A stretch of DNA of 64,000 nt from the NCBI RefSeq assembly GCF_900169485.1, contig NZ_LT821227.1, positions 682,001 through 746,000 on the forward strand, written 5' to 3'. Made by a program: the position numbers and the translations under genes. The notes beneath the pieces are model-generated. The model saw only the letters and a list, made by a program, of their open reading frames with translations. It searched no databases and had not been told where the DNA came from. Below, piece by piece: positions 1 to 64,000 of the stretch; positions within the stretch are counted from its first letter, which is position 1, and every line of letters starts with the position of its first letter. This DNA comes from Phoenicibacter congonensis (GTDB lineage: Bacteria > Actinomycetota > Coriobacteriia > Coriobacteriales > Eggerthellaceae).

Positions 1-403
1 CTTCTGCTGCGTCGAGATATTCAAATCCCAAATATTCTGCCATGAGATGAGCGGTTAGCCATTCTCCGCGGGAAATGATGTAGGGCGCAGAATCTGTTGG
101 AATCGTCTGACGAAGTAGGTAAAACTTTTCCTCGACTGGATATTTGAGTCCAAGATTGTTTTTAATCTCAAGATAGCGACTTTCAATGTCGTCTAACAAT
201 GCAGAATAGTCAACATGATAGTCGCGATGTGCAACAACTAGGCACAACAAATCTGTAACTTTGTTGTCGCCCTTAAAACGGCGGCCTGAAGCACTCACGC
301 AAACGAATTTGCGTCCTTCATCAGATTCGATGATTTTCTTGATTTTTTTAAACTGTTCGGAGTTTGCTGTGGAACTTCCTCCGAATTTTGTAATTTTCAG
401 CAT
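1..403 (-). CDS. lysC: Aspartate kinase, N-terminal part (cut by window edge)
   Basis: Phosphorylates aspartate, the first step toward lysine, threonine and methionine. About 134 residues are visible. The protein opens MLKITKFGGSS, the KFGGSS nucleotide-binding motif of the amino-acid kinase family. A later stretch, DSAPYIISRGEWLTAHLMA, matches the conserved S-x-GE-x-x-S/T-A-x-L-x-A region. The ATG at 401-403 is preceded on the minus strand by an AAAGGA ribosome site. The gene lies 38 bases downstream of homoserine dehydrogenase on the same strand, so the two are probably co-transcribed. The rest of the gene, including any ACT regulatory domain, is outside the window, so its allosteric class cannot be judged. 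Confidence 0.9.
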   Translation of the reverse strand, partial: MLKITKFGGSSTANSEQFKKIKKIIESDEGRKFVCVSASGRRFKGDNKVTDLLCLVVAHRDYHVDYSALLDDIESRYLEIKNNLGLKYPVEEKFYLLRQTIPTDSAPYIISRGEWLTAHLMAEYLGFEYLDAAE

Positions 404-441
404 TTTTTTGTTCGTCCTTTTGGGCAGTCTTTTTGCAAAAA

Positions 442-1590
442 TTATACTGTCTTCTGAATGCTGGCCATAAAGCTATTTGGGTCTTCTACCAGCAAATTCT
501 CGGCGATTTGGTGTGCTTCTGCAGGGTACTTCCCACCAATCTCAAAATAGCCAGGACGAATCATGATTGTTTGGCGTGGAAGAGAGTGCTCTGCTTTTGT
601 CCTGAACAGATATGTCGATGGCATGATGGTTTCATCAAATTCAAGCTCACGCGACAGGTCATAAACTGGGCGCTTGCCGTCTGCGCAGTCTATGATGTCT
701 TGCACAATTGCATTTGCAGTTGGTAAAGCACCAGCGCCGGCGCCAAAGAACTTGAGCTCACCGATTGTCTCTCCTGTGAGAGAGACGGTGTTGAAATAGC
801 CAGGAGTGTTTGCCTCTAGTGTGTTTTCTTCACAAAGCTGTGGTTCGACTGTCACGAAATATTTATCACCCTTAATTTGGCCTCTAGTTAGCATGCGAAC
901 GCGAAGTCCCAGCTCCTTGAAAACCTCAATGTCTTCAGCTGTCAAATTTCTAATGCCTGATGTTGGGATTTTATCGGTGCAAAGCGTGCTGAAAGCGATG
1001 CTTGCACTAATCATTGATTTTGCTTTAACGTCGTCACCATCGATGTCGGCAGAAGGGTTTGCTTCTGCATATCCTTTTTCTTGCGCAAGTTTGAGGGTTT
1101 CACTAAAATCGGCGTTCTCTTTTTCCATTTTGTCGATGATGAAGTTGGAAGTGCCGTTGATGATTCCAGAAAATTGCGTAATTTGATCGATTCTCTTCAC
1201 GCGCATGAGGTTGTGAATCCAAGGCACACCGCCGCCAGCTGTAGCTTCGAGAAAAAGCCCAACATTGTTGTCATTTGCAGCGTCAACAAACTCTTTCATA
1301 TATTTTGAAACTACTGCTTTATTTGAAGTGACAACATGCTTTCCAGCATTTAGCGCATCAAGAATGAAAGTGTGAGCAGGCTCTATTCCGCCCATTGACT
1401 CAACAACAAGATTGATTGTGTCGTCTTCTGTGATGTCTTCTATTTTGTCAGTAAAGCGATCGTCGCCTTCGCGAAAAATTTTATCGAGAATTCGAGTGAC
1501 TTTTAAATTTGAGCCTTTATCCATTCGATTGTCGATAATCTCCACTACGCCACCACCGACGGTGCCGCATCCCATCACAGCAATGTTCAT
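442..1590 (-). CDS. hom: Homoserine dehydrogenase
   Basis: Reduces aspartate semialdehyde to homoserine with NAD(P)H, the branch point to threonine and methionine. An N-terminal Rossmann fold is marked by GCGTVGGGV at residues 8-16. The catalytic domain follows, with the family motifs GTSNFI and GYAEANPSADIDGDD. I chose the ATG at 1590 over an upstream GTG at 1608 because GGAAAGAG sits directly before it. The protein is 382 residues, shorter than the 420-440 usual for homologues ending in an ACT domain. The roughly 80 C-terminal residues do not look like a standard ACT domain, so threonine feedback may be altered. It is followed by lysC and is divergent from the hydrolase at 1703. Confidence 0.92.
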   Translation of the reverse strand: MNIAVMGCGTVGGGVVEIIDNRMDKGSNLKVTRILDKIFREGDDRFTDKIEDITEDDTINLVVESMGGIEPAHTFILDALNAGKHVVTSNKAVVSKYMKEFVDAANDNNVGLFLEATAGGGVPWIHNLMRVKRIDQITQFSGIINGTSNFIIDKMEKENADFSETLKLAQEKGYAEANPSADIDGDDVKAKSMISASIAFSTLCTDKIPTSGIRNLTAEDIEVFKELGLRVRMLTRGQIKGDKYFVTVEPQLCEENTLEANTPGYFNTVSLTGETIGELKFFGAGAGALPTANAIVQDIIDCADGKRPVYDLSRELEFDETIMPSTYLFRTKAEHSLPRQTIMIRPGYFEIGGKYPAEAHQIAENLLVEDPNSFMASIQKTV

Positions 1591-1702
1591 TATTTTTTCT
1601 CTTTCCACTACGTTTTGAAAGGCTAATAATCCTAATAAATTTTACAGGTTATGCGAGGCTTCCGCCTGCTAATGCGTGTATGTAATATACTTTAATAGCT
1701 TC

Positions 1703-2503
1703 ATGAAACAAAGATTTGACATAAAACGCATGGACGTTGACGGGATTGACGTTGCCTACACTGCAATCGGAAGTGGCGACAAGTTCGCGGTCGTTTGCCA
1801 AGGGTGGGGAACCAGCTTTGGAGTTTATGAAATAATTGCCAATGCGATAACTGATGAATACACAACCATCCTTTTTGACTTTCCTGGTTTTGGGAACACG
1901 AAAGAGCCAAATGAAAGTTGGGATGTTTCGCAATATTCAAGTTTTTTTATTGATTTTCTTGAGGCGCTCGACATTAAAAAAGCTACGCTGATTGGCCATT
2001 CCTATGGTGGTCGCGTGATTTTAGAAATTGCAAGCAACGATGCCTACAAGCATCTCATACAAAAAATTGTTCTAATCGATTCGGCTGGCGTTATGCCAGA
2101 AAGATCTTCTCAATCGCAATTTAAAGTTAAATGGTTTAAAGCTTTTAAGAGCTTTGTCACGTGGGCGCCTGTGCACGCGCTTTTCCCTGATGTTATTGAT
2201 TATTGGATTTCAAAACAGGGAAGTGAAGATTACCGCAACGCAAGTGATGTAATGAAAGGTGCCCTTGTTAAGGCTGTTAACTATGATCAGCAACATTTGA
2301 TGCACAAGATTGATGCTGAAACGCTTCTGGTTTGGGGCGATGCCGACGATGCAACGCCTTTGCATGACGGCGAAATTATGGAGAAGAAAATCAAGAATTC
2401 AAGCCTTGTCGTGTTTGAAGGTTGTGGGCATTTTTCCTATGCCGAGCAACCGCAACGCTTTTCTTTAGTCCTTCACTCATTTTTGTGTGAGAAAGGAGAA
2501 TAG
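1703..2503 (+). CDS. Alpha/beta-fold hydrolase
   Basis: A serine hydrolase of the alpha/beta superfamily; the substrate is unknown. The nucleophile elbow GHSYGG lies near residue 99, the acid is probably in WGDADDATP, and the catalytic His is in GCGHFSYAEQP near the C-terminus. There is an oxyanion-type turn, GWGTSFG, near residue 34. No signal peptide is seen, so it is probably cytoplasmic. The start is uncertain: ATG at 1703 or at 1730, with no clear ribosome site for either. Its stop touches the ATG of the Mur ligase (TAGATG), implying translational coupling, so it may act in cell-wall metabolism, but that is inference from position only. Confidence 0.82.
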   Translation: MKQRFDIKRMDVDGIDVAYTAIGSGDKFAVVCQGWGTSFGVYEIIANAITDEYTTILFDFPGFGNTKEPNESWDVSQYSSFFIDFLEALDIKKATLIGHSYGGRVILEIASNDAYKHLIQKIVLIDSAGVMPERSSQSQFKVKWFKAFKSFVTWAPVHALFPDVIDYWISKQGSEDYRNASDVMKGALVKAVNYDQQHLMHKIDAETLLVWGDADDATPLHDGEIMEKKIKNSSLVVFEGCGHFSYAEQPQRFSLVLHSFLCEKGE

Positions 2504-4096
2504 ATGACCGATTTTATCCTCCTTGGCATCACGATTGCTCTTTCTGTTGCTCCTTTGGCGCTAGCAGCACGTTTTAATTTGCACATGTTACAGCTAAATG
2601 GCTATGTTAATTCTGAGCACTTCACCTGGCTTAACGAGAATTTCAAAAAACAGTGGTTATTGCTCGCTATTTGTGCAGCAGGAATTATGCAGATTGTTTT
2701 TATTTCTGTGTGGTTGTTAATTGTCTCGTGGCTGTTTTTACTGCTCACTTTTGTGATTTATCGTCTCATGAAAGAGATGTATGACAAAAAACCCCTCCAC
2801 TACACAACTCGTGCAAAACGCATGTTGGTAACCGACTCGATTTTTTGCTTAATCATTTCTGGCCTAACATACTGGATTTTAGGTCCGCTTGCCACTAGTG
2901 GCGCAATTTGTTTGTGTGTCGGACTACAGTTTGTTCTGGTTCCTTTTTCAAACACCGTTAATAGACCTGTCGAACATCTCGTTCGTGATTTCTACATCAA
3001 TCAGGCAAAAAAGCGCCTTCGCAGCTGTGAGAATCTAACGATTATTGGTGTCACCGGTTCCTATGGAAAAACGTCAATGAAGTTTTATTTACAAGAACTT
3101 CTATCTTCAAAATTCAATGTTTTGGTGACTCCCGAAAGCTACAACACGCCGATGGGAATCGTAAAAACGATTCGCGAAAGCCTCACTCCTGCTCATGACA
3201 TTTTCATTTGCGAGATGGGTGCTCGTTATGTTGGCGAAATCAAAGAGATTTGCGACATCGTTCATCCTCATCATGGCGTGATAACAGCTGTTGGACCAGC
3301 CCATTTAATGACCTTTGGCAGTCTTGACAACATTGCTAAAACAAAATTTGAGCTTGCCGATGCCCTGCCAGAAGACGGAAAGTTGTTCTTAAACTTTGAT
3401 TCTGAGCTGGTTGCAAAACAATTGTTCAAAAGAATTGATGAGAAAAAGCTAAATAATGTAGTAGCCTATTCTGCCGCTAACGGCAGTGAAGTTGATTATG
3501 TATCCTCAATTGAAAGCGTCACATGCGATGGCACCGATTTTTCTGTAACACAGGGGGGCAAAACGCTTGATTTTCACACACGCCTTGTTGGTTCTCACAA
3601 TGTGATAAACATCACTGGGGCAATTGCAGTGGCAACCGAAATGGGAGTTGATCCTCAAGAGCTTTGCTCGCAGGTCAGAAGGATTAAGAGTGTTCCTCAC
3701 AGGATGGAACTCAAGCGCCAAGGCCGCATTACAATTCTTGACGATGCCTTCAATTCAAACCCAGTCGGGTCTAAAGCGGCAGTTGAGACGCTTGCACTGT
3801 TTGATGGCATGAGGATTCTCATCACGCCTGGCATGGTTGAACTTGGCGACAAGGAAGATGATTACAATTTTGCTTTCGGAGGTTATGCGGCTAAGTGTTG
3901 TGATTGGATTGTTCTTGTCGGCGAAGAACACACGCGCCCGATTAAGAATGGCGCTTTACGCGAAGGTTTCGACGAAAACAAAATTAGAGTTTACAATACA
4001 TTTACCGAGGCAATAAATTTTGCCTATAAAATTGATTGCGATGGTAAACAAGCTTTCATTCTTCTTGAAAACGATTTGCCCGACAATTATTCTTAA
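2504..4096 (+). CDS. murF: MurF-like Mur ligase with N-terminal membrane region
   Basis: Probable UDP-MurNAc-tripeptide:D-Ala-D-Ala ligase, which finishes the cytoplasmic peptidoglycan precursor. The Mur ligase ATP loop GVTGSYGKTSMK is near residue 184, followed by the family motifs NTPMGI and EMGARYVGEIKE. FNSNPVGSKAA in the C-terminal domain is also typical. The first 150 residues contain several hydrophobic segments, so at 530 residues it is longer than soluble MurF (about 450) and is likely membrane-anchored. It is followed after 35 bases by ddl, which makes its D-Ala-D-Ala substrate, and this supports MurF over other Mur ligases. The start is coupled to the hydrolase stop. Confidence 0.85.
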   Translation: MTDFILLGITIALSVAPLALAARFNLHMLQLNGYVNSEHFTWLNENFKKQWLLLAICAAGIMQIVFISVWLLIVSWLFLLLTFVIYRLMKEMYDKKPLHYTTRAKRMLVTDSIFCLIISGLTYWILGPLATSGAICLCVGLQFVLVPFSNTVNRPVEHLVRDFYINQAKKRLRSCENLTIIGVTGSYGKTSMKFYLQELLSSKFNVLVTPESYNTPMGIVKTIRESLTPAHDIFICEMGARYVGEIKEICDIVHPHHGVITAVGPAHLMTFGSLDNIAKTKFELADALPEDGKLFLNFDSELVAKQLFKRIDEKKLNNVVAYSAANGSEVDYVSSIESVTCDGTDFSVTQGGKTLDFHTRLVGSHNVINITGAIAVATEMGVDPQELCSQVRRIKSVPHRMELKRQGRITILDDAFNSNPVGSKAAVETLALFDGMRILITPGMVELGDKEDDYNFAFGGYAAKCCDWIVLVGEEHTRPIKNGALREGFDENKIRVYNTFTEAINFAYKIDCDGKQAFILLENDLPDNYS

Positions 4097-4131
4097 ATTA
4101 CGTTTTCGCATAAACGGTTAAAGGAGCATTT

Positions 4132-5304
4132 TTGAAACGTCAAATTGCTTTTGTGTTCGGCGGCCCAAGTGTCGAACATGAGATTTCTATCATTACAGGT
4201 CTTCAAGCCTATCTCGCTTTTAACAATTCTGAGTTTGAGGCTTTTCCTTTATACATTTCAAAGGATAGTGAAATGTATGTGGGAGAGGGTCTCGACAAAA
4301 TTGAGAATTACAAGAACTTAAAGAGTGTTGTTGCTAATGCACAGCAGGTTATTCTAGTTAAAGATGGAAAGAAATCAAAACTTGTTGGATATCCCCAAAA
4401 GAAGTTCGGCAAAAATTTTGAGCGCGAAATTGACATGGCGTTTTTGTGTGTTCATGGCACAAATGTAGAAGATGGTAATTTGCAAGGTTATTTCCACACT
4501 TTGGATGTTCCAATTGTTGGGTGTGACGTGGAAAGCGCCGCCCTTGGAATGGATAAGTTCACGCAAAAAGCAGTTCTTGCAGAAGCCGGAGTTCCTGTTT
4601 TGCCTGCTAGGCGCTACACTTCTAAGGACTACCAAAACCTTGATGCATTAATCGAAAACATAAAAAAGAACTTCGAATTTCCTGTCATTGTTAAGCCTGT
4701 TAATTTGGGGAGCAGTGTTGGAATTTCTGTTGCAAAAGACGAGACTGAGCTCGTTCGCAGCCTTGATGATGCGTTTCTTTATGCTTCTGTGGTCCTGGTT
4801 GAGCGCGCAATTTCTCATCTTCGAGAGATTAATTGTTCGGTGTTAGGCGACATTGAGGAGGCTCGCGCATCAGAAATTGAAGAGCCAGTTGGAGCCGATG
4901 AAATTCTTTCCTATCAAGACAAATATATGAACAACCAAAAGGGTGGGTCTAAAGGGATGGCCAGCGTTTCGCGAAAAATTCCTGCAGAAGTGTCACCGGA
5001 GAAACGCGAAGAAATTCGCGATTTGGCTGTTCGTGCATTTAAGGCGCTTGGTTGCAATGGTGTTGCCCGCATTGACTTTATGATTGATGTTGACACTGAC
5101 GAACTCGTGTTTAACGAGATTAACACAATTCCTGGGTCGCTTAGTTTTTATTTGTGGGAACCACTCGGTGTTTCTTATGCAGAATTATTAAACATGATGG
5201 TTGATTTGGCTAACAAGCGCGAGCGCATCAAAAATTCGCTCACTTTCTCTTTTGACACTAATGTTCTAGACAGTGCATCTCTTGCAGGCGCAAAAGGAAA
5301 ATAG
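4132..5304 (+). CDS. ddl: D-alanine--D-alanine ligase
   Basis: Joins two D-alanines with ATP for the peptidoglycan stem peptide. ATP-grasp protein: FGGPSVEHEISI at residues 9-20 is the Ddl N-terminal signature, VKPVNLGSSVGIS is the ATP-binding segment, and FNEINTIPGS is the metal-binding C-terminal motif. The start is TTG at 4132, with AAAGGAGC eight bases upstream. The length of 390 residues is slightly longer than the usual 350-370. It is in an operon with murF upstream and aroB immediately downstream, where the reading frames meet or overlap depending on the aroB start chosen. Confidence 0.95.
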   Translation: MKRQIAFVFGGPSVEHEISIITGLQAYLAFNNSEFEAFPLYISKDSEMYVGEGLDKIENYKNLKSVVANAQQVILVKDGKKSKLVGYPQKKFGKNFEREIDMAFLCVHGTNVEDGNLQGYFHTLDVPIVGCDVESAALGMDKFTQKAVLAEAGVPVLPARRYTSKDYQNLDALIENIKKNFEFPVIVKPVNLGSSVGISVAKDETELVRSLDDAFLYASVVLVERAISHLREINCSVLGDIEEARASEIEEPVGADEILSYQDKYMNNQKGGSKGMASVSRKIPAEVSPEKREEIRDLAVRAFKALGCNGVARIDFMIDVDTDELVFNEINTIPGSLSFYLWEPLGVSYAELLNMMVDLANKRERIKNSLTFSFDTNVLDSASLAGAKGK

Positions 5305-5311
5305 TGGGCGT

Positions 5312-6421
5312 GTGCTTGACCCCATGATGACTTGGCAGGATAACATATTCGCAACAGTGCCTGTTAAAACTGATTCTGCATCATATGATGTTGTCATTGG
5401 TCGCAGTTTTGTTTGCAAACTTGATGATATTTTGCAAGACACAATTGCTAAACTAAATCTTAAACCAGTCGATAGGGTGTTTTTTGTTAGTGATTCCAAC
5501 GTCTGGGAGATTTATGCTGACAAAGTTGTGGCTGGCTTTAGTTATGACTTTGATTCATATGTGTTTCCCGCTGGTGAACAGTCGAAAAATCCTAAAACCC
5601 TTGTTGAGTGCCTCGAGAAGATGGCGCAATCTGGCTGCACGCGTGACTCTGTTGTAATCACTCTTGGTGGCGGCGTAGCTTGTGATCTTGGTGGTTTTGC
5701 TGCCGCAACCTACATGCGAGGAATTCGCGTTTTGCAAGTTCCAACAAGTCTGCTTGCAATGGTCGATGCATCGGTTGGGGGAAAAACAGCTGTCGATTTG
5801 AAAGCTGGCAAAAATCTTTTTGGGGCCTTTCACCAACCCATTGGCGTTGTTATAGATTTGAACGTTTTGTCTACTTTAAGCGATGATCAATTTAAAGACT
5901 CAGTTGGAGAGATTGTCAAGCATGCTATTCTAGCTGACCCAGAGCTATTTGAATTTTTGAACAACAACAAACTTGTTAAAAGCATGATTTCAACTGATGA
6001 TTTCGCACAAGTTGTTATGCGTAACGTGGAAATTAAGCGCGACGTTGTGAGCGCCGATGAGCATGAAGCAGGCATTCGTCAAACTCTGAACCTTGGCCAC
6101 ACGATTGGGCATGCAATTGAAGCTTCGAGCAATTTTTCCGTTGGGCATGGAACCTGCGTTGCGGCCGGGTTGTGTGTGCTCGTGCGTGCTTGTGCAAAAA
6201 ATGGACTCACTTCGTCAGATGTTGCCGAAAAGATAATTTCTTCATTTAATACTCAGGACCTCCCGACAACCACTGAAATCGACAAACAGACTCTTCTTAA
6301 ATTTATAAAGAATGATAAAAAGCGTCATAGCAACGCGGTTAATTTTGTTCTTGTCAACAACATTGGAAGTTGCTCAGTTAAGAAATTTACATTTGAGGAA
6401 ATTGACGAATTGCTGAGCTAA
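5312..6421 (+). CDS. aroB: 3-Dehydroquinate synthase
   Basis: Converts DAHP to 3-dehydroquinate in the shikimate pathway, using NAD+ and a divalent metal. Key motifs are GGGVACDLGGFAAATYMRG, then DASVGGKTAVD and KNLFGAFHQP, and a metal-binding HTIGHAIE followed by GHG. The open frame extends back into ddl (5273). A GTG at 5312 behind AAAGGAAA, or the ATG at 5324, are the plausible starts. It is the only shikimate gene in the window and probably shares the murF-ddl transcript, an unusual pairing. Confidence 0.93.
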   Translation: MLDPMMTWQDNIFATVPVKTDSASYDVVIGRSFVCKLDDILQDTIAKLNLKPVDRVFFVSDSNVWEIYADKVVAGFSYDFDSYVFPAGEQSKNPKTLVECLEKMAQSGCTRDSVVITLGGGVACDLGGFAAATYMRGIRVLQVPTSLLAMVDASVGGKTAVDLKAGKNLFGAFHQPIGVVIDLNVLSTLSDDQFKDSVGEIVKHAILADPELFEFLNNNKLVKSMISTDDFAQVVMRNVEIKRDVVSADEHEAGIRQTLNLGHTIGHAIEASSNFSVGHGTCVAAGLCVLVRACAKNGLTSSDVAEKIISSFNTQDLPTTTEIDKQTLLKFIKNDKKRHSNAVNFVLVNNIGSCSVKKFTFEEIDELLS

Positions 6422-6563
6422 GAAGCGAATTTAGAATCCTTCGGTCTTTTTTGTGTTTGTTTAATTTCGTTGATTTATTCTTTGTGTTATGCATAAAAAG
6501 ATTATTGGCATCTAGAGCATATAATCGCTCTTTGCAAAAACTATATTGCCCTGGGCGAAAATA

Positions 6564-6595
6564 GCGGATGTATCTCAATGGGTAAATGGTGGCGC
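6564..6595 (+). other. tRNA-like 5' fragment
   Basis: GCGGATGTATCTCAATGGG resembles the acceptor, D-stem and D-loop start of a tRNA-Gly. The similarity stops near 6595: there is no anticodon stem, T-arm, matching 3' acceptor strand or CCA, so it is not a working tRNA. It may be the remnant of a tRNA or an old recombination site, or chance. The terminator arm at 6797 begins with almost the same bases (GCGGATGTGTCT). The rest of the 428-base gap between aroB and thiM holds the TPP riboswitch described separately. Confidence 0.35.
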
Positions 6596-6673
6596 GTCTC
6601 TTTTCTCTTTTGATTTAGTTTTTCTGCATTTCCGTTTTCCCCTCGATTTTCTAAAGTGGGCATCCCGTGATGC

Positions 6674-6679
6674 TATAAT
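6674..6679 (+). promoter_or_regulatory. -10 box for thiM leader
   Basis: A perfect TATAAT sits just upstream of the TPP aptamer. The -35 region is poor (around 6647-6656, T-rich). It places transcription start near 6686, at the 5' edge of the riboswitch. Confidence 0.6.
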
Positions 6680-6683
6680 CGAG

Positions 6684-6778
6684 ATTGACAGGGGAGCTTG
6701 CCGAGACGCAGGCTGAGAGTTGACTGTAGAGTCTTGACCCTTTACCTGATTTGGATAATGCCAACGTAGGGATGTGCG
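6684..6778 (+). ncRNA. TPP riboswitch (THI box)
   Basis: Carries the THI-box core in order: GGGGAGC, GCAGGCTGAGAG, ACCCTTTACCTGATTTGG, then ATAATGCCAACGTAGGGA. The CTGAGA and ACCTGAT blocks bind the pyrimidine ring of thiamine pyrophosphate; the closing helix brings ACAGGGG and GTAGGGATGT together. It lies between a TATAAT box and an intrinsic terminator at 6798-6830, so high TPP should stop transcription before thiM-thiE-HAD. Confidence 0.95.
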
Positions 6779-6797
6779 CTCATATTTTGAATGAATG

Positions 6798-6830
6798 CGG
6801 ATGTGTCTATTTGGCGCATCCGTTTTTTTT
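6798..6830 (+). terminator. Riboswitch-controlled terminator
   Basis: An 8-bp stem of CGGATGTG with CGCATCCG (one G-U pair) is followed by eight T residues. It lies 20 bases after the TPP aptamer and before thiM, the position expected of the expression platform. Confidence 0.88.
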
Positions 6831-6849
6831 GTTTGGAAAGGAGCGCTAA

Positions 6850-7671
6850 ATGCTAAAAGAACGTTTTGATAACGTGCGTGAGATGAAACCTTTAGTTCAC
6901 AACATCACAAACTATGTGACAGTAAACGATGTCGCTAATGTGATTCTTGCCTGTGGAGCTAGCCCGATTATGTCTGACGAGCCAGATGATGTGGCTGACA
7001 TCACATCTATTTGCGGGGGGCTCAACATCAACATCGGCACTCTCCACAAATCGAGCATTGAAGCGATGAACATAGCTGGCAAAGTTGCAAATGAGCAAGG
7101 TCATCCCATTCTTCTGGATCCTGTTGGCGCAGGGGCATCGACTCTTCGCACAAACACTGCCGTTTCGCTAATGGAAGAACTTGACTTGTCGGTAATCCGC
7201 GGAAATATTTCAGAGATCAAGACATTGGCTCTTGGTAGCGGAACCACAAAGGGAGTTGATGCTGACATAGCTGATAAAGTGAGTGAAGATTCACTTGATG
7301 AAGCAGTAAAATTCGTTAAAGATTTTTCCAAGAACTCTGACGCGATTGTTGCTGTAACTGGCGAAATTGATTTAGTTAGCGATGGCAATCGCTGTTTTGT
7401 TATCAGAAACGGTAAGGCTGAGATGGGTCTAATCACAGGCACAGGTTGCCAACTTTCAGGAATGATGACCGCGTTTGTTGTTGCAAATCCTGATGCAAAA
7501 CTTGAAGCAGCAGCTGCCGCTGTTTGCGCTATGGGATTGGCTGGGGAAATTGCCTGGAATCGCATGGAAGAAGGCGATGGCAATTCAACCTATCGCAACA
7601 GAATCATCGATGCTATTTGCAACATGAATGGTGACACTCTTGAAAATGGAGCAAAGTTTGAAATTAGATAA
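6850..7671 (+). CDS. thiM: Hydroxyethylthiazole kinase
   Basis: Phosphorylates the thiazole alcohol (THZ) for thiamine salvage. Family motifs include HNITNYVTVNDVAN at the N-terminus, PIMSDEPDD, and NIGTL. The ribokinase-like active site is LITGTGCQLSGMMTAF, where the Cys is conserved in ThiM. Its 273 residues match the usual length. ATG at 6850 follows GGAAAGGAGCG. It is the first gene behind the TPP riboswitch, and its 3' end overlaps thiE. No thiG, thiS or thiC is present here, so the local pathway is salvage. Confidence 0.95.
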   Translation: MLKERFDNVREMKPLVHNITNYVTVNDVANVILACGASPIMSDEPDDVADITSICGGLNINIGTLHKSSIEAMNIAGKVANEQGHPILLDPVGAGASTLRTNTAVSLMEELDLSVIRGNISEIKTLALGSGTTKGVDADIADKVSEDSLDEAVKFVKDFSKNSDAIVAVTGEIDLVSDGNRCFVIRNGKAEMGLITGTGCQLSGMMTAFVVANPDAKLEAAAAAVCAMGLAGEIAWNRMEEGDGNSTYRNRIIDAICNMNGDTLENGAKFEIR

Positions 7672-8308
7672 AAAAGATCTTCTTCTTTACGCTGTAACAG
7701 ACCGTCACTGGCTTGGTGAAAACACATTGTGTGATGTTGTTAAACAAAGCCTTCTTGGCGGAGCGACTTTTGTGCAGCTTCGTGAGAAGGAGCTTGACTA
7801 CGAAAACTTTTTAGCCGAAGCAAAGTCATTAAAAGAACTTTGTTTGCAGTGTGGTGTTCCTTTTGTGATTAACGACAATGTAGATTTGGCAATCGAGATT
7901 GATGCCGATGGCGTGCATGTTGGACAAGACGACATGGAAGCAGGGGCTGTGCGTGAAAAGTTGGGCTCAGACAAGATTATCGGTGTTTCGGCACAAACTG
8001 TAAAAGAAGCTCTGCTTGCAGAAAAGCGAGGTGCTGACTATCTTGGAGTTGGTGCAGTGTTTCCCACAAATTCAAAAGACGATGCGCTTGAGGTTCCGTT
8101 CTCAGAGTTAAAGGCAATTTGTGATGCAGTGTCGATTCCCGTCGTCGCAATTGGTGGGATCACCCAAGATAACGTGTGTGAACTTGCAGGCTCCGGAATT
8201 GATGGGATAGCTGTCATTAGCGCTATCTTTGGACAAGAAGACATCAGGGCAGCAACCGAAAAACTGAAATCTTCTGTAATTGATTTGGTGGAAAATAATA
8301 ATGGTTAA
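7658..8308 (+). CDS. thiE: Thiamine-phosphate synthase
   Basis: Couples HMP-PP and thiazole phosphate to thiamine monophosphate. TIM-barrel signatures: LYAVTDRHWL at the N-terminus, FVQLREKELD, VPFVINDNVDLA, DGVHVGQDD, then GADYLGVGAVFPTNSK and IPVVAIGGI. I favour the TTG at 7658 because GGAG lies six bases upstream; upstream ATGs at 7628 and 7646 lie inside thiM. The overlap with thiM is short, and the next gene starts eight bases before its stop, so translation is probably coupled through all three. Confidence 0.94.
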   Translation: MKLDKKDLLLYAVTDRHWLGENTLCDVVKQSLLGGATFVQLREKELDYENFLAEAKSLKELCLQCGVPFVINDNVDLAIEIDADGVHVGQDDMEAGAVREKLGSDKIIGVSAQTVKEALLAEKRGADYLGVGAVFPTNSKDDALEVPFSELKAICDAVSIPVVAIGGITQDNVCELAGSGIDGIAVISAIFGQEDIRAATEKLKSSVIDLVENNNG

Positions 8309-8975
8309 AGGTGTAATCTTTGATCTTGACGGAGTGCTTTTAGACTCAATTTCTCATTGGATGAGTCTTGGCGAGAATTACGTTAAATTCTTAGGTTTTG
8401 ACGCAGTTCCTAACACTCGAGAAATTCTGTTTTCCATGAGCATGGAGCAAGGAGCGCAATGGTTTAGAGACACCTATCATTTGAATAAATCTCCCGAGTG
8501 CATTAAGCAGGAGATGGAAGATTTCTTGCAAGATGCCTATTTTAATGAAATATTGCTTAAACCTGGCGCATATGATTTGCTCACTGAATTGCATCATCGC
8601 CAAATTCATTTTGTTGCGGCAACATCTAGCCCTCGCAAACATGTGACAAAAGCGCTTGAACGAAATGGCGTTCTTGACATGTTTGATGCTGTTTTCACGA
8701 ATGGTGAAATTGGGGAGAGCAAGCATTCTCCGTTGATTTATCAAATTTCAGCTGAACGCTTGAAAGCAGCGCCAAAAGATTTATTTGTATTCGAGGATTC
8801 TCTTTATGCTTTAAAAACTGCAAAAAATGCAGGATTTATTACAGTTGGAATTTATGACGAGGCAGGAGAGTGCAACCAGACTGAATTAGAGGATGAGGCG
8901 CAATACTATTTTGATAGCCCGCTTTCTTTTTTGAGCAGTTTGCGAGAAGGCAAAATTTCCGAATTTATGAGTTAA
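8301..8975 (+). CDS. HAD-family phosphatase of the thiamine operon
   Basis: Haloacid dehalogenase superfamily, beta-phosphoglucomutase-like subgroup. Motif I FDLDGVLLDS is at residues 7-16, motif II is AATSSP, and motif III/IV lies around FVFEDSLYALKTAKNAG. The ATG at 8301 overlaps the thiE stop. The cap-domain type suggests a small phosphometabolite. Its place as third gene behind a TPP riboswitch suggests a phosphatase for HMP phosphate, thiazole phosphate or thiamine monophosphate, but this is inferred from context. No thiL is seen in the window. Confidence 0.85.
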   Translation: MVKGVIFDLDGVLLDSISHWMSLGENYVKFLGFDAVPNTREILFSMSMEQGAQWFRDTYHLNKSPECIKQEMEDFLQDAYFNEILLKPGAYDLLTELHHRQIHFVAATSSPRKHVTKALERNGVLDMFDAVFTNGEIGESKHSPLIYQISAERLKAAPKDLFVFEDSLYALKTAKNAGFITVGIYDEAGECNQTELEDEAQYYFDSPLSFLSSLREGKISEFMS

Positions 8976-9117
8976 GGTCATGGTTTAAATCATAGAAAAT
9001 CTCTTAGTTTTAAGGGCAAAAATTATTTTGATTATGAAGGAACTTTTACATCACTTTTTTAAAAAATGAATAATTGATTCTTTTCGCAGGAAAGGCCTGC
9101 GTGGAATAAGCGGCTCG

Positions 9118-9146
9118 TTGGGGGCACCACTTCGCGTCGCTATATA
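9118..9146 (+). promoter_or_regulatory. Promoter of thiD-cytX
   Basis: TTGGGG at 9118-9123, a 17-base spacer and TATATA at 9141-9146, ending 24 bases before the thiD ATG. A GC-rich hairpin CGCAGG-N5-CCTGCG lies upstream at 9085-9101 without a T-run. No THI box is seen here, so this unit appears not to be under the riboswitch that controls thiM. Confidence 0.6.
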
Positions 9147-9169
9147 AAACGTAACAGAAAGGACAGTTC

Positions 9170-9979
9170 ATGAAAACTGCAGTAACGATCGCTGGTAGTG
9201 ATTCCAGCGGAGGCGCCGGCATTCAAGCGGACATCAAAACGATGATTGCAAATGGCGTTTATGCCATGAGCGCTATCACGGCTTTGACGGCGCAAAACAC
9301 TACCGGCGTAACATCGATTCAAAATGCGACAGCTGAGTTTGTTGGAGAAGAGCTTGATGCTATTTTTACCGACATCTTTCCAGATGCTGTGAAAATCGGA
9401 ATGGTTTCTGAAAGTGAAATCGTCAAGGTAATAGCCTCGAAGTTAAAACAATATGAGGCTAAAAACATTGTTGTCGACCCCGTTATGGTTGCTACTAGCG
9501 GAGCGCGCTTGATTAGCGATGATGCTATTGCCGCACTTAAAAGCGAGTTATTCCCACTTGCAGACGTTCTTACTCCAAACATTCCAGAGGCAGAAGTTTT
9601 GTCAGGCATGTCAATTTCTTCAGAAGACGACATGGTTGAGGCTGCAAGAATTATTTCTGAAAGTTTTGACTGTGCGATTCTTTGTAAAGGCGGCCACAAC
9701 GTCAACGACGCCAATGACTTGCTTTTTGCTGATGGTGAGGCAAAGTGGTTTAGGGGTAAGCGAATAAACAATCCAAACACTCACGGCACCGGTTGCACAC
9801 TATCTTCTGCTATAGCTTCTAATCTAGCAAAAGGATTAGATTTGGAGCACTCTGTCGCGCGCGCAAAAGAATACATATCTGGCGCACTTGAGGCAATGCT
9901 TGATTTGGGTTCAGGAAGTGGGCCCATCGATCATGGGTTTGCTTTTAAGAATGAATTTAGTGTTTTAGCAGGGGAATAA
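9170..9979 (+). CDS. thiD: HMP / HMP-phosphate kinase
   Basis: Phosphorylates hydroxymethylpyrimidine twice to HMP-PP, the pyrimidine donor for ThiE. Ribokinase fold: AGSDSSGGAGIQADIKT at residues 8-24 is the ThiD N-terminal signature, VVDPVMVATSG is mid-protein, and NTHGTGCTLSSAIA near residue 205 is the anion hole with the catalytic Cys region. Length 269 is typical. The ATG follows AGAAAGGAC. cytX begins one base after its stop. Confidence 0.95.
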   Translation: MKTAVTIAGSDSSGGAGIQADIKTMIANGVYAMSAITALTAQNTTGVTSIQNATAEFVGEELDAIFTDIFPDAVKIGMVSESEIVKVIASKLKQYEAKNIVVDPVMVATSGARLISDDAIAALKSELFPLADVLTPNIPEAEVLSGMSISSEDDMVEAARIISESFDCAILCKGGHNVNDANDLLFADGEAKWFRGKRINNPNTHGTGCTLSSAIASNLAKGLDLEHSVARAKEYISGALEAMLDLGSGSGPIDHGFAFKNEFSVLAGE

Positions 9980-9980
9980 A

Positions 9981-11162
9981 GTGAATAAGAAAACAAGTCT
10001 TTTTGAAAACGGATTAATTTGGTTCGGAGCTGGTGTTTCTATTGCAGAAATTATCACTGGCACCTATTTTGCAGCACTTGGGTTTCAGACAGGTCTTGCT
10101 GCTATTTTGATTGGCCACATCATTGGTTGCGTCATGTTGTTTTTGTCTGGCGTTATCGGGGGCAAGCTCGGGAAGAGCGCCATGGAGTCTGTTAAAGTGA
10201 ATTTTGGGCTTAAAGGCGGACAACTCTTCGCTCTGCTCAACGTGTTACAGCTCCTCGGTTGGACAGCAATCATGATCTATGATGGTGCACTTTCTGCTAG
10301 CGGAGTTTTTGAGGTTGGTCATTGGGTCTGGTGTGTTGTAATTGGCGCTTTGATTGTCGTTTGGATTTTAATTGGTATAACTAATCTTGGGAAAGTGAAC
10401 ACTGTTGCGATGGCGGCTCTGTTTGTGCTGACTCTCATTCTTGGCTATCTCATCTTCTTTAATGGAAACCAAATGACTAACATGACCGACGACTCACTTT
10501 CGTTTGGTGCAGCTGTTGAGCTCGCTGTAGCAATGCCTCTGTCTTGGCTTCCTCTCATTAGCGACTACACTCGTGAGGCAAAAGAACCAGTTAAAGCTAC
10601 GGCAGTGAGCGCTATCACATATGGCATTGTGAGTTGTTTTATGTACATAATCGGAATGGGCGCTGCAATCTTTACAGGAGAGATTGATATTGCGCAAATC
10701 ATGCTCAAAAGCGGTCTAGGAATTGCAGCACTTCTTATTGTCGTCTTCTCAACTGTCACGACAACATTTCTTGATGCCTACTCAGCAGGTGTTTCTAGTG
10801 AATCGATTTTTTCAAAGTTAAAAGGCAAGCAGGTTGCCGTCGTAGTTGCTATTCTTGGCACAATTGGAGCGATTCTTTTCCCGATGGACGACATCACTGA
10901 CTTTCTTTATCTCATTGGCTCTGTTTTTGCACCAATGATTGCAGTTCAAATCGCTGATTATTTCATCATAAAAAGAGAAAAGCCGGCAGGAGAATTCGAC
11001 TGGGTAAACCTCGTAATTTGGGTTGTTGGATTTGCAATTTATCGCTGTCTCATGCAGGTGGACCTCATTTGCGGAAACACTCTTCCTGACATGCTTGTCA
11101 CAATTCTCATTTGTGTGGTTGTAGCGTTTGCGCGCAAGGATCTCCCAAGGCGCAAAAACTAA
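9981..11162 (+). CDS. cytX: NCS1-family transporter, CytX-like (probable HMP permease)
   Basis: An integral membrane protein of 393 residues with about eleven to twelve hydrophobic segments. It belongs to the nucleobase:cation symporter-1 family. FGAGVSIAEIITGTYFA near residue 16 and PLSWLPLISDYTREAKEP near residue 185 are family regions. GTG at 9981 follows GGGGAATAAA. Close coupling to thiD supports import of hydroxymethylpyrimidine, as proposed for CytX proteins in thiamine regulons. It would supply the pyrimidine that the broken ABC system at 15.8-18.5 kb may once have brought in. Confidence 0.87.
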   Translation: MNKKTSLFENGLIWFGAGVSIAEIITGTYFAALGFQTGLAAILIGHIIGCVMLFLSGVIGGKLGKSAMESVKVNFGLKGGQLFALLNVLQLLGWTAIMIYDGALSASGVFEVGHWVWCVVIGALIVVWILIGITNLGKVNTVAMAALFVLTLILGYLIFFNGNQMTNMTDDSLSFGAAVELAVAMPLSWLPLISDYTREAKEPVKATAVSAITYGIVSCFMYIIGMGAAIFTGEIDIAQIMLKSGLGIAALLIVVFSTVTTTFLDAYSAGVSSESIFSKLKGKQVAVVVAILGTIGAILFPMDDITDFLYLIGSVFAPMIAVQIADYFIIKREKPAGEFDWVNLVIWVVGFAIYRCLMQVDLICGNTLPDMLVTILICVVVAFARKDLPRRKN

Positions 11163-11192
11163 AGGTCAACTTTTAAAGAAATGGCAGCAGCA

Positions 11193-11235
11193 CCCTTGAT
11201 TGAGGGCTTTTGTTAATCAATTGTTTTTTGCAAAA
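11193..11235 (+). terminator. Probable terminator after cytX
   Basis: Two overlapping foldings: CCCT-TGATTG-AGGG followed by CTTTTG, or TTGATT paired with AATCAA followed by TTGTTTTTT. Both are short; the convergent gene at 11346 makes a terminator here likely. Confidence 0.5.
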
Positions 11236-11345
11236 AATTTTTTTAATTCGCTCATTTGCGTTCGAATAAAACATGCGCCCAGCCAAATGTTTGCAAAACA
11301 AACGCTGCAATTCCAGGCAATCTCAATTGCTGCCGCCGTTTCTCT

Positions 11346-11984
11346 TTAAAATCCCAGATCCTCGGCAATGAGGATTATTTTAATGCGACCTTCATGTCGG
11401 TTGTGTCGTGTGACAACAATGTTGCAGCACATGCAGCCTTCGTCATGACAGTTGCCACACACACCAACTTCAGCGCAAGGTGTGCCTGTGTGAAGTCGCT
11501 TTCCGTTTGGCGGGCATGCCATGGTGTGGATGCGCTCGATACCTGAGGACACATCTTTAACGATTTTGTTCATGCCAACAAGCACAATCACTTGTTTTGG
11601 ACCATAGAGTAGGCAAGCAAGTCTGTTTGAATTGCCATCGATGTTCACCAACTCGCCCTTTGTTGTGAGAGCATTTGTGCTCATGAAAAAGGTGCCACAA
11701 TCCAAATGAGACAAAATGACTTGTCGAACTTCCTCAGGATTTGTCGCCTTTGAGCGGTCAAGCATTTTGTAGTCACCTGCTTCAAGTGCCGCTTTTACAC
11801 CTGTTTCGGCAAATGTCTCAGTGCCGCCCCAGCCGATACTTGAACCTTTAGGAACAAATTTTTTGACGAGTTCAATTGCATCGGCGCTTGACTCGCAGAA
11901 ATAACCTTCCATGTTCCTGCGCTCTAAATTTTTAATGATTGTCTTTGCGGTGTTTGCAAAAGCATCTTTTCTCGCGTTGCTCAT
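11346..11984 (-). CDS. LUD-domain protein (LutC/YkgG-like)
   Basis: A 212-residue protein of the LUD superfamily, related to lactate-utilisation LutC. SIGWGGTETFAETG near residue 50 and YGPKQVIVLVGMNKIV near residue 128 are typical of the fold. The C-terminal third has many cysteines (ACPPNGKRLHTGTPC, then GVCGNCHDEGCMCC), which could bind metal or an iron-sulfur centre. No lutA or lutB lies nearby, so a role in lactate oxidation is not supported. It stands alone, downstream of the ECF operon and behind a 300-base gap with repeats. Confidence 0.85.
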   Translation of the reverse strand: MSNARKDAFANTAKTIIKNLERRNMEGYFCESSADAIELVKKFVPKGSSIGWGGTETFAETGVKAALEAGDYKMLDRSKATNPEEVRQVILSHLDCGTFFMSTNALTTKGELVNIDGNSNRLACLLYGPKQVIVLVGMNKIVKDVSSGIERIHTMACPPNGKRLHTGTPCAEVGVCGNCHDEGCMCCNIVVTRHNRHEGRIKIILIAEDLGF

Positions 11985-12134
11985 AATTGCCTCCTAGATC
12001 TTTATTGCTGACGCGTTTTTTTGCGAATTGAATTGCTCCTTTTAATTTTAGTTTTCCCTTTTTGAGATTTAAGAGCATTGCTTATCTCGCACAGATTTGT
12101 AACAAAACCAAAAACATAGTAATTTTTTTAAGAT

Positions 12135-12262
12135 CTCCATTTCGAAAACTGTCATCTTGCCGCGTCAACTATTATTGAAAAACCATAGTTTTTTAGCCGC
12201 TATACATATTGAAAAGTCATCATTTTAGTGAGAGTTTTTATTGAAAAGCCACGTTTTTACTT
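12135..12262. repeat. Four ~33-bp spaced direct repeats
   Basis: A short unit close to TATTGAAAAGYCATVNTTTT occurs four times, with its central G at 12144, 12177, 12211 and 12243, giving spacings of 33, 34 and 32 bases. The first copy is the most diverged. Runs of A and T alternate at about helical spacing, so the segment may be curved. It fills most of the 303-base gap between the ECF operon end and the LUD gene start (both minus strand). Function unknown. Confidence 0.6.
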
Positions 12263-12287
12263 TTAAAAATAGTCTTTTATTAAAAAT

Positions 12288-12974
12288 CTAGCTCAAATCG
12301 AATTTTGATTTGATGCGCAAGAGTTTTCGCTTCCATGGTTCATAGAGGATTGCGAGAAAAGTGACGGTTGCTATCGAATGAATGACGTCAAGCGGCAGAC
12401 CTGCTGCATATGCGGCCATTGCTGTTTGCCATGTGATTGGATGAACCCAGCCGATTATGTACCAGCTGTTGAGAATGAAACCATAAAACAGCGGGGAGAT
12501 AAAAGCATATGCATAAAGTGCAGGTCGGTGATTAAATGCGCCAACATCGTTTAAAAATCCTGCCATGTAGCCAATTAACCCCCAGGAATACATCTGCCAA
12601 GGAGTCCATGGACCCTGCCCAAAGAAAAAGTTAGAAACGAGGGCAGCAAGCGCACCCACCATGAAGCCACTTCGTCTACCAAAAACTACTCCAGAAATAA
12701 TGCAGATTGCAGAGACTGGTTTGAAGTCAGGAATTGGAGCAAAAATGATGCGTCCCGCTGCAGCAATTGCTCCGAGCGTAGCGGTTGGCATTATTTGTCT
12801 GAGTGGAGGTTTTGACTTTTCATATCCTAAGAAGTACAGGAGCACACCCGCGATGGCAACCGTAAAGGTTAAAAAGGCGGAGTTTTCATTTTGAAAAATC
12901 GCACATAAGAGCAATGTTGCTGGAACAGAAACGAGGATTAATGGTTCGAGTATTTTTATCAATGTGTTTCGCAT
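12288..12974 (-). CDS. ECF transporter S component (vitamin-binding subunit)
   Basis: A 228-residue membrane protein with about six hydrophobic segments and short loops, as in S components. The conserved stretch FFFGQGPWTPWQMYSWG near residue 118 belongs to a group of S components often annotated as cobalamin-type (CbrT-like); I cannot confirm the ligand. It is the last gene of an S-A-T operon read from the minus strand, with only five bases separating it from the ATPase gene. The ligand is best sought from the leader at 15474-15610. Confidence 0.82.
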   Translation of the reverse strand: MRNTLIKILEPLILVSVPATLLLCAIFQNENSAFLTFTVAIAGVLLYFLGYEKSKPPLRQIMPTATLGAIAAAGRIIFAPIPDFKPVSAICIISGVVFGRRSGFMVGALAALVSNFFFGQGPWTPWQMYSWGLIGYMAGFLNDVGAFNHRPALYAYAFISPLFYGFILNSWYIIGWVHPITWQTAMAAYAAGLPLDVIHSIATVTFLAILYEPWKRKLLRIKSKFDLS

Positions 12975-12979
12975 GTTAT

Positions 12980-14416
12980 TTATTGCTTGTTAAGTTGCTG
13001 CTGGAATAAATCTGTGAACGTGCTGGTGTTAGGTCTAAAGAAAAGGTTGTTAGAGAAGAACTCGTCGCTATTTTCTGTGCAAGTTGCTTGCCCATCGAAA
13101 ACCATTGTGGTTGTGTCGGCAACGCAGCGTGCAAATGCAAGGTCATGCGTCGACATGAGCACAGTTCCTCCGTTTTTCGCATAATCTAAAATTAAATTCG
13201 CAACAGTAATTTTTGTTTTTGGGTCAAGACCTTTTGTTGGCTCATCTAGCAACAACAATTTTGGTTTAGTTAAAAGGAGTTTTGCCAAGCCCAGCATTTG
13301 CTGTTGCCCGCCTGAGAGGTCATATGGATGCAAATCTTCGCATTGCGAAAGAGCAACCTTTTCTTCCATTGCCTGCACATCATCGTGGCTGTAGCTGCAG
13401 TTATTTTGCCATTCGCAAAGCTCTTCAACTACAGTGTCGCAAATAAATAGTGCAGCTGGGTGTTGGGGGAGATATGCTTGCATTGTTTGAAGCGCATTTT
13501 GGATTCGTCCGCGCTCTGGCCTGATGATGCCAGCAATCAGCTTTAAAAGAGTCGATTTCCCGCAACCATTCCCACCAACTATTGCTCGAATTTCGCCAAC
13601 CTTCACATCCAAATCACAGCCATGCATGACAAATTGTTCTTCTTTTGAATAGCGAAAATGAACGTCATCAACTTTTATGCAACTGCTTGTTTGTGTTGAC
13701 AGTTTTCTTGATGGCGCGTTGATGGCACCGCTGTGAGCAAACGTTGACAAAGGAACTTCGGACGTTTTTGTCACGCCTTCGAAAGATTTATTCATTTCAA
13801 TCGCTCTTGTCGCATAATCAGCAACAACTTCTGGAGTGTGTGTCACAAGCAAGATTGTTATCCCCAGTTCGCGGTTGATTCTGAATATTTCATGCAAAAA
13901 TTTCTTCTCTGCAACTGGATCAAGTTCTGCCGAAGGTTCATCTAAAAGGAGAATTTCTGGACCTGTCGCTAGCGTTCTTGCAAGGTTTACAAGTTGCATT
14001 TGGCCGCCCGAAAGGTCATTTACGTTTTTGTGAAACCAAGGTTCAATTCCAAAGAAGTGGGAAACTTCGGCAACGCGCCTTCTCATGAGAGAACGGGGTG
14101 TGCCATGGTTTTCAAGCGCAAAAGCAATTTCGTGCCAAACGCTTTCGCACACCAATTGATTTTCTGGGCTTTGAGAAACGTAGCCTAGTGTTTGAGAATT
14201 TATTATTGCTGAGCCACAGCGCTTGCCAGCGATGGGAGAGTCGGGAAGCAGTGCTTTTAAAAGCGTGGATTTTCCAATTCCTGTGTCGCCAACAAGAATT
14301 GCAAAATCGCCTTTGTTCAATGTTAGGTTTAGTGGGCCCACAGCTGGTTTTGTGCATCTGGGATATGTAAACTCAAAACTTTTTAGTTCAATTGCCAGTT
14401 TGTCTTTGCTATTCAT
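12980..14416 (-). CDS. ecfA: ECF transporter ATPase, two fused ABC domains
   Basis: Powers vitamin uptake. Two ABC ATPase domains in one 478-residue chain. Domain 1 has Walker A GDTGIGKST near residue 38, signature LSGGQMQLV and Walker B ILLLDEPSAELD. Domain 2 has Walker A GGNGCGKST near 285, signature LSGGQQQML and Walker B LLLLDEPTKGLD. Both sites look catalytically complete. A Ser/Thr-rich linker joins them around residues 230-250. This fused form replaces the separate EcfA1 and EcfA2 seen elsewhere. It lies between the T gene (57 bases upstream) and the S gene. Confidence 0.93.
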   Translation of the reverse strand: MNSKDKLAIELKSFEFTYPRCTKPAVGPLNLTLNKGDFAILVGDTGIGKSTLLKALLPDSPIAGKRCGSAIINSQTLGYVSQSPENQLVCESVWHEIAFALENHGTPRSLMRRRVAEVSHFFGIEPWFHKNVNDLSGGQMQLVNLARTLATGPEILLLDEPSAELDPVAEKKFLHEIFRINRELGITILLVTHTPEVVADYATRAIEMNKSFEGVTKTSEVPLSTFAHSGAINAPSRKLSTQTSSCIKVDDVHFRYSKEEQFVMHGCDLDVKVGEIRAIVGGNGCGKSTLLKLIAGIIRPERGRIQNALQTMQAYLPQHPAALFICDTVVEELCEWQNNCSYSHDDVQAMEEKVALSQCEDLHPYDLSGGQQQMLGLAKLLLTKPKLLLLDEPTKGLDPKTKITVANLILDYAKNGGTVLMSTHDLAFARCVADTTTMVFDGQATCTENSDEFFSNNLFFRPNTSTFTDLFQQQLNKQ

Positions 14417-14473
14417 GTCGTCTAACCCATTTTTGATATTTCAGCCTCGCCTAATTCAGCCACAGCTTGTTTT

Positions 14474-15337
14474 TTAATTGTTTCCAAATGCATTTGACAA
14501 AAGTTCAAGCAGAAGCGGGGAAAATGCATAAAGAGCAATTGGGACGAATCCAATCCAAGCATTTAACCCCTCAATCTTTGGATAAAAAGTGAAGCTGTTG
14601 CACGCTATCCAAGAAAGAATGCCACAAATGATTGCAAAAGCAATAATTATCAGAAGAAGAGCAGCATCTCTCTTTCTGAATCTGTAGAGTGTATATGTTG
14701 TTCTCTTTTTTGTAGACCCCCAGCCTGAAATCTTCATGGAGTCGGCCATTTGAAATGAATCCTCCATGCTCCATCCCATGAGGACATTAATCACTTTTGT
14801 GTTTTGTTGCAGATTAGAATTTTTCATGTTTGCAGAGCTACATGCATTTTGAACATTCTTAATTTCTGTGCTTCTGCGTTTTAACATTGGAACCATGCGT
14901 GTTGCCATCGATATCATTAGTGTGACAGTTGGCAAAATTCCTGCAGCAAGTGACATTAGCTTTTCTTGCGAGATAACTTTATTTGTGCATTCTAGCCACA
15001 AAATCATTGAGACAAGCATCATGCCCATAAACAGGCCATAAAAGAGACTTTCTGCATAAATTGACATAACCCCAATGCGGAAAAGTTCAGTTGAGCCAGC
15101 GGCAGAAAAAAGAGGATTTATCACCATTATTAAAAGCATCATTGGTAATTGCCAGGCGAGACTTCTGCAAGTTGTTCGCCATCCTTTTAGATAGAAGCTG
15201 TAACTCAGCCCCGAAATAAAGAAGATAGAAGTTAGGACGGGTTGAAATCCAATCATCACAAAGCAGATGACACTCACGAAATAGGCTAGTGCGCAAATTG
15301 GATGATAGAGGTTAAAAGTGATTGATTTATTGTTCAC
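14474..15337 (-). CDS. ecfT: ECF transporter T component
   Basis: The 287-residue transmembrane coupling subunit, CbiQ/EcfT family. There are several N-terminal hydrophobic helices, then a cytoplasmic part with the coupling motif MADSMKISGWG, corresponding to the A-R-G-type box that docks to the ATPases. The start is GTG at 15337 with a weak AGAAG upstream. It is the first gene of the T-A-S operon, 140 bases downstream of the attenuator-like leader. Confidence 0.87.
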   Translation of the reverse strand: MNNKSITFNLYHPICALAYFVSVICFVMIGFQPVLTSIFFISGLSYSFYLKGWRTTCRSLAWQLPMMLLIMVINPLFSAAGSTELFRIGVMSIYAESLFYGLFMGMMLVSMILWLECTNKVISQEKLMSLAAGILPTVTLMISMATRMVPMLKRRSTEIKNVQNACSSANMKNSNLQQNTKVINVLMGWSMEDSFQMADSMKISGWGSTKKRTTYTLYRFRKRDAALLLIIIAFAIICGILSWIACNSFTFYPKIEGLNAWIGFVPIALYAFSPLLLELLSNAFGNN

Positions 15338-15473
15338 AACTTCTTATTCTCACTAATAATTTGTACGTCTGTACTAGGAATTATCATATAGCATCTTTTA
15401 ATCATAGAAATACTAGCGTCTCTGGAATTATTCAGAGTGCGGCTGTTTTTCGTGACATTATTTGTACGCTCTT

Positions 15474-15610
15474 AAAAAAAGCAGGTGCTTGGCTTTGCAA
15501 CCACACCTGTCTCTCGCTAGACATAAATGTTTCTGGCGAGGTGTCTGCTTAGAAGCTAATGTCCCAAATTGTAGTTAATTGCAATCAGCTGGTTTAGCTA
15601 CAACATTACC
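15474..15610 (-). promoter_or_regulatory. Candidate attenuator / riboswitch leader of the ECF operon
   Basis: Read on the minus strand. A terminator stem pairs 15504-15510 with 15481-15487 (ACAGGTG with CACCTGC) and is followed by seven T residues (15480-15474). An alternative stem pairs 15544-15541 and 15540-15536 (ACAC, CTCGC) with 15517-15513 and 15506-15503 (GCGAG, GTGT). That uses the left arm of the terminator and would prevent it. A further pairing, AAGCAG (15550-15545) with CTGCTT (15484-15479), takes the right arm. Upstream, TTGTAGYTAA arms at 15569-15578 and 15593-15602 (one G-U pair) form a long hairpin, nested inside TAATGT/ACATTA. No THI box, B12 box, FMN, preQ1 or T-box core was found. 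Confidence 0.6.
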
Positions 15611-15614
15611 GAAA

Positions 15615-15644
15615 ATCATATCTGCTTTTAGTTAATTGTCTTAA
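15615..15644 (-). promoter_or_regulatory. Possible promoter of the ECF operon
   Basis: On the minus strand TTAAGA (15644-15639), an 18-base spacer and TATGAT (15620-15615). It would start transcription just before the folded leader. Confidence 0.4.
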
Positions 15645-15761
15645 ACGCATCGATTCTTTGACCAAAACGCGGCATCTATCTTGCGTTTATTCATTCTTGG
15701 AGTTTGCTCATTTGGGAAGCATTCCATCACAAACAATTTTTTTATAAAGAAAGGAGATTTG

Positions 15762-16578
15762 GTGTCGGAAGTAAACATAGAAAACCTAAAGTTTTCTTAT
15801 ACTGACGGTGTTCAAATTTTGGATGGTGTTGATTTAAAGGCAAACAATGGTGAGTTTGTTTGTTTTCTTGGTCAATCTGGCTGTGGTAAATCAACGTTGC
15901 TCCGCTTAATTGCCGGCCTTGAAACACCTAACAGTGGAGTTTTGACGATTGATGGCAATCCTGTTAAGGGAGCTGGCCTGGATCGAGCTGTGGTTTTTTG
16001 AGGATTACGGTTTGTTCCCTTGGATGACTGCTGGCCAAAACATTATGATTGCACTTGAAAAGTCGTTTAAAGGCATGTCTAAGGAAGACAGGAAGAAAAA
16101 AGCTCTTGAGTGGATGGAAAAAGTTGGCATGTCTGAGAGCTTGTTCCACAAATTACCTGGTGAGCTTTCGGGAGGACAAAAGCAACGCTGTGGCATTGCA
16201 CGTGCTTTTGCAATTGATTCTCCGATTCTTCTAATGGATGAACCTTTCGGTTCGCTTGATGCTGTTACCAAGGCAAAACTTCAAAATCTAGTTCTTGACT
16301 TGTGGGAGCAGGAAAGCGACCCATCTAAAAGAAAGAATGTTTTCTTCGTTACTCACGAAGTTGATGAGGCTTTGCTGTTGGCGACAAGAATTATTGTTCT
16401 TTGTTAAACACCTGCAAAGGTCATTTATGAGCATTCATTTGCTGGCGAGACTCATCCAACAAGAGAAAACATGTACACAGATCCAAAGATTAATGAGATG
16501 CGTCAAAATCTGATTCGCCTTATTCATGAAGACGCATATGATCGCGCTCAGCATGATGTTCCTGCTGAAGAGCAATAG
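15762..16578 (+). pseudogene. Broken ABC transporter ATPase (ThiZ/SsuB/TauB-like)
   Basis: Once a nitrate/taurine/HMP-type ABC ATPase. GTG at 15762 follows AAAGGAGA. Walker [10 protein letters not shown] and the start of the Q-loop region are intact. The T-run 15994-15999 then has one T too many: AVVF stops at TGA (15999-16001), and the next frame continues EDYGLFPW, LSGGQKQR and the Walker B LLMDEPFGSLD. A second lesion is an in-frame TAA at 16405-16407, after which the same frame reads TPAKVIYEHSFAG and ends at 16578. The domain content is otherwise complete, so the decay is recent. It is first of three genes, all broken. Confidence 0.85.
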
Positions 16579-16611
16579 TTCATTTATTAAACACTACAGA
16601 AAGGAAACAAT

Positions 16612-17759
16612 ATGGAGTTTTCACGCAGAGATTTCTTAAAAGTCAGTGGTGCAGCTGGAGCTGCAGTTGCTGTTGCGGGTCTTACTGGTTGCGGTTCAAG
16701 TGAAGAAAAAAAGACAGTGCTTCTGGCGGTGCTGATAAAGAGGCAAAATACACAGTCCGTCTTGCATACCAACCAACTTCTGGTCAAGTCTTTCAATTTA
16801 TTGCAGAAAAACATGGTTTTAATAAAGAAGAGGGAGTAACAGTTGAAAGCGTTCCTCTGGGAAGTGTTCCAGACGCAGTGTCTGCACTTTCTGCTGGCAA
16901 AATTGATGTTGCTTCCACATATGGAACAGGTGGACTGCTCGGGCAAATTGCTAATGGTCAACCATTTACAATTTTTGGTGGTTACATGATTATTGGCGAA
17001 ACACCAGTCTATGGAAAGCCTGAGAGCACACTAAATTCTCCAGAAGACTTAAAAGGCAAAAAGCTTGGAATTACGCGTGGCGGCACCTGCGACATTTCCA
17101 TGAAGGGTATCCTTTATGGCAAGGGAATTGGCTTTGTTTACGACGGTTCAACCTATGTAGGTTGCAAAGAAGGCGACACCGACATTGTAACTTTTATTGA
17201 CTACAAAAAAGGAACTGAGGTTCTTGAGGCAATTGCTAAAGGTGAGGTGGACTTTGGTGGCACACCAACAGGACATCAGCTTCTTGCAAAAGACAGGGGG
17301 CTTGAGGTTAAACTGTGGCCTGATGAATACTGGCCAAATCACTCTTGCTGCCGCATGTTCGCTAAAGATGACTATGTTGCTAACAACCCTGATGCTATCA
17401 AAGCTCTTCTTTGTTCTTATCTCCGTGTAGAAGAATATATGCAAGACCACAAGGATGAAGTAGTAGACCTTGTTGTAGAAAACATTGATGTTACAAAAGA
17501 GACAGCAGAGACATTTGTTAAATCTCCTCACATGAAATATGACACCGACCCATTTACAAATTCTGTTTCGAAAATGTGGGACAAGATGGTTGCCTTTAAG
17601 TATCTTGAAAAAGGTGATGTTGATCTTAACAAGCACCTTAATGACAAGATTTATGAAGAAGCACTCAACTCACTCATTAAAGACTATCCAAACAGCGATT
17701 TCTTCAAGGGCAAGCTCACTCAGTTTAAAGAGAACAACACCGTTTTGGGCGACATTTAA
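16612..17759 (+). pseudogene. Broken ABC substrate-binding lipoprotein (NMT1/THI5-like)
   Basis: Resembles ThiY/NMT1 solute-binding proteins for pyrimidine precursors or sulfonates. The N-terminus has a twin-arginine SRRDFLK followed by a hydrophobic stretch and a lipobox LTGC, so the product would be a Tat-exported lipoprotein. In the A-run 16706-16712 one A is missing: the frame changes after GSSEEKK, and the other frame continues as ASGGADKEAKYTVRLAYQP and runs to 17759. Restoring one A gives a protein of normal length (about 380 residues). Ribosome site AGAAAGGA precedes ATG 16612. Confidence 0.83.
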
Positions 17760-17795
17760 TCAAGAGAATGTTCGTTTAGGAGGTTTGTTTTAATA

Positions 17796-18548
17796 ATGAA
17801 ATTCTTAAAGAAATATGCTTTATGCTTCGTTCTTGCGATTGTCTTGATTTTGGGATATGAAGCACTTGTTGCAAGTGGTGCTTTGAGCCAATATATGTTT
17901 GTCTCATTTTCCACGGTTCCTGAAACGCTCGCTAAGAACTGGGATGCTGAGATGGACGGACTTGTTTCGTCACTCTCCATGCTCGGCACCGCCTACATCA
18001 TGAGCGTAATCGCTGGTGTTTTGCTTGGTTCGTTAATTGGTCTACACAAGGTTGTGCGTCACACAATCTCCCCAATCATCACCTTTTTAAGCGCTATCCC
18101 AGTTACCCTCATTACCTACTATGCCTTGAATTTGCTTCCTAGTTTTTGGGCTGCGTCTGTGTTTATCATTTTCCTTGGTTGTTTCTGGATTATTCTTTCG
18201 TCAACCATCGCAGCTGTTCACACGATTGACAAGCGCTATCTCGAAAACTCTGCAACACTTTAAGTTAAAGGTGCAGAACGTTTCTTCCGCATTGTCTTAC
18301 CTGCTGCCTCCCCTGAAATCCTTGCAGGATGTTCAATTGCGTTAACGCTTGCATTCTATATGTTGGCTGTCGCAGAGACTTTCGGCGCAACTTCTGGTCT
18401 TGGTTATTTTGTTATGACAAATTCTGAGCTTGGAAATTGGGATAAAACACTTGCAGGTCTTGTGTTTATTGCTATTGTTTTTGGCGTAATTATGCTAATC
18501 TTTGACTTGATTAAAGCACGCATTTTGCATTGGACAATGAATAACTAA
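17796..18548 (+). pseudogene. Broken ABC permease (ThiX/SsuC-like)
   Basis: A BPD-type inner-membrane permease with about six helices. An in-frame TAA at 18261-18263 cuts it after ENSATL; the same frame continues GAERFFRIVLPAASPEI, the EAA loop that contacts the ATPase, and ends at 18548. Without the stop it would be about 250 residues, normal for the family. It starts 37 bases after the binding-protein gene and is third in the decayed operon. Readthrough is conceivable but TAA is a normal stop elsewhere in this window. Confidence 0.83.
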
Positions 18549-18553
18549 AAAGT

Positions 18554-18615
18554 TTGCAGCAAAACATAAAAGTCTGATAATATATAAAGTTGCGCGTCCA
18601 TGTGGCGTGCAACTT
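18554..18615 (+). promoter_or_regulatory. infA promoter and 5' hairpin
   Basis: TTGCAG (18554-18559), 18-base spacer, TAATAT (18578-18583). Immediately at the predicted transcript start, AAGTTGCGCG (18587-18596) pairs with CGTGCAACTT (18606-18615) with one G-U pair. This would form a hairpin at the very 5' end of the mRNA. Confidence 0.6.
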
Positions 18616-18641
18616 GTTTGTTTATTTATGACGGAGGAAAA

Positions 18642-18860
18642 TTGTCTAAAGCAGATGTTGTAGAACTCGAAGGCGAAGTGCTTGAGGCGCTTCCAAATGC
18701 AATGTTTAAAGTTAAGCTTGAAAACGGGCATGAGATCCTCGCTCACATCTCCGGCAAAATGAGAATGCACTACATCAAAATTTTGCCTGGTGACAAAGTG
18801 ACTGTAGAACTCAGTGTCTATGACTTGAATCGCGGTCGCATCACATTCCGCTACAAATAG
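18642..18860 (+). CDS. infA: Translation initiation factor IF-1
   Basis: Binds the 30S A site during initiation. The start is TTG at 18642, five bases after a strong GGAGG, giving 72 residues, the standard IF-1 length. The single OB-fold domain is recognised by [37 protein letters not shown] and the C-terminal [12 protein letters not shown]. It heads the infA-rpmJ-rpsM-rpsK-rpsD-rpoA-rplQ string. Upstream secY-adk-map are absent here, replaced by the decayed ABC operon. Confidence 0.97.
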
Positions 18861-19009
18861 GCAAGCATATAATCGCCTGCGGCTGGGCGTTTATATAAAC
18901 CGGTGGGAAGCTTCTCTTTTCGACTCTGAAACCGAAACGAACACTAGTTTTTCACCAAAGACTTGCAAATGTGCTTTGTCTCATTCCAATGAAGCGCGTT
19001 TAGGGTCGG

Positions 19010-19039
19010 CAGATGTGGAATCCATCTGATTAGTTTTTT
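19010..19039 (+). terminator. Possible attenuator before rpmJ
   Basis: CAGATG (19010-19015) pairs with CATCTG (19023-19028) and is followed within five bases by TTTTTT (19034-19039). It lies in the 213-base gap between infA and rpmJ, which also holds a TTTATATAA promoter-like block near 18890. It could separate infA expression from the r-protein/rpoA genes. Confidence 0.5.
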
Positions 19040-19073
19040 CACATATTGGAATACTACCGAAAGGAAGTTAAAC

Positions 19074-19187
19074 ATGAAGGTTCGTCCTTCGGTCAAGAAG
19101 ATGTGCGAAAAGTGCAAGATTATTAGACGTCATGGCAAAGTTTTCGTAATTTGCGAAAACCCACGCCACAAGCAGCGTCAAGGTTAG
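19074..19187 (+). CDS. rpmJ: Ribosomal protein L36
   Basis: A 37-residue 50S protein, [17 protein letters not shown] at the start and [10 protein letters not shown] at the end. It keeps the zinc-ribbon form: Cys in MCEKCK, then VICENPRH with the last Cys and His. ATG at 19074 follows AAAGGAAG. It lies 11 bases before rpsM, in the usual order. Confidence 0.97.
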
Positions 19188-19198
19188 GAGGATAACTA

Positions 19199-19564
19199 AT
19201 GGCAGTACGTCTTGTCGGAGTAGACCTCCCAACAAACAAACGCATTGAAATCGCATTGACCTCAATTTATGGAATCGGTCTTTCCCAATCAAAGAAGGCC
19301 CTCGAAGCATGCAACGTGAATCCAGACACTCGCGTTAAGGATCTCTCAGAAGATGACTTAAGCAAACTTCGTGACTACATCCAAGCAAATTTGAGAGTTG
19401 AAGGTGACCTGCACCGTGACGTTTCACAAAACGTAAAACGCCTCATGGAGATTGGTTGCTATCGCGGTCTTCGCCACCGCAAAGGTTTGCCAGTTCGTGG
19501 CCAGCGCACACACACAAATGCGCGCACAAGAAAAGGCCCTCGCAAGCAAATCGGAAAGAGATAG
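19199..19564 (+). CDS. rpsM: Ribosomal protein S13
   Basis: A 30S head protein contacting the P-site tRNA and the 50S subunit. The 121 residues include [19 protein letters not shown] at the start, the helix-turn-helix region and the basic C-terminal tail [17 protein letters not shown] that reaches the tRNA. ATG follows TTAGGAGG. Ten bases separate it from rpsK. Confidence 0.98.
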
Positions 19565-19574
19565 GTGACGAGAC

Positions 19575-19970
19575 ATGGCAAAGAAAACAACTCAGACACG
19601 CGTAAAGCGTTCAGAGCGTAAGAATATTGCTGTGGGACAAGCTCACATCAAGTCTACGTTCAACAACACAATCATTAGCATTACAGACCCTCAGGGAAAC
19701 GTCATTGCATGGCAATCTGCTGGAACTGTTGGTTTTAAAGGATCTCGTAAGTCAACACCATTTGCTGCACAGATGGCAAGTGAGGCTTGCGCAAAGATTG
19801 CTCAAGAGCATGGACTTCAAAAAGTCGCTGTGTTCGTTAAAGGCCCAGGTTCAGGTCGTGAGACTGCTATCAGAACTCTTCAAGCAGCTGGTCTTGAGGT
19901 TTTGAGCATTCAAGATTGCACACCACAACCACACAATGGTTGCAGGCCACGCAAGCGTCGTCGTCCATAA
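19575..19970 (+). CDS. rpsK: Ribosomal protein S11
   Basis: A 30S platform protein binding 16S rRNA near the E site. The 131 residues contain the family stretches [35 protein letters not shown] and the C-terminal [18 protein letters not shown]. The start at ATG 19575 is ten bases after rpsM. Confidence 0.98.
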
Positions 19971-19992
19971 GGCTATAAGAAAGGTAAATTAA

Positions 19993-20619
19993 ATGGCTAG
20001 ATACACAGGAGCCGACTGCAGAATTTGCCGCCGTGAGGGATGCAAACTTTTCTTGAAAGGCGACCGTTGCTATTCAGAGAAATGTGCAATGGAGCGTCGC
20101 GCATATGCACCAGGTGATGCTGGCAAAAAGCGCGTTAAGGAAAGCGAATACCTACTGCAGTTGCGTGAAAAGCAGAAGACCAAGAGAATGTATGGTCTTT
20201 TGGAAAAGCAATTCCATCACTACTACACAGAAGCAAACCGTCAACAGGGAGTAACCGGCGAAAACCTCCTTACTCTTCTCGAGACTCGTCTTGACAACGT
20301 AATTTATCGCTTTGGCTTTGCCAAAAGTCGTGCAGAAGCTCGTCAGCAAGTTCGTCACGGACACATTTTGGTAAACGGAAAGCGCGTTGACATCCCTTCC
20401 TACCTCGTTCGCCCTGGTGACCTTGTTGCAATTGCCGAGAAGGCTCGCGACATGCTTGTTATCAAGAGTGCTCTCATTTCAAGCGAGCGTTCAAGTGTTC
20501 CTGCTTGGCTCGAGGTTGACATCGAGAAACTTCAGGGAAGCGTTTTGTCGCTCCCAACCCGCGACCAGATTGATAGTGACGTAAACGAGCAGCTCATCGT
20601 CGAGCTTTACTCGAAATAA
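19993..20619 (+). CDS. rpsD: Ribosomal protein S4
   Basis: Nucleates 30S assembly and often represses its own operon. The 208 residues begin [19 protein letters not shown]. The CRICRREGC pattern with a later KC is a zinc-binding type of S4 N-terminus. An S4 RNA-binding domain follows from about residue 97 ([20 protein letters not shown], then [16 protein letters not shown]). ATG follows AAGAAAGG. rpoA is 42 bases downstream. Confidence 0.98.
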
Positions 20620-20661
20620 TTGACGAGAAGAAACGCTTATTTAAGGAGGCATCGGAAAATA

Positions 20662-21624
20662 ATGACAGAGTTCATGAGGCCTACTGTTACTACTGAACAA
20701 ATTAACGATTGCATGGCACGTTTTGTGGTTGAGCCACTTGAGCGTGGTTATGCTCGCACACTCGGCAACTCGATGCGTCGCGTCCTTTTGTCTTCACTCC
20801 AAGGCGCAAAGCCTACTTCAATTCGCATTGAGGGAGTTCAGCACGAATTCTCTTGTGCTGAAGGCGTGATTGAAGACGTTACCGACATCGTTTTAAACGT
20901 TAAAGGCCTTGTTTTTAAGGCTAATAGCGACGATGTCGACAGTGCTGTTGCAACAGTTTCTGTTGAGGGACCTGCAACTGTAACTGGTGCGGACTTGAAA
21001 GTTCCAAGTGAGTTCACCCTTGTTAACCCAGAGCACGTTATTGCTACAGTTTCTGAGGGTGGCACATTTGATGCTGAAATCACTATTGGTGTTGGTCGTG
21101 GCAATGTTTATGCGGCTCAAAACCAAAAAGATAATGATCCAATTGGAGTCATTGCAATTGACTCAATTTATTCCCCTGTGAGACGCTGCACTCTCCATGA
21201 CGACAAAACTCGTGTTGGACAAAGCAACGACTATGACAAACTCACTCTCGAGGTTGAAACAAATGGATCAATTGCTCCTCTTGATGCAATTCGCGAGGCA
21301 GCAAACATTGTTATGCAATATATGCAGGCATTTCTTGAGTTTGGTCAGGAAGATGGCGAGGAACTTGAGCTTCCTACAATTTTTGAACCAGAGCAAGAGC
21401 CTGAGAGCGAAGAGTTGAGCAAGTCAATTGACGACCTTGATCTCACAGTTCGTTCATACAATTGCTTAAAGCGCGAAGGCGTGGAAACAATTCGTGACCT
21501 GGTCAAACTTTCTGAGCAAGACCTCACAAACATCCGCAACTTCGGCGTTAAATCTATTGAAGAAATTAAAGACGTTTTGGCAGAGTATGGTTTGAGCCTT
21601 CGCTCAAACAACGACCTGCTTTAA
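20662..21624 (+). CDS. rpoA: RNA polymerase alpha subunit
   Basis: Dimerises to start polymerase assembly; the C-terminal domain contacts UP elements and activators. I start it at ATG 20662, which follows AAGGAGG, giving MTEFMRPTVT and 320 residues, rather than the open frame from 20620. The N-terminal domain has ERGYARTLGNSMRRVLLSS. The C-terminal domain, after an acidic Glu-rich linker (residues about 225-245), has TVRSYNCLKREGVETIRDL and FGVKSIEEIKDVL. Confidence 0.98.
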   Translation: MTEFMRPTVTTEQINDCMARFVVEPLERGYARTLGNSMRRVLLSSLQGAKPTSIRIEGVQHEFSCAEGVIEDVTDIVLNVKGLVFKANSDDVDSAVATVSVEGPATVTGADLKVPSEFTLVNPEHVIATVSEGGTFDAEITIGVGRGNVYAAQNQKDNDPIGVIAIDSIYSPVRRCTLHDDKTRVGQSNDYDKLTLEVETNGSIAPLDAIREAANIVMQYMQAFLEFGQEDGEELELPTIFEPEQEPESEELSKSIDDLDLTVRSYNCLKREGVETIRDLVKLSEQDLTNIRNFGVKSIEEIKDVLAEYGLSLRSNNDLL

Positions 21625-21646
21625 GCGATTAATTTAGGAGAATTTT

Positions 21647-22240
21647 ATGAGACACAATTACAAAGGTCGCAAGCTTGGCACCGACTACAGCCACACAAAG
21701 GCCATGAAAAGAAGCCTCGTTTCAGCTTTGTTTTTGAATGACCGCATCAAGACCATCGAGTCTCGCGCAAAAGAGATTCGTGGCGATGTCGACAAAATCA
21801 TCACTTGGGCAAAACGTGGTGACCTTCATTCAAGACGTCTTGCTATGGCTGCACTTGGTAATGATTCAGAGCTCGTACGCGAGATTTTTGAAAAGGTTGA
21901 GCAAGGCATGTTCGCTGACCGCCAGGGAGGCTACACACGCATCATCAAACTTGGACCTCGCAAAGGTGACAACGCCCCAATTGTAATCATGGAGCTCATC
22001 ACTGAAGCTCTTCCTGCCAAGAAAACCAAGGCTGCTCCTGCAAAAGCAAAGGTAACAAAAGTTGCTCCTACTGAGGAAAAAGAAGAGAAAGCTGAAGTAG
22101 TTGCTCCTGAGGCTGAAGAAGTCAAAGAAGAAACTGCAACTGAGGCTGTTGAAGGTGCAACTGCTGAAGTTGAAGAAGTGGCAACTGAGAGTGCAGAGGC
22201 TGCTGAAGCTACAGAAGAAAAAGCTGCTGAAGAGGAATAG
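21647..22240 (+). CDS. rplQ: Ribosomal protein L17 with long acidic tail
   Basis: A 50S protein near the exit tunnel. Residues 1-120 are a standard L17 (MRHNYKGRKLGTDYSHTKAM, then RGDLHSRRLAMAAL and RQGGYTRIIKLGPRKGDNAP). Residues about 121-197 are an added low-complexity tail rich in Ala, Glu, Val and Thr, first basic (Lys-Ala), then strongly acidic. The tail is probably disordered. Actinobacterial L17 often carries such tails. ATG follows TTAGGAG. Confidence 0.96.
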   Translation: MRHNYKGRKLGTDYSHTKAMKRSLVSALFLNDRIKTIESRAKEIRGDVDKIITWAKRGDLHSRRLAMAALGNDSELVREIFEKVEQGMFADRQGGYTRIIKLGPRKGDNAPIVIMELITEALPAKKTKAAPAKAKVTKVAPTEEKEEKAEVVAPEAEEVKEETATEAVEGATAEVEEVATESAEAAEATEEKAAEEE

Positions 22241-22270
22241 CCCACTCTTCATGGGATTCGAATAAATCTC

Positions 22271-23134
22271 ATGGTTCAAGCTTTTTTCACAAATAGTTCA
22301 ACAAACAAGAGCGTGTGTCGAGTAGATGCACGCTCTAAAATTTTGCTCCTATTTCTCTATTCTGTTTCTCTGTTTTTTGTGAAAAGCATGAATGGACTCT
22401 TTCTCATGTTCATTTTGTTTTTGACGCTTGTTGTTGTTGATTATTTTTTAGAATATCGGCAATCAAAACAGGCATTTTTGAAATTGATCTTGGCTGTTCT
22501 TAAAGTATCAATTCCTCTCTATCTGATTTGTGCATTTTCATTCCTTGCAAATGCCCTGTCTTTCACTGGATTCTCAACTCTTGGCGGTTTACCTGGAGGC
22601 GATGCTGGAATTAGCTCCGGCATTCTTGCCCCTACATTTGTTTTTACAAAGTCAGGTGTTTATAATGGGGCTTTTTATGTGATTAGGGTGCTGCTTCTTG
22701 GATGGTCAAGTTTGTTTGTAGCAAACACTCTATCGCTGCTTGATTTTGCGAGTGTTTTTAAGTGGGTCTTTTGGCCAACAAGAAAACTAAAGGTGCCTGT
22801 GTCTGAGCTTGCATTATCTGTGTCAATTGCTCTTCGTTTTATACCAGAAATTCTCAATCAATTCTTATCTGTCAAAGAGGCGCAATGGTGCCGTGGTGCA
22901 AGCATGGATCACGGCGGGCTAATAAAACGGACTTCTGCATATTGTGGCTGTTTCGTTCCTTTGATTGTGAGAATGATGTGTGAGGTTGATGATTTAGCTG
23001 ATGCTTTAACAATGCGTTCATGGGGCTTGTTTGAAGTGTCTCCTTCCGAGGATTTTCAAATAGTCGCCTTCTCACAAAAAGCTTTTTTTGTAATTATCTC
23101 AATGTGTGTTGTGTTGATTGCAGCTTTGCTATAA
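22271..23134 (+). CDS. ecfT: ECF transporter T component (second copy)
   Basis: A 287-residue EcfT/CbiQ-family membrane protein with several hydrophobic helices. The two coupling motifs are near the C-terminal half: KEAQWCRGASMDHG and ADALTMRSWG, both A-R-G-type boxes that bind the EcfA ATPases. In many Gram-positives the order is rplQ-ecfA1-ecfA2-ecfT; here ecfT follows rplQ directly with no ATPase gene. It must use ATPases encoded elsewhere, or the fused EcfA at 12980. The start has no clear ribosome site. Confidence 0.87.
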   Translation: MVQAFFTNSSTNKSVCRVDARSKILLLFLYSVSLFFVKSMNGLFLMFILFLTLVVVDYFLEYRQSKQAFLKLILAVLKVSIPLYLICAFSFLANALSFTGFSTLGGLPGGDAGISSGILAPTFVFTKSGVYNGAFYVIRVLLLGWSSLFVANTLSLLDFASVFKWVFWPTRKLKVPVSELALSVSIALRFIPEILNQFLSVKEAQWCRGASMDHGGLIKRTSAYCGCFVPLIVRMMCEVDDLADALTMRSWGLFEVSPSEDFQIVAFSQKAFFVIISMCVVLIAALL

Positions 23135-23143
23135 TTTCTTACT

Positions 23144-23250
23144 GTGCCTCAAATGGGGGCAAGGCGGCAATATGTTTCGAACCTGGTCAGGTCTGGAAGG
23201 AAGCAGCCATAAGAGACCGCTGATGCGCGCTTTGTTCCCGTTTGGGGCAC
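23144..23250 (+). ncRNA. ffs: Signal recognition particle RNA (4.5S type)
   Basis: The RNA core of SRP, which binds Ffh and guides membrane-protein ribosomes. The conserved apical domain reads GAACCTGGTCAGG then TCTGGAAGGAAGCAGCC, the Ffh-binding internal loops and tetraloop region. The ends pair as GTGCCTCAAATGGGGGC with its partner ending TTTGGGGCAC, giving a hairpin of about 107 bases, the short type without an Alu domain. A TATAAT box at 23130-23135 overlaps the ecfT stop codon. The ffs-dnaX-ybaB-recR order is conserved in many bacteria. Confidence 0.96.
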
Positions 23251-23287
23251 ACTTTCCCTATCTTCTGTGCGAATATCAAAGGATTAA

Positions 23288-23953
23288 TTGTTGCAGGCAT
23301 TCGAATTTCTTGTCAATCTTTTAAAAGATCCTCGAGGCTTTATTGCGGCTTGGATTGTCACCCTTGGTCCTGTGATGGTCTACACACCACTTTTTTTCAT
23401 CGTTTTTATCGAAACTGGAGTTGTGTTCTTTCCGTTCTTGCCAGGTGATTCCCTGTTGTTTGCTGCTGGTGTTTTTTCTGTCGATGGCGGCGGGCTAAAT
23501 TTGATTGCTACGCTTCTTGTTTTTTATGCAGCGGCAATTCTTGGCAACACTTCAAACTATTGGATCGCCCGTTTTTTGGGGCAGCGAATTATTGATTCTG
23601 GGAAGGTTAAGTCACTCACGCCTGAGCGAATGGAAAAACTTGACCGTTTTTTTGAAAAGTATGGCGGACTCACGATTGTTATAACGCGTTTCATGCCATT
23701 TTTTAGGACATTTGCGCCGTTTATTGCTGGCACTGGGCACATGAATTTTGGAAAGTTCACAATGTTTAATGCAATTGGTGGCATTTCTTGGGTTTCGCTC
23801 TTTGTGCTAGTTGGATATTTTTTCGGTGGCGTAGAATTTGTTCAACAGCATTTTGAAATTATTATTCTTGGCATTGTTGCTGTTTCTGTTGCACCCGCAG
23901 TTTTTGGTGCAATTTCAGGCGCAATTAAGTCAAGGAAAAAACAGCTAAATTAA
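23288..23953 (+). CDS. DedA-family membrane protein
   Basis: A 221-residue member of the DedA (SNARE-associated/VTT) family, some of which flip undecaprenyl phosphate or phospholipids. Typical features are VVFFPFLPGDSLLFAAG near residue 46, ARFLGQRI, and FEKYGGLTIVITRFMPFFRTFAPFIAG near residue 120, where the acidic and Arg residues are important for transport in studied members. About five hydrophobic segments. The start is TTG at 23288 after AAAGGATT. It sits alone between ffs and dnaX. Confidence 0.9.
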   Translation: MLQAFEFLVNLLKDPRGFIAAWIVTLGPVMVYTPLFFIVFIETGVVFFPFLPGDSLLFAAGVFSVDGGGLNLIATLLVFYAAAILGNTSNYWIARFLGQRIIDSGKVKSLTPERMEKLDRFFEKYGGLTIVITRFMPFFRTFAPFIAGTGHMNFGKFTMFNAIGGISWVSLFVLVGYFFGGVEFVQQHFEIIILGIVAVSVAPAVFGAISGAIKSRKKQLN

Positions 23954-24035
23954 AATGACAATTCAGTTTGGCATTTTTATTTTTTGTAGAGAGCGAATTT
24001 AAAGAGAACTTGACATTTGATGAACAGGAATTGAC

Positions 24036-26255
24036 TTGTCTGAATCTCTATACAGGAAATATAGACCTCAGGTTTTTGACTATGTTGTTGGCCAAGACCA
24101 CATCATAAAAACGCTTCAAAGTTCTGTAGAAGGCGACAAAGTTGCACATGCCTATCTTTTCTGTGGGCCACGCGGAACAGGAAAAACAACTACTGCTCGC
24201 ATTCTCGCAAAAGCTCTTCTTTGTGAACATGGTCCAACGCCTAGTCCCGATGGAGTTTGTGAAGATTGCAAGCTAATTTCTGAATCTGTTCACCCCGACG
24301 TATTTGAGTTAGACGCTGCTAGCCGAACTGGAGTGGACAATGTCAGAGAAGAAATCATTTCACGCGTCGGTTATGCTCCTGTTCGCGGAAAATACAAGGT
24401 CTACATTATTGACGAAGTCCACATGCTTTCAAAGGGTGCGTTTAACGCATTGTTAAAGACGCTTGAGGAACCACCTTCGCATGTTGTTTTTATTCTCTGC
24501 ACGACTGATCCTCAAAAGGTTTTGGAAACAATTCGCTCTCGTTGTCAGCGATTTGACTTTAGACCAATAATCACCGATGAGCTCACTGGTCGTTTGGGTA
24601 CAGTTTGTGAGATGGAAGGCGTTGAATATGAAGGCGATGCCCTCGACTTGATTGCGCGTCGCTCCAATGGAGGTTTGCGTGATGCCTTGACGTCTCTTGA
24701 ACAATCAATTGCATTTGGTGGTGGAAAGGTCACTCTCGAAGTTGCGCAAGACATGTTTGGCAAAAGCAGCAGCAGTGACATTGCTGAACTTGTCGAGTCA
24801 ATTGGGAGAAGTGACATAAAACGTTGTCTTGAGTTTATTAACGATAAAGTAGATGATGGGCTTGATTTTGCTCAATTCATTGACGACTTTGCTGTCCGCA
24901 TTCGCGATATATATGTGATGAAATTGTCAGGATGCGAAGTTGCGCTAGAATCATCGCTCGATGAAATCCTCAACATCAAAGAAGAGACAAAGCTGTTTTC
25001 AGAAGAGCGATTGCTCTACATTTTGTCAATTCTTCATGATCTTGTAAAAGATCTGAGAACTGCAAACAACCAGCGTTTAACTTTAGAGCTTGGTTGCTTT
25101 AAGTTAGTTGATCAAGACATGTCACTTTCGCTGGAATCTCTCAACTCACGCATCTCTGATCTTGAGGGAAAGATTACTCATATCTCTAGTGGCGGTTCTG
25201 TGTGTGAGCAAGTGAGTGCTGTGCCGCGTGGTGTTGATGGCCAAAGCGCTTTTTCTTCAAGTGTAGACGCTTCGAGGGTTTCGGTGGCTTCGGCGACTGA
25301 AAAAGACTTTAATTTTTCAAACTCTTCCACTAGTGACACTGTGTCAAGCAGCGCGACTGTTTCATCAAATAAAAATGCATCTAGTTCGTTTAACAGCAAC
25401 GATGTTATTGAGCGAGTTGTGGGCCAGCCAGAAGACACCACAAGTGCGTTAACCACACATGCGGCATCTGCCGACACGGTAGCTTCAACATCGTCAACGA
25501 TTGTTGCCCACCAAGTGACGAAAGTCAGTGGTGCAAACGTCGATTTTCGTGCTGTTTGGATGGCTGTCAAAGAAGATTTAAAAGTTTCAGCTCCTCAGAT
25601 TTTTGGATTGCTTGATTCGACGCATGGAAGATTTAATCGCGAGCGAAAAACTATTACTCTAAACATTGAGAGTGGAAGAACGTTTGCCTATGACAATTTG
25701 TGCAAGCCAGCAGTTAAAAACCAAATCATTTCTGCACTAGAAAAAGAAGGCCTTGCGGGAGCAACAATAGATGTTCACCTTCTTGAGAAAGGCGAAGAGG
25801 AAAAACATTCTTCTGAGCTTGTGCGTCCAGTGGCAACTGATTCTTCTTGTGAAGATAAACCATCACCCGCAGAAACTGGCTTTTCTGCCGAAGTGTCTCA
25901 GCCACAATTTAGTGCTCAAGATGAACAGGATGAGCTTCGTGATGCAGGCATCAAAATGAACGCGACAACTGATGCTGACTTTGGGTCTCCAGCCATCGAC
26001 AACGCTGAATCAAGTTTGAATTTTGCACAAGATTATCATGAAGAAGCTAGTTTAAACTGCGTTAAAGATGAAAGAAATGAAGTTTCAGAGCCTCCTGAGG
26101 CATCTGGTGGATCGAGTGAAAATCTTGCACAATCAGAAACAATCGATGAGACGAATGACTCTTTTCAAGTGGATAATAGTAAGTCTGAAATTGATGCTTT
26201 AAACGAAATTCTTGCCTCTACATTTGGTGAGGGCGCAGAATTTCATGAAATTTAG
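24036..26255 (+). CDS. dnaX: DNA polymerase III subunit gamma/tau
   Basis: The clamp-loader ATPase. AAA+ module: Walker A CGPRGTGKTT near residue 44, a zinc module with Cys residues around LLCEHGPTPSPDGVCEDC, Walker B IIDEVHML, and sensor region RSRCQRFDFRP. Residues about 395-500 are Ser/Thr-rich and probably disordered. A tau-type domain lies around 500-590, followed by an acidic tail, for 739 residues in total. The start is TTG at 24036. ybaB begins 21 bases downstream. No convincing slippery site for a shorter gamma form was seen. Confidence 0.95.
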   Translation: MSESLYRKYRPQVFDYVVGQDHIIKTLQSSVEGDKVAHAYLFCGPRGTGKTTTARILAKALLCEHGPTPSPDGVCEDCKLISESVHPDVFELDAASRTGVDNVREEIISRVGYAPVRGKYKVYIIDEVHMLSKGAFNALLKTLEEPPSHVVFILCTTDPQKVLETIRSRCQRFDFRPIITDELTGRLGTVCEMEGVEYEGDALDLIARRSNGGLRDALTSLEQSIAFGGGKVTLEVAQDMFGKSSSSDIAELVESIGRSDIKRCLEFINDKVDDGLDFAQFIDDFAVRIRDIYVMKLSGCEVALESSLDEILNIKEETKLFSEERLLYILSILHDLVKDLRTANNQRLTLELGCFKLVDQDMSLSLESLNSRISDLEGKITHISSGGSVCEQVSAVPRGVDGQSAFSSSVDASRVSVASATEKDFNFSNSSTSDTVSSSATVSSNKNASSSFNSNDVIERVVGQPEDTTSALTTHAASADTVASTSSTIVAHQVTKVSGANVDFRAVWMAVKEDLKVSAPQIFGLLDSTHGRFNRERKTITLNIESGRTFAYDNLCKPAVKNQIISALEKEGLAGATIDVHLLEKGEEEKHSSELVRPVATDSSCEDKPSPAETGFSAEVSQPQFSAQDEQDELRDAGIKMNATTDADFGSPAIDNAESSLNFAQDYHEEASLNCVKDERNEVSEPPEASGGSSENLAQSETIDETNDSFQVDNSKSEIDALNEILASTFGEGAEFHEI

Positions 26256-26276
26256 CTCTGAAAGGATGTATTTTTC

Positions 26277-26585
26277 ATGGATATGAAAAAAATGATGAAG
26301 GAAGCCCAGAAAATGCAGCGCAATGCAGCCATTGCACAGCAAGAGGTGGCTGCGATGGAATTTAGCGCCACAGCAGGTGGTGGAATGGTTGAGTGCACAG
26401 TAACAGGTGACGGCCACGTAAAAAGTGTAGTTATTGATCCCGAGGCTTTAGATCCAGAAGACGTTGATATTTTGCAAGACACAATCACTGCATGTGTCAA
26501 TGATGCATTAGCAGAGGCTAACGAAAAAGCAAATGCACACATCAATGCAGCCGTTGGCAACATTAATATGCCTGGGTTTATGTAG
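26277..26585 (+). CDS. ybaB: YbaB/EbfC-family DNA-binding protein
   Basis: A 102-residue nucleoid-associated protein that forms dimers with tweezers-like DNA contacts. The N-terminus MDMKKMMKEAQKMQ is a helix, followed by ATAGGGMVECTVTGDGHVKS, the family beta region. It lies between dnaX and recR, the usual order, which ties it to replication and repair. ATG follows GAAAGGATG. Confidence 0.95.
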   Translation: MDMKKMMKEAQKMQRNAAIAQQEVAAMEFSATAGGGMVECTVTGDGHVKSVVIDPEALDPEDVDILQDTITACVNDALAEANEKANAHINAAVGNINMPGFM

Positions 26586-26624
26586 GATTTTAGTGCTTGT
26601 TTATTTCTCATAAACGCTTTTAAA

Positions 26625-27224
26625 ATGATTTCAACCGAAGGAACAATTCAAAATCTCTTAGAGGAACTCGAAAAGCTCCCAGGCATTGGCCCAAAGTCGG
26701 CCTCCCGAATTGCATATTTTCTTTTGAACGAGAATAAGAGCGATGCAGTGGCGCTCTCTGATGCAATTAGGGATGTTGCTGAGTCTGTGCATTTTTGTAG
26801 CGAATGCTTCAATTATGCAAAAGGTGAGAAATGCGAAATTTGTGAGAGCACTGCGCGAGATCACTCTCTAGTGTGCGTCGTTCCAGAGCCACGAAACATT
26901 CCGCCAATTGAGAGAACAGGTGCTTTTAAGGGCGTTTATCATGTTTTAGGTGGGGAACTTTCGCCTCTTGATGGAATTGGACCCGATGACATTCGTGTAA
27001 AAGAACTCATTGCTCGTGTCAAAAAAGGTGGAATTTCAGAAGTCATTGTTGCAACTGACCCCAACATTGAAGGGGAGGCGACCGCTAATTTCATAGCCGA
27101 CAAGCTAAAGGGCCTAAACGTTAATGTCACGCGACCTGCGCGTGGCATTCCTTTTGGTGGGGAACTTGAATTTGCAGATGAGATGACTCTTGCTCAGGCT
27201 TTTGACGATCGTCGCGGTTTTTAA
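26625..27224 (+). CDS. recR: Recombination mediator RecR
   Basis: Works with RecO and RecF to load RecA on gaps. The 199 residues carry a helix-hairpin-helix (ELEKLPGIGPKSASRIAYFL), a four-Cys zinc finger (CSECFNYAKGEKCEIC) and a Toprim domain (LVCVVPEPRNI, then VIVATDPNIEGEATA). Length and order are normal for the family. No strong ribosome site is visible before ATG 26625. Confidence 0.97.
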   Translation: MISTEGTIQNLLEELEKLPGIGPKSASRIAYFLLNENKSDAVALSDAIRDVAESVHFCSECFNYAKGEKCEICESTARDHSLVCVVPEPRNIPPIERTGAFKGVYHVLGGELSPLDGIGPDDIRVKELIARVKKGGISEVIVATDPNIEGEATANFIADKLKGLNVNVTRPARGIPFGGELEFADEMTLAQAFDDRRGF

Positions 27225-27322
27225 TGAATGAATTCAATTTGTGAGAAATATAGCGCTTTGTGTGGGTTTTGCAGCAGATGGGTGTGGACATAACATAGAG
27301 TTTTTTCTTAAGAGGGCAAAAG

Positions 27323-28516
27323 ATGATTTATCGACCAATTATTCCTTCTCCTGCAATTGCATTTGTTGGCAGGCATAACTCTGGTAAGACAACGCTAATT
27401 GAAAAGCTGATAGCTGAACTCACAAATCGCGGGCTCGATGTTGGGTCTGTGAAACATCACACTCATGGCAATTTCGAGATTGACGTCCCCGGGAAAGATT
27501 CCTATCGTCACAAGTTAGCAGGCGCAACCGAGGTTGTAATTGCTTCTCCTGTTAAACTCGCCCGCGTTCGCGACCTAGATGATGAGGTTGAGTGCTGTGA
27601 CATTGTTGAGTCAATGCCTGGTCACGACATTGTCATTGTTGAAGGCTACAGAAAATCAGGCCTGCCTAGCATTGAGATTATGCGCAAAGACAATGAGCGC
27701 GATGTCGCTTTTTCTAAGGATTTTCTTGAAATTCTCAAATGCACCAATTTGGGCAACTCAAGCGAAGAGACAAAAGTGGTTCTGCCCAAAGCAGTTGTGA
27801 GCGACATTTCTGAAGTAGTCATTGCATGCGAAAACAACAACATTCCAGTTTTTGGGTTCGAGGACATTTTTGCTATTGCAGATTATCTTGAGCGTTTTTA
27901 TGTTCGAAGAAAAATTACTCTTGTAATTCAAGCCGGCGGCGAATCAAAGAGAATGGGACACCCAAAAGAGGATCTTGTGTTCGAAGGCAAACATGTGATC
28001 GAATCGCAAATCGAGCGCTTTCGGCCCTATGTTGACGAGGTTGTGATTACATCTAATCATCCCGATCGCCTTAACTTTATCAAGCCAAATGCATCACTGC
28101 CAATAAAAGTTTGCAGAGACACCCTTCCTAAACAAGGTGCGCTGAGCGGAATGTACACTGCTTTTAGCGAGTCAACTTGTCCGCGAGTGTGTTGCATCGC
28201 TTGTGACATGTTGTTCGCGAGCGAACATTTGTTGTCTAAACAAATTGAGTGGATGAACAAAACCGGAGCCGACATAATTATTCCAGTAAACAAGCATGGG
28301 CGAGAGCCTTTCCACGCGCTTTACAACAGGCAATCTTGTCTGAAAGCTGTTAAAGATGCCCTTTCAAAAGGAGAAACTAGGGTGCAAGGCTTTCTTGATG
28401 ATGAAAATTTGGTGCTTTGTGAGATGAGTCAGAGTGAAGTGCGAGAAGCTGTGCCTAGAGGCGGCTGTTTCGTAAACATTAACACTCCCGAGGATTACGA
28501 ACGTTTTTGCTCATAA
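27323..28516 (+). CDS. mobBA: MobB-MobA fusion (molybdopterin guanine dinucleotide synthesis)
   Basis: Makes and helps insert the guanine dinucleotide form of molybdenum cofactor. Residues 1-180 are MobB: P-loop VGRHNSGKTTLIEKL near residue 17, KHHTHG, and DIVIVEGYRKSGLPSIE. Residues 195-397 are MobA: QAGGESKRMGHPKE near residue 204, a nucleotidyltransferase loop, then KQGALSGMYTAF and CIACDMLF. Fusion of the two is known in related genomes. No other moa/moe gene is here. ATG follows AAGAGGGC. It is monocistronic, ending in a long hairpin. Confidence 0.93.
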   Translation: MIYRPIIPSPAIAFVGRHNSGKTTLIEKLIAELTNRGLDVGSVKHHTHGNFEIDVPGKDSYRHKLAGATEVVIASPVKLARVRDLDDEVECCDIVESMPGHDIVIVEGYRKSGLPSIEIMRKDNERDVAFSKDFLEILKCTNLGNSSEETKVVLPKAVVSDISEVVIACENNNIPVFGFEDIFAIADYLERFYVRRKITLVIQAGGESKRMGHPKEDLVFEGKHVIESQIERFRPYVDEVVITSNHPDRLNFIKPNASLPIKVCRDTLPKQGALSGMYTAFSESTCPRVCCIACDMLFASEHLLSKQIEWMNKTGADIIIPVNKHGREPFHALYNRQSCLKAVKDALSKGETRVQGFLDDENLVLCEMSQSEVREAVPRGGCFVNINTPEDYERFCS

Positions 28517-28562
28517 TTATTAAGGCAAGTTTTTCAGTTTTAGCTTTGGGAGCATGAGTATT

Positions 28563-28595
28563 GAGCGATTAGCCCTCATTTTCTTGCTAATGCTC
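28563..28595. terminator. Hairpin between convergent genes
   Basis: GAGCGATTAGC (28563-28573) pairs with GCTAATGCTC (28586-28595) with one bulged G, a 10-bp stem between the converging mobBA and minus-strand acidic gene. No strong T-run follows, so it may act as a weak two-way terminator. Confidence 0.45.
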
Positions 28596-28615
28596 GCATA
28601 AGTCTGTGACAACTT

Positions 28616-29053
28616 TTAATTCAAGTCTTTTTTAATATCTAGGAAATAGTCGCGCAGGTCATTAACGACACCTTTTCCTTCAGAATAGAAATCCTTCATA
28701 GTTTGTGCCGTCTCGACAAAAGCTTCGCGATCTTCTTCGCGACGTGTTTTCTTTTTCTTCTTCGGCGCTATTGGTTCAGGATAGTAATATTCTTTTTCTT
28801 CGCCATTTTCATCTTTAGCGATAAATCCTAGTTCGTTGTCGTCTTCATCAACGAGGTAGGCCACAATGTCATCTTCGTCTATTTCTATCTCTTCTGTCTC
28901 AATTTCGACTTCGGAAGGCTCGTCCGACTCGCAAACATCATTGGTTGCTTGCATTTTATTGTTTGTAACACTATCGTTTGTGTTCGTCTCTTCTTGGATT
29001 GTCTTGTCTGCCTCTTTAGAGTTGTTACTAGACTCACTTTTTGTGTCGCTCAT
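28616..29053 (-). CDS. Acidic hypothetical protein downstream of smpB
   Basis: A 145-residue protein I do not recognise. The first 60 residues are Ser/Asn/Thr/Glu-rich and likely disordered, residues 50-85 are strongly acidic (EIETEEIEIDEDD), then comes a short basic patch (PKKKKKTRREED) and a C-terminal helix-like region ending DLRDYFLDIKKDLN. There is no membrane segment or signal. Its ATG overlaps the smpB stop by one base, so it is co-translated with smpB. The gene order suggests a ribosome- or trans-translation-linked role, which is only a guess. Confidence 0.7.
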   Translation of the reverse strand: MSDTKSESSNNSKEADKTIQEETNTNDSVTNNKMQATNDVCESDEPSEVEIETEEIEIDEDDIVAYLVDEDDNELGFIAKDENGEEKEYYYPEPIAPKKKKKTRREEDREAFVETAQTMKDFYSEGKGVVNDLRDYFLDIKKDLN

Positions 29054-29523
29054 TATCTTGACCTCATCTTAAGTGCGCGCTCAATTTCTCTGTTTACATC
29101 GCGCTCTTTCATAGATTGGCGCTTATCATGCAACTTCTTGCCTCGTGCCAGCGCGATTTCGACTTTGACTTTTCCGTTTTTTGCATAGTACATTGCAAGC
29201 GGAATAATTGCGAGACCTTTTTCCTCGGTTTTTTGTGCGAGATGCCGAATTTCCTTTTTGTGAAGAAGCAGCTTTCTTTTGCGGTCAGAATCAACATTTG
29301 CTATGTTTCCATGCGAATATGGAGGAATGTGCAAATTGTTTAACCAACATTCTCCGTTTCTAATGAGACAAAAAGCATCGGTAATTTGTGCGTTGTTCTC
29401 CTGAAGTGACTTAACTTCACAGCCAACTAACTCAATTCCTGCCTCGAATTTTTCCACGATTTCATAGTCGTGATAGGCGTGTCTGTTTTTAGCAATTGTT
29501 TTATTGTCGCTTTTCTTTTTCAT
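29053..29523 (-). CDS. smpB: SsrA-binding protein SmpB
   Basis: Binds tmRNA and delivers it to stalled ribosomes. The 156 residues include KNRHAYHDYEIVEKFEAGI, the family start, GCEVKSLQENNAQITDAF, then HIPPYSHGN and ALARGKKLHDKRQSMKERD, the basic C-terminus that enters the decoding centre. It abuts the stop of the upstream 92-residue gene and overlaps the downstream acidic gene. No tmRNA gene was seen within the window. Confidence 0.97.
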   Translation of the reverse strand: MKKKSDNKTIAKNRHAYHDYEIVEKFEAGIELVGCEVKSLQENNAQITDAFCLIRNGECWLNNLHIPPYSHGNIANVDSDRKRKLLLHKKEIRHLAQKTEEKGLAIIPLAMYYAKNGKVKVEIALARGKKLHDKRQSMKERDVNREIERALKMRSR

Positions 29524-29802
29524 CTACATATATTTTCTTCGCGCCTTGCGTTTTTTCTTCGCAGGACCACGGAAATCAAGTTGCAATTGTCCGTCTATTT
29601 TAGCAGTTGAGACATGCTTTTTCTCAATCTTGGTGATCTGCCAAGTTAGTGCCTCGTTGCCAAAGCGCTCTAGCATTTCAAGTCTTGCATCGTGTGCGTT
29701 ATTCTTCGAGTTTAGTTTAGACGCGCTTTCGAATTCAAAAGAGCCAACTTGCCTGTTCATGTCGGAATTTAAAGTCGTGTAATGTGCTACATATCTCGCC
29801 AT
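29524..29802 (-). CDS. Small basic hypothetical protein upstream of smpB
   Basis: A 92-residue protein, unrecognised. It is soluble, with a mixed N-terminal region (MARYVAHYTTLNSDMNRQ) and a very basic C-terminus (GPAKKKRKARRKYM) that could touch nucleic acid. Its stop TAG directly precedes the smpB ATG. On the minus strand a TAAAAT box lies only six bases before its ATG and no ribosome site is visible, so the transcript may be leaderless. Confidence 0.68.
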   Translation of the reverse strand: MARYVAHYTTLNSDMNRQVGSFEFESASKLNSKNNAHDARLEMLERFGNEALTWQITKIEKKHVSTAKIDGQLQLDFRGPAKKKRKARRKYM

Positions 29803-29844
29803 AAGAAAATTTTAGCATTGCTCGCAAGTCAATCAGCTTTACGC

Positions 29845-30050
29845 ATTGGTGTCAGGCATGCATTTCGCTTCTGTGCAATGATGCAGTCAAAAATTTCGCT
29901 ATTGTTATTGGCGCATTGATTATTAACGATAATCACATGGAAAGCAGTGTTGCGCTAGGCGATGCCTTCCCTTTACGCTCTTGTGTCAATTGGTGACAGG
30001 CATAAAAATTGCCACAAGTGTTAATTGGTGACAGGCATAAATTTCGCACA
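29845..30050. repeat. REP-like repeats around ATTGGTGACAGGCAT
   Basis: Three copies: 29845-29868 (ATTGGTGTCAGGCATG, then CATTTCGC), 29989-30015 and 30024-30049. The last two form a tandem of about 35 bases that begins TGTYAATTGGTGACAGGCATAA in both. TGTCA-ATTGG-TGACA in copy 2 is a small inverted repeat, so a hairpin can form. Such GGTGWCAGGCA cores resemble REP elements moved by single-strand (Y1/RAYT) transposases, but no transposase is in the window. They occupy the gene-free stretch 29803-30117, which also has TGATTAT-TAACG-ATAATCA at 29917-29935. Confidence 0.6.
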
Positions 30051-30117
30051 TGGTTTTAAATCTTCGTGAGCTGTTTGCTTTGCAACCATGATTGTTAGGG
30101 CAGTTTCTGTTCTGGGC

Positions 30118-30160
30118 AATTGTAATCATGATTACAATTTTGAATATGTAAATGTATAAT
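30118..30160 (+). promoter_or_regulatory. Palindromic operator over a promoter
   Basis: A perfect 22-bp palindrome at 30118-30139 has the half-site AATTGTAATCA. Its right arm contains TTACAA (30132-30137), which with a 17-base spacer and TATAAT (30155-30160) makes a good promoter for the ACT/DUF711 pair. A repressor bound here would block the -35 box. A second perfect 12-bp palindrome, TTGAACGTTCAA, lies at 30173-30184, just after the start site. Confidence 0.7.
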
Positions 30161-30240
30161 TGAATTCCCAGCTTGAACGTTCAATCAAATTGTTTTAGTT
30201 ACCTTTTGTTTATCTGTTTACTATGCGTCTTGGAGGAATT

Positions 30241-30510
30241 ATGAAATGTGTTTTATCCGTTTTAGGTCCTGACAGAACCGGAATCGTCGCAGACGTGACT
30301 GGCGCACTTGCTGGATTTGGTGCGAACATCGACGACATCACGCAAACTGTTCTCGACGGCGTGTTCTCCATGACCTTAATTACAACTCTTGACCTTGAGA
30401 AAGCAGGATTTGACGAGGTTCAAGAAGAGATGACAAAAATTAGCAAAAAGCTTGGAATTCAAATATTTATGCAGCGTGAAGATGTTTTCCGCGCGATGTA
30501 TGAGCTTTAA
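30241..30510 (+). CDS. ACT-domain protein (UPF0237)
   Basis: An 89-residue single ACT domain starting [20 protein letters not shown], the ligand-binding turn of ACT proteins, with a second strand [18 protein letters not shown]. The open frame begins at 30223, but GGAGGA lies just before ATG 30241. Such proteins often sense amino acids or formyl groups. Its stop overlaps the next ATG (TAATG), and the pair with DUF711 is conserved in other bacteria, so it probably regulates or partners that protein. Confidence 0.88.
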
Positions 30511-31886
30511 TGGCGGCAAACATGAGAATTACACAACACGAAACCGAAGAACTAAGAAGGATGATTCAAGGTGAAAACCTTGACATCAGAACTGTCACAC
30601 TTGGTCTCAACTTGAGGTCTTGCGTTGATGAAGACATTAGTGTGATGGCAAAAAAGATTTATGACCGCATGACTTCTGCTGCGGAAAATCTTGTTCCGAC
30701 CGCATCTCAAGTTGAAAAAGAGTATGGAATTCCAATCGTAAACAAAAGGATTTCTGTCACGCCAATTGCAGAAATTGCCTCTGCTACGAAAGCGACCGAC
30801 TTGTCACCTTTGGCAATTGCTATGGATAAAGCGGGCAAGGCTGTCGGTGTTGACTTTGTTGGTGGTTTTTCAGCGCTAGTTCATAAAGGTGCAAGCGAGT
30901 CTGACAGGAAGCTGATGGAGTCAATCCCCGATGCACTTGCCGCGACAGACAATGTTTGTTCTTCGGTTAATTTGGGCTCTACACGTGCTGGAATTAACAT
31001 GGACGCAGCTCGCTTGATGGCGCAAAAGATCATTGATGCGGCAACTTTGACAAAAGATAATGATTGCATTGGTGCAAGCAAACTTGTGGTTTTTTGCAAT
31101 GCAGTTGAGGACAATCCTTTTATGGCTGGTGCTTTTCACGGTCCTGGCGAGACTGATGAAGTTATAAATGTTGGAGTGTCAGGCCCCGGCGTTGTGCGCT
31201 CGGCATTGCAGTCGCTCCCAAAAGACGCCGATTTGACACAAGTCGCTGAAGTTATTAAGAAAACTGCTTTCAAAATCACAAGAGCTGGAGAACTTGTCGC
31301 ACGAGAAGTTAGCAACAGATTAGGTGTTGAACATGGAATTCTTGATTTGAGTTTAGCGCCGACTCCTGCCATTGGTGACAGTGTTGCTGACATTCTAGAA
31401 GAGATTGGTGTTGGCGTTTGCGGTGCTCCTGGAACAACTGCCGCTCTTGCAATGCTAAATGATGCAGTCAAGAAAGGTGGCGTTATGGCCTCATCTTCGG
31501 TTGGAGGGCTAAGCGGTGCTTTTATCCCTGTTTCTGAGGATGCCGGAATGATTAGGGCGGCACAAAGCGGCGATTTATGCATTGAGAAACTTGAAGCAAT
31601 GACTTGCGTTTGCAGCGTTGGTCTTGACATGATTGCGATTCCTGGCGACACTACTGTCGAAACTATTCTTGGCATCATCGCCGATGAGTGTGCAATTGGC
31701 ATGATTAACAACAAGACAACAGCTGTTCGTGTGATTCCTGCGATTGGAAAAAAGGTTGGCGACACGCTTTCGTTTGGTGGACTTCTTGGTAGTGCGCCAG
31801 TGATGCCTGTTAACGGAAGCGCTGGAACTGTTTTTGCATCTCGTGGTGGCAGAATCCCAGCTCCAATTAACTCTTTGAAAAACTAG
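30510..31886 (+). CDS. DUF711 family protein (UPF0210, PFL-like)
   Basis: A 458-residue conserved protein. The family is distantly related to pyruvate formate-lyase folds but no glycyl-radical activity is established. The sequence is rich in conserved Gly stretches: [61 protein letters not shown], and near the C-terminus [13 protein letters not shown] and [19 protein letters not shown]. It is co-translated with the ACT protein, and both appear to be under the palindromic operator at 30118. The substrate is unknown. Confidence 0.88.
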
Positions 31887-31989
31887 GAAACGAAGCCACA
31901 CATTTTTATGTGACCAGGACAGAGACTTTGGTTATTTGTCCTGACTGCGCATCTATCCCACGCCTTGCTTGAACGGGTATGATAGATGT

Positions 31990-32541
31990 ATGAATGATGC
32001 AGAACAAAAGATTAGGTTGTTTGGCGTTGCCAACGACTCTATTGTTGATGGACCTGGGCTTCGCTATGCTGTTTATACGCAAGGGTGTTCTCACCACTGT
32101 GCTGGTTGCCATAATCCCGGAAGCTGGTCCTTTGATGGTGGTACAGTGACAACTGTTGGTGCAATTGTCAACGACATTGAACAGAACAAGCTTGTAAAAG
32201 ATGTAACCATTAGCGGTGGAGATCCATTTGATCAGCCAGGACCTGTCGCTGCCCTTGTGAGAGAGCTAAAAAAACACAACTATGGTGTTTGGGCCTACTC
32301 AGGCTATCTTTACGAAGACTTGCTTGAACGTGCAAAAACTGAGCCTGACGTTGATGAGATTCTTTACTTAATTGACGTTTTGGTTGATGGTCGGTTTGTT
32401 CAAGATCTAAAATCGCTTGACTTGCAGTGGAAAGGTTCTTCAAACCAAAGAGTGATTGATTTGGTAAAAACGCGTCAATGCGGGAAAATTGTTCTATATA
32501 AAGAAGTGACAGACATCTTTTCAATTCCAGAGAATTGGTAG
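31990..32541 (+). CDS. nrdG: Anaerobic ribonucleotide reductase activating protein
   Basis: A radical SAM enzyme that installs the glycyl radical on NrdD for anaerobic dNTP synthesis. The CSHHCAGCHNPGSW motif (C-x3-C-x2-C) lies near residue 32, preceded by VDGPGLRYAVYTQG. GGDPF and DVLVDGRF follow the NrdG pattern. I start it at ATG 31990 rather than the ATG at 31969. TATGAT lies six bases upstream and no ribosome site is seen, hinting at a leaderless mRNA. nrdD is not in the window. Its presence supports an anaerobic lifestyle. Confidence 0.92.
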   Translation: MNDAEQKIRLFGVANDSIVDGPGLRYAVYTQGCSHHCAGCHNPGSWSFDGGTVTTVGAIVNDIEQNKLVKDVTISGGDPFDQPGPVAALVRELKKHNYGVWAYSGYLYEDLLERAKTEPDVDEILYLIDVLVDGRFVQDLKSLDLQWKGSSNQRVIDLVKTRQCGKIVLYKEVTDIFSIPENW

Positions 32542-32569
32542 AAATCGTCCGAGGTTATAATTTTTTAAG

Positions 32570-33514
32570 ATGAATAGACATTTTTTACAGAGCGAAGAGT
32601 GGCTCTCATTTCAGAAATCACTTGGCAATGAAATTTTTTCAATCGTGAGAGACGATTATGAAATCTCGGCTGTGCTGAAACATACTTCCTTTGGAAATTA
32701 TCTATATTGTCCCTATGGGCCCAATTTGAAGAATAAACAGGCTCTGTGTGATTGTAAAGAAGAATTGCAAGCAATCGCGCGTCAGACCAAATCGTTTTTT
32801 GTTCGTGTTGAGCCAACCTTAAGAATTGAGCCCGATATTTTTAAATCTCTTGGGTTTGTTAAGTCTTTTAATCTAAATCCTGAAGCAACTTGGGTTTTAG
32901 ACCTCGACATTGATGAAAAAGACCTTTTAAAGGGAATTGAGAAGGAACGCACTAGATATTGGAGAGGTCGCGACAAGCGAGGAATGAAGATTCGCGTTTC
33001 CAAAGACCCTGCCGACATTGACATTCTTTATGACTTTTTAAAGTCGTGTGCCGATGAAAACAATTGGGTTGGCGAGTCGAAGGAATATCTCATCAATGAG
33101 CTAAATCAAGATTTTGCAATGCTCTACATTCTTGAGCTAGAGAAAGAGGGTGAGCCCACTGTTCCTCTGGCTGCATCACTCATGTTCGATGATGAAACTA
33201 CTCGTTTTTATGGCCATTCTGCAAACAGTCCCGAGCCTCAGCACAAAAAGCTTCGCGCCAACGGAGTTCTTCTTGTGCAGGCAATTTTAGATGCGAAAAA
33301 TGCTGGAAAGTCGCACTTCGATTTCTGGGGCATAACCACGAGTGTTGACAAAAACCACCCTTGGGCTGGATTTACCAAATTTAAGAAATCTTTTTCTGGA
33401 CGCCCTGTCATTTATTCCGGCACATGGGATTTGCCTGTCAACACTTTACAATATTCCGCCTATAGAACTTTACGCAAGCTAAACAGAGGGTTTCGTCGCT
33501 TGTTATATCATTAA
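32570..33514 (+). CDS. FemAB-family peptidyltransferase
   Basis: Probably adds amino acids from aminoacyl-tRNA to the peptidoglycan stem (interpeptide bridge). Two GNAT-like halves. FLQSEEWLSFQKSLG at the N-terminus and ATWVLDLDIDEKDLLKGIEKERTRYWRGR in the middle are family features. FYGHSANSPEPQHKKLRANGVLLVQAILDAK and HFDFWGIT near the C-terminus are the signature region. TATAAT at 32556-32561 ends eight bases before the ATG with no ribosome site. It is followed by an L,D-transpeptidase and murI, a cell-wall cluster. Confidence 0.9.
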   Translation: MNRHFLQSEEWLSFQKSLGNEIFSIVRDDYEISAVLKHTSFGNYLYCPYGPNLKNKQALCDCKEELQAIARQTKSFFVRVEPTLRIEPDIFKSLGFVKSFNLNPEATWVLDLDIDEKDLLKGIEKERTRYWRGRDKRGMKIRVSKDPADIDILYDFLKSCADENNWVGESKEYLINELNQDFAMLYILELEKEGEPTVPLAASLMFDDETTRFYGHSANSPEPQHKKLRANGVLLVQAILDAKNAGKSHFDFWGITTSVDKNHPWAGFTKFKKSFSGRPVIYSGTWDLPVNTLQYSAYRTLRKLNRGFRRLLYH

Positions 33515-33549
33515 TTAGTTGCTTTATTCGTATTTAGGAGCTTGATTTA

Positions 33550-35079
33550 ATGGCTAAACACGCGCAGCAAAACGCAGGAAAAACACAAACAATGCCCCGT
33601 GTCGACACTATAGATTCTTCTACAGTAAATGACCACTATCCAGTTGGCATGCCAATGAAGGAAGAAAAAAATCACAAGAAGACAGCTGCCATCGTCATTG
33701 GTGCTGTCCTTGGTATTCTCTTGCTCGTTTATCTGGCAGGGGGCCTTGCTTTTAATTTTATGTTCATGCCAAATTCTAAAATTTCTTCGCTTGACGTGTC
33801 TCTAAAAACGACAGAAGCTGTGAAGTCTGACCTTGATTCAAATTTCCAGAATTTTTCTGTTAAGGTTACAGGGTCTGACCTTGATTTCACCGTTGATTCT
33901 AAAAATGCTAATGTCAAAGTTGATGTTCAAAAAATTGTCGATGAAGCAATTGCTTCTGTAAATTCTTGGGCATGGCCTGTTGAGATATTCAAAATGCGTG
34001 ACTTTACCGATGTTGTGTCTAGCAACCTTGATGGAGGAGATTTGGGAACTCTCGTTAAGGAAAATGTTGATGCAGCAAACGAAAACAAAACCGATTCTGT
34101 GGATGCCCATTTGCAGTGGGACGATGCTTCTAGCTCTTTTGTGGTTGCCAGCGAAGTTTATGGGACTAAGATCGATGCGGAAGCTGTCGACAAAGCTATT
34201 TCTAACGCTATTATTTCAATGCAATCGAAAGTTTCAATTGGCGCCGACCAATACATTAAACCAAACATTTTAAAAAGTGACCCGCGTTTTGAGAGCGCTC
34301 TTAAGAAGGCCAATGAACTCGGAAAAGCTAGTTTCAAAATTATGATGGGCGACGTTGATGCTGCAACTGTAGACGGCAAAACGATTTCAGATTGGCTTGT
34401 GGTTGATGAAGACTTTAATGTGACTCTCGATAGCGATGCTGTCAGCAAATGGGCTAATGAAATTGCAGAAGGCTGCAACACTGTTGGAAGTGAGAGAACA
34501 TATGTTCGTCCAGCTGGTAACAAGGAAGTTACTGTTAGTGGGGGAACATATGGCTGGAAGGCTGACGGGAGCGGATTGGCCGACCAAATTATTGAGGCTA
34601 TTAACGCTGGCTCTACCGAGAACATCAGCGTAAATGTTACACAAGCCGCAAATGCTTTAGTTCCAAAAGGACAAGCTGACTGGGGTGGTCGATGGATTGA
34701 TGTTGACTTGACTGAGCAGCATGCCTACATGTATGACAATGGTGAACTCGTTTGGGAAACTGATGTTGTGACGGGCAACCCTAACATTGGTGATGCTACT
34801 CCAACGGGCGTTTGGATGATTAACAACAAACGCCAGCATGAAACTTTAAAAGGACCAGTAAAAGATGGCAAACCTGAGTGGGAGAGCAAGGTTGATTATT
34901 GGATGCCATTTATTGGTAATTCTCATGGATTGCACGATGCTTCTTGGCAATCAACTTTTGGTGGAAGTGCCTATCAGAATTTGAATTGGTCGCATGGATG
35001 CATTAACCTTCCTCCAGCAAAAGCAACAGAGCTTTGGAATCTTTGTAAAGTGGGTGACCCCGTTGTCATACATTACTAA
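33550..35079 (+). CDS. L,D-transpeptidase with peptidoglycan-binding domains
   Basis: Cross-links peptidoglycan stems at the third residue. A cytoplasmic N-terminus is followed by one membrane helix at residues about 42-65 (KKTAAIVIGAVLGILLLV), then an extracellular region with two PG_binding_4-like repeats (around 80-350) and a C-terminal YkuD domain. The catalytic motif is HGLHDASW, then SHGCINLPP with Cys near residue 487. Length 509 is normal for this architecture. ATG follows TTAGGAGC. Confidence 0.93.
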   Translation: MAKHAQQNAGKTQTMPRVDTIDSSTVNDHYPVGMPMKEEKNHKKTAAIVIGAVLGILLLVYLAGGLAFNFMFMPNSKISSLDVSLKTTEAVKSDLDSNFQNFSVKVTGSDLDFTVDSKNANVKVDVQKIVDEAIASVNSWAWPVEIFKMRDFTDVVSSNLDGGDLGTLVKENVDAANENKTDSVDAHLQWDDASSSFVVASEVYGTKIDAEAVDKAISNAIISMQSKVSIGADQYIKPNILKSDPRFESALKKANELGKASFKIMMGDVDAATVDGKTISDWLVVDEDFNVTLDSDAVSKWANEIAEGCNTVGSERTYVRPAGNKEVTVSGGTYGWKADGSGLADQIIEAINAGSTENISVNVTQAANALVPKGQADWGGRWIDVDLTEQHAYMYDNGELVWETDVVTGNPNIGDATPTGVWMINNKRQHETLKGPVKDGKPEWESKVDYWMPFIGNSHGLHDASWQSTFGGSAYQNLNWSHGCINLPPAKATELWNLCKVGDPVVIHY

Positions 35080-35905
35080 AGAAGAAGCACCGATTGGTGT
35101 TTTTGATAGTGGCTTTGGTGGATTGACTGTAGCTAAAGCCCTTCGAGAAGAACTCCCGCATGAAAACATTATCTTTTTTGGCGATTCAGGCCGTTGTCCA
35201 TATGGCCCACGTGAGCCAGAAGAGGTTAAGAAATTTAGCTTGCAAATTTGCAGATGGCTTGCTTCACTTAATTGCAAGCTCATTGTTATTGCGTGTAACA
35301 CCGCCACAGCTGCCGGTCTTGCAGCTTGCCAGTTAGAAGTAGATGTTCCAGTTATCGGCGTAATCATGCCTGGTGCAAGAGCTGCTGTTGAAGCCACTCG
35401 CTCAAGGAAGGTTGGCGTAATCGCAACAATCGGCACAATTGCAAGTGGGGCCTATCTAAAGGCTATAAGAAGCCTTGACTGCGGCGTTCAAGTCTTGTCA
35501 TTGCCAACCCCAGGTCTTGTTCAACTTGTTGAGGATGAACTCATTCAAGAATACATTGAGGCACTTGATGTTCGTCAGGCGCGCGTAATGGACGAGTTAG
35601 CTCCTATGATTGGAGGCGACATTGACACGCTTGTTTTGGGGTGCACTCACTATCCTCTTCTTTATACAGAAATAAAATCATGCTTTACCGACGACGTTGA
35701 GCTTGTTAACTCTTCAGAAGAAACAGCCCGTGAGGTTCGCGAAATTCTCACTCGCCGACATGAGCTTTATCAAGAAGATTTACCTGGAAAACTCACATTT
35801 GTGACTAGTGGTGTTGACACTGAGTTGCGCAATAGAATCGCTTCTAGAATCATGGGATTTGAAATTAAAGACGTTCAATTCAAAAGTTTTGACGAGGAAG
35901 AATAA
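35063..35905 (+). CDS. murI: Glutamate racemase
   Basis: Makes D-glutamate for peptidoglycan. Two catalytic cysteines lie in IACNTATAAG and LGCTHYPLL, with the N-terminal IGVFDSGFGGLTV and FFGDSGRCPYG. The open frame extends back into the transpeptidase gene; the likely start is TTG 35063 after GGGTGA, or GTG 35054, so it overlaps the upstream gene by about 17 bases. It is followed at once by rdgB. Confidence 0.94.
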   Translation: MSYITKEEAPIGVFDSGFGGLTVAKALREELPHENIIFFGDSGRCPYGPREPEEVKKFSLQICRWLASLNCKLIVIACNTATAAGLAACQLEVDVPVIGVIMPGARAAVEATRSRKVGVIATIGTIASGAYLKAIRSLDCGVQVLSLPTPGLVQLVEDELIQEYIEALDVRQARVMDELAPMIGGDIDTLVLGCTHYPLLYTEIKSCFTDDVELVNSSEETAREVREILTRRHELYQEDLPGKLTFVTSGVDTELRNRIASRIMGFEIKDVQFKSFDEEE

Positions 35906-36511
35906 ATGAGACGAGTCATTGTTGCTACTTCAAATGCACACAAGGCGCAAGAACTTGAGGAGCTTTTAAATCTATCAGACTTTAAGTTAGAGACGATGTC
36001 GGAAGCGGGCATAAAAAGCGATCCAGTTGAAGATGCAACTACCTTTTTGGGCAATGCTCAAATCAAAGCTCGAGCTGCCTATCAAGTTTGCAAGGAAAAG
36101 GGGCTTGAAGCTTGTATTTTGGCGGATGATAGCGGCATTTGTGTGGACGTTTTGAATGGGGAGCCAGGTGTTTATTCTGCTAGGTATGCAGGAGAAGGCG
36201 CAGGTCAGCCTGCGATTAATGCGAAGTTGTTTAAAAACCTAGAAGGCGTTCCTTTTGAAAAAAGGACATCGCATTTCTCGTGTGCACTCGTTTTTATTGA
36301 TGAAGAAGGAAACGAAACGTCGGTTGAAGGCAAGGTTTTTGGAAGAGTTGGTTTTGAGCCCGTTGGTGATGGCGGTTTTGGCTATGATCCAATCTTTTTC
36401 CCTGAAGAATATAATTTTGAAAAATCATTAGGTGAAATTTCAGCTGAAGAGAAAAATAAAATTTCTCATCGCTCACGTGCAGCTGCGGCTCTTCGCGAAA
36501 GACTTGTTTAG
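35906..36511 (+). CDS. rdgB: XTP/dITP diphosphatase
   Basis: Hydrolyses non-canonical purine triphosphates such as dITP and XTP. The 201 residues include the N-terminal VATSNAHKAQELEELL, ILADDSGICVDVLNG, PGVYSARYAG and DGGFGYDPIFFPEE, the full Ham1 signature. The ATG directly follows the murI stop. murI-rdgB pairs are common in actinobacteria and firmicutes. Confidence 0.97.
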   Translation: MRRVIVATSNAHKAQELEELLNLSDFKLETMSEAGIKSDPVEDATTFLGNAQIKARAAYQVCKEKGLEACILADDSGICVDVLNGEPGVYSARYAGEGAGQPAINAKLFKNLEGVPFEKRTSHFSCALVFIDEEGNETSVEGKVFGRVGFEPVGDGGFGYDPIFFPEEYNFEKSLGEISAEEKNKISHRSRAAAALRERLV

Positions 36512-36739
36512 ATAGTCTGAGCTAACAATTGGCGCAGGTACTACGCCGACAAACAGCTTCAAGAGTTCCTAGAGCTTGCTGTGCAACAAAACAATGATTT
36601 TCAAACATAATGCCACGTTGAAATGAATCGTGGTTGTCTTTTGTCAATTCATTTTTTAAGGTAGTGAGGAAATGAAGGTATAAATAGCTTTTGCTAAGCG
36701 TTATCTTTTAAGTGATTTTACAAGTTGTTTATTCTCGTG

Positions 36740-36767
36740 TTGCAATGCTCATTTTCTGTGATAAAAT
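36740..36767 (+). promoter_or_regulatory. Promoter of the tRNA cluster
   Basis: TTGCAA (36740-36745), 16-base spacer, TAAAAT (36762-36767), ending 18 bases before tRNA-His. The gap 36512-36739 upstream has no gene; it holds a short hairpin CCACG/CGTGG at 36613-36633 followed by TTGTCTTTTG, a weak terminator for rdgB. Confidence 0.6.
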
Positions 36768-36785
36768 TAGCAGGCTTGCAAAAAT

Positions 36786-36863
36786 GGTGGGTGTAGTTCA
36801 GTTGGCTAGAATGCCAGATTGTGGCTCTGGAGGTCGTGGGTTCAAGTCCCATCACCCACCCCA
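36786..36863 (+). tRNA. tRNA-His (anticodon GTG)
   Basis: Cloverleaf with acceptor GTGGGTG paired to CACCCAC, an extra G at position -1 opposite the discriminator C, as expected for histidine. The anticodon stem is CCAGA/TCTGG with loop TTGTGGC. T-arm GTGGGTTCAAGTCCCAT. CCA is encoded. Confidence 0.95.
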
Positions 36864-36933
36864 TATTTTTGAGTTGCGAGCACCAAGCACTTAGGCTAAA
36901 ATATTAAACTTAGTGCTGGCGATAATCGATTTT

Positions 36934-37009
36934 GCGCCATTAGCTTAGTTGGTAGAGCAGGGGACTCTTAATCCCAAGGTCGAAGGTTCGAGTCCTTCAT
37001 GGCGCACCA
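36934..37009 (+). tRNA. tRNA-Lys (anticodon CTT)
   Basis: Acceptor GCGCCAT pairs with ATGGCGC. Anticodon loop CTCTTAA sits in a GGGA/TCCC stem, T-arm GAAGGTTCGAGTCCTTC, and CCA is encoded. 70 bases after tRNA-His. Confidence 0.95.
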
Positions 37010-37034
37010 TTTAAATCACAGCATAGTTATTTTA

Positions 37035-37109
37035 GGGCCCATAGCTCAATGGCGGAGCAAGGGACTCATAATCCCGTGGTTGCAGGTTCGAGCCCTGCTG
37101 GGCCCACCA
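37035..37109 (+). tRNA. tRNA with anticodon CAT (Met or Ile2)
   Basis: Acceptor GGGCCCA pairs with TGGGCCC; anticodon loop CTCATAA in a GGGA/TCCC stem; T-arm GCAGGTTCGAGCCCTGC; CCA encoded. It is not an initiator tRNA, since the first pair is matched and the three G-C pairs of the anticodon stem are absent. Elongator Met and lysidine-modified Ile2 cannot be told apart by eye. Confidence 0.92.
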
Positions 37110-37148
37110 CTCAATCTCGTTATTTTGTAGAAGTGGGGATTACTACAA

Positions 37149-37700
37149 ATGACTCGTGTTTGGACTAAACAACACATTGAAGTTTTAAAACAGCTCAATG
37201 AAACGGGTCGTTATGTTGCCAAGCGAAAATTCGTTCAAAATGATCTCGGTGATGACGCTGAGCTAATGGCGCTAGTCTATGACTATCTAGTTAAATTTCA
37301 TCCTCATGTCGATCAAAATCCGGTCGATGCGGAAGTTCCAATTTGGCTTTCTTTTGAGAGAGATGCAACAATGCAACTAACTCGCAATTTTGTGATTCTT
37401 GAATTTGAGATCGATGAAGCATTAATAACAAAGGTAAACATTGCAAAATGGGGCCAGATGCTAAATTATGGCTACATTCACAAGGATGAAGATGATTTAG
37501 CAAAACATCGAGAGCTGATGAAAAACTATTGTGTTTGTGACATGGAAGCTGTGATGTCGCGTTTTTATCCGGAGCTACGTGCTGAAATAATTGAGTCTTG
37601 GAAACGTCTTTATGACGACAATGTGAAACTTGGGAGTGATGCTTCCTACGGGTTAGTTTGGGAGGTAAAAAAAGAATGGCTGAAACAGGTAATAAGCTAA
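37149..37700 (+). CDS. DUF3841 protein, copy 1
   Basis: A 183-residue protein that looks like the DUF3841 family of unknown function. Matching features are the N-terminal MTRVWTKQHIEVLKQLNETG, an aromatic-rich YDYLVKFHPH, PIWLSFERDA, and a C-terminal WKRLYDDN region ending VWEVKKEWLKQVI. No membrane segment. It begins 40 bases after a tRNA and overlaps copy 2 by 25 bases, so the two are translationally coupled. The two share the order W-x-x-Q/L start, P-x-W/YW middle, SWxRLxxD end, and are probably an ancient tandem duplication. Confidence 0.78.
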   Translation: MTRVWTKQHIEVLKQLNETGRYVAKRKFVQNDLGDDAELMALVYDYLVKFHPHVDQNPVDAEVPIWLSFERDATMQLTRNFVILEFEIDEALITKVNIAKWGQMLNYGYIHKDEDDLAKHRELMKNYCVCDMEAVMSRFYPELRAEIIESWKRLYDDNVKLGSDASYGLVWEVKKEWLKQVIS

Positions 37701-38272
37701 ATTCACCTTCAACAATCAAGCTCTATCTTAACCAGACCGATGTCGTTTGGGAAAAATTGCAAAATGAAGGCGTTGTTTTTTCTAAGTTAGACTACATTCG
37801 AAAGAAATATCAAGAGGCAGCACCAATCTTTGTCACAATCTATTCTTGGTTTGTTGGGCAAGCTTCAAGCATTGTCTCTCGTCCAGTTGGGGCAGAGTTT
37901 CCCTACTGGGCGCAACGTGAGCTTGTTAATCTTGATACCTCAGGTTCTGGGCATGTTTTTGTTGTTGAAGTTCCCCTAGATGAAGTTGTGTTGTTTGATT
38001 ACAAAGAGTGGACAAAAATTCTGCAATTTAAATATTTGGCTGAAAGCGACGATGATGAGAAGATCTTCGATAAAGAACTCGCAGCCCAAGGTGTTGATGA
38101 ATATAAAGTGCTCACAACCTCTTTTTATCCAATGCTAAAGCAGAAGATCTTGAAAAGTTGGGAGAGACTTTTTAGACATGACGCTGAAATTAAAGCTGGC
38201 GCTTCTGGAGTAAAAAGCGTTTCTGCAGCACTTTGGTGTATCAAAAAAGATTGGATTGTTGAAGAACTTTAA
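37676..38272 (+). CDS. DUF3841 protein, copy 2
   Basis: A 198-residue relative of the preceding gene. Start ATG 37676 has GGAGG nine bases upstream, preferred over the frame opening at 37658. Shared landmarks with copy 1 are KLYLNQTDVVWEKLQNEG at the N-terminus, PVGAEFPYWAQRELV, and KSWERLFRHDAE with a final CIKKDWIVEEL. The N-terminal half includes IYSWFVGQAS, in line with YDYLVKFHPH of copy 1. Identity between the two is low. Function unknown. Confidence 0.76.
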   Translation: MAETGNKLNSPSTIKLYLNQTDVVWEKLQNEGVVFSKLDYIRKKYQEAAPIFVTIYSWFVGQASSIVSRPVGAEFPYWAQRELVNLDTSGSGHVFVVEVPLDEVVLFDYKEWTKILQFKYLAESDDDEKIFDKELAAQGVDEYKVLTTSFYPMLKQKILKSWERLFRHDAEIKAGASGVKSVSAALWCIKKDWIVEEL

Positions 38273-38344
38273 AACACATCAGAGCGTCACATAAAAAACG
38301 AAATCAAGAAAAGGGGGCTGCGCATATGCTTTCCGCTTTTTTGC

Positions 38345-39223
38345 TTAGTCCCAGATGCTATAAATTCGATCTTCCTTCGAATATTTTTCTATCGCTTTTA
38401 TAGCCTGGTTGATTAGTTTTCCTCTGTCGTCAGGCAAAGTTCCAATAAATCTCGCTGGTGGTGCTTCGAATATAGCGTCATATTTAACGGATGTTCCTGG
38501 CGAAGGCTTTATGTTCTCGACTAGCACCTTGACTTCGGTGAGGCGCTCAACTGCGTCTTCTGGTCTAAACAGTCCTGCCTTGTAGTCTTCCCAAAGAGGA
38601 GTGTGCTTGTGTAGAAACATGTCGAAGTTACAGATGTTTTGAGGTTGATGTTTGTTGAAGAAATCGGCCAGGGCAAGCGCGTTTTCGGCCCCACGTCCTT
38701 CGCCTGCAACACCACTCATGATGTGCGCGTCAAAAATCATTCCCACTTTTTTAATGCGAGTGATTGCTTCAGCAGCTTGCGCTTGATTGTGGTCTTTGTC
38801 CATAAATTCAAGGACATCATCAAGTCCGCTTTCGATTCCCAGGTAAAGATGACGAACGCCTGCATCATAGAGGTTCTGCAAATCTTCATCTGTTTTTTGG
38901 AGAATGCTTGTGACGGTGGCATCCATATTAATTTCATTACACGCTGAAAATGAAGATTTGATGTAGTTGCAAATTTCAAGAAGCTGGTTTGCTTTAAGTG
39001 AAAAGGCATTGCCATCGCCTAAGAATACTCGTTCGGGATTGCCACCCTTTTTGACCACCTGATCAATTTCATTTTTTACCAAATCAAATGGCAACACACG
39101 AAACTTTAGATGACGAAAAAGACCGCAGAACTTGCACTTGTTGTGTGTGCAGCCAACCATAACGGGAAGCATAAATGCTCCTCGCTCAAAGGGACTTCTG
39201 CATATCCTTCCTTCGTAATCCAT
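38345..39223 (-). CDS. Radical SAM protein of unknown substrate
   Basis: A 292-residue radical SAM enzyme. VGCTHNKCKFCGLF near residue 23 is the C-x3-C-x2-C iron-sulfur motif, followed by FLGDGNAFSLK, LYLGIESGLDDVL and VKYDAIFEAPP. The layout resembles the Elp3/coproporphyrinogen-like radical SAM group often annotated without a substrate. No B12-binding or SPASM domain is seen. It converges on the DUF3841 pair and stands alone. The 280-base gap beyond its start, up to pdxR, shows nothing convincing. Confidence 0.85.
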   Translation of the reverse strand: MDYEGRICRSPFERGAFMLPVMVGCTHNKCKFCGLFRHLKFRVLPFDLVKNEIDQVVKKGGNPERVFLGDGNAFSLKANQLLEICNYIKSSFSACNEINMDATVTSILQKTDEDLQNLYDAGVRHLYLGIESGLDDVLEFMDKDHNQAQAAEAITRIKKVGMIFDAHIMSGVAGEGRGAENALALADFFNKHQPQNICNFDMFLHKHTPLWEDYKAGLFRPEDAVERLTEVKVLVENIKPSPGTSVKYDAIFEAPPARFIGTLPDDRGKLINQAIKAIEKYSKEDRIYSIWD

Positions 39224-39503
39224 GCATGAATTCTAGTTCGCGCCAACTGTTTTGTCAATAATTCTTTTAACTCAGAGTTTGTTCTTTGAACTATCTTTTC
39301 AAGAGTTCTTTTTTGAATTCCTAACATGAAATTGCCTAAATTAGTCAATGTAGTCAATGAGGAACATTTGTGCAAACTCTTGTTAGATTTTGCACTATAG
39401 CAAAAACATTTCCATTATTATGTGCATTCAGAAGTCGACACTCAAACCTCTTTTGATTTCTTGTAGGCGATGCTCGGTAGTTCTTGATTTTTAGTTTGTT
39501 AGT

Positions 39504-40955
39504 CTAACTAGCTTTATGGACTGCTTTTGCAAAAGCTTTTACGCAGCGCTTGGCTTTTTCTTCGTCTAAAGAAAGATATTGGATGACAAAACTGCCTTCG
39601 TTTCTCTCAAGTGTTTTTGCGTGTTTGTATTTTGACAGAGGATTAATTCGAATTTTTTGCTTCATAAACTCTTGTTTTAAAAGGTCTTCGTTTGAGTTTT
39701 GAAATCTAATTATGAAATGAAGTCCTGCGTCGATTCCATGAACTGAATATTCTTTTTCATCGAGTTCGTTTTTTAATTGAGTGAGAAAAGCGTCCCTGAT
39801 TTGCCGCGCCTGATTTTTTGTGCGACTAATGTGGCGCTCGAAGTCTCCTCGCTTCATGAACCTCGCAAGTGCAAGTTGGTCTAGTGCTGGCACAGTGCAG
39901 CTGTAAAATGAAAGATCTTTTTTCCACTTTAGAGCCAGATTGCAAGGAAGCACGAGATAGGCGATTCTAAAAGCAGCACCAAGGCTTTTTGTGAATGTGT
40001 TTGAATAAATCACTTTGTTTGAGGCGTCGATTCCCTGTAGTGTTGGGATTGGGCGACCTTCTAGACGAAATTCGCAGTCGTAATCATCTTCTATGATGAA
40101 TCGGTTTTCGCCTTCATTCGCCCATCCAAGCAATTCATATCTTCGTGCGATGCTTGTAACAATGCCTGTTGGAAATTGGTGTGATGGCATAATGTGCAGG
40201 AGATTTGCATCTGATTCGCGCACTTGTTGCACAATCACGCCGTTTTCGTCCATGTTTGCATAGGCGACCTTTAAATTATTTTTTTCGTAGATGTTAGTTA
40301 GCCTAGAATAACCTGGATCTTCAAGTGCAACTAATCTGTCCCTTCCTATTAGTTGAATTAGCAGGTTATAAAGTGTCTGTGCGCCAGATCCAATGACTAT
40401 GTTGTTGGGATTAACTTCAAGCCTGCGAGTTTCGAACAGATGTCGGGCTATTTGTTCTCTTAACTCTGGGGCACCTGTGCTTTCAACCTCACATGTTAGA
40501 GTGGATTCATTTTCTTGTGAGAGCGTGTCTCGAACGCATTTTGCCCAAGTAGCCATGGGGAAGGACTTTTGAAGAATTCCAGAACCCGTTAGGTCAAAAT
40601 CGATTAGTCCGTCTCTTTGATTATTTGTTATTTTTAGTTCCCCTTCGGAGTTAGGTGCGTGTTTTTTCTTTAAAGTGGATGGCGCTTGAGTGCATGCGAC
40701 AATTCTGTCTCCAAAAACATCATTTACGAAGTAACCATGTCTCTCAATTGACCTGATGTAGCCTTCTGCGTTCAATTGTTGATATGCTGCCTCGACTGTA
40801 ATTAACCCCACATTAAGATTGGAAGCGAGATTTCGTTTGGAAGGAAGACGCGCCCCTGGAGCTATGTTTCCTCGTTCAATGTCATTTTTTATGCACTTAT
40901 ACAAATAAAAATAAAGAGAGTCGTCGCCTTTTTCGTTTAGGTCATATGTGAGCAA
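39504..40955 (-). CDS. pdxR: MocR-family regulator of vitamin B6 synthesis
   Basis: GntR-type winged helix (residues about 10-75, with GARLPSKRNLASNLNVGLITVEAAYQQL) fused to an aminotransferase-fold domain (about 120-480). The PLP lysine lies in YSNTFTKSLGAAFRIAY, and GSGAQTLYNLLIQL and DDYDCEFRLEGRPIP match the fold. Length 483 is typical. It is divergent from pdxS-pdxT, the usual arrangement for PdxR, which senses PLP and activates pdxST while repressing itself. The direct repeats between them fit its operator. Confidence 0.9.
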   Translation of the reverse strand: MLTYDLNEKGDDSLYFYLYKCIKNDIERGNIAPGARLPSKRNLASNLNVGLITVEAAYQQLNAEGYIRSIERHGYFVNDVFGDRIVACTQAPSTLKKKHAPNSEGELKITNNQRDGLIDFDLTGSGILQKSFPMATWAKCVRDTLSQENESTLTCEVESTGAPELREQIARHLFETRRLEVNPNNIVIGSGAQTLYNLLIQLIGRDRLVALEDPGYSRLTNIYEKNNLKVAYANMDENGVIVQQVRESDANLLHIMPSHQFPTGIVTSIARRYELLGWANEGENRFIIEDDYDCEFRLEGRPIPTLQGIDASNKVIYSNTFTKSLGAAFRIAYLVLPCNLALKWKKDLSFYSCTVPALDQLALARFMKRGDFERHISRTKNQARQIRDAFLTQLKNELDEKEYSVHGIDAGLHFIIRFQNSNEDLLKQEFMKQKIRINPLSKYKHAKTLERNEGSFVIQYLSLDEEKAKRCVKAFAKAVHKAS

Positions 40956-40970
40956 TTTAATTCCTCATTT

Positions 40971-41014
40971 TGGTCTTATTGATTAACCTAATCTGGTTCT
41001 ATTATGGTCCTATC
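40971..41014. promoter_or_regulatory. Likely PdxR operator (three direct repeats)
   Basis: TGGTCTTATT at 40971, TGGTTCTATT at 40994 and TGGTCCTATC at 41005 are near-identical direct repeats, spaced 23 and 11 bases apart, in the pdxR/pdxS divergent gap. MocR regulators are known to bind direct repeats. A TTGACA follows at 41028-41033 as a -35 for pdxS, though its -10 is weak, as expected of an activated promoter. Confidence 0.6.
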
Positions 41015-41100
41015 ATTTTATTAAATTTTGACACTATTCCTAGGCTCAAAACTTTCATAACATGTCAAAAGTTAATTGTTCAACACAGAAAGGCTCAACG

Positions 41101-41997
41101 ATGACTGACATAGATGTTCAAGACACAGGAGACAGACAAGACATAAATCGTGCGCTTGCCCAAATGCTAAAAGGAGGTGTCATTATGGATGTGACTACTC
41201 CAGAGCAAGCACAGATTGCCGAGGAAGCTGGAGCATGCGCTGTTATGGCGCTTGAGCGCATTCCTGCTGACATTCGTGCTGCTGGCGGTGTTTCCAGAAT
41301 GAGCGACCCTAAAATGATTAAGGGAATCCAACAGGCTGTTTCAATTCCTGTTATGGCAAAATGCCGAATCGGTCATTTTGTTGAGGCTCAAATCCTAGAA
41401 GCCATCGACATCGATTTTATTGATGAGTCAGAAGTTTTGTCTCCTGCCGATGATGTTTATCACATCGATAAAACTAAGTTTTCTGCGCCTTTTGTTTGCG
41501 GCGCTCGCAATTTAGGCGAGGCTTTACGAAGAATCGCAGAAGGCGCTTCTATGATTCGCACGAAAGGTGAGCCTGGAACAGGCGATGTTGTGCAAGCGGT
41601 GACCCACATGCGTTCTATGCAAAGTGAAATCAGGCGCGTTTCTGGCATGGCAGAAGATGAGCTTTTTGAAGCTGCAAAACTCCTAGAAGTTCCTTATGCT
41701 CTTCTAAAGGAAGTTCATGAAATTGGCAAGTTGCCTGTTGTTAACTTCGCTGCTGGCGGTGTTGCAACTCCAGCAGATGCTGCATTGATGATGCAACTTG
41801 GTGCTGAGGGCGTTTTTGTTGGATCGGGCATTTTCAAAAGCGGCAACCCCAAGAAGCGTGCAGCAGCCATTGTTAAAGCAGTAGCAAACTTCACTGACGC
41901 AAAGCTAATAGCAGAGCTCTCGGAAGACCTTGGTGAAGCAATGGTTGGAATCAATGCTTCAGAGATTGAAATTCTCATGGCTGAACGTGGCAAATAA
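41101..41997 (+). CDS. pdxS: Pyridoxal 5'-phosphate synthase, lyase subunit
   Basis: Makes PLP from ribose 5-phosphate, glyceraldehyde 3-phosphate and ammonia supplied by PdxT. The TIM barrel has [20 protein letters not shown] near the N-terminus with the catalytic Asp-Lys environment, [17 protein letters not shown], and [19 protein letters not shown] for phosphate binding. Start ATG 41101 has AAAGG upstream; an earlier ATG at 41062 has no ribosome site. That gives 298 residues, the normal length. Confidence 0.97.
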
Positions 41998-42016
41998 TCA
42001 CTAAATCGTTATTTCA

Positions 42017-42050
42017 GGGTCCAATCTCCTATTCCCTGGTTGGACCCTTT
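42017..42050 (+). terminator. Terminator-like hairpin between pdxS and pdxT
   Basis: GGGTCCAA (42017-42024) pairs with TTGGACCC (42040-42047), followed by TTTATTAATTT. It may lower pdxT expression relative to pdxS. Confidence 0.6.
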
Positions 42051-42074
42051 ATTAATTTGTTTGATTGAAAGTTG

Positions 42075-42845
42075 ATGACTATGAATTCGCTAACAATTGG
42101 AGTTCTCGCTGTTCAAGGTGCTTTTATTGAGCATGAAAAGATTATGGATGCACTCGGTGCAAAGTGCGTTGAATTGCGCCAGGCCAGCGATGTTTCCCAA
42201 TCGCTTGATGGAATTATTTTGCCAGGGGGCGAATCTAGTGTTCAAGGCAAACTTTTGCGTGAGCTTGGAATGTTTGAGAATCTAAAGGCTTTAATCCAGA
42301 AAGACATCCCTGTTCTTGCAACTTGCGCAGGCATGATTCTGTTGGCCACATCGGTTACTCAAGGGATTGGGTCTGGTGATAATTCTTTAACGCAAGCAAA
42401 TGATGAAGAACCGTTATATTCAAATAAATCATCACTCGCGCCTCATCTTTCCCAAGGCTTTTCTTCGACCCAGTTTGGAGGAAGCAATATGGCACACCAA
42501 GATTTCGCGTCTGTCAATAAAGAGAGTTCTCAATCAAACGTTTCAGCCCCGCCATATTTTGCAACTTTCCCAATGAGAGTGAGAAGAAACGCTTTTGGAC
42601 GACAGCTTGGCAGCTTTTCTGCTAATGAAAACTATGGCCAACTTGGCGAATATCCCATGGTTTTTATTCGAGGTCCAATCGTTGAAAAAATTGGCAAAGA
42701 TGCAAGAACGCTTGCCACTTCAAAAGGCAACATTGTTGCAGCGCAATATAAAAACCAAACATGTCTCGCATTTCACCCCGAGCTCACTCGCGACACCCGC
42801 ATACATGAGCAATTCTTTGATTTAACCAAAGAAGTCAGAGGCTAG
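42075..42845 (+). CDS. pdxT: Pyridoxal 5'-phosphate synthase, glutaminase subunit, with insertion
   Basis: Hydrolyses glutamine and channels ammonia to PdxS. Class I-like triad: LPGGESSVQG near residue 50, the nucleophile in ATCAGM near 84, and His-Glu in AFHPELT near the end. IGVLAVQGAFIEH and RRNAFGRQLGSF are family motifs. It is about 256 residues against the usual 190-200. Between LLATSV and RRNAFGRQ there is an extra stretch of roughly 55-60 residues (about 100-160), rich in Ser, Asn and Gln. Start is ATG 42075 or 42081. Confidence 0.93.
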   Translation: MTMNSLTIGVLAVQGAFIEHEKIMDALGAKCVELRQASDVSQSLDGIILPGGESSVQGKLLRELGMFENLKALIQKDIPVLATCAGMILLATSVTQGIGSGDNSLTQANDEEPLYSNKSSLAPHLSQGFSSTQFGGSNMAHQDFASVNKESSQSNVSAPPYFATFPMRVRRNAFGRQLGSFSANENYGQLGEYPMVFIRGPIVEKIGKDARTLATSKGNIVAAQYKNQTCLAFHPELTRDTRIHEQFFDLTKEVRG

Positions 42846-42883
42846 TTAAACTTATTTTTGAAGAAAGGTGAGCTTTTCTTAAG

Positions 42884-44281
42884 TTAGTGTGCGTTAACAG
42901 CTGCTCTGTCTTCTGCTAGTTTTTCTTCTGCAAGTTTTAGTTGTTCTTTAACTGCGCTAGTTGACGTTCCGCCATATGTTGTTCTTGCGTCAACTATTGC
43001 ACGCAGGTCTAGCTGCTCTTTAATGTCTTCTTCAAACAAGTCAGACTGCTCTTTGAAATCTTCAAGTGTGAGTTCATCTAAATTGCAATTCTCTTTTTCG
43101 CACTTAAGAACAAGTTGCCCAACAATTTCATGCGCCTTTCTAAACGGAAGTCCTTTTTTGGCAAGATAGTCAGCAACATCGGTAGCTGCCAGATGTCCCT
43201 TCATTGCTTGTTTTAGCATGTTGTCAGGGTGAATTTGCATTGTTGAAATCATTCCAGTGGCGCAAGTGTAGCAATCTTCAAGGGTTTTTGCCGCATCAAT
43301 TGCACCTTCTTTGTCTTCTTGAAGGTCTTTGTTGTAGGCCAAAGGAAGAGATTTTAGTGTGACCATTAGCGCCACAAGATCGCCGACAACCCTTCCTGAT
43401 TTTCCTCTGATTAGCTCTGCGAAATCGGGGTTTTTCTTTTGTGGCATTATTGATGAGCCTGTTGAAAATGCGTCTGACAAAGTGACAAATTGGAATTCTG
43501 ATGATGACCAAAGAACAATCTCTTCACAAAGTCGCGTGAGATGCAGGCAAGACACGCCACAAGCGTAAATTAAATCAAGCAAGAAGTCGCGGTCGCTAAC
43601 AGCATCGAGTGAATTTGGAATCACTTTTGCAAACCCGAGGCTCTTTGTTGTTTCTTCTCTGTCTAGTGGATAGGTCGTTCCAGCAAGTGCGGCGCTTCCC
43701 AAAGGGTTAGCGTCAGCTGCTTTAAACGCAAGTTTAAGTCTGTCGAAATCGCGCGCCAGCATCCATGTGTAGGCAAGCATGTGGTGAGAAAAAAGCACTG
43801 GTTGGGCATGTTGTAAATGAGTGTAGCCAGGCAAAATTACGTCAAAATTTGCCTTTGCTTGTGAAACAAGAGCTTCCCGAAGACCTATGTTTGCCTTCAT
43901 GAGCTCTAAAGCTCTTCTTTTTGCAAATAGCCTGGTGTCAGTTGCAACTTGATCATTTCTGCTGCGGCCAGTGTGAAGTCTTGCGCCCGCATCACCAATC
44001 ATTTCAGTGAGTTTGCTCTCGATGGACATGTGAATGTCTTCGTTGTTAATGTCGAATTCAAAACTTCCATTGTCAATTTGTTCTTCGATGGAAGTCAATC
44101 CGTCACAAATCTTGTTCGCATCTTCGCTAGAAATAACACCACAATCAGCAAGCATTTTTGCGTGAGCTTTTGAACCTGCTATGTCTTCTCTATAAAGAGC
44201 TTTGTCTACGGGCAATGATGCTCCAAACCTCTGCGTAAATTCACTCACATTTTCTTCAAATCTTCCAGACCAAAGAGCCAT
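42884..44281 (-). CDS. argH: Argininosuccinate lyase
   Basis: Last step of arginine synthesis: argininosuccinate to arginine and fumarate. The 465 residues include MALWSGRFEENVSEFTQRF, HTGRSRNDQVATDTRLFAK, GYTHLQHAQPVLFSHH, and the lyase signature GSSIMPQKKNPDFAELIRGK with the catalytic Ser. ATG follows AGGTGAT. It converges with pdxT and is not linked to argG, which lies 1.4 kb away beyond two other genes. Confidence 0.97.
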   Translation of the reverse strand: MALWSGRFEENVSEFTQRFGASLPVDKALYREDIAGSKAHAKMLADCGVISSEDANKICDGLTSIEEQIDNGSFEFDINNEDIHMSIESKLTEMIGDAGARLHTGRSRNDQVATDTRLFAKRRALELMKANIGLREALVSQAKANFDVILPGYTHLQHAQPVLFSHHMLAYTWMLARDFDRLKLAFKAADANPLGSAALAGTTYPLDREETTKSLGFAKVIPNSLDAVSDRDFLLDLIYACGVSCLHLTRLCEEIVLWSSSEFQFVTLSDAFSTGSSIMPQKKNPDFAELIRGKSGRVVGDLVALMVTLKSLPLAYNKDLQEDKEGAIDAAKTLEDCYTCATGMISTMQIHPDNMLKQAMKGHLAATDVADYLAKKGLPFRKAHEIVGQLVLKCEKENCNLDELTLEDFKEQSDLFEEDIKEQLDLRAIVDARTTYGGTSTSAVKEQLKLAEEKLAEDRAAVNAH

Positions 44282-44360
44282 TTCATCACCTGTTTTCTAG
44301 TCATTTTTAACTCGCTAAATTATTGCACAACTAATTACTTCGTGAATTCTTTAGAAACTC

Positions 44361-44489
44361 TCAATCAATTGTTCAGATGATTGAAAACTGTTTACTAAAA
44401 CAGTTTAATTAGATGACGTGAAAGGTCTTTTCCCATCTCATCTAATCAGGGCATTTTATTAATTTGCATTTACAGGCTAAGTTTAGCCT
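44361..44489. promoter_or_regulatory. Palindrome-rich control region between argH and marR
   Basis: Four inverted repeats in 130 bases: TCAATCA/TGATTGA (44361-44384), AAACTGTTT-N4-AAACAGTTT (44385-44406), ATTAGATGA/TCATCTAAT (44408-44446, loop 21), and AGGCTAA-GT-TTAGCCT (44474-44489). Any of these could be an operator; the second has the size and symmetry of a MarR site and may be autoregulatory. The rest of the 326-base gap is AT-rich. Confidence 0.6.
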
Positions 44490-44607
44490 CTTAACAAATT
44501 AATATTATGAATTAAAAGAACTTCTATATGTTAATAATGTGCAAGCATTAGCTTGTTTTGATTTAATTCGGTTTGTTTATTTCTTCTAAAAGTTCGGGGA
44601 AGGTTTC

Positions 44608-45069
44608 ATGTTGCATAGAGCCTTTGATGAGGTGTATACAAAATTTAAACTTCATTTTTATCAGGAGATTTTTGCTCACTTCCAGAACAGAGAGGCAAGC
44701 CTCACTACAGTTGAAACGTTCTGTGTGGAGAGCATCATGGCGCTAGGAAGTCCTACTGTAAATGAGTTTGCCACATTCATGAGAATTTCGCCCCCCAATG
44801 CAGCATATAAAGTAAACAGTCTCGTAAAAAAAGGCTACATCACAAAAATCCAGTCACCAACTGACCGCCGTGAATATCATCTTGAAGTCACTCAAAAATA
44901 TATTGACTACTACAACATTTCTTCGAGTTATATGTCGGAGGTTATGGACCGAATTGAAAAGAGATTTTCTCCTGAAGATTGCAAAAAATTAGAAGAGATT
45001 CTAACTGTTATGAGCCATGAACTAATGCCTGAAGTTACTCTTCCTGATAAGCCTGAAATTGCAGAATAG
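44608..45069 (+). CDS. MarR-family transcriptional regulator
   Basis: A 153-residue winged-helix regulator. The DNA-binding core is TVNEFATFMRISPPNAAYKVNSLVKKGYI with the wing in SPTDRREYHLEVT, near residues 50-95; dimer helices lie at both ends. ATG follows GGGGAAGG. It is followed after 13 bases by a phosphopantetheinyl transferase, so the pair may control fatty-acid or other carrier-protein metabolism, as FabT-type MarR proteins do. The ligand is unknown. Confidence 0.9.
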   Translation: MLHRAFDEVYTKFKLHFYQEIFAHFQNREASLTTVETFCVESIMALGSPTVNEFATFMRISPPNAAYKVNSLVKKGYITKIQSPTDRREYHLEVTQKYIDYYNISSSYMSEVMDRIEKRFSPEDCKKLEEILTVMSHELMPEVTLPDKPEIAE

Positions 45070-45082
45070 TTGACATCATCCT

Positions 45083-45571
45083 TTGGTTTATTCATTTTCA
45101 GAAATTGACGCATATGATTTGCTTGCATGCATGTTGCGCGATGATTGTGGCATTTTAGAATTGCCTGAAATTGCAAAAAGAGAAGATGGAAAGCCATTTT
45201 TTCTCAAGCATCCAGAAATCGAGTTTAATGTCAGCCGCTCTAACGGTTGTTCACTATGTGCGCTGTCTAATGCCCCAATCGGTGTCGATGTCGAACTCAT
45301 AAAGCCTCGAAGTGAAGGCCTCCCAAAGCATGTTTTTAACGATTGCGAATTGGAATGGTTTTGTTCGCGAGGAAGCAAGTGGGAAGATTTCTATTCTTTA
45401 TGGACGCTAAAAGAGGCAAAAGTGAAGTGCACTGGCATTGGATTGAGAATTCCTGCCCGTGATATTACGGTCCCATTGATTGACAGCGGAGATGATGCCA
45501 GTTTTGAAGGGTTTCATTTTATTGCGCTTTCTGTGGGCAATTTTAAAGGTGCAATTTGCGAGCTTAATTAA
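45083..45571 (+). CDS. 4'-Phosphopantetheinyl transferase (Sfp-like)
   Basis: Transfers phosphopantetheine from CoA to a carrier protein. VDVELIKPRSEG is the Mg-binding motif near residue 72 and FYSLWTLKEAKVKCTGIGL near residue 102 is the catalytic W-x-x-KEA motif. At 162 residues it is short for an Sfp-type enzyme (220-230), missing part of the N-terminal half. The TTG start at 45083 is the most likely. A role in making holo-ACP is plausible but acpS could exist elsewhere. Confidence 0.82.
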   Translation: MVYSFSEIDAYDLLACMLRDDCGILELPEIAKREDGKPFFLKHPEIEFNVSRSNGCSLCALSNAPIGVDVELIKPRSEGLPKHVFNDCELEWFCSRGSKWEDFYSLWTLKEAKVKCTGIGLRIPARDITVPLIDSGDDASFEGFHFIALSVGNFKGAICELN

Positions 45572-45604
45572 TTTATTTAAATAATTAAAAGTTTAATTAA
45601 AAAG

Positions 45605-45640
45605 GAGCCTTAAGTAAAACTTAAGGCTCTTATTGTTTTT
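45605..45640 (+). terminator. Strong intrinsic terminator
   Basis: GAGCCTTAAG (45605-45614) pairs perfectly with CTTAAGGCTC (45620-45629), followed by TTATTGTTTTT; A-rich sequence lies on the other side, so it can serve both the PPTase gene and the converging argG. Confidence 0.9.
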
Positions 45641-45697
45641 CGCTTTTCGTCTTGCTTTTTAACTAAGCCCTCTTTCAGTGGGCCATAGACTAAATGA

Positions 45698-46915
45698 CTA
45701 TTCGCAAAGTCCATTCTTGTGGCGATTTTCTGACCAGGTCACAAGTTGTAAGCTGTAAAGGTCAATAAATCCTTTTGAGAGTTTCTGGTCGAATCTGTCT
45801 TCGTCGCCATATGTCGCTAATGAATAGTTATAAAGGCTAAAGTCACTCTTTGTGCCGACTACAGTGCAGCTTCCTTTGTAGAATTTAAGGCGAACAGTGC
45901 CAGTTACGCAAGTTTGTGTGTTTGCGATGAATGCGTCGATTGCGTTTTTGACAGGTGAGTACCATCTTCCGTCATAAACTTGAGTCGCCCATTCTTGCTC
46001 GAGTGAGTGCTTTAACTTTAGAACATCGCGCTCAAGGCAGAGGTTTTCAAGTGCTTTGTGAGCAGTGATGAGAGACATTGAGCCTGGGCACTCATAACAC
46101 TCGCGGCTCTTCATTCCCACCAAACGATCTTCTGTGATGTCGAGTCTGCCATATCCATTTGTTCCAGCTATCTCGTTCATTTTATAAACTGCTTCGGCAA
46201 CGCTCACGTCTTCGTCGTTAATCTTTACAGGAACACCCTTCTCAAAGCTGATTTCAACATATGTTGGTGTGTCAGGAGCGTCTTCTGGGTTAATTGTTAT
46301 TGTATAGATGTCTGTTGGTGGTTCGTTCCATGGGTCTTCCAAAACGCCACATTCAATTGCACGGCCCCACATATTGTCGTCGATTGAGTAGGGAGTCTCT
46401 TTTGTTGTTGGAACTTCTACGCCGTGTTCAGCTGCCCAGTCCATCTCTTGATCACGAGTCTTTAGTTCCCACTCTCTAACGGGAGCTATGATTTTTAGAT
46501 TTGGGTCAAGCACTTTAATTGCTGTTTCAAAACGAACTTGATCGTTCCCTTTTCCTGTGCAACCGTGTGCAATTGTTGTTGCGCCAACTTCGTGTGCAAC
46601 GTCAACTAAATATTTTGAAATCAAAGGACGTGACAGTGCGCTCAACAATGGATATTTGTTCTCATACAAAGAGTTTGCTGCAAGCGCCTTTGTCAAAATG
46701 CTGTCTGCATATTCATCACGCATGTCAATGACACGAGCATCAACTGCACCTGTGTCAAGTGCACGTTGACGAATTGCCTCAAGTCCTTCGTGTTCTTGTC
46801 CAACTTCTCCAACTACAGCCACCACATCAAGGTCTTTTTCATCCTGCAACCATTTGATGCAAACGCTTGTGTCTAAACCACCTGAATATGCCAAAACTGC
46901 TTTTTCTTTTGCCAT
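45698..46915 (-). CDS. argG: Argininosuccinate synthase
   Basis: Joins citrulline and aspartate with ATP. The 405 residues start MAKEKAVLAYSGGLDTSVC, the PP-loop ATP site, and contain HGCTGKGNDQVRFE, APVREWELKTRDQEM and YEISFEKG-type stretches. The ATG follows GGTGGTAG. A hairpin GCGCTTT-GAAG-AAAGCGC at 47051-47068 lies in the 274-base gap upstream, which holds no gene. No clear ArgR box was found. Confidence 0.97.
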   Translation of the reverse strand: MAKEKAVLAYSGGLDTSVCIKWLQDEKDLDVVAVVGEVGQEHEGLEAIRQRALDTGAVDARVIDMRDEYADSILTKALAANSLYENKYPLLSALSRPLISKYLVDVAHEVGATTIAHGCTGKGNDQVRFETAIKVLDPNLKIIAPVREWELKTRDQEMDWAAEHGVEVPTTKETPYSIDDNMWGRAIECGVLEDPWNEPPTDIYTITINPEDAPDTPTYVEISFEKGVPVKINDEDVSVAEAVYKMNEIAGTNGYGRLDITEDRLVGMKSRECYECPGSMSLITAHKALENLCLERDVLKLKHSLEQEWATQVYDGRWYSPVKNAIDAFIANTQTCVTGTVRLKFYKGSCTVVGTKSDFSLYNYSLATYGDEDRFDQKLSKGFIDLYSLQLVTWSENRHKNGLCE

Positions 46916-47189
46916 TTTCTACCACCTTTAGAACTAATGAATTTGAATAATTTAAACGAATAGTGAGCTAATGCACTAATCCGAAAGTTAGTAATTTAAT
47001 CTTCTCTCTTACCTCCATCGTCGTCGAAACTGTTCGTTGCATGAAGTTTTGCGCTTTGAAGAAAGCGCGCAACACAACGCAAATTTAGTCATCTTAACTT
47101 GATTCCTTTTATTAAAAGTGAATAATACGAGAACTCAAACTAGCACACTTGCATTAAGAATTTTTTGCTTGAGTGCGCTTGCGTGAAAT

Positions 47190-48563
47190 CTATCGTCGTC
47201 GTTCGAGTTCGACGTATTCTTGAGTGCCGCCGACATATTTGTAGGCAGGACGCATGATTCTGTTGGAGAATTGAATCTCTTCGAGGCGGTGTGCACACCA
47301 TCCAGATACTCTGCTGATTGCAAAAATTGGTGTGTAGAGCTCTTCTGAAATTCCTAAAATCCTGTAAACAAGACCGCTGTAGAGGTCGAGGTTTGCGCAC
47401 ATGTTTTTCTTGTGCCCTTTGATTTCGGCAAAAACTTCTGGTGTCAACTTCTCGATTTGGCAAAGAGCGATGTATTCGCGCTCAAGACCTTTTTCAATAG
47501 CGAGCTTCTCACAGTTTTTCTTTAAGATTTGTGCGCGTGGGTCGCTCAAGGTGTAAATTGCATGTCCCATTCCATAAATGAGCCCTGTGCCATCACCTGC
47601 TTCTTTGAGCATTATTTTTTTGAGAAACGCCTTCATCTCGTTGTCATCTTCAACATTTTTGACGTTGTCCAAAATTAAGTCTAGCTGGTGAATAACTTGC
47701 AAATTTGCACCGCCGTGCTTAGGTCCTTTAAGCGAAAGAATTGCTGCTGCGATTGCAGAGTAGGTGTCGCTTCCAGCAGATGAAACAACTCTTGTGGTGA
47801 AAGATGAGTTGTTGCCGCCACCGTGGTCAGCTTGAACAACCATGCAAAGGTCGAGAAGCTTTGCTTCTTCATGAGTGTATTTTTGGTCTGGTCGATATGT
47901 CGCTAAAATGTGCTCAGCAGTCGATAGCCCTGGTTTTGGATAATGAAAATATTGCGACTCATGTTTGTAAACATGAAGCATGGTTTGGTATGAATAAATC
48001 ATGAAGGTTGGCATTTCGGCAATGAGGTTGATTGACTGCTTGATTATGTTGTCAAGTGAATTGTCCTCTGCATTTTCATCATAGGAATACATCGCTAGAA
48101 CGCTGCGCGCAATTTTGTTCATGATGTTTGGAGATGGTGCTGCCATAATCTGAGTAACAGCAAAGCCATCAGGCAATTCACGATGCTCTTCAATCAGCAT
48201 CTTAAAGCGATCGAGTTGTGCTTTATTTGGAAGGCTTCCCATGAGAAGAAGCCAAACAATTTCTTCAAAAAGAAAACGGTCGTTCTCCGTTGCTTCCTGA
48301 ATGATTTCCTCAAGGTCAATTCCGCGATATAAAAGCTTACCGGGAGTTGGCTGTGGCTCTCCATTTTCGCCTCGTTTGTAGCCAATAACGTCGCAAATGT
48401 TTGTGAGTCCTGCTAAAACACCTGTGCCATCGGCATTTCTCAAACCGCGTTTTACATCGAGTTTTTCAGCAAGCGAAGGGTCGATGTAGTTATGCTCAAA
48501 ATATTCGTCATGCAGACGTTTTAGTTGATCAGATGTTATGTCTTGAATGTCTGGATAGAGCAT
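47190..48563 (-). CDS. gltA: Citrate synthase
   Basis: Condenses oxaloacetate and acetyl-CoA. The 457-residue protein has LLYRGIDLEEIIQ, VQADHGGGNNSSFTTRVVSS with the catalytic His, SLKGPKHGGAN, GMGHAIYTLSDPRA with the second His, and a C-terminal Asp/Arg region SRVSGWCAHRLEEI. A 60-residue N-terminal extension is seen relative to short bacterial forms. ATG follows AAAGGTAAAG. It is divergent from the isocitrate dehydrogenase gene 105 bases away, so a shared promoter region is likely. Confidence 0.94.
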   Translation of the reverse strand: MLYPDIQDITSDQLKRLHDEYFEHNYIDPSLAEKLDVKRGLRNADGTGVLAGLTNICDVIGYKRGENGEPQPTPGKLLYRGIDLEEIIQEATENDRFLFEEIVWLLLMGSLPNKAQLDRFKMLIEEHRELPDGFAVTQIMAAPSPNIMNKIARSVLAMYSYDENAEDNSLDNIIKQSINLIAEMPTFMIYSYQTMLHVYKHESQYFHYPKPGLSTAEHILATYRPDQKYTHEEAKLLDLCMVVQADHGGGNNSSFTTRVVSSAGSDTYSAIAAAILSLKGPKHGGANLQVIHQLDLILDNVKNVEDDNEMKAFLKKIMLKEAGDGTGLIYGMGHAIYTLSDPRAQILKKNCEKLAIEKGLEREYIALCQIEKLTPEVFAEIKGHKKNMCANLDLYSGLVYRILGISEELYTPIFAISRVSGWCAHRLEEIQFSNRIMRPAYKYVGGTQEYVELERRR

Positions 48564-48668
48564 ATCTTTACCTTTTTCGTTTCTCTAATTGTATGTAAAT
48601 AGTTGGCAAATCGCTTTTAGAAATGAAATAATGAAATGACAATTTTACTATTTTTGTTAGGAGACCAC

Positions 48669-49661
48669 ATGAAAGCTGTTTTGATTCCTGGTGATGGAAT
48701 TGGTGTTGAAATTTCTGAAAGCGTCAAACAAGTTGGCAATGCGCTGTGTTGTGACGTTGAATGGGAAGAATATGAAGCAGGTGCAGAGTATTATGAAAAA
48801 ACTGGAAAACTCATGCAAGATGGGCTTCTTGATCGCGTTGCAGAGCTGGGATGTGCCCTAAAAGGCCCAACAGCCACACCAATCGGATCAGGTTTTCGTT
48901 CCATTAATGTGCAGCTTCGTCAACATTTCAAAACATTTTCAAATCTTCGCCCTGTTCATTCTTTGGAGGGAGTTAAAACACGTTTCGACAATGTTGACAT
49001 CATCATTGTGCGTGAGAACACAGAAGATCTCTACAAAGGCATTGAGTATATGTATGATGCCGACACTGCGCATGGAATAAAGCTCATCACTCGTGCTGCT
49101 AGCGAAAAAATTGCTCGCTTTGCTTTTGATTATGCAAAGAAGCAGGGCAGAAAAAAGGTCACTTGCGTGCATAAAGCAAACATCATGAAGCTAACAGATG
49201 GCATGTTTTTGCAAACGTTTGAAGAAGTTGCAAAAGATTACCCTGAAATCGATTCAGATAGTGTGATTGTTGATGCTCTTTGCATGAAACTTGTGACAGA
49301 CCCAACTCAGTTTGATGTTTTAGTTGCGCCAAACCTCTATGGCGACATCATTTCAGACCTTTGTGCTGGTCTTGTCGGCGGTCTTGGATTTGCTCCAAGC
49401 GCTAATATTGGCGATGACGTTGTGATTTATGAGGCTGTTCATGGATCTGCTCCTGACATCGCAGGCCAGGGAATTTCTAATCCAACATCGCTTTTGCTTT
49501 CGTTTGCAATGATGCTAAAAGACAACGGAATGCAAGACAAAGCTTCAAAGCTTGAACAGGCAATTTTTGATGTTGTCAAGGAAGGCAAAAAGACGACTGG
49601 CGACATTGGAGGTTCAGCAAAAACTGTTGAATTTACCCAAGCTATCATCGAGAGGTTTTAA
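48669..49661 (+). CDS. Isocitrate dehydrogenase (NAD-type)
   Basis: Oxidises isocitrate to 2-oxoglutarate. Isocitrate/isopropylmalate dehydrogenase family: KAVLIPGDGIGVEISE at the start, LKGPTATPIGSGFRSINVQLR, RENTEDLYKGIEY, and YEAVHGSAPDIAGQGISNPTS. The 330 residues match the short, homo-isocitrate-like NAD enzymes. ATG 48669 follows TAGGAGAC. It is just upstream of the aconitase (4-base gap), and divergent from citrate synthase, so the three make 2-oxoglutarate together. Related decarboxylating dehydrogenases such as homoisocitrate dehydrogenase are possible. Confidence 0.88.
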   Translation: MKAVLIPGDGIGVEISESVKQVGNALCCDVEWEEYEAGAEYYEKTGKLMQDGLLDRVAELGCALKGPTATPIGSGFRSINVQLRQHFKTFSNLRPVHSLEGVKTRFDNVDIIIVRENTEDLYKGIEYMYDADTAHGIKLITRAASEKIARFAFDYAKKQGRKKVTCVHKANIMKLTDGMFLQTFEEVAKDYPEIDSDSVIVDALCMKLVTDPTQFDVLVAPNLYGDIISDLCAGLVGGLGFAPSANIGDDVVIYEAVHGSAPDIAGQGISNPTSLLLSFAMMLKDNGMQDKASKLEQAIFDVVKEGKKTTGDIGGSAKTVEFTQAIIERF

Positions 49662-49665
49662 TTTT

Positions 49666-51897
49666 ATGAAACTAATTAACGAGCGCGTTATTTATGAAAA
49701 TGGAGAAATAAAGCCTTTTGGCGAAGGTAACTTTGATGAGAGTGCTTTTGTCGATGGAAAGAAAAAGACAATTGCGCATTCGATTCTTGATGCACACGAC
49801 AACCACACAAGTGATGAGGTCTTGCACCTAAGATTTGACTCTCTCACTTCTCATGACATCACCTATGTTGGGATCATCCAAACAGCTCGTGCAAGCGGAT
49901 TAACCGAGTTTCCTGTTCCTTATGTTTTGACAAATTGCCACAACACTTTGTGTGCTGTTGGAGGAACAATCAATGAGGATGATCACCAGTTTGCATTAAG
50001 TGCGGCTCACAAATATGGCGGGATTTATGTACCACCAAACATGGCAGTAATTCATTCTTACAACCGTGAAATGATGAGTGGCTGTGGACGCATGATTTTG
50101 GGTTCCGACTCCCACACTCGTTATGGTGCGCTTGGAACTATGGCAGTTGGCGAAGGTGGAGGAGAGCTTGCAAAGCAGCTTTTGAAGCGCACATATGACA
50201 TTGCTAATCCAGACGTTGTCTTGATTCATGTAACTGGAAATGTAGCCCCTGGTGTTGGCCCTCACGATGTTGCGCTAGCTTTCATTGGTGCGACATATGC
50301 TAATGGTTTCGTTAAAAACTCCGTGATGGAATTTGCAGGCCCTGGCATTGCAAATCTTTCTCAAGATTACCGAAACGCAATCGATGTAATGACCACCGAG
50401 ACAACTTGCTGGTCATCAATTTGGGAAACCGACGACGTGACTAAAAACTATTTCGAAAGTCACAATAGACCAGAGGCCTATTCAAAGTTAACAGCTCTTG
50501 ATGGTGCAGCATATGACCGGGCGATTGAGCTTAATCTTGACGAAATTGAGTCGATGATAGCTCTTCCAATGCATCCAAGCTATGCAGTTTCAATCAATGA
50601 TTTGAAAGCTGACCCGAACAAGTTTTTAAAAGAAGCTCAAGACAGAGCAAATGAACAGCTATCTGGCAACGTTACCATGGACCTCGTTTCTAAAATTGAC
50701 AAGGAAGGAAACATCTGTGTTGATCAGGGGGTTATTGCAGGGTGCAGCGGTGGCACATATGGAAACATCATGGCTGCATCTTTAATTCTTGATGATGGTA
50801 ACACCGGAAATGAGCAATTTCGCCTGAGTGTTTATCCTGACTCAATGCCTGTCTACATCGCGCTTGCCAACAATGGTACAGTCTCAAAACTTGTGTCAAC
50901 AGGTGCAATTTTTAGGGAGTGTTTCTGTGGTCCATGTTTTGGTGCTGGTGACACACCTGCAAATGGTGAACTTTCAGTCCGCCACACAACAAGAAATTTT
51001 GCCAATCGTGAAGGCTCGAAGCCAGGCGAAGGTCAAATTTCTGCCGTTGCTCTGATGGATGCAAGATCAATTGCGGCTACTGCGAAAAATCAAGGCATTT
51101 TAACTGCAGCTACTGACGTTTGCAGCGAACCAGAACCTCAGTTTGAGTGTCCTTTTGATGGGACAGTTTATGACAAGCGTGTTTTTGATGGCTTTGGCAA
51201 GGCTGAGCCCGACTTTGAACTGCATTTTGGACCCAACATAAAGGACTGGCCAGAGCAACCAACTTTAAAGAACAACATTCTTCTTCGCATTTGTTCTCAC
51301 ATTGATGACCCTGTCACAACAACTGATGAGCTAATCCCTTCAGGAGAAACTTCATCGTTTAGGTCTAATCCTTTGCGTTTGGCAGAGTTTACCCTTTCGC
51401 GTCGTGATCCGCAATATGTTTCACGCGCAAAAGAAACTGCAGCGCTTTTGCCTGATTGCGCTGATGCGACTGAAGCCTCAAACGCTTTTGCAAAAGCAGG
51501 TCAGCCATTTGACTTTTCTGACACGCTTTTAAAGAGTGCAATTTATGCAAAAAAACCAGGGGATGGCAGTGCTCGCGAGCAAGCTGCCTCTTGCCAGCGT
51601 GTGCTGGGGGCAGGCGCTAATTTCGCACAGGAATATGCTACGAAGCGCTACCGTTCTAATTGCATTAACTGGGGAATGTTGCCATTTTTAACACAAGACT
51701 CGGATCTTTTACAAGTGGGAGATTGGGTCTTTGTTCCAAATGTTATTGATGCCATTGATTCCGATTCGCAATTCAGTGCTTTTGTGCTTCATGATGGAGA
51801 AGTTCACGAAGTAAAACTTGGACTAGGACAACTCACAAATGACGAAAAGCAAATTCTTAAAGATGGATGTTTAATTAACTATTACAAAAATAATTAG
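49666..51897 (+). CDS. Aconitase-family hydratase
   Basis: Probably isomerises citrate to isocitrate. A 743-residue member of the aconitase superfamily, closer to the 'hydratase' (YbhJ-like) branch than to AcnA. Iron-sulfur ligands are likely in the Cys of CGGTYGNI-like GCSGGTYGN and of CFCGPCFGAGD (C-x2-C). Substrate-binding stretches include ILGSDSHTRYGALGTMAVGEGG and NYATKRYRSNCINWGMLPF near the C-terminus. ATG 49666 lies four bases after the isocitrate dehydrogenase stop. With citrate synthase and the dehydrogenase it makes an oxidative half-TCA set. Confidence 0.87.
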   Translation: MKLINERVIYENGEIKPFGEGNFDESAFVDGKKKTIAHSILDAHDNHTSDEVLHLRFDSLTSHDITYVGIIQTARASGLTEFPVPYVLTNCHNTLCAVGGTINEDDHQFALSAAHKYGGIYVPPNMAVIHSYNREMMSGCGRMILGSDSHTRYGALGTMAVGEGGGELAKQLLKRTYDIANPDVVLIHVTGNVAPGVGPHDVALAFIGATYANGFVKNSVMEFAGPGIANLSQDYRNAIDVMTTETTCWSSIWETDDVTKNYFESHNRPEAYSKLTALDGAAYDRAIELNLDEIESMIALPMHPSYAVSINDLKADPNKFLKEAQDRANEQLSGNVTMDLVSKIDKEGNICVDQGVIAGCSGGTYGNIMAASLILDDGNTGNEQFRLSVYPDSMPVYIALANNGTVSKLVSTGAIFRECFCGPCFGAGDTPANGELSVRHTTRNFANREGSKPGEGQISAVALMDARSIAATAKNQGILTAATDVCSEPEPQFECPFDGTVYDKRVFDGFGKAEPDFELHFGPNIKDWPEQPTLKNNILLRICSHIDDPVTTTDELIPSGETSSFRSNPLRLAEFTLSRRDPQYVSRAKETAALLPDCADATEASNAFAKAGQPFDFSDTLLKSAIYAKKPGDGSAREQAASCQRVLGAGANFAQEYATKRYRSNCINWGMLPFLTQDSDLLQVGDWVFVPNVIDAIDSDSQFSAFVLHDGEVHEVKLGLGQLTNDEKQILKDGCLINYYKNN

Positions 51898-51985
51898 TTT
51901 CGATTAAGAATGTTTTTAATCGTCTTTATTTTGTCGTTCTAATGGTTATAAATATAGAAGTTAGTTTTTTAACACTATCGAAATC

Positions 51986-52016
51986 TTGTGAAACAAGAAT
52001 TTAACAAACCTATAAT
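51986..52016 (+). promoter_or_regulatory. Probable promoter of pckA
   Basis: TTGTGA (51986-51991), 19-base spacer and a perfect TATAAT (52011-52016), 36 bases before the ATG. The spacer is long for a strong promoter. Confidence 0.5.
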
Positions 52017-52051
52017 ATTGGGCGTTATTACCCGCAGATTTGGTGGTAGGA

Positions 52052-53638
52052 ATGAATTTATTTGGTATTGATAAAATTGGAATTACTAATCCAAAGGCTG
52101 TTTACAGAAATCTAGACCCCGACACCCTCACAGAAAAAGCTGTAGAACGTGGGGAAGGAAGGCTCTCAAAAACGGGGGCTGTTGTCGTAACAACAGGAAA
52201 ATACACCGGTCGCTCACCAAAAGATCGTTTTATTGTTGATGTTCCAAGTGTTCATGACGACATTAACTGGGGAAGCGTTAACATGCCAACAACTCGCGAG
52301 ACCTATCTTGCACTTCGCGAAAAGGTGGTTAACTATCTCCAGGAAAAAGAGATCTTTTTGTTCGATGGCTATGCAGGAGCCGATCCAAAGTACACGCTAA
52401 AGTTTCGCGTGATCAATGAACTTGCGCATCAAAATTTGTTCATCAGAAACTTGCTCATTCGCCCAACTCAAGAAGAACTTGAGACCTATGGTGACCCAGA
52501 CTTTACTGTTATTGCAGCGCCTGGCTTTAAATGTGACCCAAATGTTGATGGAGTGAATTCAGAAGCTGCAATCATGCTTGATTTTGAGCGCAAAGAAATT
52601 CTCATTGCGGGCTCTGGCTATTGCGGCGAAATTAAAAAGAGCATTTTTTCAACAATGAATTACATGCTCACAAAACGTGACGTTTTGCCAATGCACTGCT
52701 CGGCTAACATCGATCCAAAATCTGGTGACACTGCAGTTTTCTTTGGACTTTCCGGCACTGGAAAAACCACTCTTTCAGCCGATGCTTCTCGCAATTTAAT
52801 TGGAGATGACGAGCATGGATGGTCGCCTGACGGCGTGTTTAACATAGAAGGCGGATGCTATGCAAAATGCATCAATCTTTCAGAAGAGAGCGAACCTGTG
52901 ATTTATCACGCAATTAAATCAGGTGCAGTTGTAGAAAACGTAATTATGAATGACGAAGGTGAGTTTGATTTTGCTGATAACTCACTCACCGACAACACTC
53001 GTGTTGGATATCCAATTGAGTTTGTGCCAAATGCCCAAATTCCAAGCACAGGTGGAATCCCAAAGGTTGTTATTTTCTTAACTGCCGATGCTTTTGGAGT
53101 TTTGCCTCCAATTAGCAAGCTTTCCAGAAATGCTGCAATGTATCACTTTGTCACTGGATTCACATCAAAGGTTGCAGGAACAGAGCGTGGCATCACCGAA
53201 CCAACGCCAACGTTTTCAACTCTGTTTGGTGAGCCTTTTATGCCCATGGATCCTCATGTTTATGCTGACATGCTTGGAAGCAAGCTTGATGAATATGGCA
53301 CGCAGGTCTATTTAGTGAACACCGGATGGTCAGGAGGAAAAGCATCTGACGGCGCAAAACGCATAAAGTTGAAGCTGACGCGCGCTATGGTTGATGCAGC
53401 TTTGTCGGGCGAACTTGTTGATGTTGAATACAAGCACCATCCTGTGTTTAACATCGATTTCCCTGTTGAGTGCCCTGGAGTGCCAAGCGAGATTTTAAAC
53501 CCTCGTGAGATGTGGGCTGACCGGGATGCCTATGACGAGACAGCTGCAAAACTTGCTGGAATGTTTGTCGAAAACTTCAGCAAAAAATATCCAGACATGC
53601 CTGACTATATTGTCGAGGCGGGACCTGTTGTTGAATAG
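52052..53638 (+). CDS. pckA: Phosphoenolpyruvate carboxykinase (ATP)
   Basis: Interconverts oxaloacetate and PEP with ATP; in fermenters it often runs toward oxaloacetate. The 528 residues have GKYTGRSPKDRF, the kinase-1a loop GLSGTGKTTLSAD near residue 240, GDDEHGW, VIFLTADAFGVLPPISKL and NTGWSGG. I start it at ATG 52052 after GTAGGA. It sits beside the half-TCA genes, where it would supply or drain oxaloacetate for citrate synthase. Confidence 0.97.
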   Translation: MNLFGIDKIGITNPKAVYRNLDPDTLTEKAVERGEGRLSKTGAVVVTTGKYTGRSPKDRFIVDVPSVHDDINWGSVNMPTTRETYLALREKVVNYLQEKEIFLFDGYAGADPKYTLKFRVINELAHQNLFIRNLLIRPTQEELETYGDPDFTVIAAPGFKCDPNVDGVNSEAAIMLDFERKEILIAGSGYCGEIKKSIFSTMNYMLTKRDVLPMHCSANIDPKSGDTAVFFGLSGTGKTTLSADASRNLIGDDEHGWSPDGVFNIEGGCYAKCINLSEESEPVIYHAIKSGAVVENVIMNDEGEFDFADNSLTDNTRVGYPIEFVPNAQIPSTGGIPKVVIFLTADAFGVLPPISKLSRNAAMYHFVTGFTSKVAGTERGITEPTPTFSTLFGEPFMPMDPHVYADMLGSKLDEYGTQVYLVNTGWSGGKASDGAKRIKLKLTRAMVDAALSGELVDVEYKHHPVFNIDFPVECPGVPSEILNPREMWADRDAYDETAAKLAGMFVENFSKKYPDMPDYIVEAGPVVE

Positions 53639-53663
53639 ACGCCCCTATTGCAATTAAAATATG

Positions 53664-53702
53664 AGCCCAACGAATTTTTGTTTGTTGGGCTTTTGTTTTT
53701 TT
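53664..53702 (+). terminator. Terminator after pckA
   Basis: GCCCAAC (53665-53671) pairs with GTTGGGC (53684-53690), followed by TTTTGTTTTTTT. Confidence 0.9.
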
Positions 53703-53772
53703 GGGCTTCAAACTAGCAGTTGTTGTAACTTTATTTATTAACTGATAAACAAAACTTAAAAGGAGCAAAGCT

Positions 53773-55596
53773 TTGTGCGGAATTGTTGGATATTCAGGAA
53801 GCAAACCAGCTAAAGATATTCTTATTTTCGGTCTTCGTTCTATTGAATATAGAGGCTATGACTCTGCAGGAGTTGCATTTAGTTCTGGCGACCACATCGA
53901 TGTTGTAAAGCAAATTGGTAAAGTAAACTCTCTCGTTGAAACTCTCGGAGATTCCTATTCTGATTCAACGTGCGGAATTGGCCACACTCGCTGGGCAACT
54001 CACGGACGACCAAGTGTTCGCAATGCTCACCCTCATGTTTCATGCAATGGAGAAATTGCGCTTGTACACAATGGCATTATTGAAAACTACATGGAACTCA
54101 AAGAGGCTTTAGTGGCCGAAGGTCACGTTTTCAAAAGCGACACCGACAGTGAAGTGATAGCTCACTTGATTGAGAAATATTACGACGGCAATCTTTTGCA
54201 GGCTGTCAATGATGCTTGCAGTGAACTCATTGGTTCCTATGCTTTAGCTGTAATGTGCCAAAATGAGCCTGAGACAATAGTTTGCACCCGCCAAAATTCA
54301 CCCCTTGTAATTGGAATTCGTGATGATGGAACCTATCTCGCTTCCGATGTTGTTGCAGTTGTCGACTACACACGTGATGTAGTTATTCTTGAAGATAACG
54401 AGTATGTAAAAATCAAAGGTGCCAAGACTCATTTCTTCGATCCAAGCTTAAATGAGATTGAGCCTAATGTTTCCTACATTGACTGGGATGTATCTACTGC
54501 CGAAAAAGAAGGATATCCTGACTTTATGCTCAAAGAAATCTATGAGCAACCTCGTGTTATTCGCGATACGCTGGCAGGACGTCTTGTTGGAGGAAAGCTT
54601 AACCTAGATGAGCTGGGCCTAACTCCAGAAGAGCTAAATTTGATTGACAATGTCTACATTATTGCTTGTGGCACGTCCTACAACGCAGGCCTTGTTGCGA
54701 AAAACTTGATTGAAGCATGGGCTCGCATTCCTGTGACAGTTGAGGAAGCCAGCGAGTTCAGATACAGAAATCCAATCATTAAATCGACAACACTCGTTGT
54801 TGCAGTTTCACAATCGGGAGAAACTGCCGACACTCTTGCTGCCATTCGCGACGCGAGAATCAAAGGTGCTCGTGTGTTTGGTATAACCAACGTTGTTGGT
54901 TCTCCAATTGCCCGCGAAAGCGATGGTGTGATTTACACAAAAGCTAACAAGGAAATAGCTGTTGCTTCGACGAAGTCGTTTACTGGTCAACTTGTTTCTC
55001 TCACTTTGCTTGCAATGTTGTTAGCACAGGCTAACGGGCGCATGACTTCTAAAGAGCTGCGCGTAAACTTTAATGAACTTGTTCACACTGCTGAATCGGT
55101 GTTAAAGGTGATTTCAAATCCTGAAGCAGTAAATGATGCTGCTGCTGCTTGCAAAGATGCTCACAGTGCTTTGTTTGTTGGTCGCGGAATGGGCTCTGCA
55201 ATTTCAAAAGAAGGAGCACTGAAATTAAAAGAAATCAGCTATTTGCATGCTGAATCATATCCTGCAGGTGAGATGAAACATGGCCCAATCGCTTTGATTG
55301 ATGAGGGGTTCCCTGTTATTGCAGTTGCAACAAAATCGCCTACATATGACAAACTTGTTTCCAATTTGCAGGAGTGTCGTGCTCGTGGTGCCTGTATCAT
55401 TGCAATCGCCACAGAAGGCGATGAGGATATAAAAAAGCATGCTGATCATGTGATTTATGTTCCTGAAACCAAAGAGGCTTTTTCGGCGATTGTGGCAACA
55501 GTGCCGTTGCAGCTTTTAGCTCGCGAAGTCGCTATTCTGCGTGGTTGTGATGTTGATCATCCAAGAAATTTAGCAAAATCAGTAACGGTTGAATAG
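53773..55596 (+). CDS. glmS: Glutamine--fructose-6-phosphate aminotransferase
   Basis: Makes glucosamine 6-phosphate for peptidoglycan. Class II glutaminase with catalytic Cys2 directly after the start (MCGIVGYSGSKPAK), HTRWATHGRPSVRNAHPH, then two SIS domains: CGTSYNAG and SQSGETADTLAA in the first, GRGMGSAISKEGALKLKE and LAKSVTVE at the very end in the second. Length 607 is standard. The start is TTG at 53773 after AAAGGAGC. No glmS ribozyme core was seen in the 134-base gap upstream. Confidence 0.98.
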   Translation: MCGIVGYSGSKPAKDILIFGLRSIEYRGYDSAGVAFSSGDHIDVVKQIGKVNSLVETLGDSYSDSTCGIGHTRWATHGRPSVRNAHPHVSCNGEIALVHNGIIENYMELKEALVAEGHVFKSDTDSEVIAHLIEKYYDGNLLQAVNDACSELIGSYALAVMCQNEPETIVCTRQNSPLVIGIRDDGTYLASDVVAVVDYTRDVVILEDNEYVKIKGAKTHFFDPSLNEIEPNVSYIDWDVSTAEKEGYPDFMLKEIYEQPRVIRDTLAGRLVGGKLNLDELGLTPEELNLIDNVYIIACGTSYNAGLVAKNLIEAWARIPVTVEEASEFRYRNPIIKSTTLVVAVSQSGETADTLAAIRDARIKGARVFGITNVVGSPIARESDGVIYTKANKEIAVASTKSFTGQLVSLTLLAMLLAQANGRMTSKELRVNFNELVHTAESVLKVISNPEAVNDAAAACKDAHSALFVGRGMGSAISKEGALKLKEISYLHAESYPAGEMKHGPIALIDEGFPVIAVATKSPTYDKLVSNLQECRARGACIIAIATEGDEDIKKHADHVIYVPETKEAFSAIVATVPLQLLAREVAILRGCDVDHPRNLAKSVTVE

Positions 55597-55608
55597 GGCA
55601 GGAAAACT

Positions 55609-56139
55609 ATGAAAGCTTTAATTGTTGTAGACATGCAAAACGATTTCGTTTCTGGTAGTTTGGGAAGCGAAGAAGCGAAAGAAATTGTTCCTAACGTCGT
55701 AGATAAAGTTAAGAATTGTCTTGATAGTGGCGATAAAGTTTTTTTTACACGTGATTCTCATGAGGAGAGCTATCTCAGAAGTTTTGAAGGCAGCAATCTT
55801 CCTGTTGAGCATTGCATTGCCGGCACTCGCGGGTGGGAGATCATTGATGAGCTAAAGCCATTTGAAAAGCAGGCTACAAAAATTATTGACAAGCCGACTT
55901 TTGGGTCATATGAGCTAGTTGATGTGCTTGAGGAATGTTTCGCTAAAGATGAGTTGAGAGAGATTGAGCTTTGTGGTCTTTGCACCGACATATGTGTTGT
56001 TTCTAATGCACTTTTGCTCAGGGCAAAGTTTTATGAGACCCCAATTACTGTTGATAGTTCATGTTGCGCTGGTGTCACGCCAGAGTCGCATGATTCCGCA
56101 TTGCAAACGATGAAATCATGTCAAATTAACGTAATTTAA
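55609..56139 (+). CDS. Cysteine hydrolase (isochorismatase/nicotinamidase-like)
   Basis: A 176-residue member of the isochorismatase-like hydrolase family. The catalytic triad is visible: Asp in VVDMQNDFVSG, Lys in IIDKPTFGS and Cys in LCGLCTDICV. It also has FTRDSH, the metal or substrate loop. The combination fits nicotinamidase (PncA) reasonably, as in NAD recycling, but the substrate is not proven. ATG follows AGGGCAGG and lies 12 bases after glmS, so the two may be co-transcribed. Confidence 0.85.
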   Translation: MKALIVVDMQNDFVSGSLGSEEAKEIVPNVVDKVKNCLDSGDKVFFTRDSHEESYLRSFEGSNLPVEHCIAGTRGWEIIDELKPFEKQATKIIDKPTFGSYELVDVLEECFAKDELREIELCGLCTDICVVSNALLLRAKFYETPITVDSSCCAGVTPESHDSALQTMKSCQINVI

Positions 56140-56169
56140 CTAAAAGCATTTTTGTAAAAAGGAATTCTT

Positions 56170-56664
56170 ATGGAGTTCTGTGAAATCCGTGATTTTAAAG
56201 AAGAAGATTTACCTCAAATGGTTGAAGTGTGGAACGAGGTTGTGAAAGACGGAGTTGCTTTTCCACAGGAGGAATGTTTAAACGTTGACACTGCTCGTGA
56301 TTTTTTCTCATCTCAAGACCGTTGTCGAGTTGCAGTTTCAACCGATGGAGAAATTCTTGGTCTTTCAATTGTCCATCCAAATGCGTTCGGTAGAAGCGGT
56401 CACATTGCAAATGCTTCCTATGCAGTGACATCAAAGCACCGCGGAATGCACATAGGCTATAAACTCGTGTGTGACAGCCTCGATGTTGCAAAAAATTGCG
56501 GCTACAGAATCTTGCAATTTAACGCTGTTGTCGCATCTAATGTTCATGCGTGCCATCTCTATGAACGCATCGGTTTTCATAAAATTGGCTGCATTAAAGG
56601 CGGTTTTAGAAATAAAAATGGGGAATATGAAGACATGTTTGCCTATTATTATCCGCTAGTTTAA
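56170..56664 (+). CDS. GNAT-family N-acetyltransferase
   Basis: A 164-residue GNAT. The acetyl-CoA loop is SKHRGMHIGYKL (R-x-x-G-x-G/H) near residue 90, followed by FNAVVASNVHACHLYERIGFHKIG, the family motif B. Acceptor unknown; the fold resembles phosphinothricin/ribosomal-type acetyltransferases. ATG follows AAAAGGAATT. Confidence 0.88.
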   Translation: MEFCEIRDFKEEDLPQMVEVWNEVVKDGVAFPQEECLNVDTARDFFSSQDRCRVAVSTDGEILGLSIVHPNAFGRSGHIANASYAVTSKHRGMHIGYKLVCDSLDVAKNCGYRILQFNAVVASNVHACHLYERIGFHKIGCIKGGFRNKNGEYEDMFAYYYPLV

Positions 56665-56681
56665 GGCGAGATTATTATTAA

Positions 56682-56843
56682 ATGGCACGATTGTTTTCGT
56701 GGTTATTTGCGAGTGTGGCCATCATCGCATTGTTTGCAAATAGGGGTGATAAATTCGTGTTCTTGCCGTTTCAAATAGAGAGATTAGCCAGTGAATGTTT
56801 GATTGCTGGTGCACACTTTGAAAATTCACTCCTTTTTAATTGA
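56682..56843 (+). CDS. Possible small membrane protein (53 residues)
   Basis: An open frame from ATG 56682 to TGA 56843 in a stretch otherwise without a gene. It opens MARLFSWLFASVAIIALFA, a single hydrophobic helix, followed by a charged tail. A weak AAGGCGAG lies upstream. The remaining part of the gap, 56844-57059, holds a TATAAT at 56947-56952 and a GC-rich leader before rpsB. It could be chance. Confidence 0.35.
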   Translation: MARLFSWLFASVAIIALFANRGDKFVFLPFQIERLASECLIAGAHFENSLLFN

Positions 56844-56946
56844 AAGCCTTGCTAGCATTGAATTGCTTGGATGATTGAACGCATCTTTTTTTATGCAAGT
56901 TTTTGCCTGCAACACACCAAAATTCTAATTCACCTTCTTTTTTAGT

Positions 56947-57059
56947 TATAATAAACAAGCTTGTAAATTTATCACACATGCTAAAGTGACCAGAATTCGC
57001 TAGTGGCCAAAAGAAAAAGGTTGCGGACACTGGGTAGACCTTTAGCAGAGGACTAACGA
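56947..57059 (+). promoter_or_regulatory. rpsB promoter and leader
   Basis: A perfect TATAAT at 56947-56952 with a poor -35, then about 100 bases of leader. GTGACC and GGCCAC-like segments near 56985-57010 can pair. Ribosomal protein S2 genes commonly have autoregulatory leaders, but I cannot match a known motif by eye. Confidence 0.45.
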
Positions 57060-57797
57060 ATGGAGATGAAAATGACCGATAAAATTACGATCAACACGCT
57101 CATTGAGGCAGGGTGCCACTTCGGACACCAGACTATGCGCTGGAACCCAAAAATGAAACCATACATTTTTGGCAAACGTGGTGACATTCATATCATTGAC
57201 CTCAAAAAAACCCTTGTTGCACTCGACGATGTTTACACATTTGTCCGCGAGCTTTCAGCTGCAGGAAAAACAATTCTTTTTGTGGGCACAAAAAAGCAGG
57301 CTCAAGAGGCAATTGCAGATGCCGCTAACCGTTGCGGAATGCCATATGTCAACGCTCGTTGGCTTGGTGGTCTTCTGACAAACTTTGTCACTATTCGCAC
57401 TCGTGTTAACTACATGGAAAAGCTCGAGGCTGAAGAGGCCGATGGTCGCTTGGCAATGTATACAAAGAAAGAGCAAATTCTTCGTAAAAAAGAACTCACA
57501 AAGCTTCAAACAAACCTTAACGGTATTCGCAACATGGAAAAAGTTCCTGATGCAATTTTTGTTATCGACTCAGCTCGCGAAGATATTGCAATTCGTGAGG
57601 CAGCACGTCTTGGTGTGCCCATCATTGGAACTATTGACACCAACTGCGACCCAGACAAGGTCACACTCGGTATTCCGGCAAACGACGATTCAATCGGAAG
57701 CGTAAAACTCCTTTGCGATTTCGTTGCTGATGCTGTTCTTGCTGGCACTTCTGCAGTTGTTTCTGCTGAAGAAATGGCAGCAACTGACGCTGAATAG
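57060..57797 (+). CDS. rpsB: Ribosomal protein S2
   Basis: Binds the 30S back near the anti-Shine-Dalgarno region. The 245 residues include INTLIEAGCHFGHQTMRWNPKM, KRGDIHIIDLKKT, VGTKKQAQEAI and IIGTIDTNCDPDKV. The start is ATG 57060 after AGAGGA, or ATG 57072. It is 33 bases upstream of tsf, the universal order. Confidence 0.97.
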   Translation: MEMKMTDKITINTLIEAGCHFGHQTMRWNPKMKPYIFGKRGDIHIIDLKKTLVALDDVYTFVRELSAAGKTILFVGTKKQAQEAIADAANRCGMPYVNARWLGGLLTNFVTIRTRVNYMEKLEAEEADGRLAMYTKKEQILRKKELTKLQTNLNGIRNMEKVPDAIFVIDSAREDIAIREAARLGVPIIGTIDTNCDPDKVTLGIPANDDSIGSVKLLCDFVADAVLAGTSAVVSAEEMAATDAE

Positions 57798-57830
57798 AAA
57801 TTTTTAGATTTTAGAAATCAGGAGGAATAA

Positions 57831-58697
57831 ATGGCAGAAATTACAGCTGCTCTTGTAAAAGAGCTCAGAGAAATTACTGGCGCAGGCATGATGGAGTGCA
57901 AAAAGGCTCTCACTGAAGCTGAGGGCGAAATTGAAGCTGCTATCGACGTTCTTCGCACACGTGGACTTGCTGCTGTTGCAAAGAAAGCTGGGCGTGCTAC
58001 TAACGAAGGCACTGTCATGGCTGTTACATCACCAAGCCAAAAAGACGGTGTTATTGTAGAACTCAAATGCGAGACCGACTTCGTTGGAATGAATGAGAAA
58101 TTCCATGCATATGCAAAGAAAATTGCTGATGCTGCTCTTTATTCAGACAATGAGGTAACAGCTGAGAACATCAAAGACTGCGAGCTTGATGGCGAAAAGG
58201 TTTCAGACATTCTCACCGATTGCATCCATGTAATGGGAGAGAATTCAGAAATTGCTACAGTTACTAAGGTTCATGCTGATGGCGTTGCATCATACATTCA
58301 TGGTGGCGGAAAAATTGGCGTTTTGGTGACTTTCGAATTGAGTGACGAAATTGACCCAGCTGAGGCAGGCTTTATCGCATGCGCTCGCGACGTTGCTATG
58401 CAGGTTGCTGCTACTGATCCTGTTGCTGCAACTCGTGAAGATGTTCCTGAGGAAATTCGCGAGCATGAGATGGGAATCTACAAGGCACAGGCTGCTGAAT
58501 CTGGTAAGCCAGAGGCTATTCAAACAAAAATTGCTGAAGGCCGCATGCACAAGTTCTTTGCTGAAAACTGCCTCGTAGAGCAAGCTTTTGTTAAAGATGG
58601 CGATTTGACAGTTGAGCAATATGTTGACAAATGCGCAAAAGAGCTTGGCGGACAAATGAAGGTCACTGGCTTTGTTCGTGTTGCACTTGCTGCATAA
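57831..58697 (+). CDS. tsf: Elongation factor Ts
   Basis: Nucleotide-exchange factor for EF-Tu. The 288 residues start with a UBA-like domain (VKELREITGAGMMECKKAL, then TRGLAAVAKKAGR) and continue with EF-Ts dimer-type domains (VELKCETDFVGMNEKF, HIHGGGKIGVLVTF, QAFVKDGDLTVEQYV). ATG follows AGGAGG. A strong terminator follows. Confidence 0.97.
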   Translation: MAEITAALVKELREITGAGMMECKKALTEAEGEIEAAIDVLRTRGLAAVAKKAGRATNEGTVMAVTSPSQKDGVIVELKCETDFVGMNEKFHAYAKKIADAALYSDNEVTAENIKDCELDGEKVSDILTDCIHVMGENSEIATVTKVHADGVASYIHGGGKIGVLVTFELSDEIDPAEAGFIACARDVAMQVAATDPVAATREDVPEEIREHEMGIYKAQAAESGKPEAIQTKIAEGRMHKFFAENCLVEQAFVKDGDLTVEQYVDKCAKELGGQMKVTGFVRVALAA

Positions 58698-58723
58698 GTT
58701 TAAAGAAAACTTCAATTAGTCTA

Positions 58724-58752
58724 GAGTCGAGGGTTTTACCTCGACTCTTTTT
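58724..58752 (+). terminator. Terminator after tsf
   Basis: GAGTCGAGG (58724-58732) pairs with CCTCGACTC (58739-58747), followed by TTTTT. A TATAAT box at 58752-58757 overlaps the T-run and may be the -10 for murA. Confidence 0.92.
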
Positions 58753-58789
58753 ATAATAGAGTTGGTGGTTGGTTAAATAAAGGATTCAA

Positions 58790-60064
58790 ATGGCAACAGA
58801 CGAACACATTTTAGTTTATGGAAACCGCACTTTGCGTGGCACCGTGCGCGCAAGCGGCGCTAAAAATTCAGCTCTTAAACTCATGGCAGCTTCTGTTTTG
58901 GCAAAAGGTGTCACTGTTCTTCACAACATTCCTAAAATTTCTGACATTGAAGTGATGTGTGAGGTTCTTGAGTTCTTGGGTTGCAAAGTCACGAGAGATA
59001 ACCACGATCTAATCATTGACACAAGCGACATCTACATTTGGCAAACGCCCTATTCTCTAGTCACGAAAATGAGAGCCAGCATCACGATTTTGGGTCCGCT
59101 GATTGGACGCTTTGGTAAAGCAAAAGTTGCAATGCCAGGGGGGTGTCAAATTGGTGCGAGGAAAATCGACATGCATTTGATTGGGCTTGCCCATCTTGGT
59201 GTGCACATCAAAAACGATCACGGCTCGATTCTTGCAACAACTGATGATTCTTTTAAAGGTGCCGATGTTGTCCTTGATTTTCCAAGTGTGGGGGCCACGG
59301 AAAACACATTAATGGCGGCTGTTGTCGCCCCTGGAACGACGTTAATTGAAAACGCAGCATGTGAACCTGAAATTGTTGACTTGGCAAACATGTTAAATGA
59401 GATGGGTTGCAAGGTTAGTGGCGCAGGAACGAACACTATAGTTATCGAGGGGGTTTCTCGCGATGACATTCATCCTTGTGAGCACACGTGCATTGGCGAC
59501 AGAATTGAGGCAGGCACTTTCCTTGTCGGAGGTGCACTAACTGGAGGTCCAGTGACTGTTGAGGGCATAAATCCTCAACATTTGTCAGTTGCTTTAATGA
59601 AGCTTCGTTCTTTTGGGTGCGATGTGGCCACAACAAGTGACTCCATCACGGTTTCAAGAAGTGGCGAGCTTGTCCCTTGTGACATACAAACGCTACCTTT
59701 TCCGGGCTTTCCCACCGATCTCCAGGCTCAGTTTATGCTCTTGGCAAATTATGCAGACGGAATTTCAATCGTTACCGAAAACGTTTTTGAAAACCGTTTC
59801 ATGTTTGCGTCAGAAATCATGCGAATGGGTGCCGACATCTCAATAGATGATCAACATGCTGTAGTGCATGGACCTCGCGAGCTCTCAGGCGCACCTGTGT
59901 CTGCTACCGACCTTCGTGCAGGTGGGGCACTTGTTTTAGCTGGAATTATGGCTGATGGCTACACTCAAATTTTCAACATTTCACACATTGACCGTGGATA
60001 TGAAAACTATGTTGGAAAGCTAAAAACCCTTGGTGCGAACCTCTCTCGTGTGGAGGCTTCCTAG
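58790..60064 (+). CDS. murA: UDP-N-acetylglucosamine 1-carboxyvinyltransferase
   Basis: First committed step of peptidoglycan synthesis, moving enolpyruvate from PEP to UDP-GlcNAc. The 424 residues have SGAKNSALKLMAAS near residue 20, MRASITILGPLIGR, and MPGGCQIGARKIDMHL with the catalytic Cys near residue 118, the residue targeted by fosfomycin. PFPGFPTDLQAQFM and LRAGGALVLAG follow. ATG follows AAAGGATT. Confidence 0.97.
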   Translation: MATDEHILVYGNRTLRGTVRASGAKNSALKLMAASVLAKGVTVLHNIPKISDIEVMCEVLEFLGCKVTRDNHDLIIDTSDIYIWQTPYSLVTKMRASITILGPLIGRFGKAKVAMPGGCQIGARKIDMHLIGLAHLGVHIKNDHGSILATTDDSFKGADVVLDFPSVGATENTLMAAVVAPGTTLIENAACEPEIVDLANMLNEMGCKVSGAGTNTIVIEGVSRDDIHPCEHTCIGDRIEAGTFLVGGALTGGPVTVEGINPQHLSVALMKLRSFGCDVATTSDSITVSRSGELVPCDIQTLPFPGFPTDLQAQFMLLANYADGISIVTENVFENRFMFASEIMRMGADISIDDQHAVVHGPRELSGAPVSATDLRAGGALVLAGIMADGYTQIFNISHIDRGYENYVGKLKTLGANLSRVEAS

Positions 60065-60067
60065 ATA

Positions 60068-61441
60068 GTGCCAACTAAAAGATCTCGACATAGCGCTGGT
60101 CGTCACAGCAGCAGTTCTCGCAAGCAGACAAAAACGAGCGCTGCTGTTAGGACTCACACGATTTCAGCCCACGACTCTTTTTTGATGAAGGCTGCAAAGA
60201 GGCGCGAGCGCAAAAGAACAAGTGCGCTTGTGGTTGTTGTCATTGCAATCGTAGTAATTGCTGTTCTTGTTGGCATTTTTTCTTACAACAAAATTGTTAA
60301 CGACAAACTCTCAGGAAGTGGCTCTAATGCAAAAACTGCTTTGGCTTCCGCAGAAGAAAACGCTCCTCAATATACGTTAATCAAAGTTGATGTGGGAAAA
60401 GATGATTCAGTTAAGTCATCCTATGATTCTCCAGAAAACACGAAGTTTTATTTGCTTATGCGCACTGACACAACAAATTATGCTGTGTCATACATTCTTC
60501 TTCCTTCGAATTTGAGTGTGACATTGAGTGACAAGCTAAATCATCCTCTCTATGACGCAGAAGATCTTGATGGAGATGCTGAGTTAATTCGTGCAGTAAA
60601 CGATTTCGCTGGTGTGGAAATTAATCACTTTATTGGCACAAACGGTGAAGCACTCGCGCAACTCGTTGAAAGCATTGGAGGGCTGCAAATCACTCTTCCC
60701 TGTGAACTTGATGACCCTTTTGCAGGAACTCAAACTTTAAAAGCAGGCGACATCACGCTTGATAAAGAGTCAGCATTAACTGTTTTGCGTTCAAAAAACA
60801 TTTCAGGCACTAACAGCACTCGTGCGACTATTCTTTCGAGTTTTACTAATGCGTTGCTCACAAAAATGTCGTCTTCGGGAAGTTTTGATTTAGCTGGCAC
60901 AGTTGAAAAGTTTGCCGACACTTCCTATTCAGACATGCAAGCCTCTCAAATAATAGATTTTGCAAACAAGCTATCATCTGCTCCACAGATTACTTTTTAT
61001 GATTCAACAATCGCCGGTTCTGCCAGCAAATCGGCAGACAATGGAAAAGACACCTTTGTTGCTCGAAATGCCGAAAAAGAGACATTGCTCAACAACTTTA
61101 GGCAGGGAAATGATCCGAATGCTAGTGACATTGAAGTCAACGATTTTGATAAATCAAAAGTTCACGTGGAAGTTAGAAATGGGGCACAAATTACAGGGGC
61201 GGCTTCCGCATGCAAAGCATTTTTAGAAAAGCAGGGATATGTAGTTGACAAAGCAGGGAATGCAGAAGACGGCACAACCTACACTGAAACTTTGATTGTG
61301 TATCTTGGCGACGACAATGAAAATGCTGCAAATTCGATATCAAAGGAATTGGGGTCAGGTCGCGTAATAAACGGTGGAGATTACTACACGAGTGATTCAG
61401 GCGTGATTGTGATAATTGGAACCGATTGGTCATCTTCTTAG
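60068..61441 (+). CDS. LytR-CpsA-Psr family protein with LytR C-terminal domain
   Basis: Probably attaches glycopolymers to peptidoglycan. A basic Ser/Arg/Lys-rich N-terminus is followed by a membrane helix at about 50-75, then the LCP domain (residues about 115-330). RTDTTNYAVSYILLPSNLSV, INHFIGTNGEALAQLVESIGG and an Arg in STRATILSS fit the family. The C-terminal 90 residues match LytR_C (KVHVEVRNGAQITGAASACKAFLEKQGY). The start is GTG at 60068, four bases after murA, so the two are likely coupled. Confidence 0.88.
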   Translation: MPTKRSRHSAGRHSSSSRKQTKTSAAVRTHTISAHDSFLMKAAKRRERKRTSALVVVVIAIVVIAVLVGIFSYNKIVNDKLSGSGSNAKTALASAEENAPQYTLIKVDVGKDDSVKSSYDSPENTKFYLLMRTDTTNYAVSYILLPSNLSVTLSDKLNHPLYDAEDLDGDAELIRAVNDFAGVEINHFIGTNGEALAQLVESIGGLQITLPCELDDPFAGTQTLKAGDITLDKESALTVLRSKNISGTNSTRATILSSFTNALLTKMSSSGSFDLAGTVEKFADTSYSDMQASQIIDFANKLSSAPQITFYDSTIAGSASKSADNGKDTFVARNAEKETLLNNFRQGNDPNASDIEVNDFDKSKVHVEVRNGAQITGAASACKAFLEKQGYVVDKAGNAEDGTTYTETLIVYLGDDNENAANSISKELGSGRVINGGDYYTSDSGVIVIIGTDWSSS

Positions 61442-61503
61442 ATTATTGTCACTATGCTAGAATTTATCCGTAATTTTAGGAGTCCTTATAAGGAGGATTA
61501 GAA

Positions 61504-61815
61504 ATGTTTGATAGAGAAAAAATTCAGGCTGCTCTCGATGAGATTAGACCAGCGTTGCAAGCAGACGGCGGTGATGTTGAGCTTGTTGAAATTTCAGATG
61601 ATGGAGTGGTTACGGTTCAACTTCAGGGCGCTTGCCACGGTTGTCCAATGTCGCAGCTCACTCTTTCGAATGGCGTTGAGAGAATATTGCGTGATCGTGT
61701 GAGCGATGAGATTCGTGTTAAAAGTGCCGACATGCCTGAAGGATTCGACCCTCAGGAATTCTTTAATTCTTTCTATCAATTTGAAGATGGCGAAGAAGAA
61801 GGTTTTGAAGAATAG
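61504..61815 (+). CDS. NifU-like iron-sulfur scaffold protein
   Basis: A 103-residue NifU C-terminal-domain protein. EIRPALQADGGDVELVEI is at the start and the cluster-binding C-x2-C is in QGACHGCPMSQLTLSNGVE, with Cys near residues 45 and 48. The C-terminus is acidic. It may carry Fe-S clusters to enzymes such as the aconitase in this window. ATG follows AAGGAGG. Confidence 0.94.
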   Translation: MFDREKIQAALDEIRPALQADGGDVELVEISDDGVVTVQLQGACHGCPMSQLTLSNGVERILRDRVSDEIRVKSADMPEGFDPQEFFNSFYQFEDGEEEGFEE

Positions 61816-61834
61816 ACCATAATTTTCGTCTCTC

Positions 61835-62659
61835 ATGCTTAACGAAATTTATCATGCAATTGACCCGGTGGCTTTTTCCATCGGGCCTTTTTCTGTTAGA
61901 TGGTATGGACTGGCATATCTTTTTGGCTTTCTTCTTGCTGGCATCATTATTTACAGAACTGCGAAGCGTTGGAAAATCAATCTTAGCGTTGATCAGCTAT
62001 CTAACATGGTTCTCGCGGTTGTCATTGGAATTTTGATTGGAGGGCGTCTTGGTTATTGCCTGTTTTATGGCGATGGCTACTACATTTCCCACCCAGTCGA
62101 GATCCTCTTTCTCAATCAAGGTGGAATGAGTTTTCATGGTGGCCTTGTTGGTGGCTTAATCGCAGGAATTTTGATTTGCAAAAATCAGAAGATGCCAATC
62201 CTCACTTTCTCTGACATGGCGTTTATTGGATGTCCTTTGGGTCTATTTTTTGGACGGTGCGCAAACTTTATTAACGGAGAGCTTTGGGGTGCTCCAACCA
62301 ATCTTTCAATCGGTGTTGTTTTTGGGGGGAGTGCAGGCAACATACCAAGGCACCCAACTCAACTCTATGAAGGAGTTCTTGAAGGATTAGTTATTTTTCT
62401 TGTGCTTTTTGCGCTTTCCAGAAAGAAAAAGCCATTGCATCAAGGTGCCTACACCGGCCTTTTTCTCATTATGTACGCAACGTTTAGAATTCTCATCGAG
62501 TTTGTGAGACAGCCCGACGCGCAACTTGGTTATTTGTTTGGCGGCTGGCTCACAATGGGAATGGTTTTGTCGATCCCTCTCATTGTTGGAGGCGTGTGTT
62601 TGCTCGTTTATGCTAAATGTGCTAAACGAGAGCAACAAGGTATACAAAATAATGTATAA
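61835..62659 (+). CDS. lgt: Prolipoprotein diacylglyceryl transferase
   Basis: Adds diacylglycerol to the lipobox Cys of exported lipoproteins. A 274-residue membrane protein with about seven helices. GGMSFHGGLVGGLIAG and GRCANFINGELWGAP near residue 145 are the conserved Lgt motifs, and HPTQLYE follows. It would process lipoproteins of the kind encoded by the broken binding-protein gene at 16612. Confidence 0.96.
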   Translation: MLNEIYHAIDPVAFSIGPFSVRWYGLAYLFGFLLAGIIIYRTAKRWKINLSVDQLSNMVLAVVIGILIGGRLGYCLFYGDGYYISHPVEILFLNQGGMSFHGGLVGGLIAGILICKNQKMPILTFSDMAFIGCPLGLFFGRCANFINGELWGAPTNLSIGVVFGGSAGNIPRHPTQLYEGVLEGLVIFLVLFALSRKKKPLHQGAYTGLFLIMYATFRILIEFVRQPDAQLGYLFGGWLTMGMVLSIPLIVGGVCLLVYAKCAKREQQGIQNNV

Positions 62660-62689
62660 TAGCCACAATGTTTAGTGAAAGGGGAGTAT

Positions 62690-63067
62690 ATGTTAAAGTT
62701 CTACAAATGCAATCACTGCGGGAATGTGGTCATTAAACTTGAAGATTCAGGTGTGCCTGTTGTTTGCTGCGGTGAGCCAATGGTCGAGCTTGTTGCAAAC
62801 AAAGAAGATGCTTCAGTTGAGAAACACGTTCCAGTGGTTGAGGCAAGAGACGGCGATGTTCTCATCAAAGTCGGCGAGGTTGAGCATCCTATGACACCAG
62901 AACACATGATTAAATTCATTGTTGTTGACAAAGGTTGTTCCTATTTTGTCAAGCCTCTTGACCCAGGCAAACCAGCTGAGGCAGTTTTCACAATTCCAAA
63001 TCCAGACAAAATTAAGGCAGTGTATGAATACTGCAACCTGCACGGACTTTGGGTAAAAGAATTTTAA
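62690..63067 (+). CDS. Desulfoferrodoxin (superoxide reductase)
   Basis: Reduces superoxide to peroxide without making oxygen. The 125 residues have an N-terminal rubredoxin-like centre (CNHCGNVV then VVCCGEPM, four Cys). The catalytic centre follows, with His in EKHVP, EVEHPMTPEHMI and Cys-His in YCNLHGLW. So it is the two-iron class. ATG 62690 follows AAAGGGGAG. A TATAAT box at 62655-62660 overlaps the lgt stop and probably drives it alone. Typical of anaerobes. Confidence 0.95.
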   Translation: MLKFYKCNHCGNVVIKLEDSGVPVVCCGEPMVELVANKEDASVEKHVPVVEARDGDVLIKVGEVEHPMTPEHMIKFIVVDKGCSYFVKPLDPGKPAEAVFTIPNPDKIKAVYEYCNLHGLWVKEF

Positions 63068-63104
63068 TTTCTTGTTAAGTTCACCGGTTAATTAATTTAT
63101 GTAG

Positions 63105-63138
63105 CCCCTTGAGAGATTAAACTTAAGGGGTTATATTT
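63105..63138 (+). terminator. Terminator after superoxide reductase gene
   Basis: CCCCTT (63105-63110) pairs with AAGGGG (63125-63130), followed by TTATATTTTTT. Confidence 0.8.
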
Positions 63139-63159
63139 TTTACAGAGATAGGAGCAGAA

Positions 63160-63999
63160 ATGAAAAAAATCGGCTATTACAATGGAGAAATTGGTCCAAT
63201 TGAAGACGTAAAGGTGCCAATGCTTGATCGAGCACTCTATTTCGCCGATGGCTGCTATGACGCCTCCATGTTAAAAAATGGAGCCGTTCACAACGAAGAT
63301 GCTCATTTTGATCGCTTCTGGAATTCAGCACGTCTTTTAAAAATCGACCTTTCATTCACGCGTGAGGAACTTCACAATGAAATTCAGCGCATGGTTGATG
63401 TTTATGATGGGGACGATGGTTTTATTTACTGGCAAGTGTCTCGCGGAACTGCACTCAGAAATCACGCTTTCCCAAAAGGTGCTAAGCCTAATTTGATGAT
63501 GATGCTTGTAGAAAGCGGAACCACAAGCACAAGCAAAGAATATAAATGCATTACTGTTGAAGACAAACGTTTTAGATTCTGCAACATCAAAACTCTAAAC
63601 TTGCTTCCAAATTGCATTGCCTACCAGCAAGGTCTTGATGTTGATGCAAACGAAATCATTTTTGTTAGAGATGGTTATGTTACAGAAATGGCACATTCTA
63701 ACGTTTCTTTTCTAGTTGATGGAACTTTTGTGTATCACCCATTTGACGACAAAATTTTGCCTGGAATTTCAATGAAAAACATCATTGCTGAGTGCAAAAA
63801 GTTGGGGATTCCAACGGAGGCTCGTGCACTAAGCCAGGTAGAAGCAATGAATGCCGATGAACTCATTTGTTCTAGCTCATCAACATTTGCATGTCGCATC
63901 ACAGAAGTTGACGGCATTCCAGTTGGCGGAAAAGATCCTGAGCTCTTCAAGCGCATTCAAGATGCTGTTTATGCTGAATATGAAACTTGTGGCAAATAG
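63160..63999 (+). CDS. dat: D-amino-acid aminotransferase (class IV PLP enzyme)
   Basis: Probably exchanges amino groups between D-alanine and D-glutamate. The 279 residues begin MKKIGYYNGEIGPIEDVKV. The PLP-binding Lys lies in CNIKTLNLLPNCIA near residue 145, and Glu in VTEMAHSNVSFLV near residue 177. VSRGTALRNHAFP with RG and Arg-x-His resembles the carboxylate trap of D-amino-acid enzymes rather than branched-chain ones. It adds to murI as a D-Glu source. ATG follows ATAGGAGC. The stop is at the window's last bases. Confidence 0.9.
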   Translation: MKKIGYYNGEIGPIEDVKVPMLDRALYFADGCYDASMLKNGAVHNEDAHFDRFWNSARLLKIDLSFTREELHNEIQRMVDVYDGDDGFIYWQVSRGTALRNHAFPKGAKPNLMMMLVESGTTSTSKEYKCITVEDKRFRFCNIKTLNLLPNCIAYQQGLDVDANEIIFVRDGYVTEMAHSNVSFLVDGTFVYHPFDDKILPGISMKNIIAECKKLGIPTEARALSQVEAMNADELICSSSSTFACRITEVDGIPVGGKDPELFKRIQDAVYAEYETCGK

Positions 64000-64000
64000 G

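Follow-up and report, generated by a model that had tools for sequence, protein, structure and literature searches.

The window analysed here is a stretch of 64,000 nucleotides from Phoenicibacter congonensis (contig NZ_LT821227.1, positions 682,001 to 746,000 of the forward strand), in which two adjacent genes of the DUF3841 family, hereafter A and B, lie between a group of tRNA genes and a radical SAM gene. A preliminary description had read the two as a tandem of diverged proteins of one family, overlapping by 25 bases, placed right after a CAT-anticodon tRNA and beside the radical SAM gene, and the analysis bore out both the tandem and its position. The features of the locus are as follows:

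36787..36863, plus strand: tRNA-His (GTG), called by ARAGORN, Rfam agreeing
36934..37009, plus strand: tRNA-Lys (CTT), called by ARAGORN, Rfam agreeing
37035..37109, plus strand: CAT-anticodon tRNA, called Met by ARAGORN, Rfam agreeing; ends 39 nt before gene A
37149..37700, plus strand: DUF3841 gene A, 183 aa, Pfam match, predicted ART-like fold
37661..37665, plus strand: GGAGG, probable ribosome-binding site for B
37676..37700, plus strand: overlap of A and B, 25 nt
37676..38272, plus strand: DUF3841 gene B, 198 aa from ATG, Pfam match, predicted ART-like fold
38345..39223, minus strand: radical SAM gene, convergent with the A-B pair

Both proteins scored far above the 27-bit gathering cut-off of PF12952 (A: E 9.8e-51, 172.4 bits; B: E 1.7e-52, 178.1 bits), which places them in DUF3841, and they share 22% identity across 173 residues (BLASTP 5e-17). 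The putative ribosome-binding site of B lies within the last codons of A, 10 nt before the ATG at 37676, and an alternative TTG start at 37658 would give a longer B product. The 1:72 pair of the CAT tRNA is G-C, which is not the appearance of an initiator; the tRNA would be an elongator Met or a lysidine-type Ile2 species. In one other genome of the genus (G001), whose contig begins just upstream of the CAT tRNA, the order CAT tRNA, A, B, radical SAM is preserved. The P. congonensis genome is a single contig of 1,447,956 bases and carries a third DUF3841 copy, of A type, about 570 kb from the pair. Promoter and terminator scans gave no excess over shuffles, and GC content showed no clear break at A-B.

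We scanned public genomes with the A-type alignment, a query that favours loci having A, and confirmed 65 loci, distributed over Coriobacteriia, Clostridia and other Bacillota, Enterococcus and one Synergistaceae genome. A was adjacent to B, with A first, at 46 of these loci (45 two-gene pairs and one fusion), and the remaining 19 had no adjacent B. Judged by longest ORFs, the two genes overlapped in 42 of the 45 two-gene pairs. The fusion, found in Candidatus Dorea gallistercoris (L038:5538-6962), joins A and B naturally in a single reading frame of 474 aa; in a mixed A+B alignment on this protein, the B rows landed on the A half (invariant columns). At one of the two-gene loci (L035), A precedes B and a second, distant A is also present. 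Universal, syntenic presence in the class, which the preliminary description had named as counting against its reading, proved false: the family was found in 11 of 396 Coriobacteriia genomes, with two adjacent copies in 9 of the 11, P. congonensis included. Tissierella sp. P1 (L091:4692-8159) has the A-B set twice, and in this contig the A genes of both sets are broken into short ORFs.

A quick maximum-likelihood tree of 130 DUF3841 rows, with some long branches flagged, was built after excluding L091, L059, L042, L006, identical rows and rows shorter than 150 residues. The results showed one branch containing every B row (51 rows, support 91), one containing all A rows except one (62 rows, support 80), and a third of mostly single-copy genes (13 rows, support 100), a related form that we label C. 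Generic DUF3841 rows fell outside the A+B+C branch (support 100), and the branching order of A, B and C is not fixed by this tree. A and B are thus old paralogues that go back to an ancient duplication. Nine of the ten Clostridia carriers described below (L095-L103) have a single C-type gene in place of the pair, and the C form may represent the working ancestor. Across 50 pairs, A and B distances were strongly correlated (r 0.82; permutations max 0.17), a value that co-inheritance alone would also produce. The two-subunit complex suggested in the preliminary description is supported indirectly by the constant A-then-B order, the overlap, the fusion and the correlated divergence, and we consider it quite likely that A and B form a heterodimer.

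For the gene neighbourhoods, we clustered the neighbouring genes and scanned one representative of each cluster against family profiles. Around many DUF3841 loci, genes were found for component B of glycine/sarcosine/betaine reductase (Grd), GrdX, BCCT transporters, SelA, SelB, SelD and LysR_Sec_metab; NCBIfam confirmed one gene each of LysR_Sec_metab and GrdX from these clusters. Grd genes lay near 17 of the 65 loci, sel genes or tRNA-Sec near 9, BCCT genes near 14, and any of these near 23; at the other 42 loci, many of them on shorter contigs, none of the Grd, sel or BCCT genes fell within roughly 7 kb, and the same was true of the window pair. The P. congonensis genome itself encodes SelB and carries PF09338, our Grd marker, at three places. 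At L112, its third DUF3841 copy has a BCCT-cluster gene on one side and the betaine reductase genes GrdI/GrdH on the other. Another locus (L113) holds GrdX and Grd genes together with thioredoxin-like and thioredoxin-reductase-like genes assigned by eye, and at L114 a PF09338 gene stands beside GrdX-like and TetR-like genes, likewise assigned by eye. Two further arrangements were observed: in three mangenotii genomes (L043, L044, L092), a single A precedes a RadA-like gene that matches KaiC/RecA and Lon_C, and at six Enterococcus loci (L026, L027, L047, L048, L050, L054) a convergent ABC-F-type gene, whose cluster touches 12 loci, comes next after the pair.

We then compared the distribution of the family with that of Grd. 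The DUF3841, SelB and PF09338 searches of the 396 Coriobacteriia genomes were taken as one sample, being of equal size and with matching handles where listed. DUF3841 occurred in G000, G160, G210, G211, G219, G234, G272, G277, G289, G290 and G322, and PF09338 occurred in the same set of 11 with G014 replacing G289, leaving 10 genomes common to both (Fisher 4.7e-19, with species that are not independent). The DUF3841 copy of G289, which has no Grd, is generic and outside the A/B/C subfamily, and G014 is the only Coriobacteriia Grd genome without DUF3841. Nine of the 10 genomes with both A/B/C and Grd have an adjacent pair, and G234 has a single C-type gene. SelB was present in 171 of the 396 genomes, including all 11 with DUF3841 and all 11 with Grd, and the subfamily was found in none of the 160 SelB-positive, Grd-negative genomes.

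The Clostridia sample comprised 196 genomes drawn around G433, which had been picked for having the gene. Ten carriers were detected (best hits 187.6-265 bits with the A profile), five weak generic hits and a fragment in G515 being excluded, and all ten had Grd. True Grd was present in 26 of the 196 genomes and SelB in 33, with the ten carriers inside both sets; G537 was left out of the Grd count, as its best PF09338 hit (66 bits) looks like a proline reductase. Seven SelB genomes without true Grd were also without the gene. The co-occurrence gave a Fisher value of 2.9e-10, and of 2.2e-9 (9/9) when the centre G433 was omitted; because the species are related, the Fisher values overstate the evidence. 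The A-B pair was found in G567 alone, and the nine other carriers were scored best by the C profile; this sample bears on the C form rather than on the pair, for which the link rests on the Coriobacteriia and the scan genomes. A clear copy was lacking in 16 of the 26 Clostridia Grd genomes, among them G515 with its fragment (54 bits over 61 residues), so Grd does not require DUF3841.

A further set consisted of 47 genomes, reached through 47 of the 65 loci of the scan and selected without a fixed rule. SelB was detected in 46 of them and PF09338 in 46 (47 of 48 with P. congonensis added). The pair was present in 36 of the 47, of which 35 had Grd and 35 had SelB; the exceptions, G412 (SelB missed) and G430 (Grd missed), are both titled metagenome-assembled genomes. 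Carriers of A, B or C were confined to Grd genomes in 10 of 10 cases in Coriobacteriia, 10 of 10 in Clostridia and 46 of 47 in the scan. In the other direction, presence is not obligatory, as 10 of 11 Coriobacteriia Grd genomes had the subfamily compared with 10 of 26 in Clostridia. General selenium use was rejected as the linked trait, since SelB genomes lacking Grd also lack the subfamily. The preliminary description had proposed an accessory module, and this idea was not only upheld but made specific: the subfamily tracks glycine/betaine reductase and is probably an accessory of Grd.

The radical SAM gene, described at first as isolated, was compared with 60 genomes of the family. Outside the genus, its nearest relatives were in G234 (48%) and G290 (46%), the others listed reaching at most 37%, and both of these genomes carry DUF3841 and Grd. 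The relative in G234 (L146:7239-8093) lies inside a selB/grd cluster, in the order component C genes, TetR-like, radical SAM, SelB, DUF3841, GrdX-like and PF09338 gene, where the GrdX-like and TetR-like assignments were made by eye. The relative in G290 (L147:7353-8282) lies near YedF and cysteine desulfurase. In the 65 scan loci, the gene was not found among the best 40 rows (tblastn 1e-6). Since its relatives occur in genomes with DUF3841 and Grd, the radical SAM gene of the window may belong to the same selenium/Grd setting, possibly as a further accessory.

AlphaFold models of A (pLDDT 93.6) and B (pLDDT 94.6), built from separate alignments, were compared with known structures. For A, seven DarT chains headed the Foldseek list (E 0.017-0.18), and VIA-align gave CC0527 (Z 7.6, 87 aligned, 2.7 A), Tpt1 (Z 7.4, 79-80 aligned, 2.4 A), TreTu (Z 6.5) and DarT (Z 6.2, 116 aligned, 3.8 A). 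For B, the fold search gave DarT (Z 6.0, 127 aligned, 3.9 A), Tpt1 (5.8) and 2aua, a protein of unknown function (5.8), and the best Foldseek E was 0.22. Nearly all fold rows with Z of at least 5 were ART-fold proteins, CC0527, TreX and TreTu being ART-like; Rhs toxin domains also occur among the ART fold rows. These scores are modest (all Z below 8, Foldseek E above 0.01), in a range that the tool says can be chance, and the argument lies in the agreement of two models on one superfamily; A and B are accordingly described here as having a predicted ADP-ribosyltransferase-like fold. Sequence comparison gave no parallel signal: hhalign against 9 KptA sequences returned a probability below 1% for A and for B, and sequence searches of solved structures yielded nothing useful, the A4 alignment giving two hits at E 0.3-0.4 and the A5 alignment no hit up to E 10.

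Conserved residues were assessed in the A5 alignment, which holds 64 rows of A and C. T6 (63/64), Q8, W66, G168 and W171 (each 64/64) and E172 (63/64) were nearly or fully invariant, and gene A of the window retains T6, Q8, W66, W101, E172 and E176. When the alignment was checked for an R-S-E or H-Y-E triad, the conserved candidates in A were T6/Q8, W66 and E172. By aligned ranges and DarT numbering, the canonical ART glutamate would presumably sit near 166-168 of A; the invariant G found there makes classical ART catalysis doubtful, and by position the canonical catalytic glutamate of A seems to be absent. The B proteins differ: an E matching E172 was present in 15 of 42 rows of the B alignment and a T matching T6 in 18 of 42, and gene B of the window has C at the E172 site, which is variable across B rows. 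Among the tree rows, E172 was kept in 61 of 62 A, 13 of 13 C and 20 of 51 B rows. Position 167 shows the reverse pattern: Q stands there in 41 of 51 B rows and in all 4 generic rows, compared with 3 of 62 A rows; A has mostly Y or V there and the C form has Cys. This complementary loss, of E172 in B and Q167 in A, suggests that the two subunits have taken on different tasks. Generic DUF3841 proteins resemble A and B over the full length and keep Q8, Y44, W66, S150 and W171 in 4 of 4 rows, but they score at most 61 bits with the A profile, and Grd was present in 0 of the 5 Clostridia genomes having weak hits alone.

Taken together, our preferred reading, to which we assign a probability of about 0.48, is that A and B form an ART-like heterodimer kept as an accessory of selenium-dependent Grd in amino-acid-fermenting anaerobes. 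In this model, A and B arose as duplicates inside the A/B/C subfamily and A would bind B. The working pocket would be held by A, which keeps T6, Q8, W66 and E172, and B would be a degenerate partner in which T6 and E172 are relaxed; Q8 and W66 are kept in B. The pocket may bind NAD or a related ligand. By modifying a target or sensing a ligand, the pair would control Grd or help it mature, or act in this way on its supply of selenoproteins, much as DraT acts on nitrogenase; the comparison concerns the control logic rather than kinship. That the predicted fold carries out actual ADP-ribosyl transfer is rather unlikely.

In many anaerobes of gut and sediment, the reductases for glycine, sarcosine and betaine contribute to ATP formation, and betaine reduction releases trimethylamine. 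No mention of DUF3841 or PF12952 was found in a collection of open-licence PMC papers. The pair is a widespread and matched unit, and the new result is that its subfamily occurs almost only in glycine/betaine-fermenting bacteria with selenium enzymes. A subfamily for which we found no described function, which tracks Grd almost perfectly and resembles an NAD-using enzyme, becomes a testable candidate for a helper or switch, and A/B/C should not be classed as an isolated DUF, a defence gene or a tRNA gene. LysR_Se, DUF3343, YedE and YedF, which Lin et al. 2015 (PMC5322559) give as selenium candidate genes, are, like GrdX, small accessory genes from the same gene clusters as DUF3841. Their main text makes no mention of DUF3841, whose distribution follows Grd rather than selenium use generally.

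The pair might instead sense a pathway substrate, such as betaine or another quaternary amine, through a Trp-rich pocket and control transport or reductase genes with no ADP-ribosyl transfer. W66, W101, W171 and W177 are invariant in the 64-row A5 alignment, BCCT genes and regulators (LysR_Sec_metab, GntR/FCD and TetR) lie near scan loci, and the third copy of P. congonensis sits between BCCT and GrdI/GrdH. However, W66 and W171 also occur in the 4 generic DUF3841 rows and are therefore not betaine-specific, Pfam searches found no DNA-binding domain in A or B, and at 51 of the 65 loci the neighbourhood contains no BCCT gene. We regard this reading as unlikely. Only slightly less likely still is a scheme in which A would be an active ART and B a pseudo-enzyme, the two working as a DraT-like on/off modification that switches Grd or its selenoprotein supply in Stickland fermentation, with C as the ancestor and with spread by horizontal transfer, sometimes to places beside tRNAs.

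In another reading, the pair is a passenger that moves with Grd clusters by horizontal transfer and is not linked to them in function. In the tree, window A and window B each nest among Bacillota pairs, and since this holds in both parts the window pair looks horizontally acquired; the third copy of the genome nests with one Bacillota A and with Coriobacteriia A genes. Of the 9 Coriobacteriia with the pair, 6 (G210, G211, G219, G277, G290 and G322) have it no more than about 11 kb from SelB or Grd, and in G160 it lies about 26 kb from Grd, so that joint transfer alone could yield the co-occurrence there. Against this, pair and Grd are on separate contigs in G272 and distant from each other in P. 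congonensis. Although 42 of the 65 loci have no Grd, sel or BCCT gene nearby, Grd is present in 35 of 36 pair genomes compared with 26 of 196 Clostridia, and the genera g57, g81 and g69 each contain genomes with both DUF3841 and Grd and genomes with neither. A passenger without such a link is, on this evidence, improbable.

The tRNA flank was examined with ARAGORN on the 65 scan loci (766,544 bases). Non-Sec tRNAs were found at five loci only (L051, L057, L076, L088 and L090), and in every one of these the nearest lay 84-269 nt from DUF3841. Relative to random placement within those loci, the product was 4.2e-7, with a 300-nt limit chosen post hoc, and the accompanying Poisson estimates used assumed tRNA densities; L076 and L088 lie near each other in the tree and may represent a single event. 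The tRNAs next to DUF3841 vary (CAT, Pro, Gln, Ser and Leu), and these differing identities suggest an insertion place or co-transcription over a substrate. The proposal in the preliminary description that the module had been inserted beside tRNAs held in part: the pair looks transferred and the tRNA is closer than 270 nt at 5 of 5 loci, but a search of the window with 25 bases, allowing as many as 3 mismatches, found no duplicate of the tRNA 3' end as the trace of an attachment site.

An enzyme that acts on nucleic acid as DarT or Tpt1 does, perhaps with tRNA-Sec or some other tRNA as its target, and that is needed for efficient selenoprotein synthesis, would account for DarT and Tpt1/KptA being among the best fold rows, for tRNAs within 270 nt at 5 of 65 loci and in the window, and for tRNA-Sec at 6 of 65 loci. 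The predicted fold of A and B resembles that of DarT and Tpt1/KptA (A-DarT Foldseek E 0.017, Z 6.2), but no canonical glutamate is evident, KptA has H105 where A has T6 in a non-significant alignment, and A and B share no sequence-profile similarity with KptA. A general role on tRNA-Sec also misfits the SelB genomes that have neither Grd nor the subfamily, and the adjoining tRNAs differ; we consider this reading quite improbable.

An ART-type toxin-antitoxin or defence pair, which the DarT and Rhs toxin domains among the fold rows, the two small overlapping genes and the nearby tRNAs might recall, is highly improbable and was rejected, as both genes are of one family, PADLOC gave no match for four proteins up to E 10, no phage record matched P0002, no viral contigs were confirmed (A1), no macrodomain antitoxin comparable to the DarG partner of DarTG was present in the five window neighbour genes scanned, and a link to the Grd trait would be unexpected. 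A search of B against BFVD returned two viral proteins below E 0.001, one nameless and the other Gp610 of Bacillus phage G. The plasmid matches comprised four records, each of 0.9-2.6 Mb.
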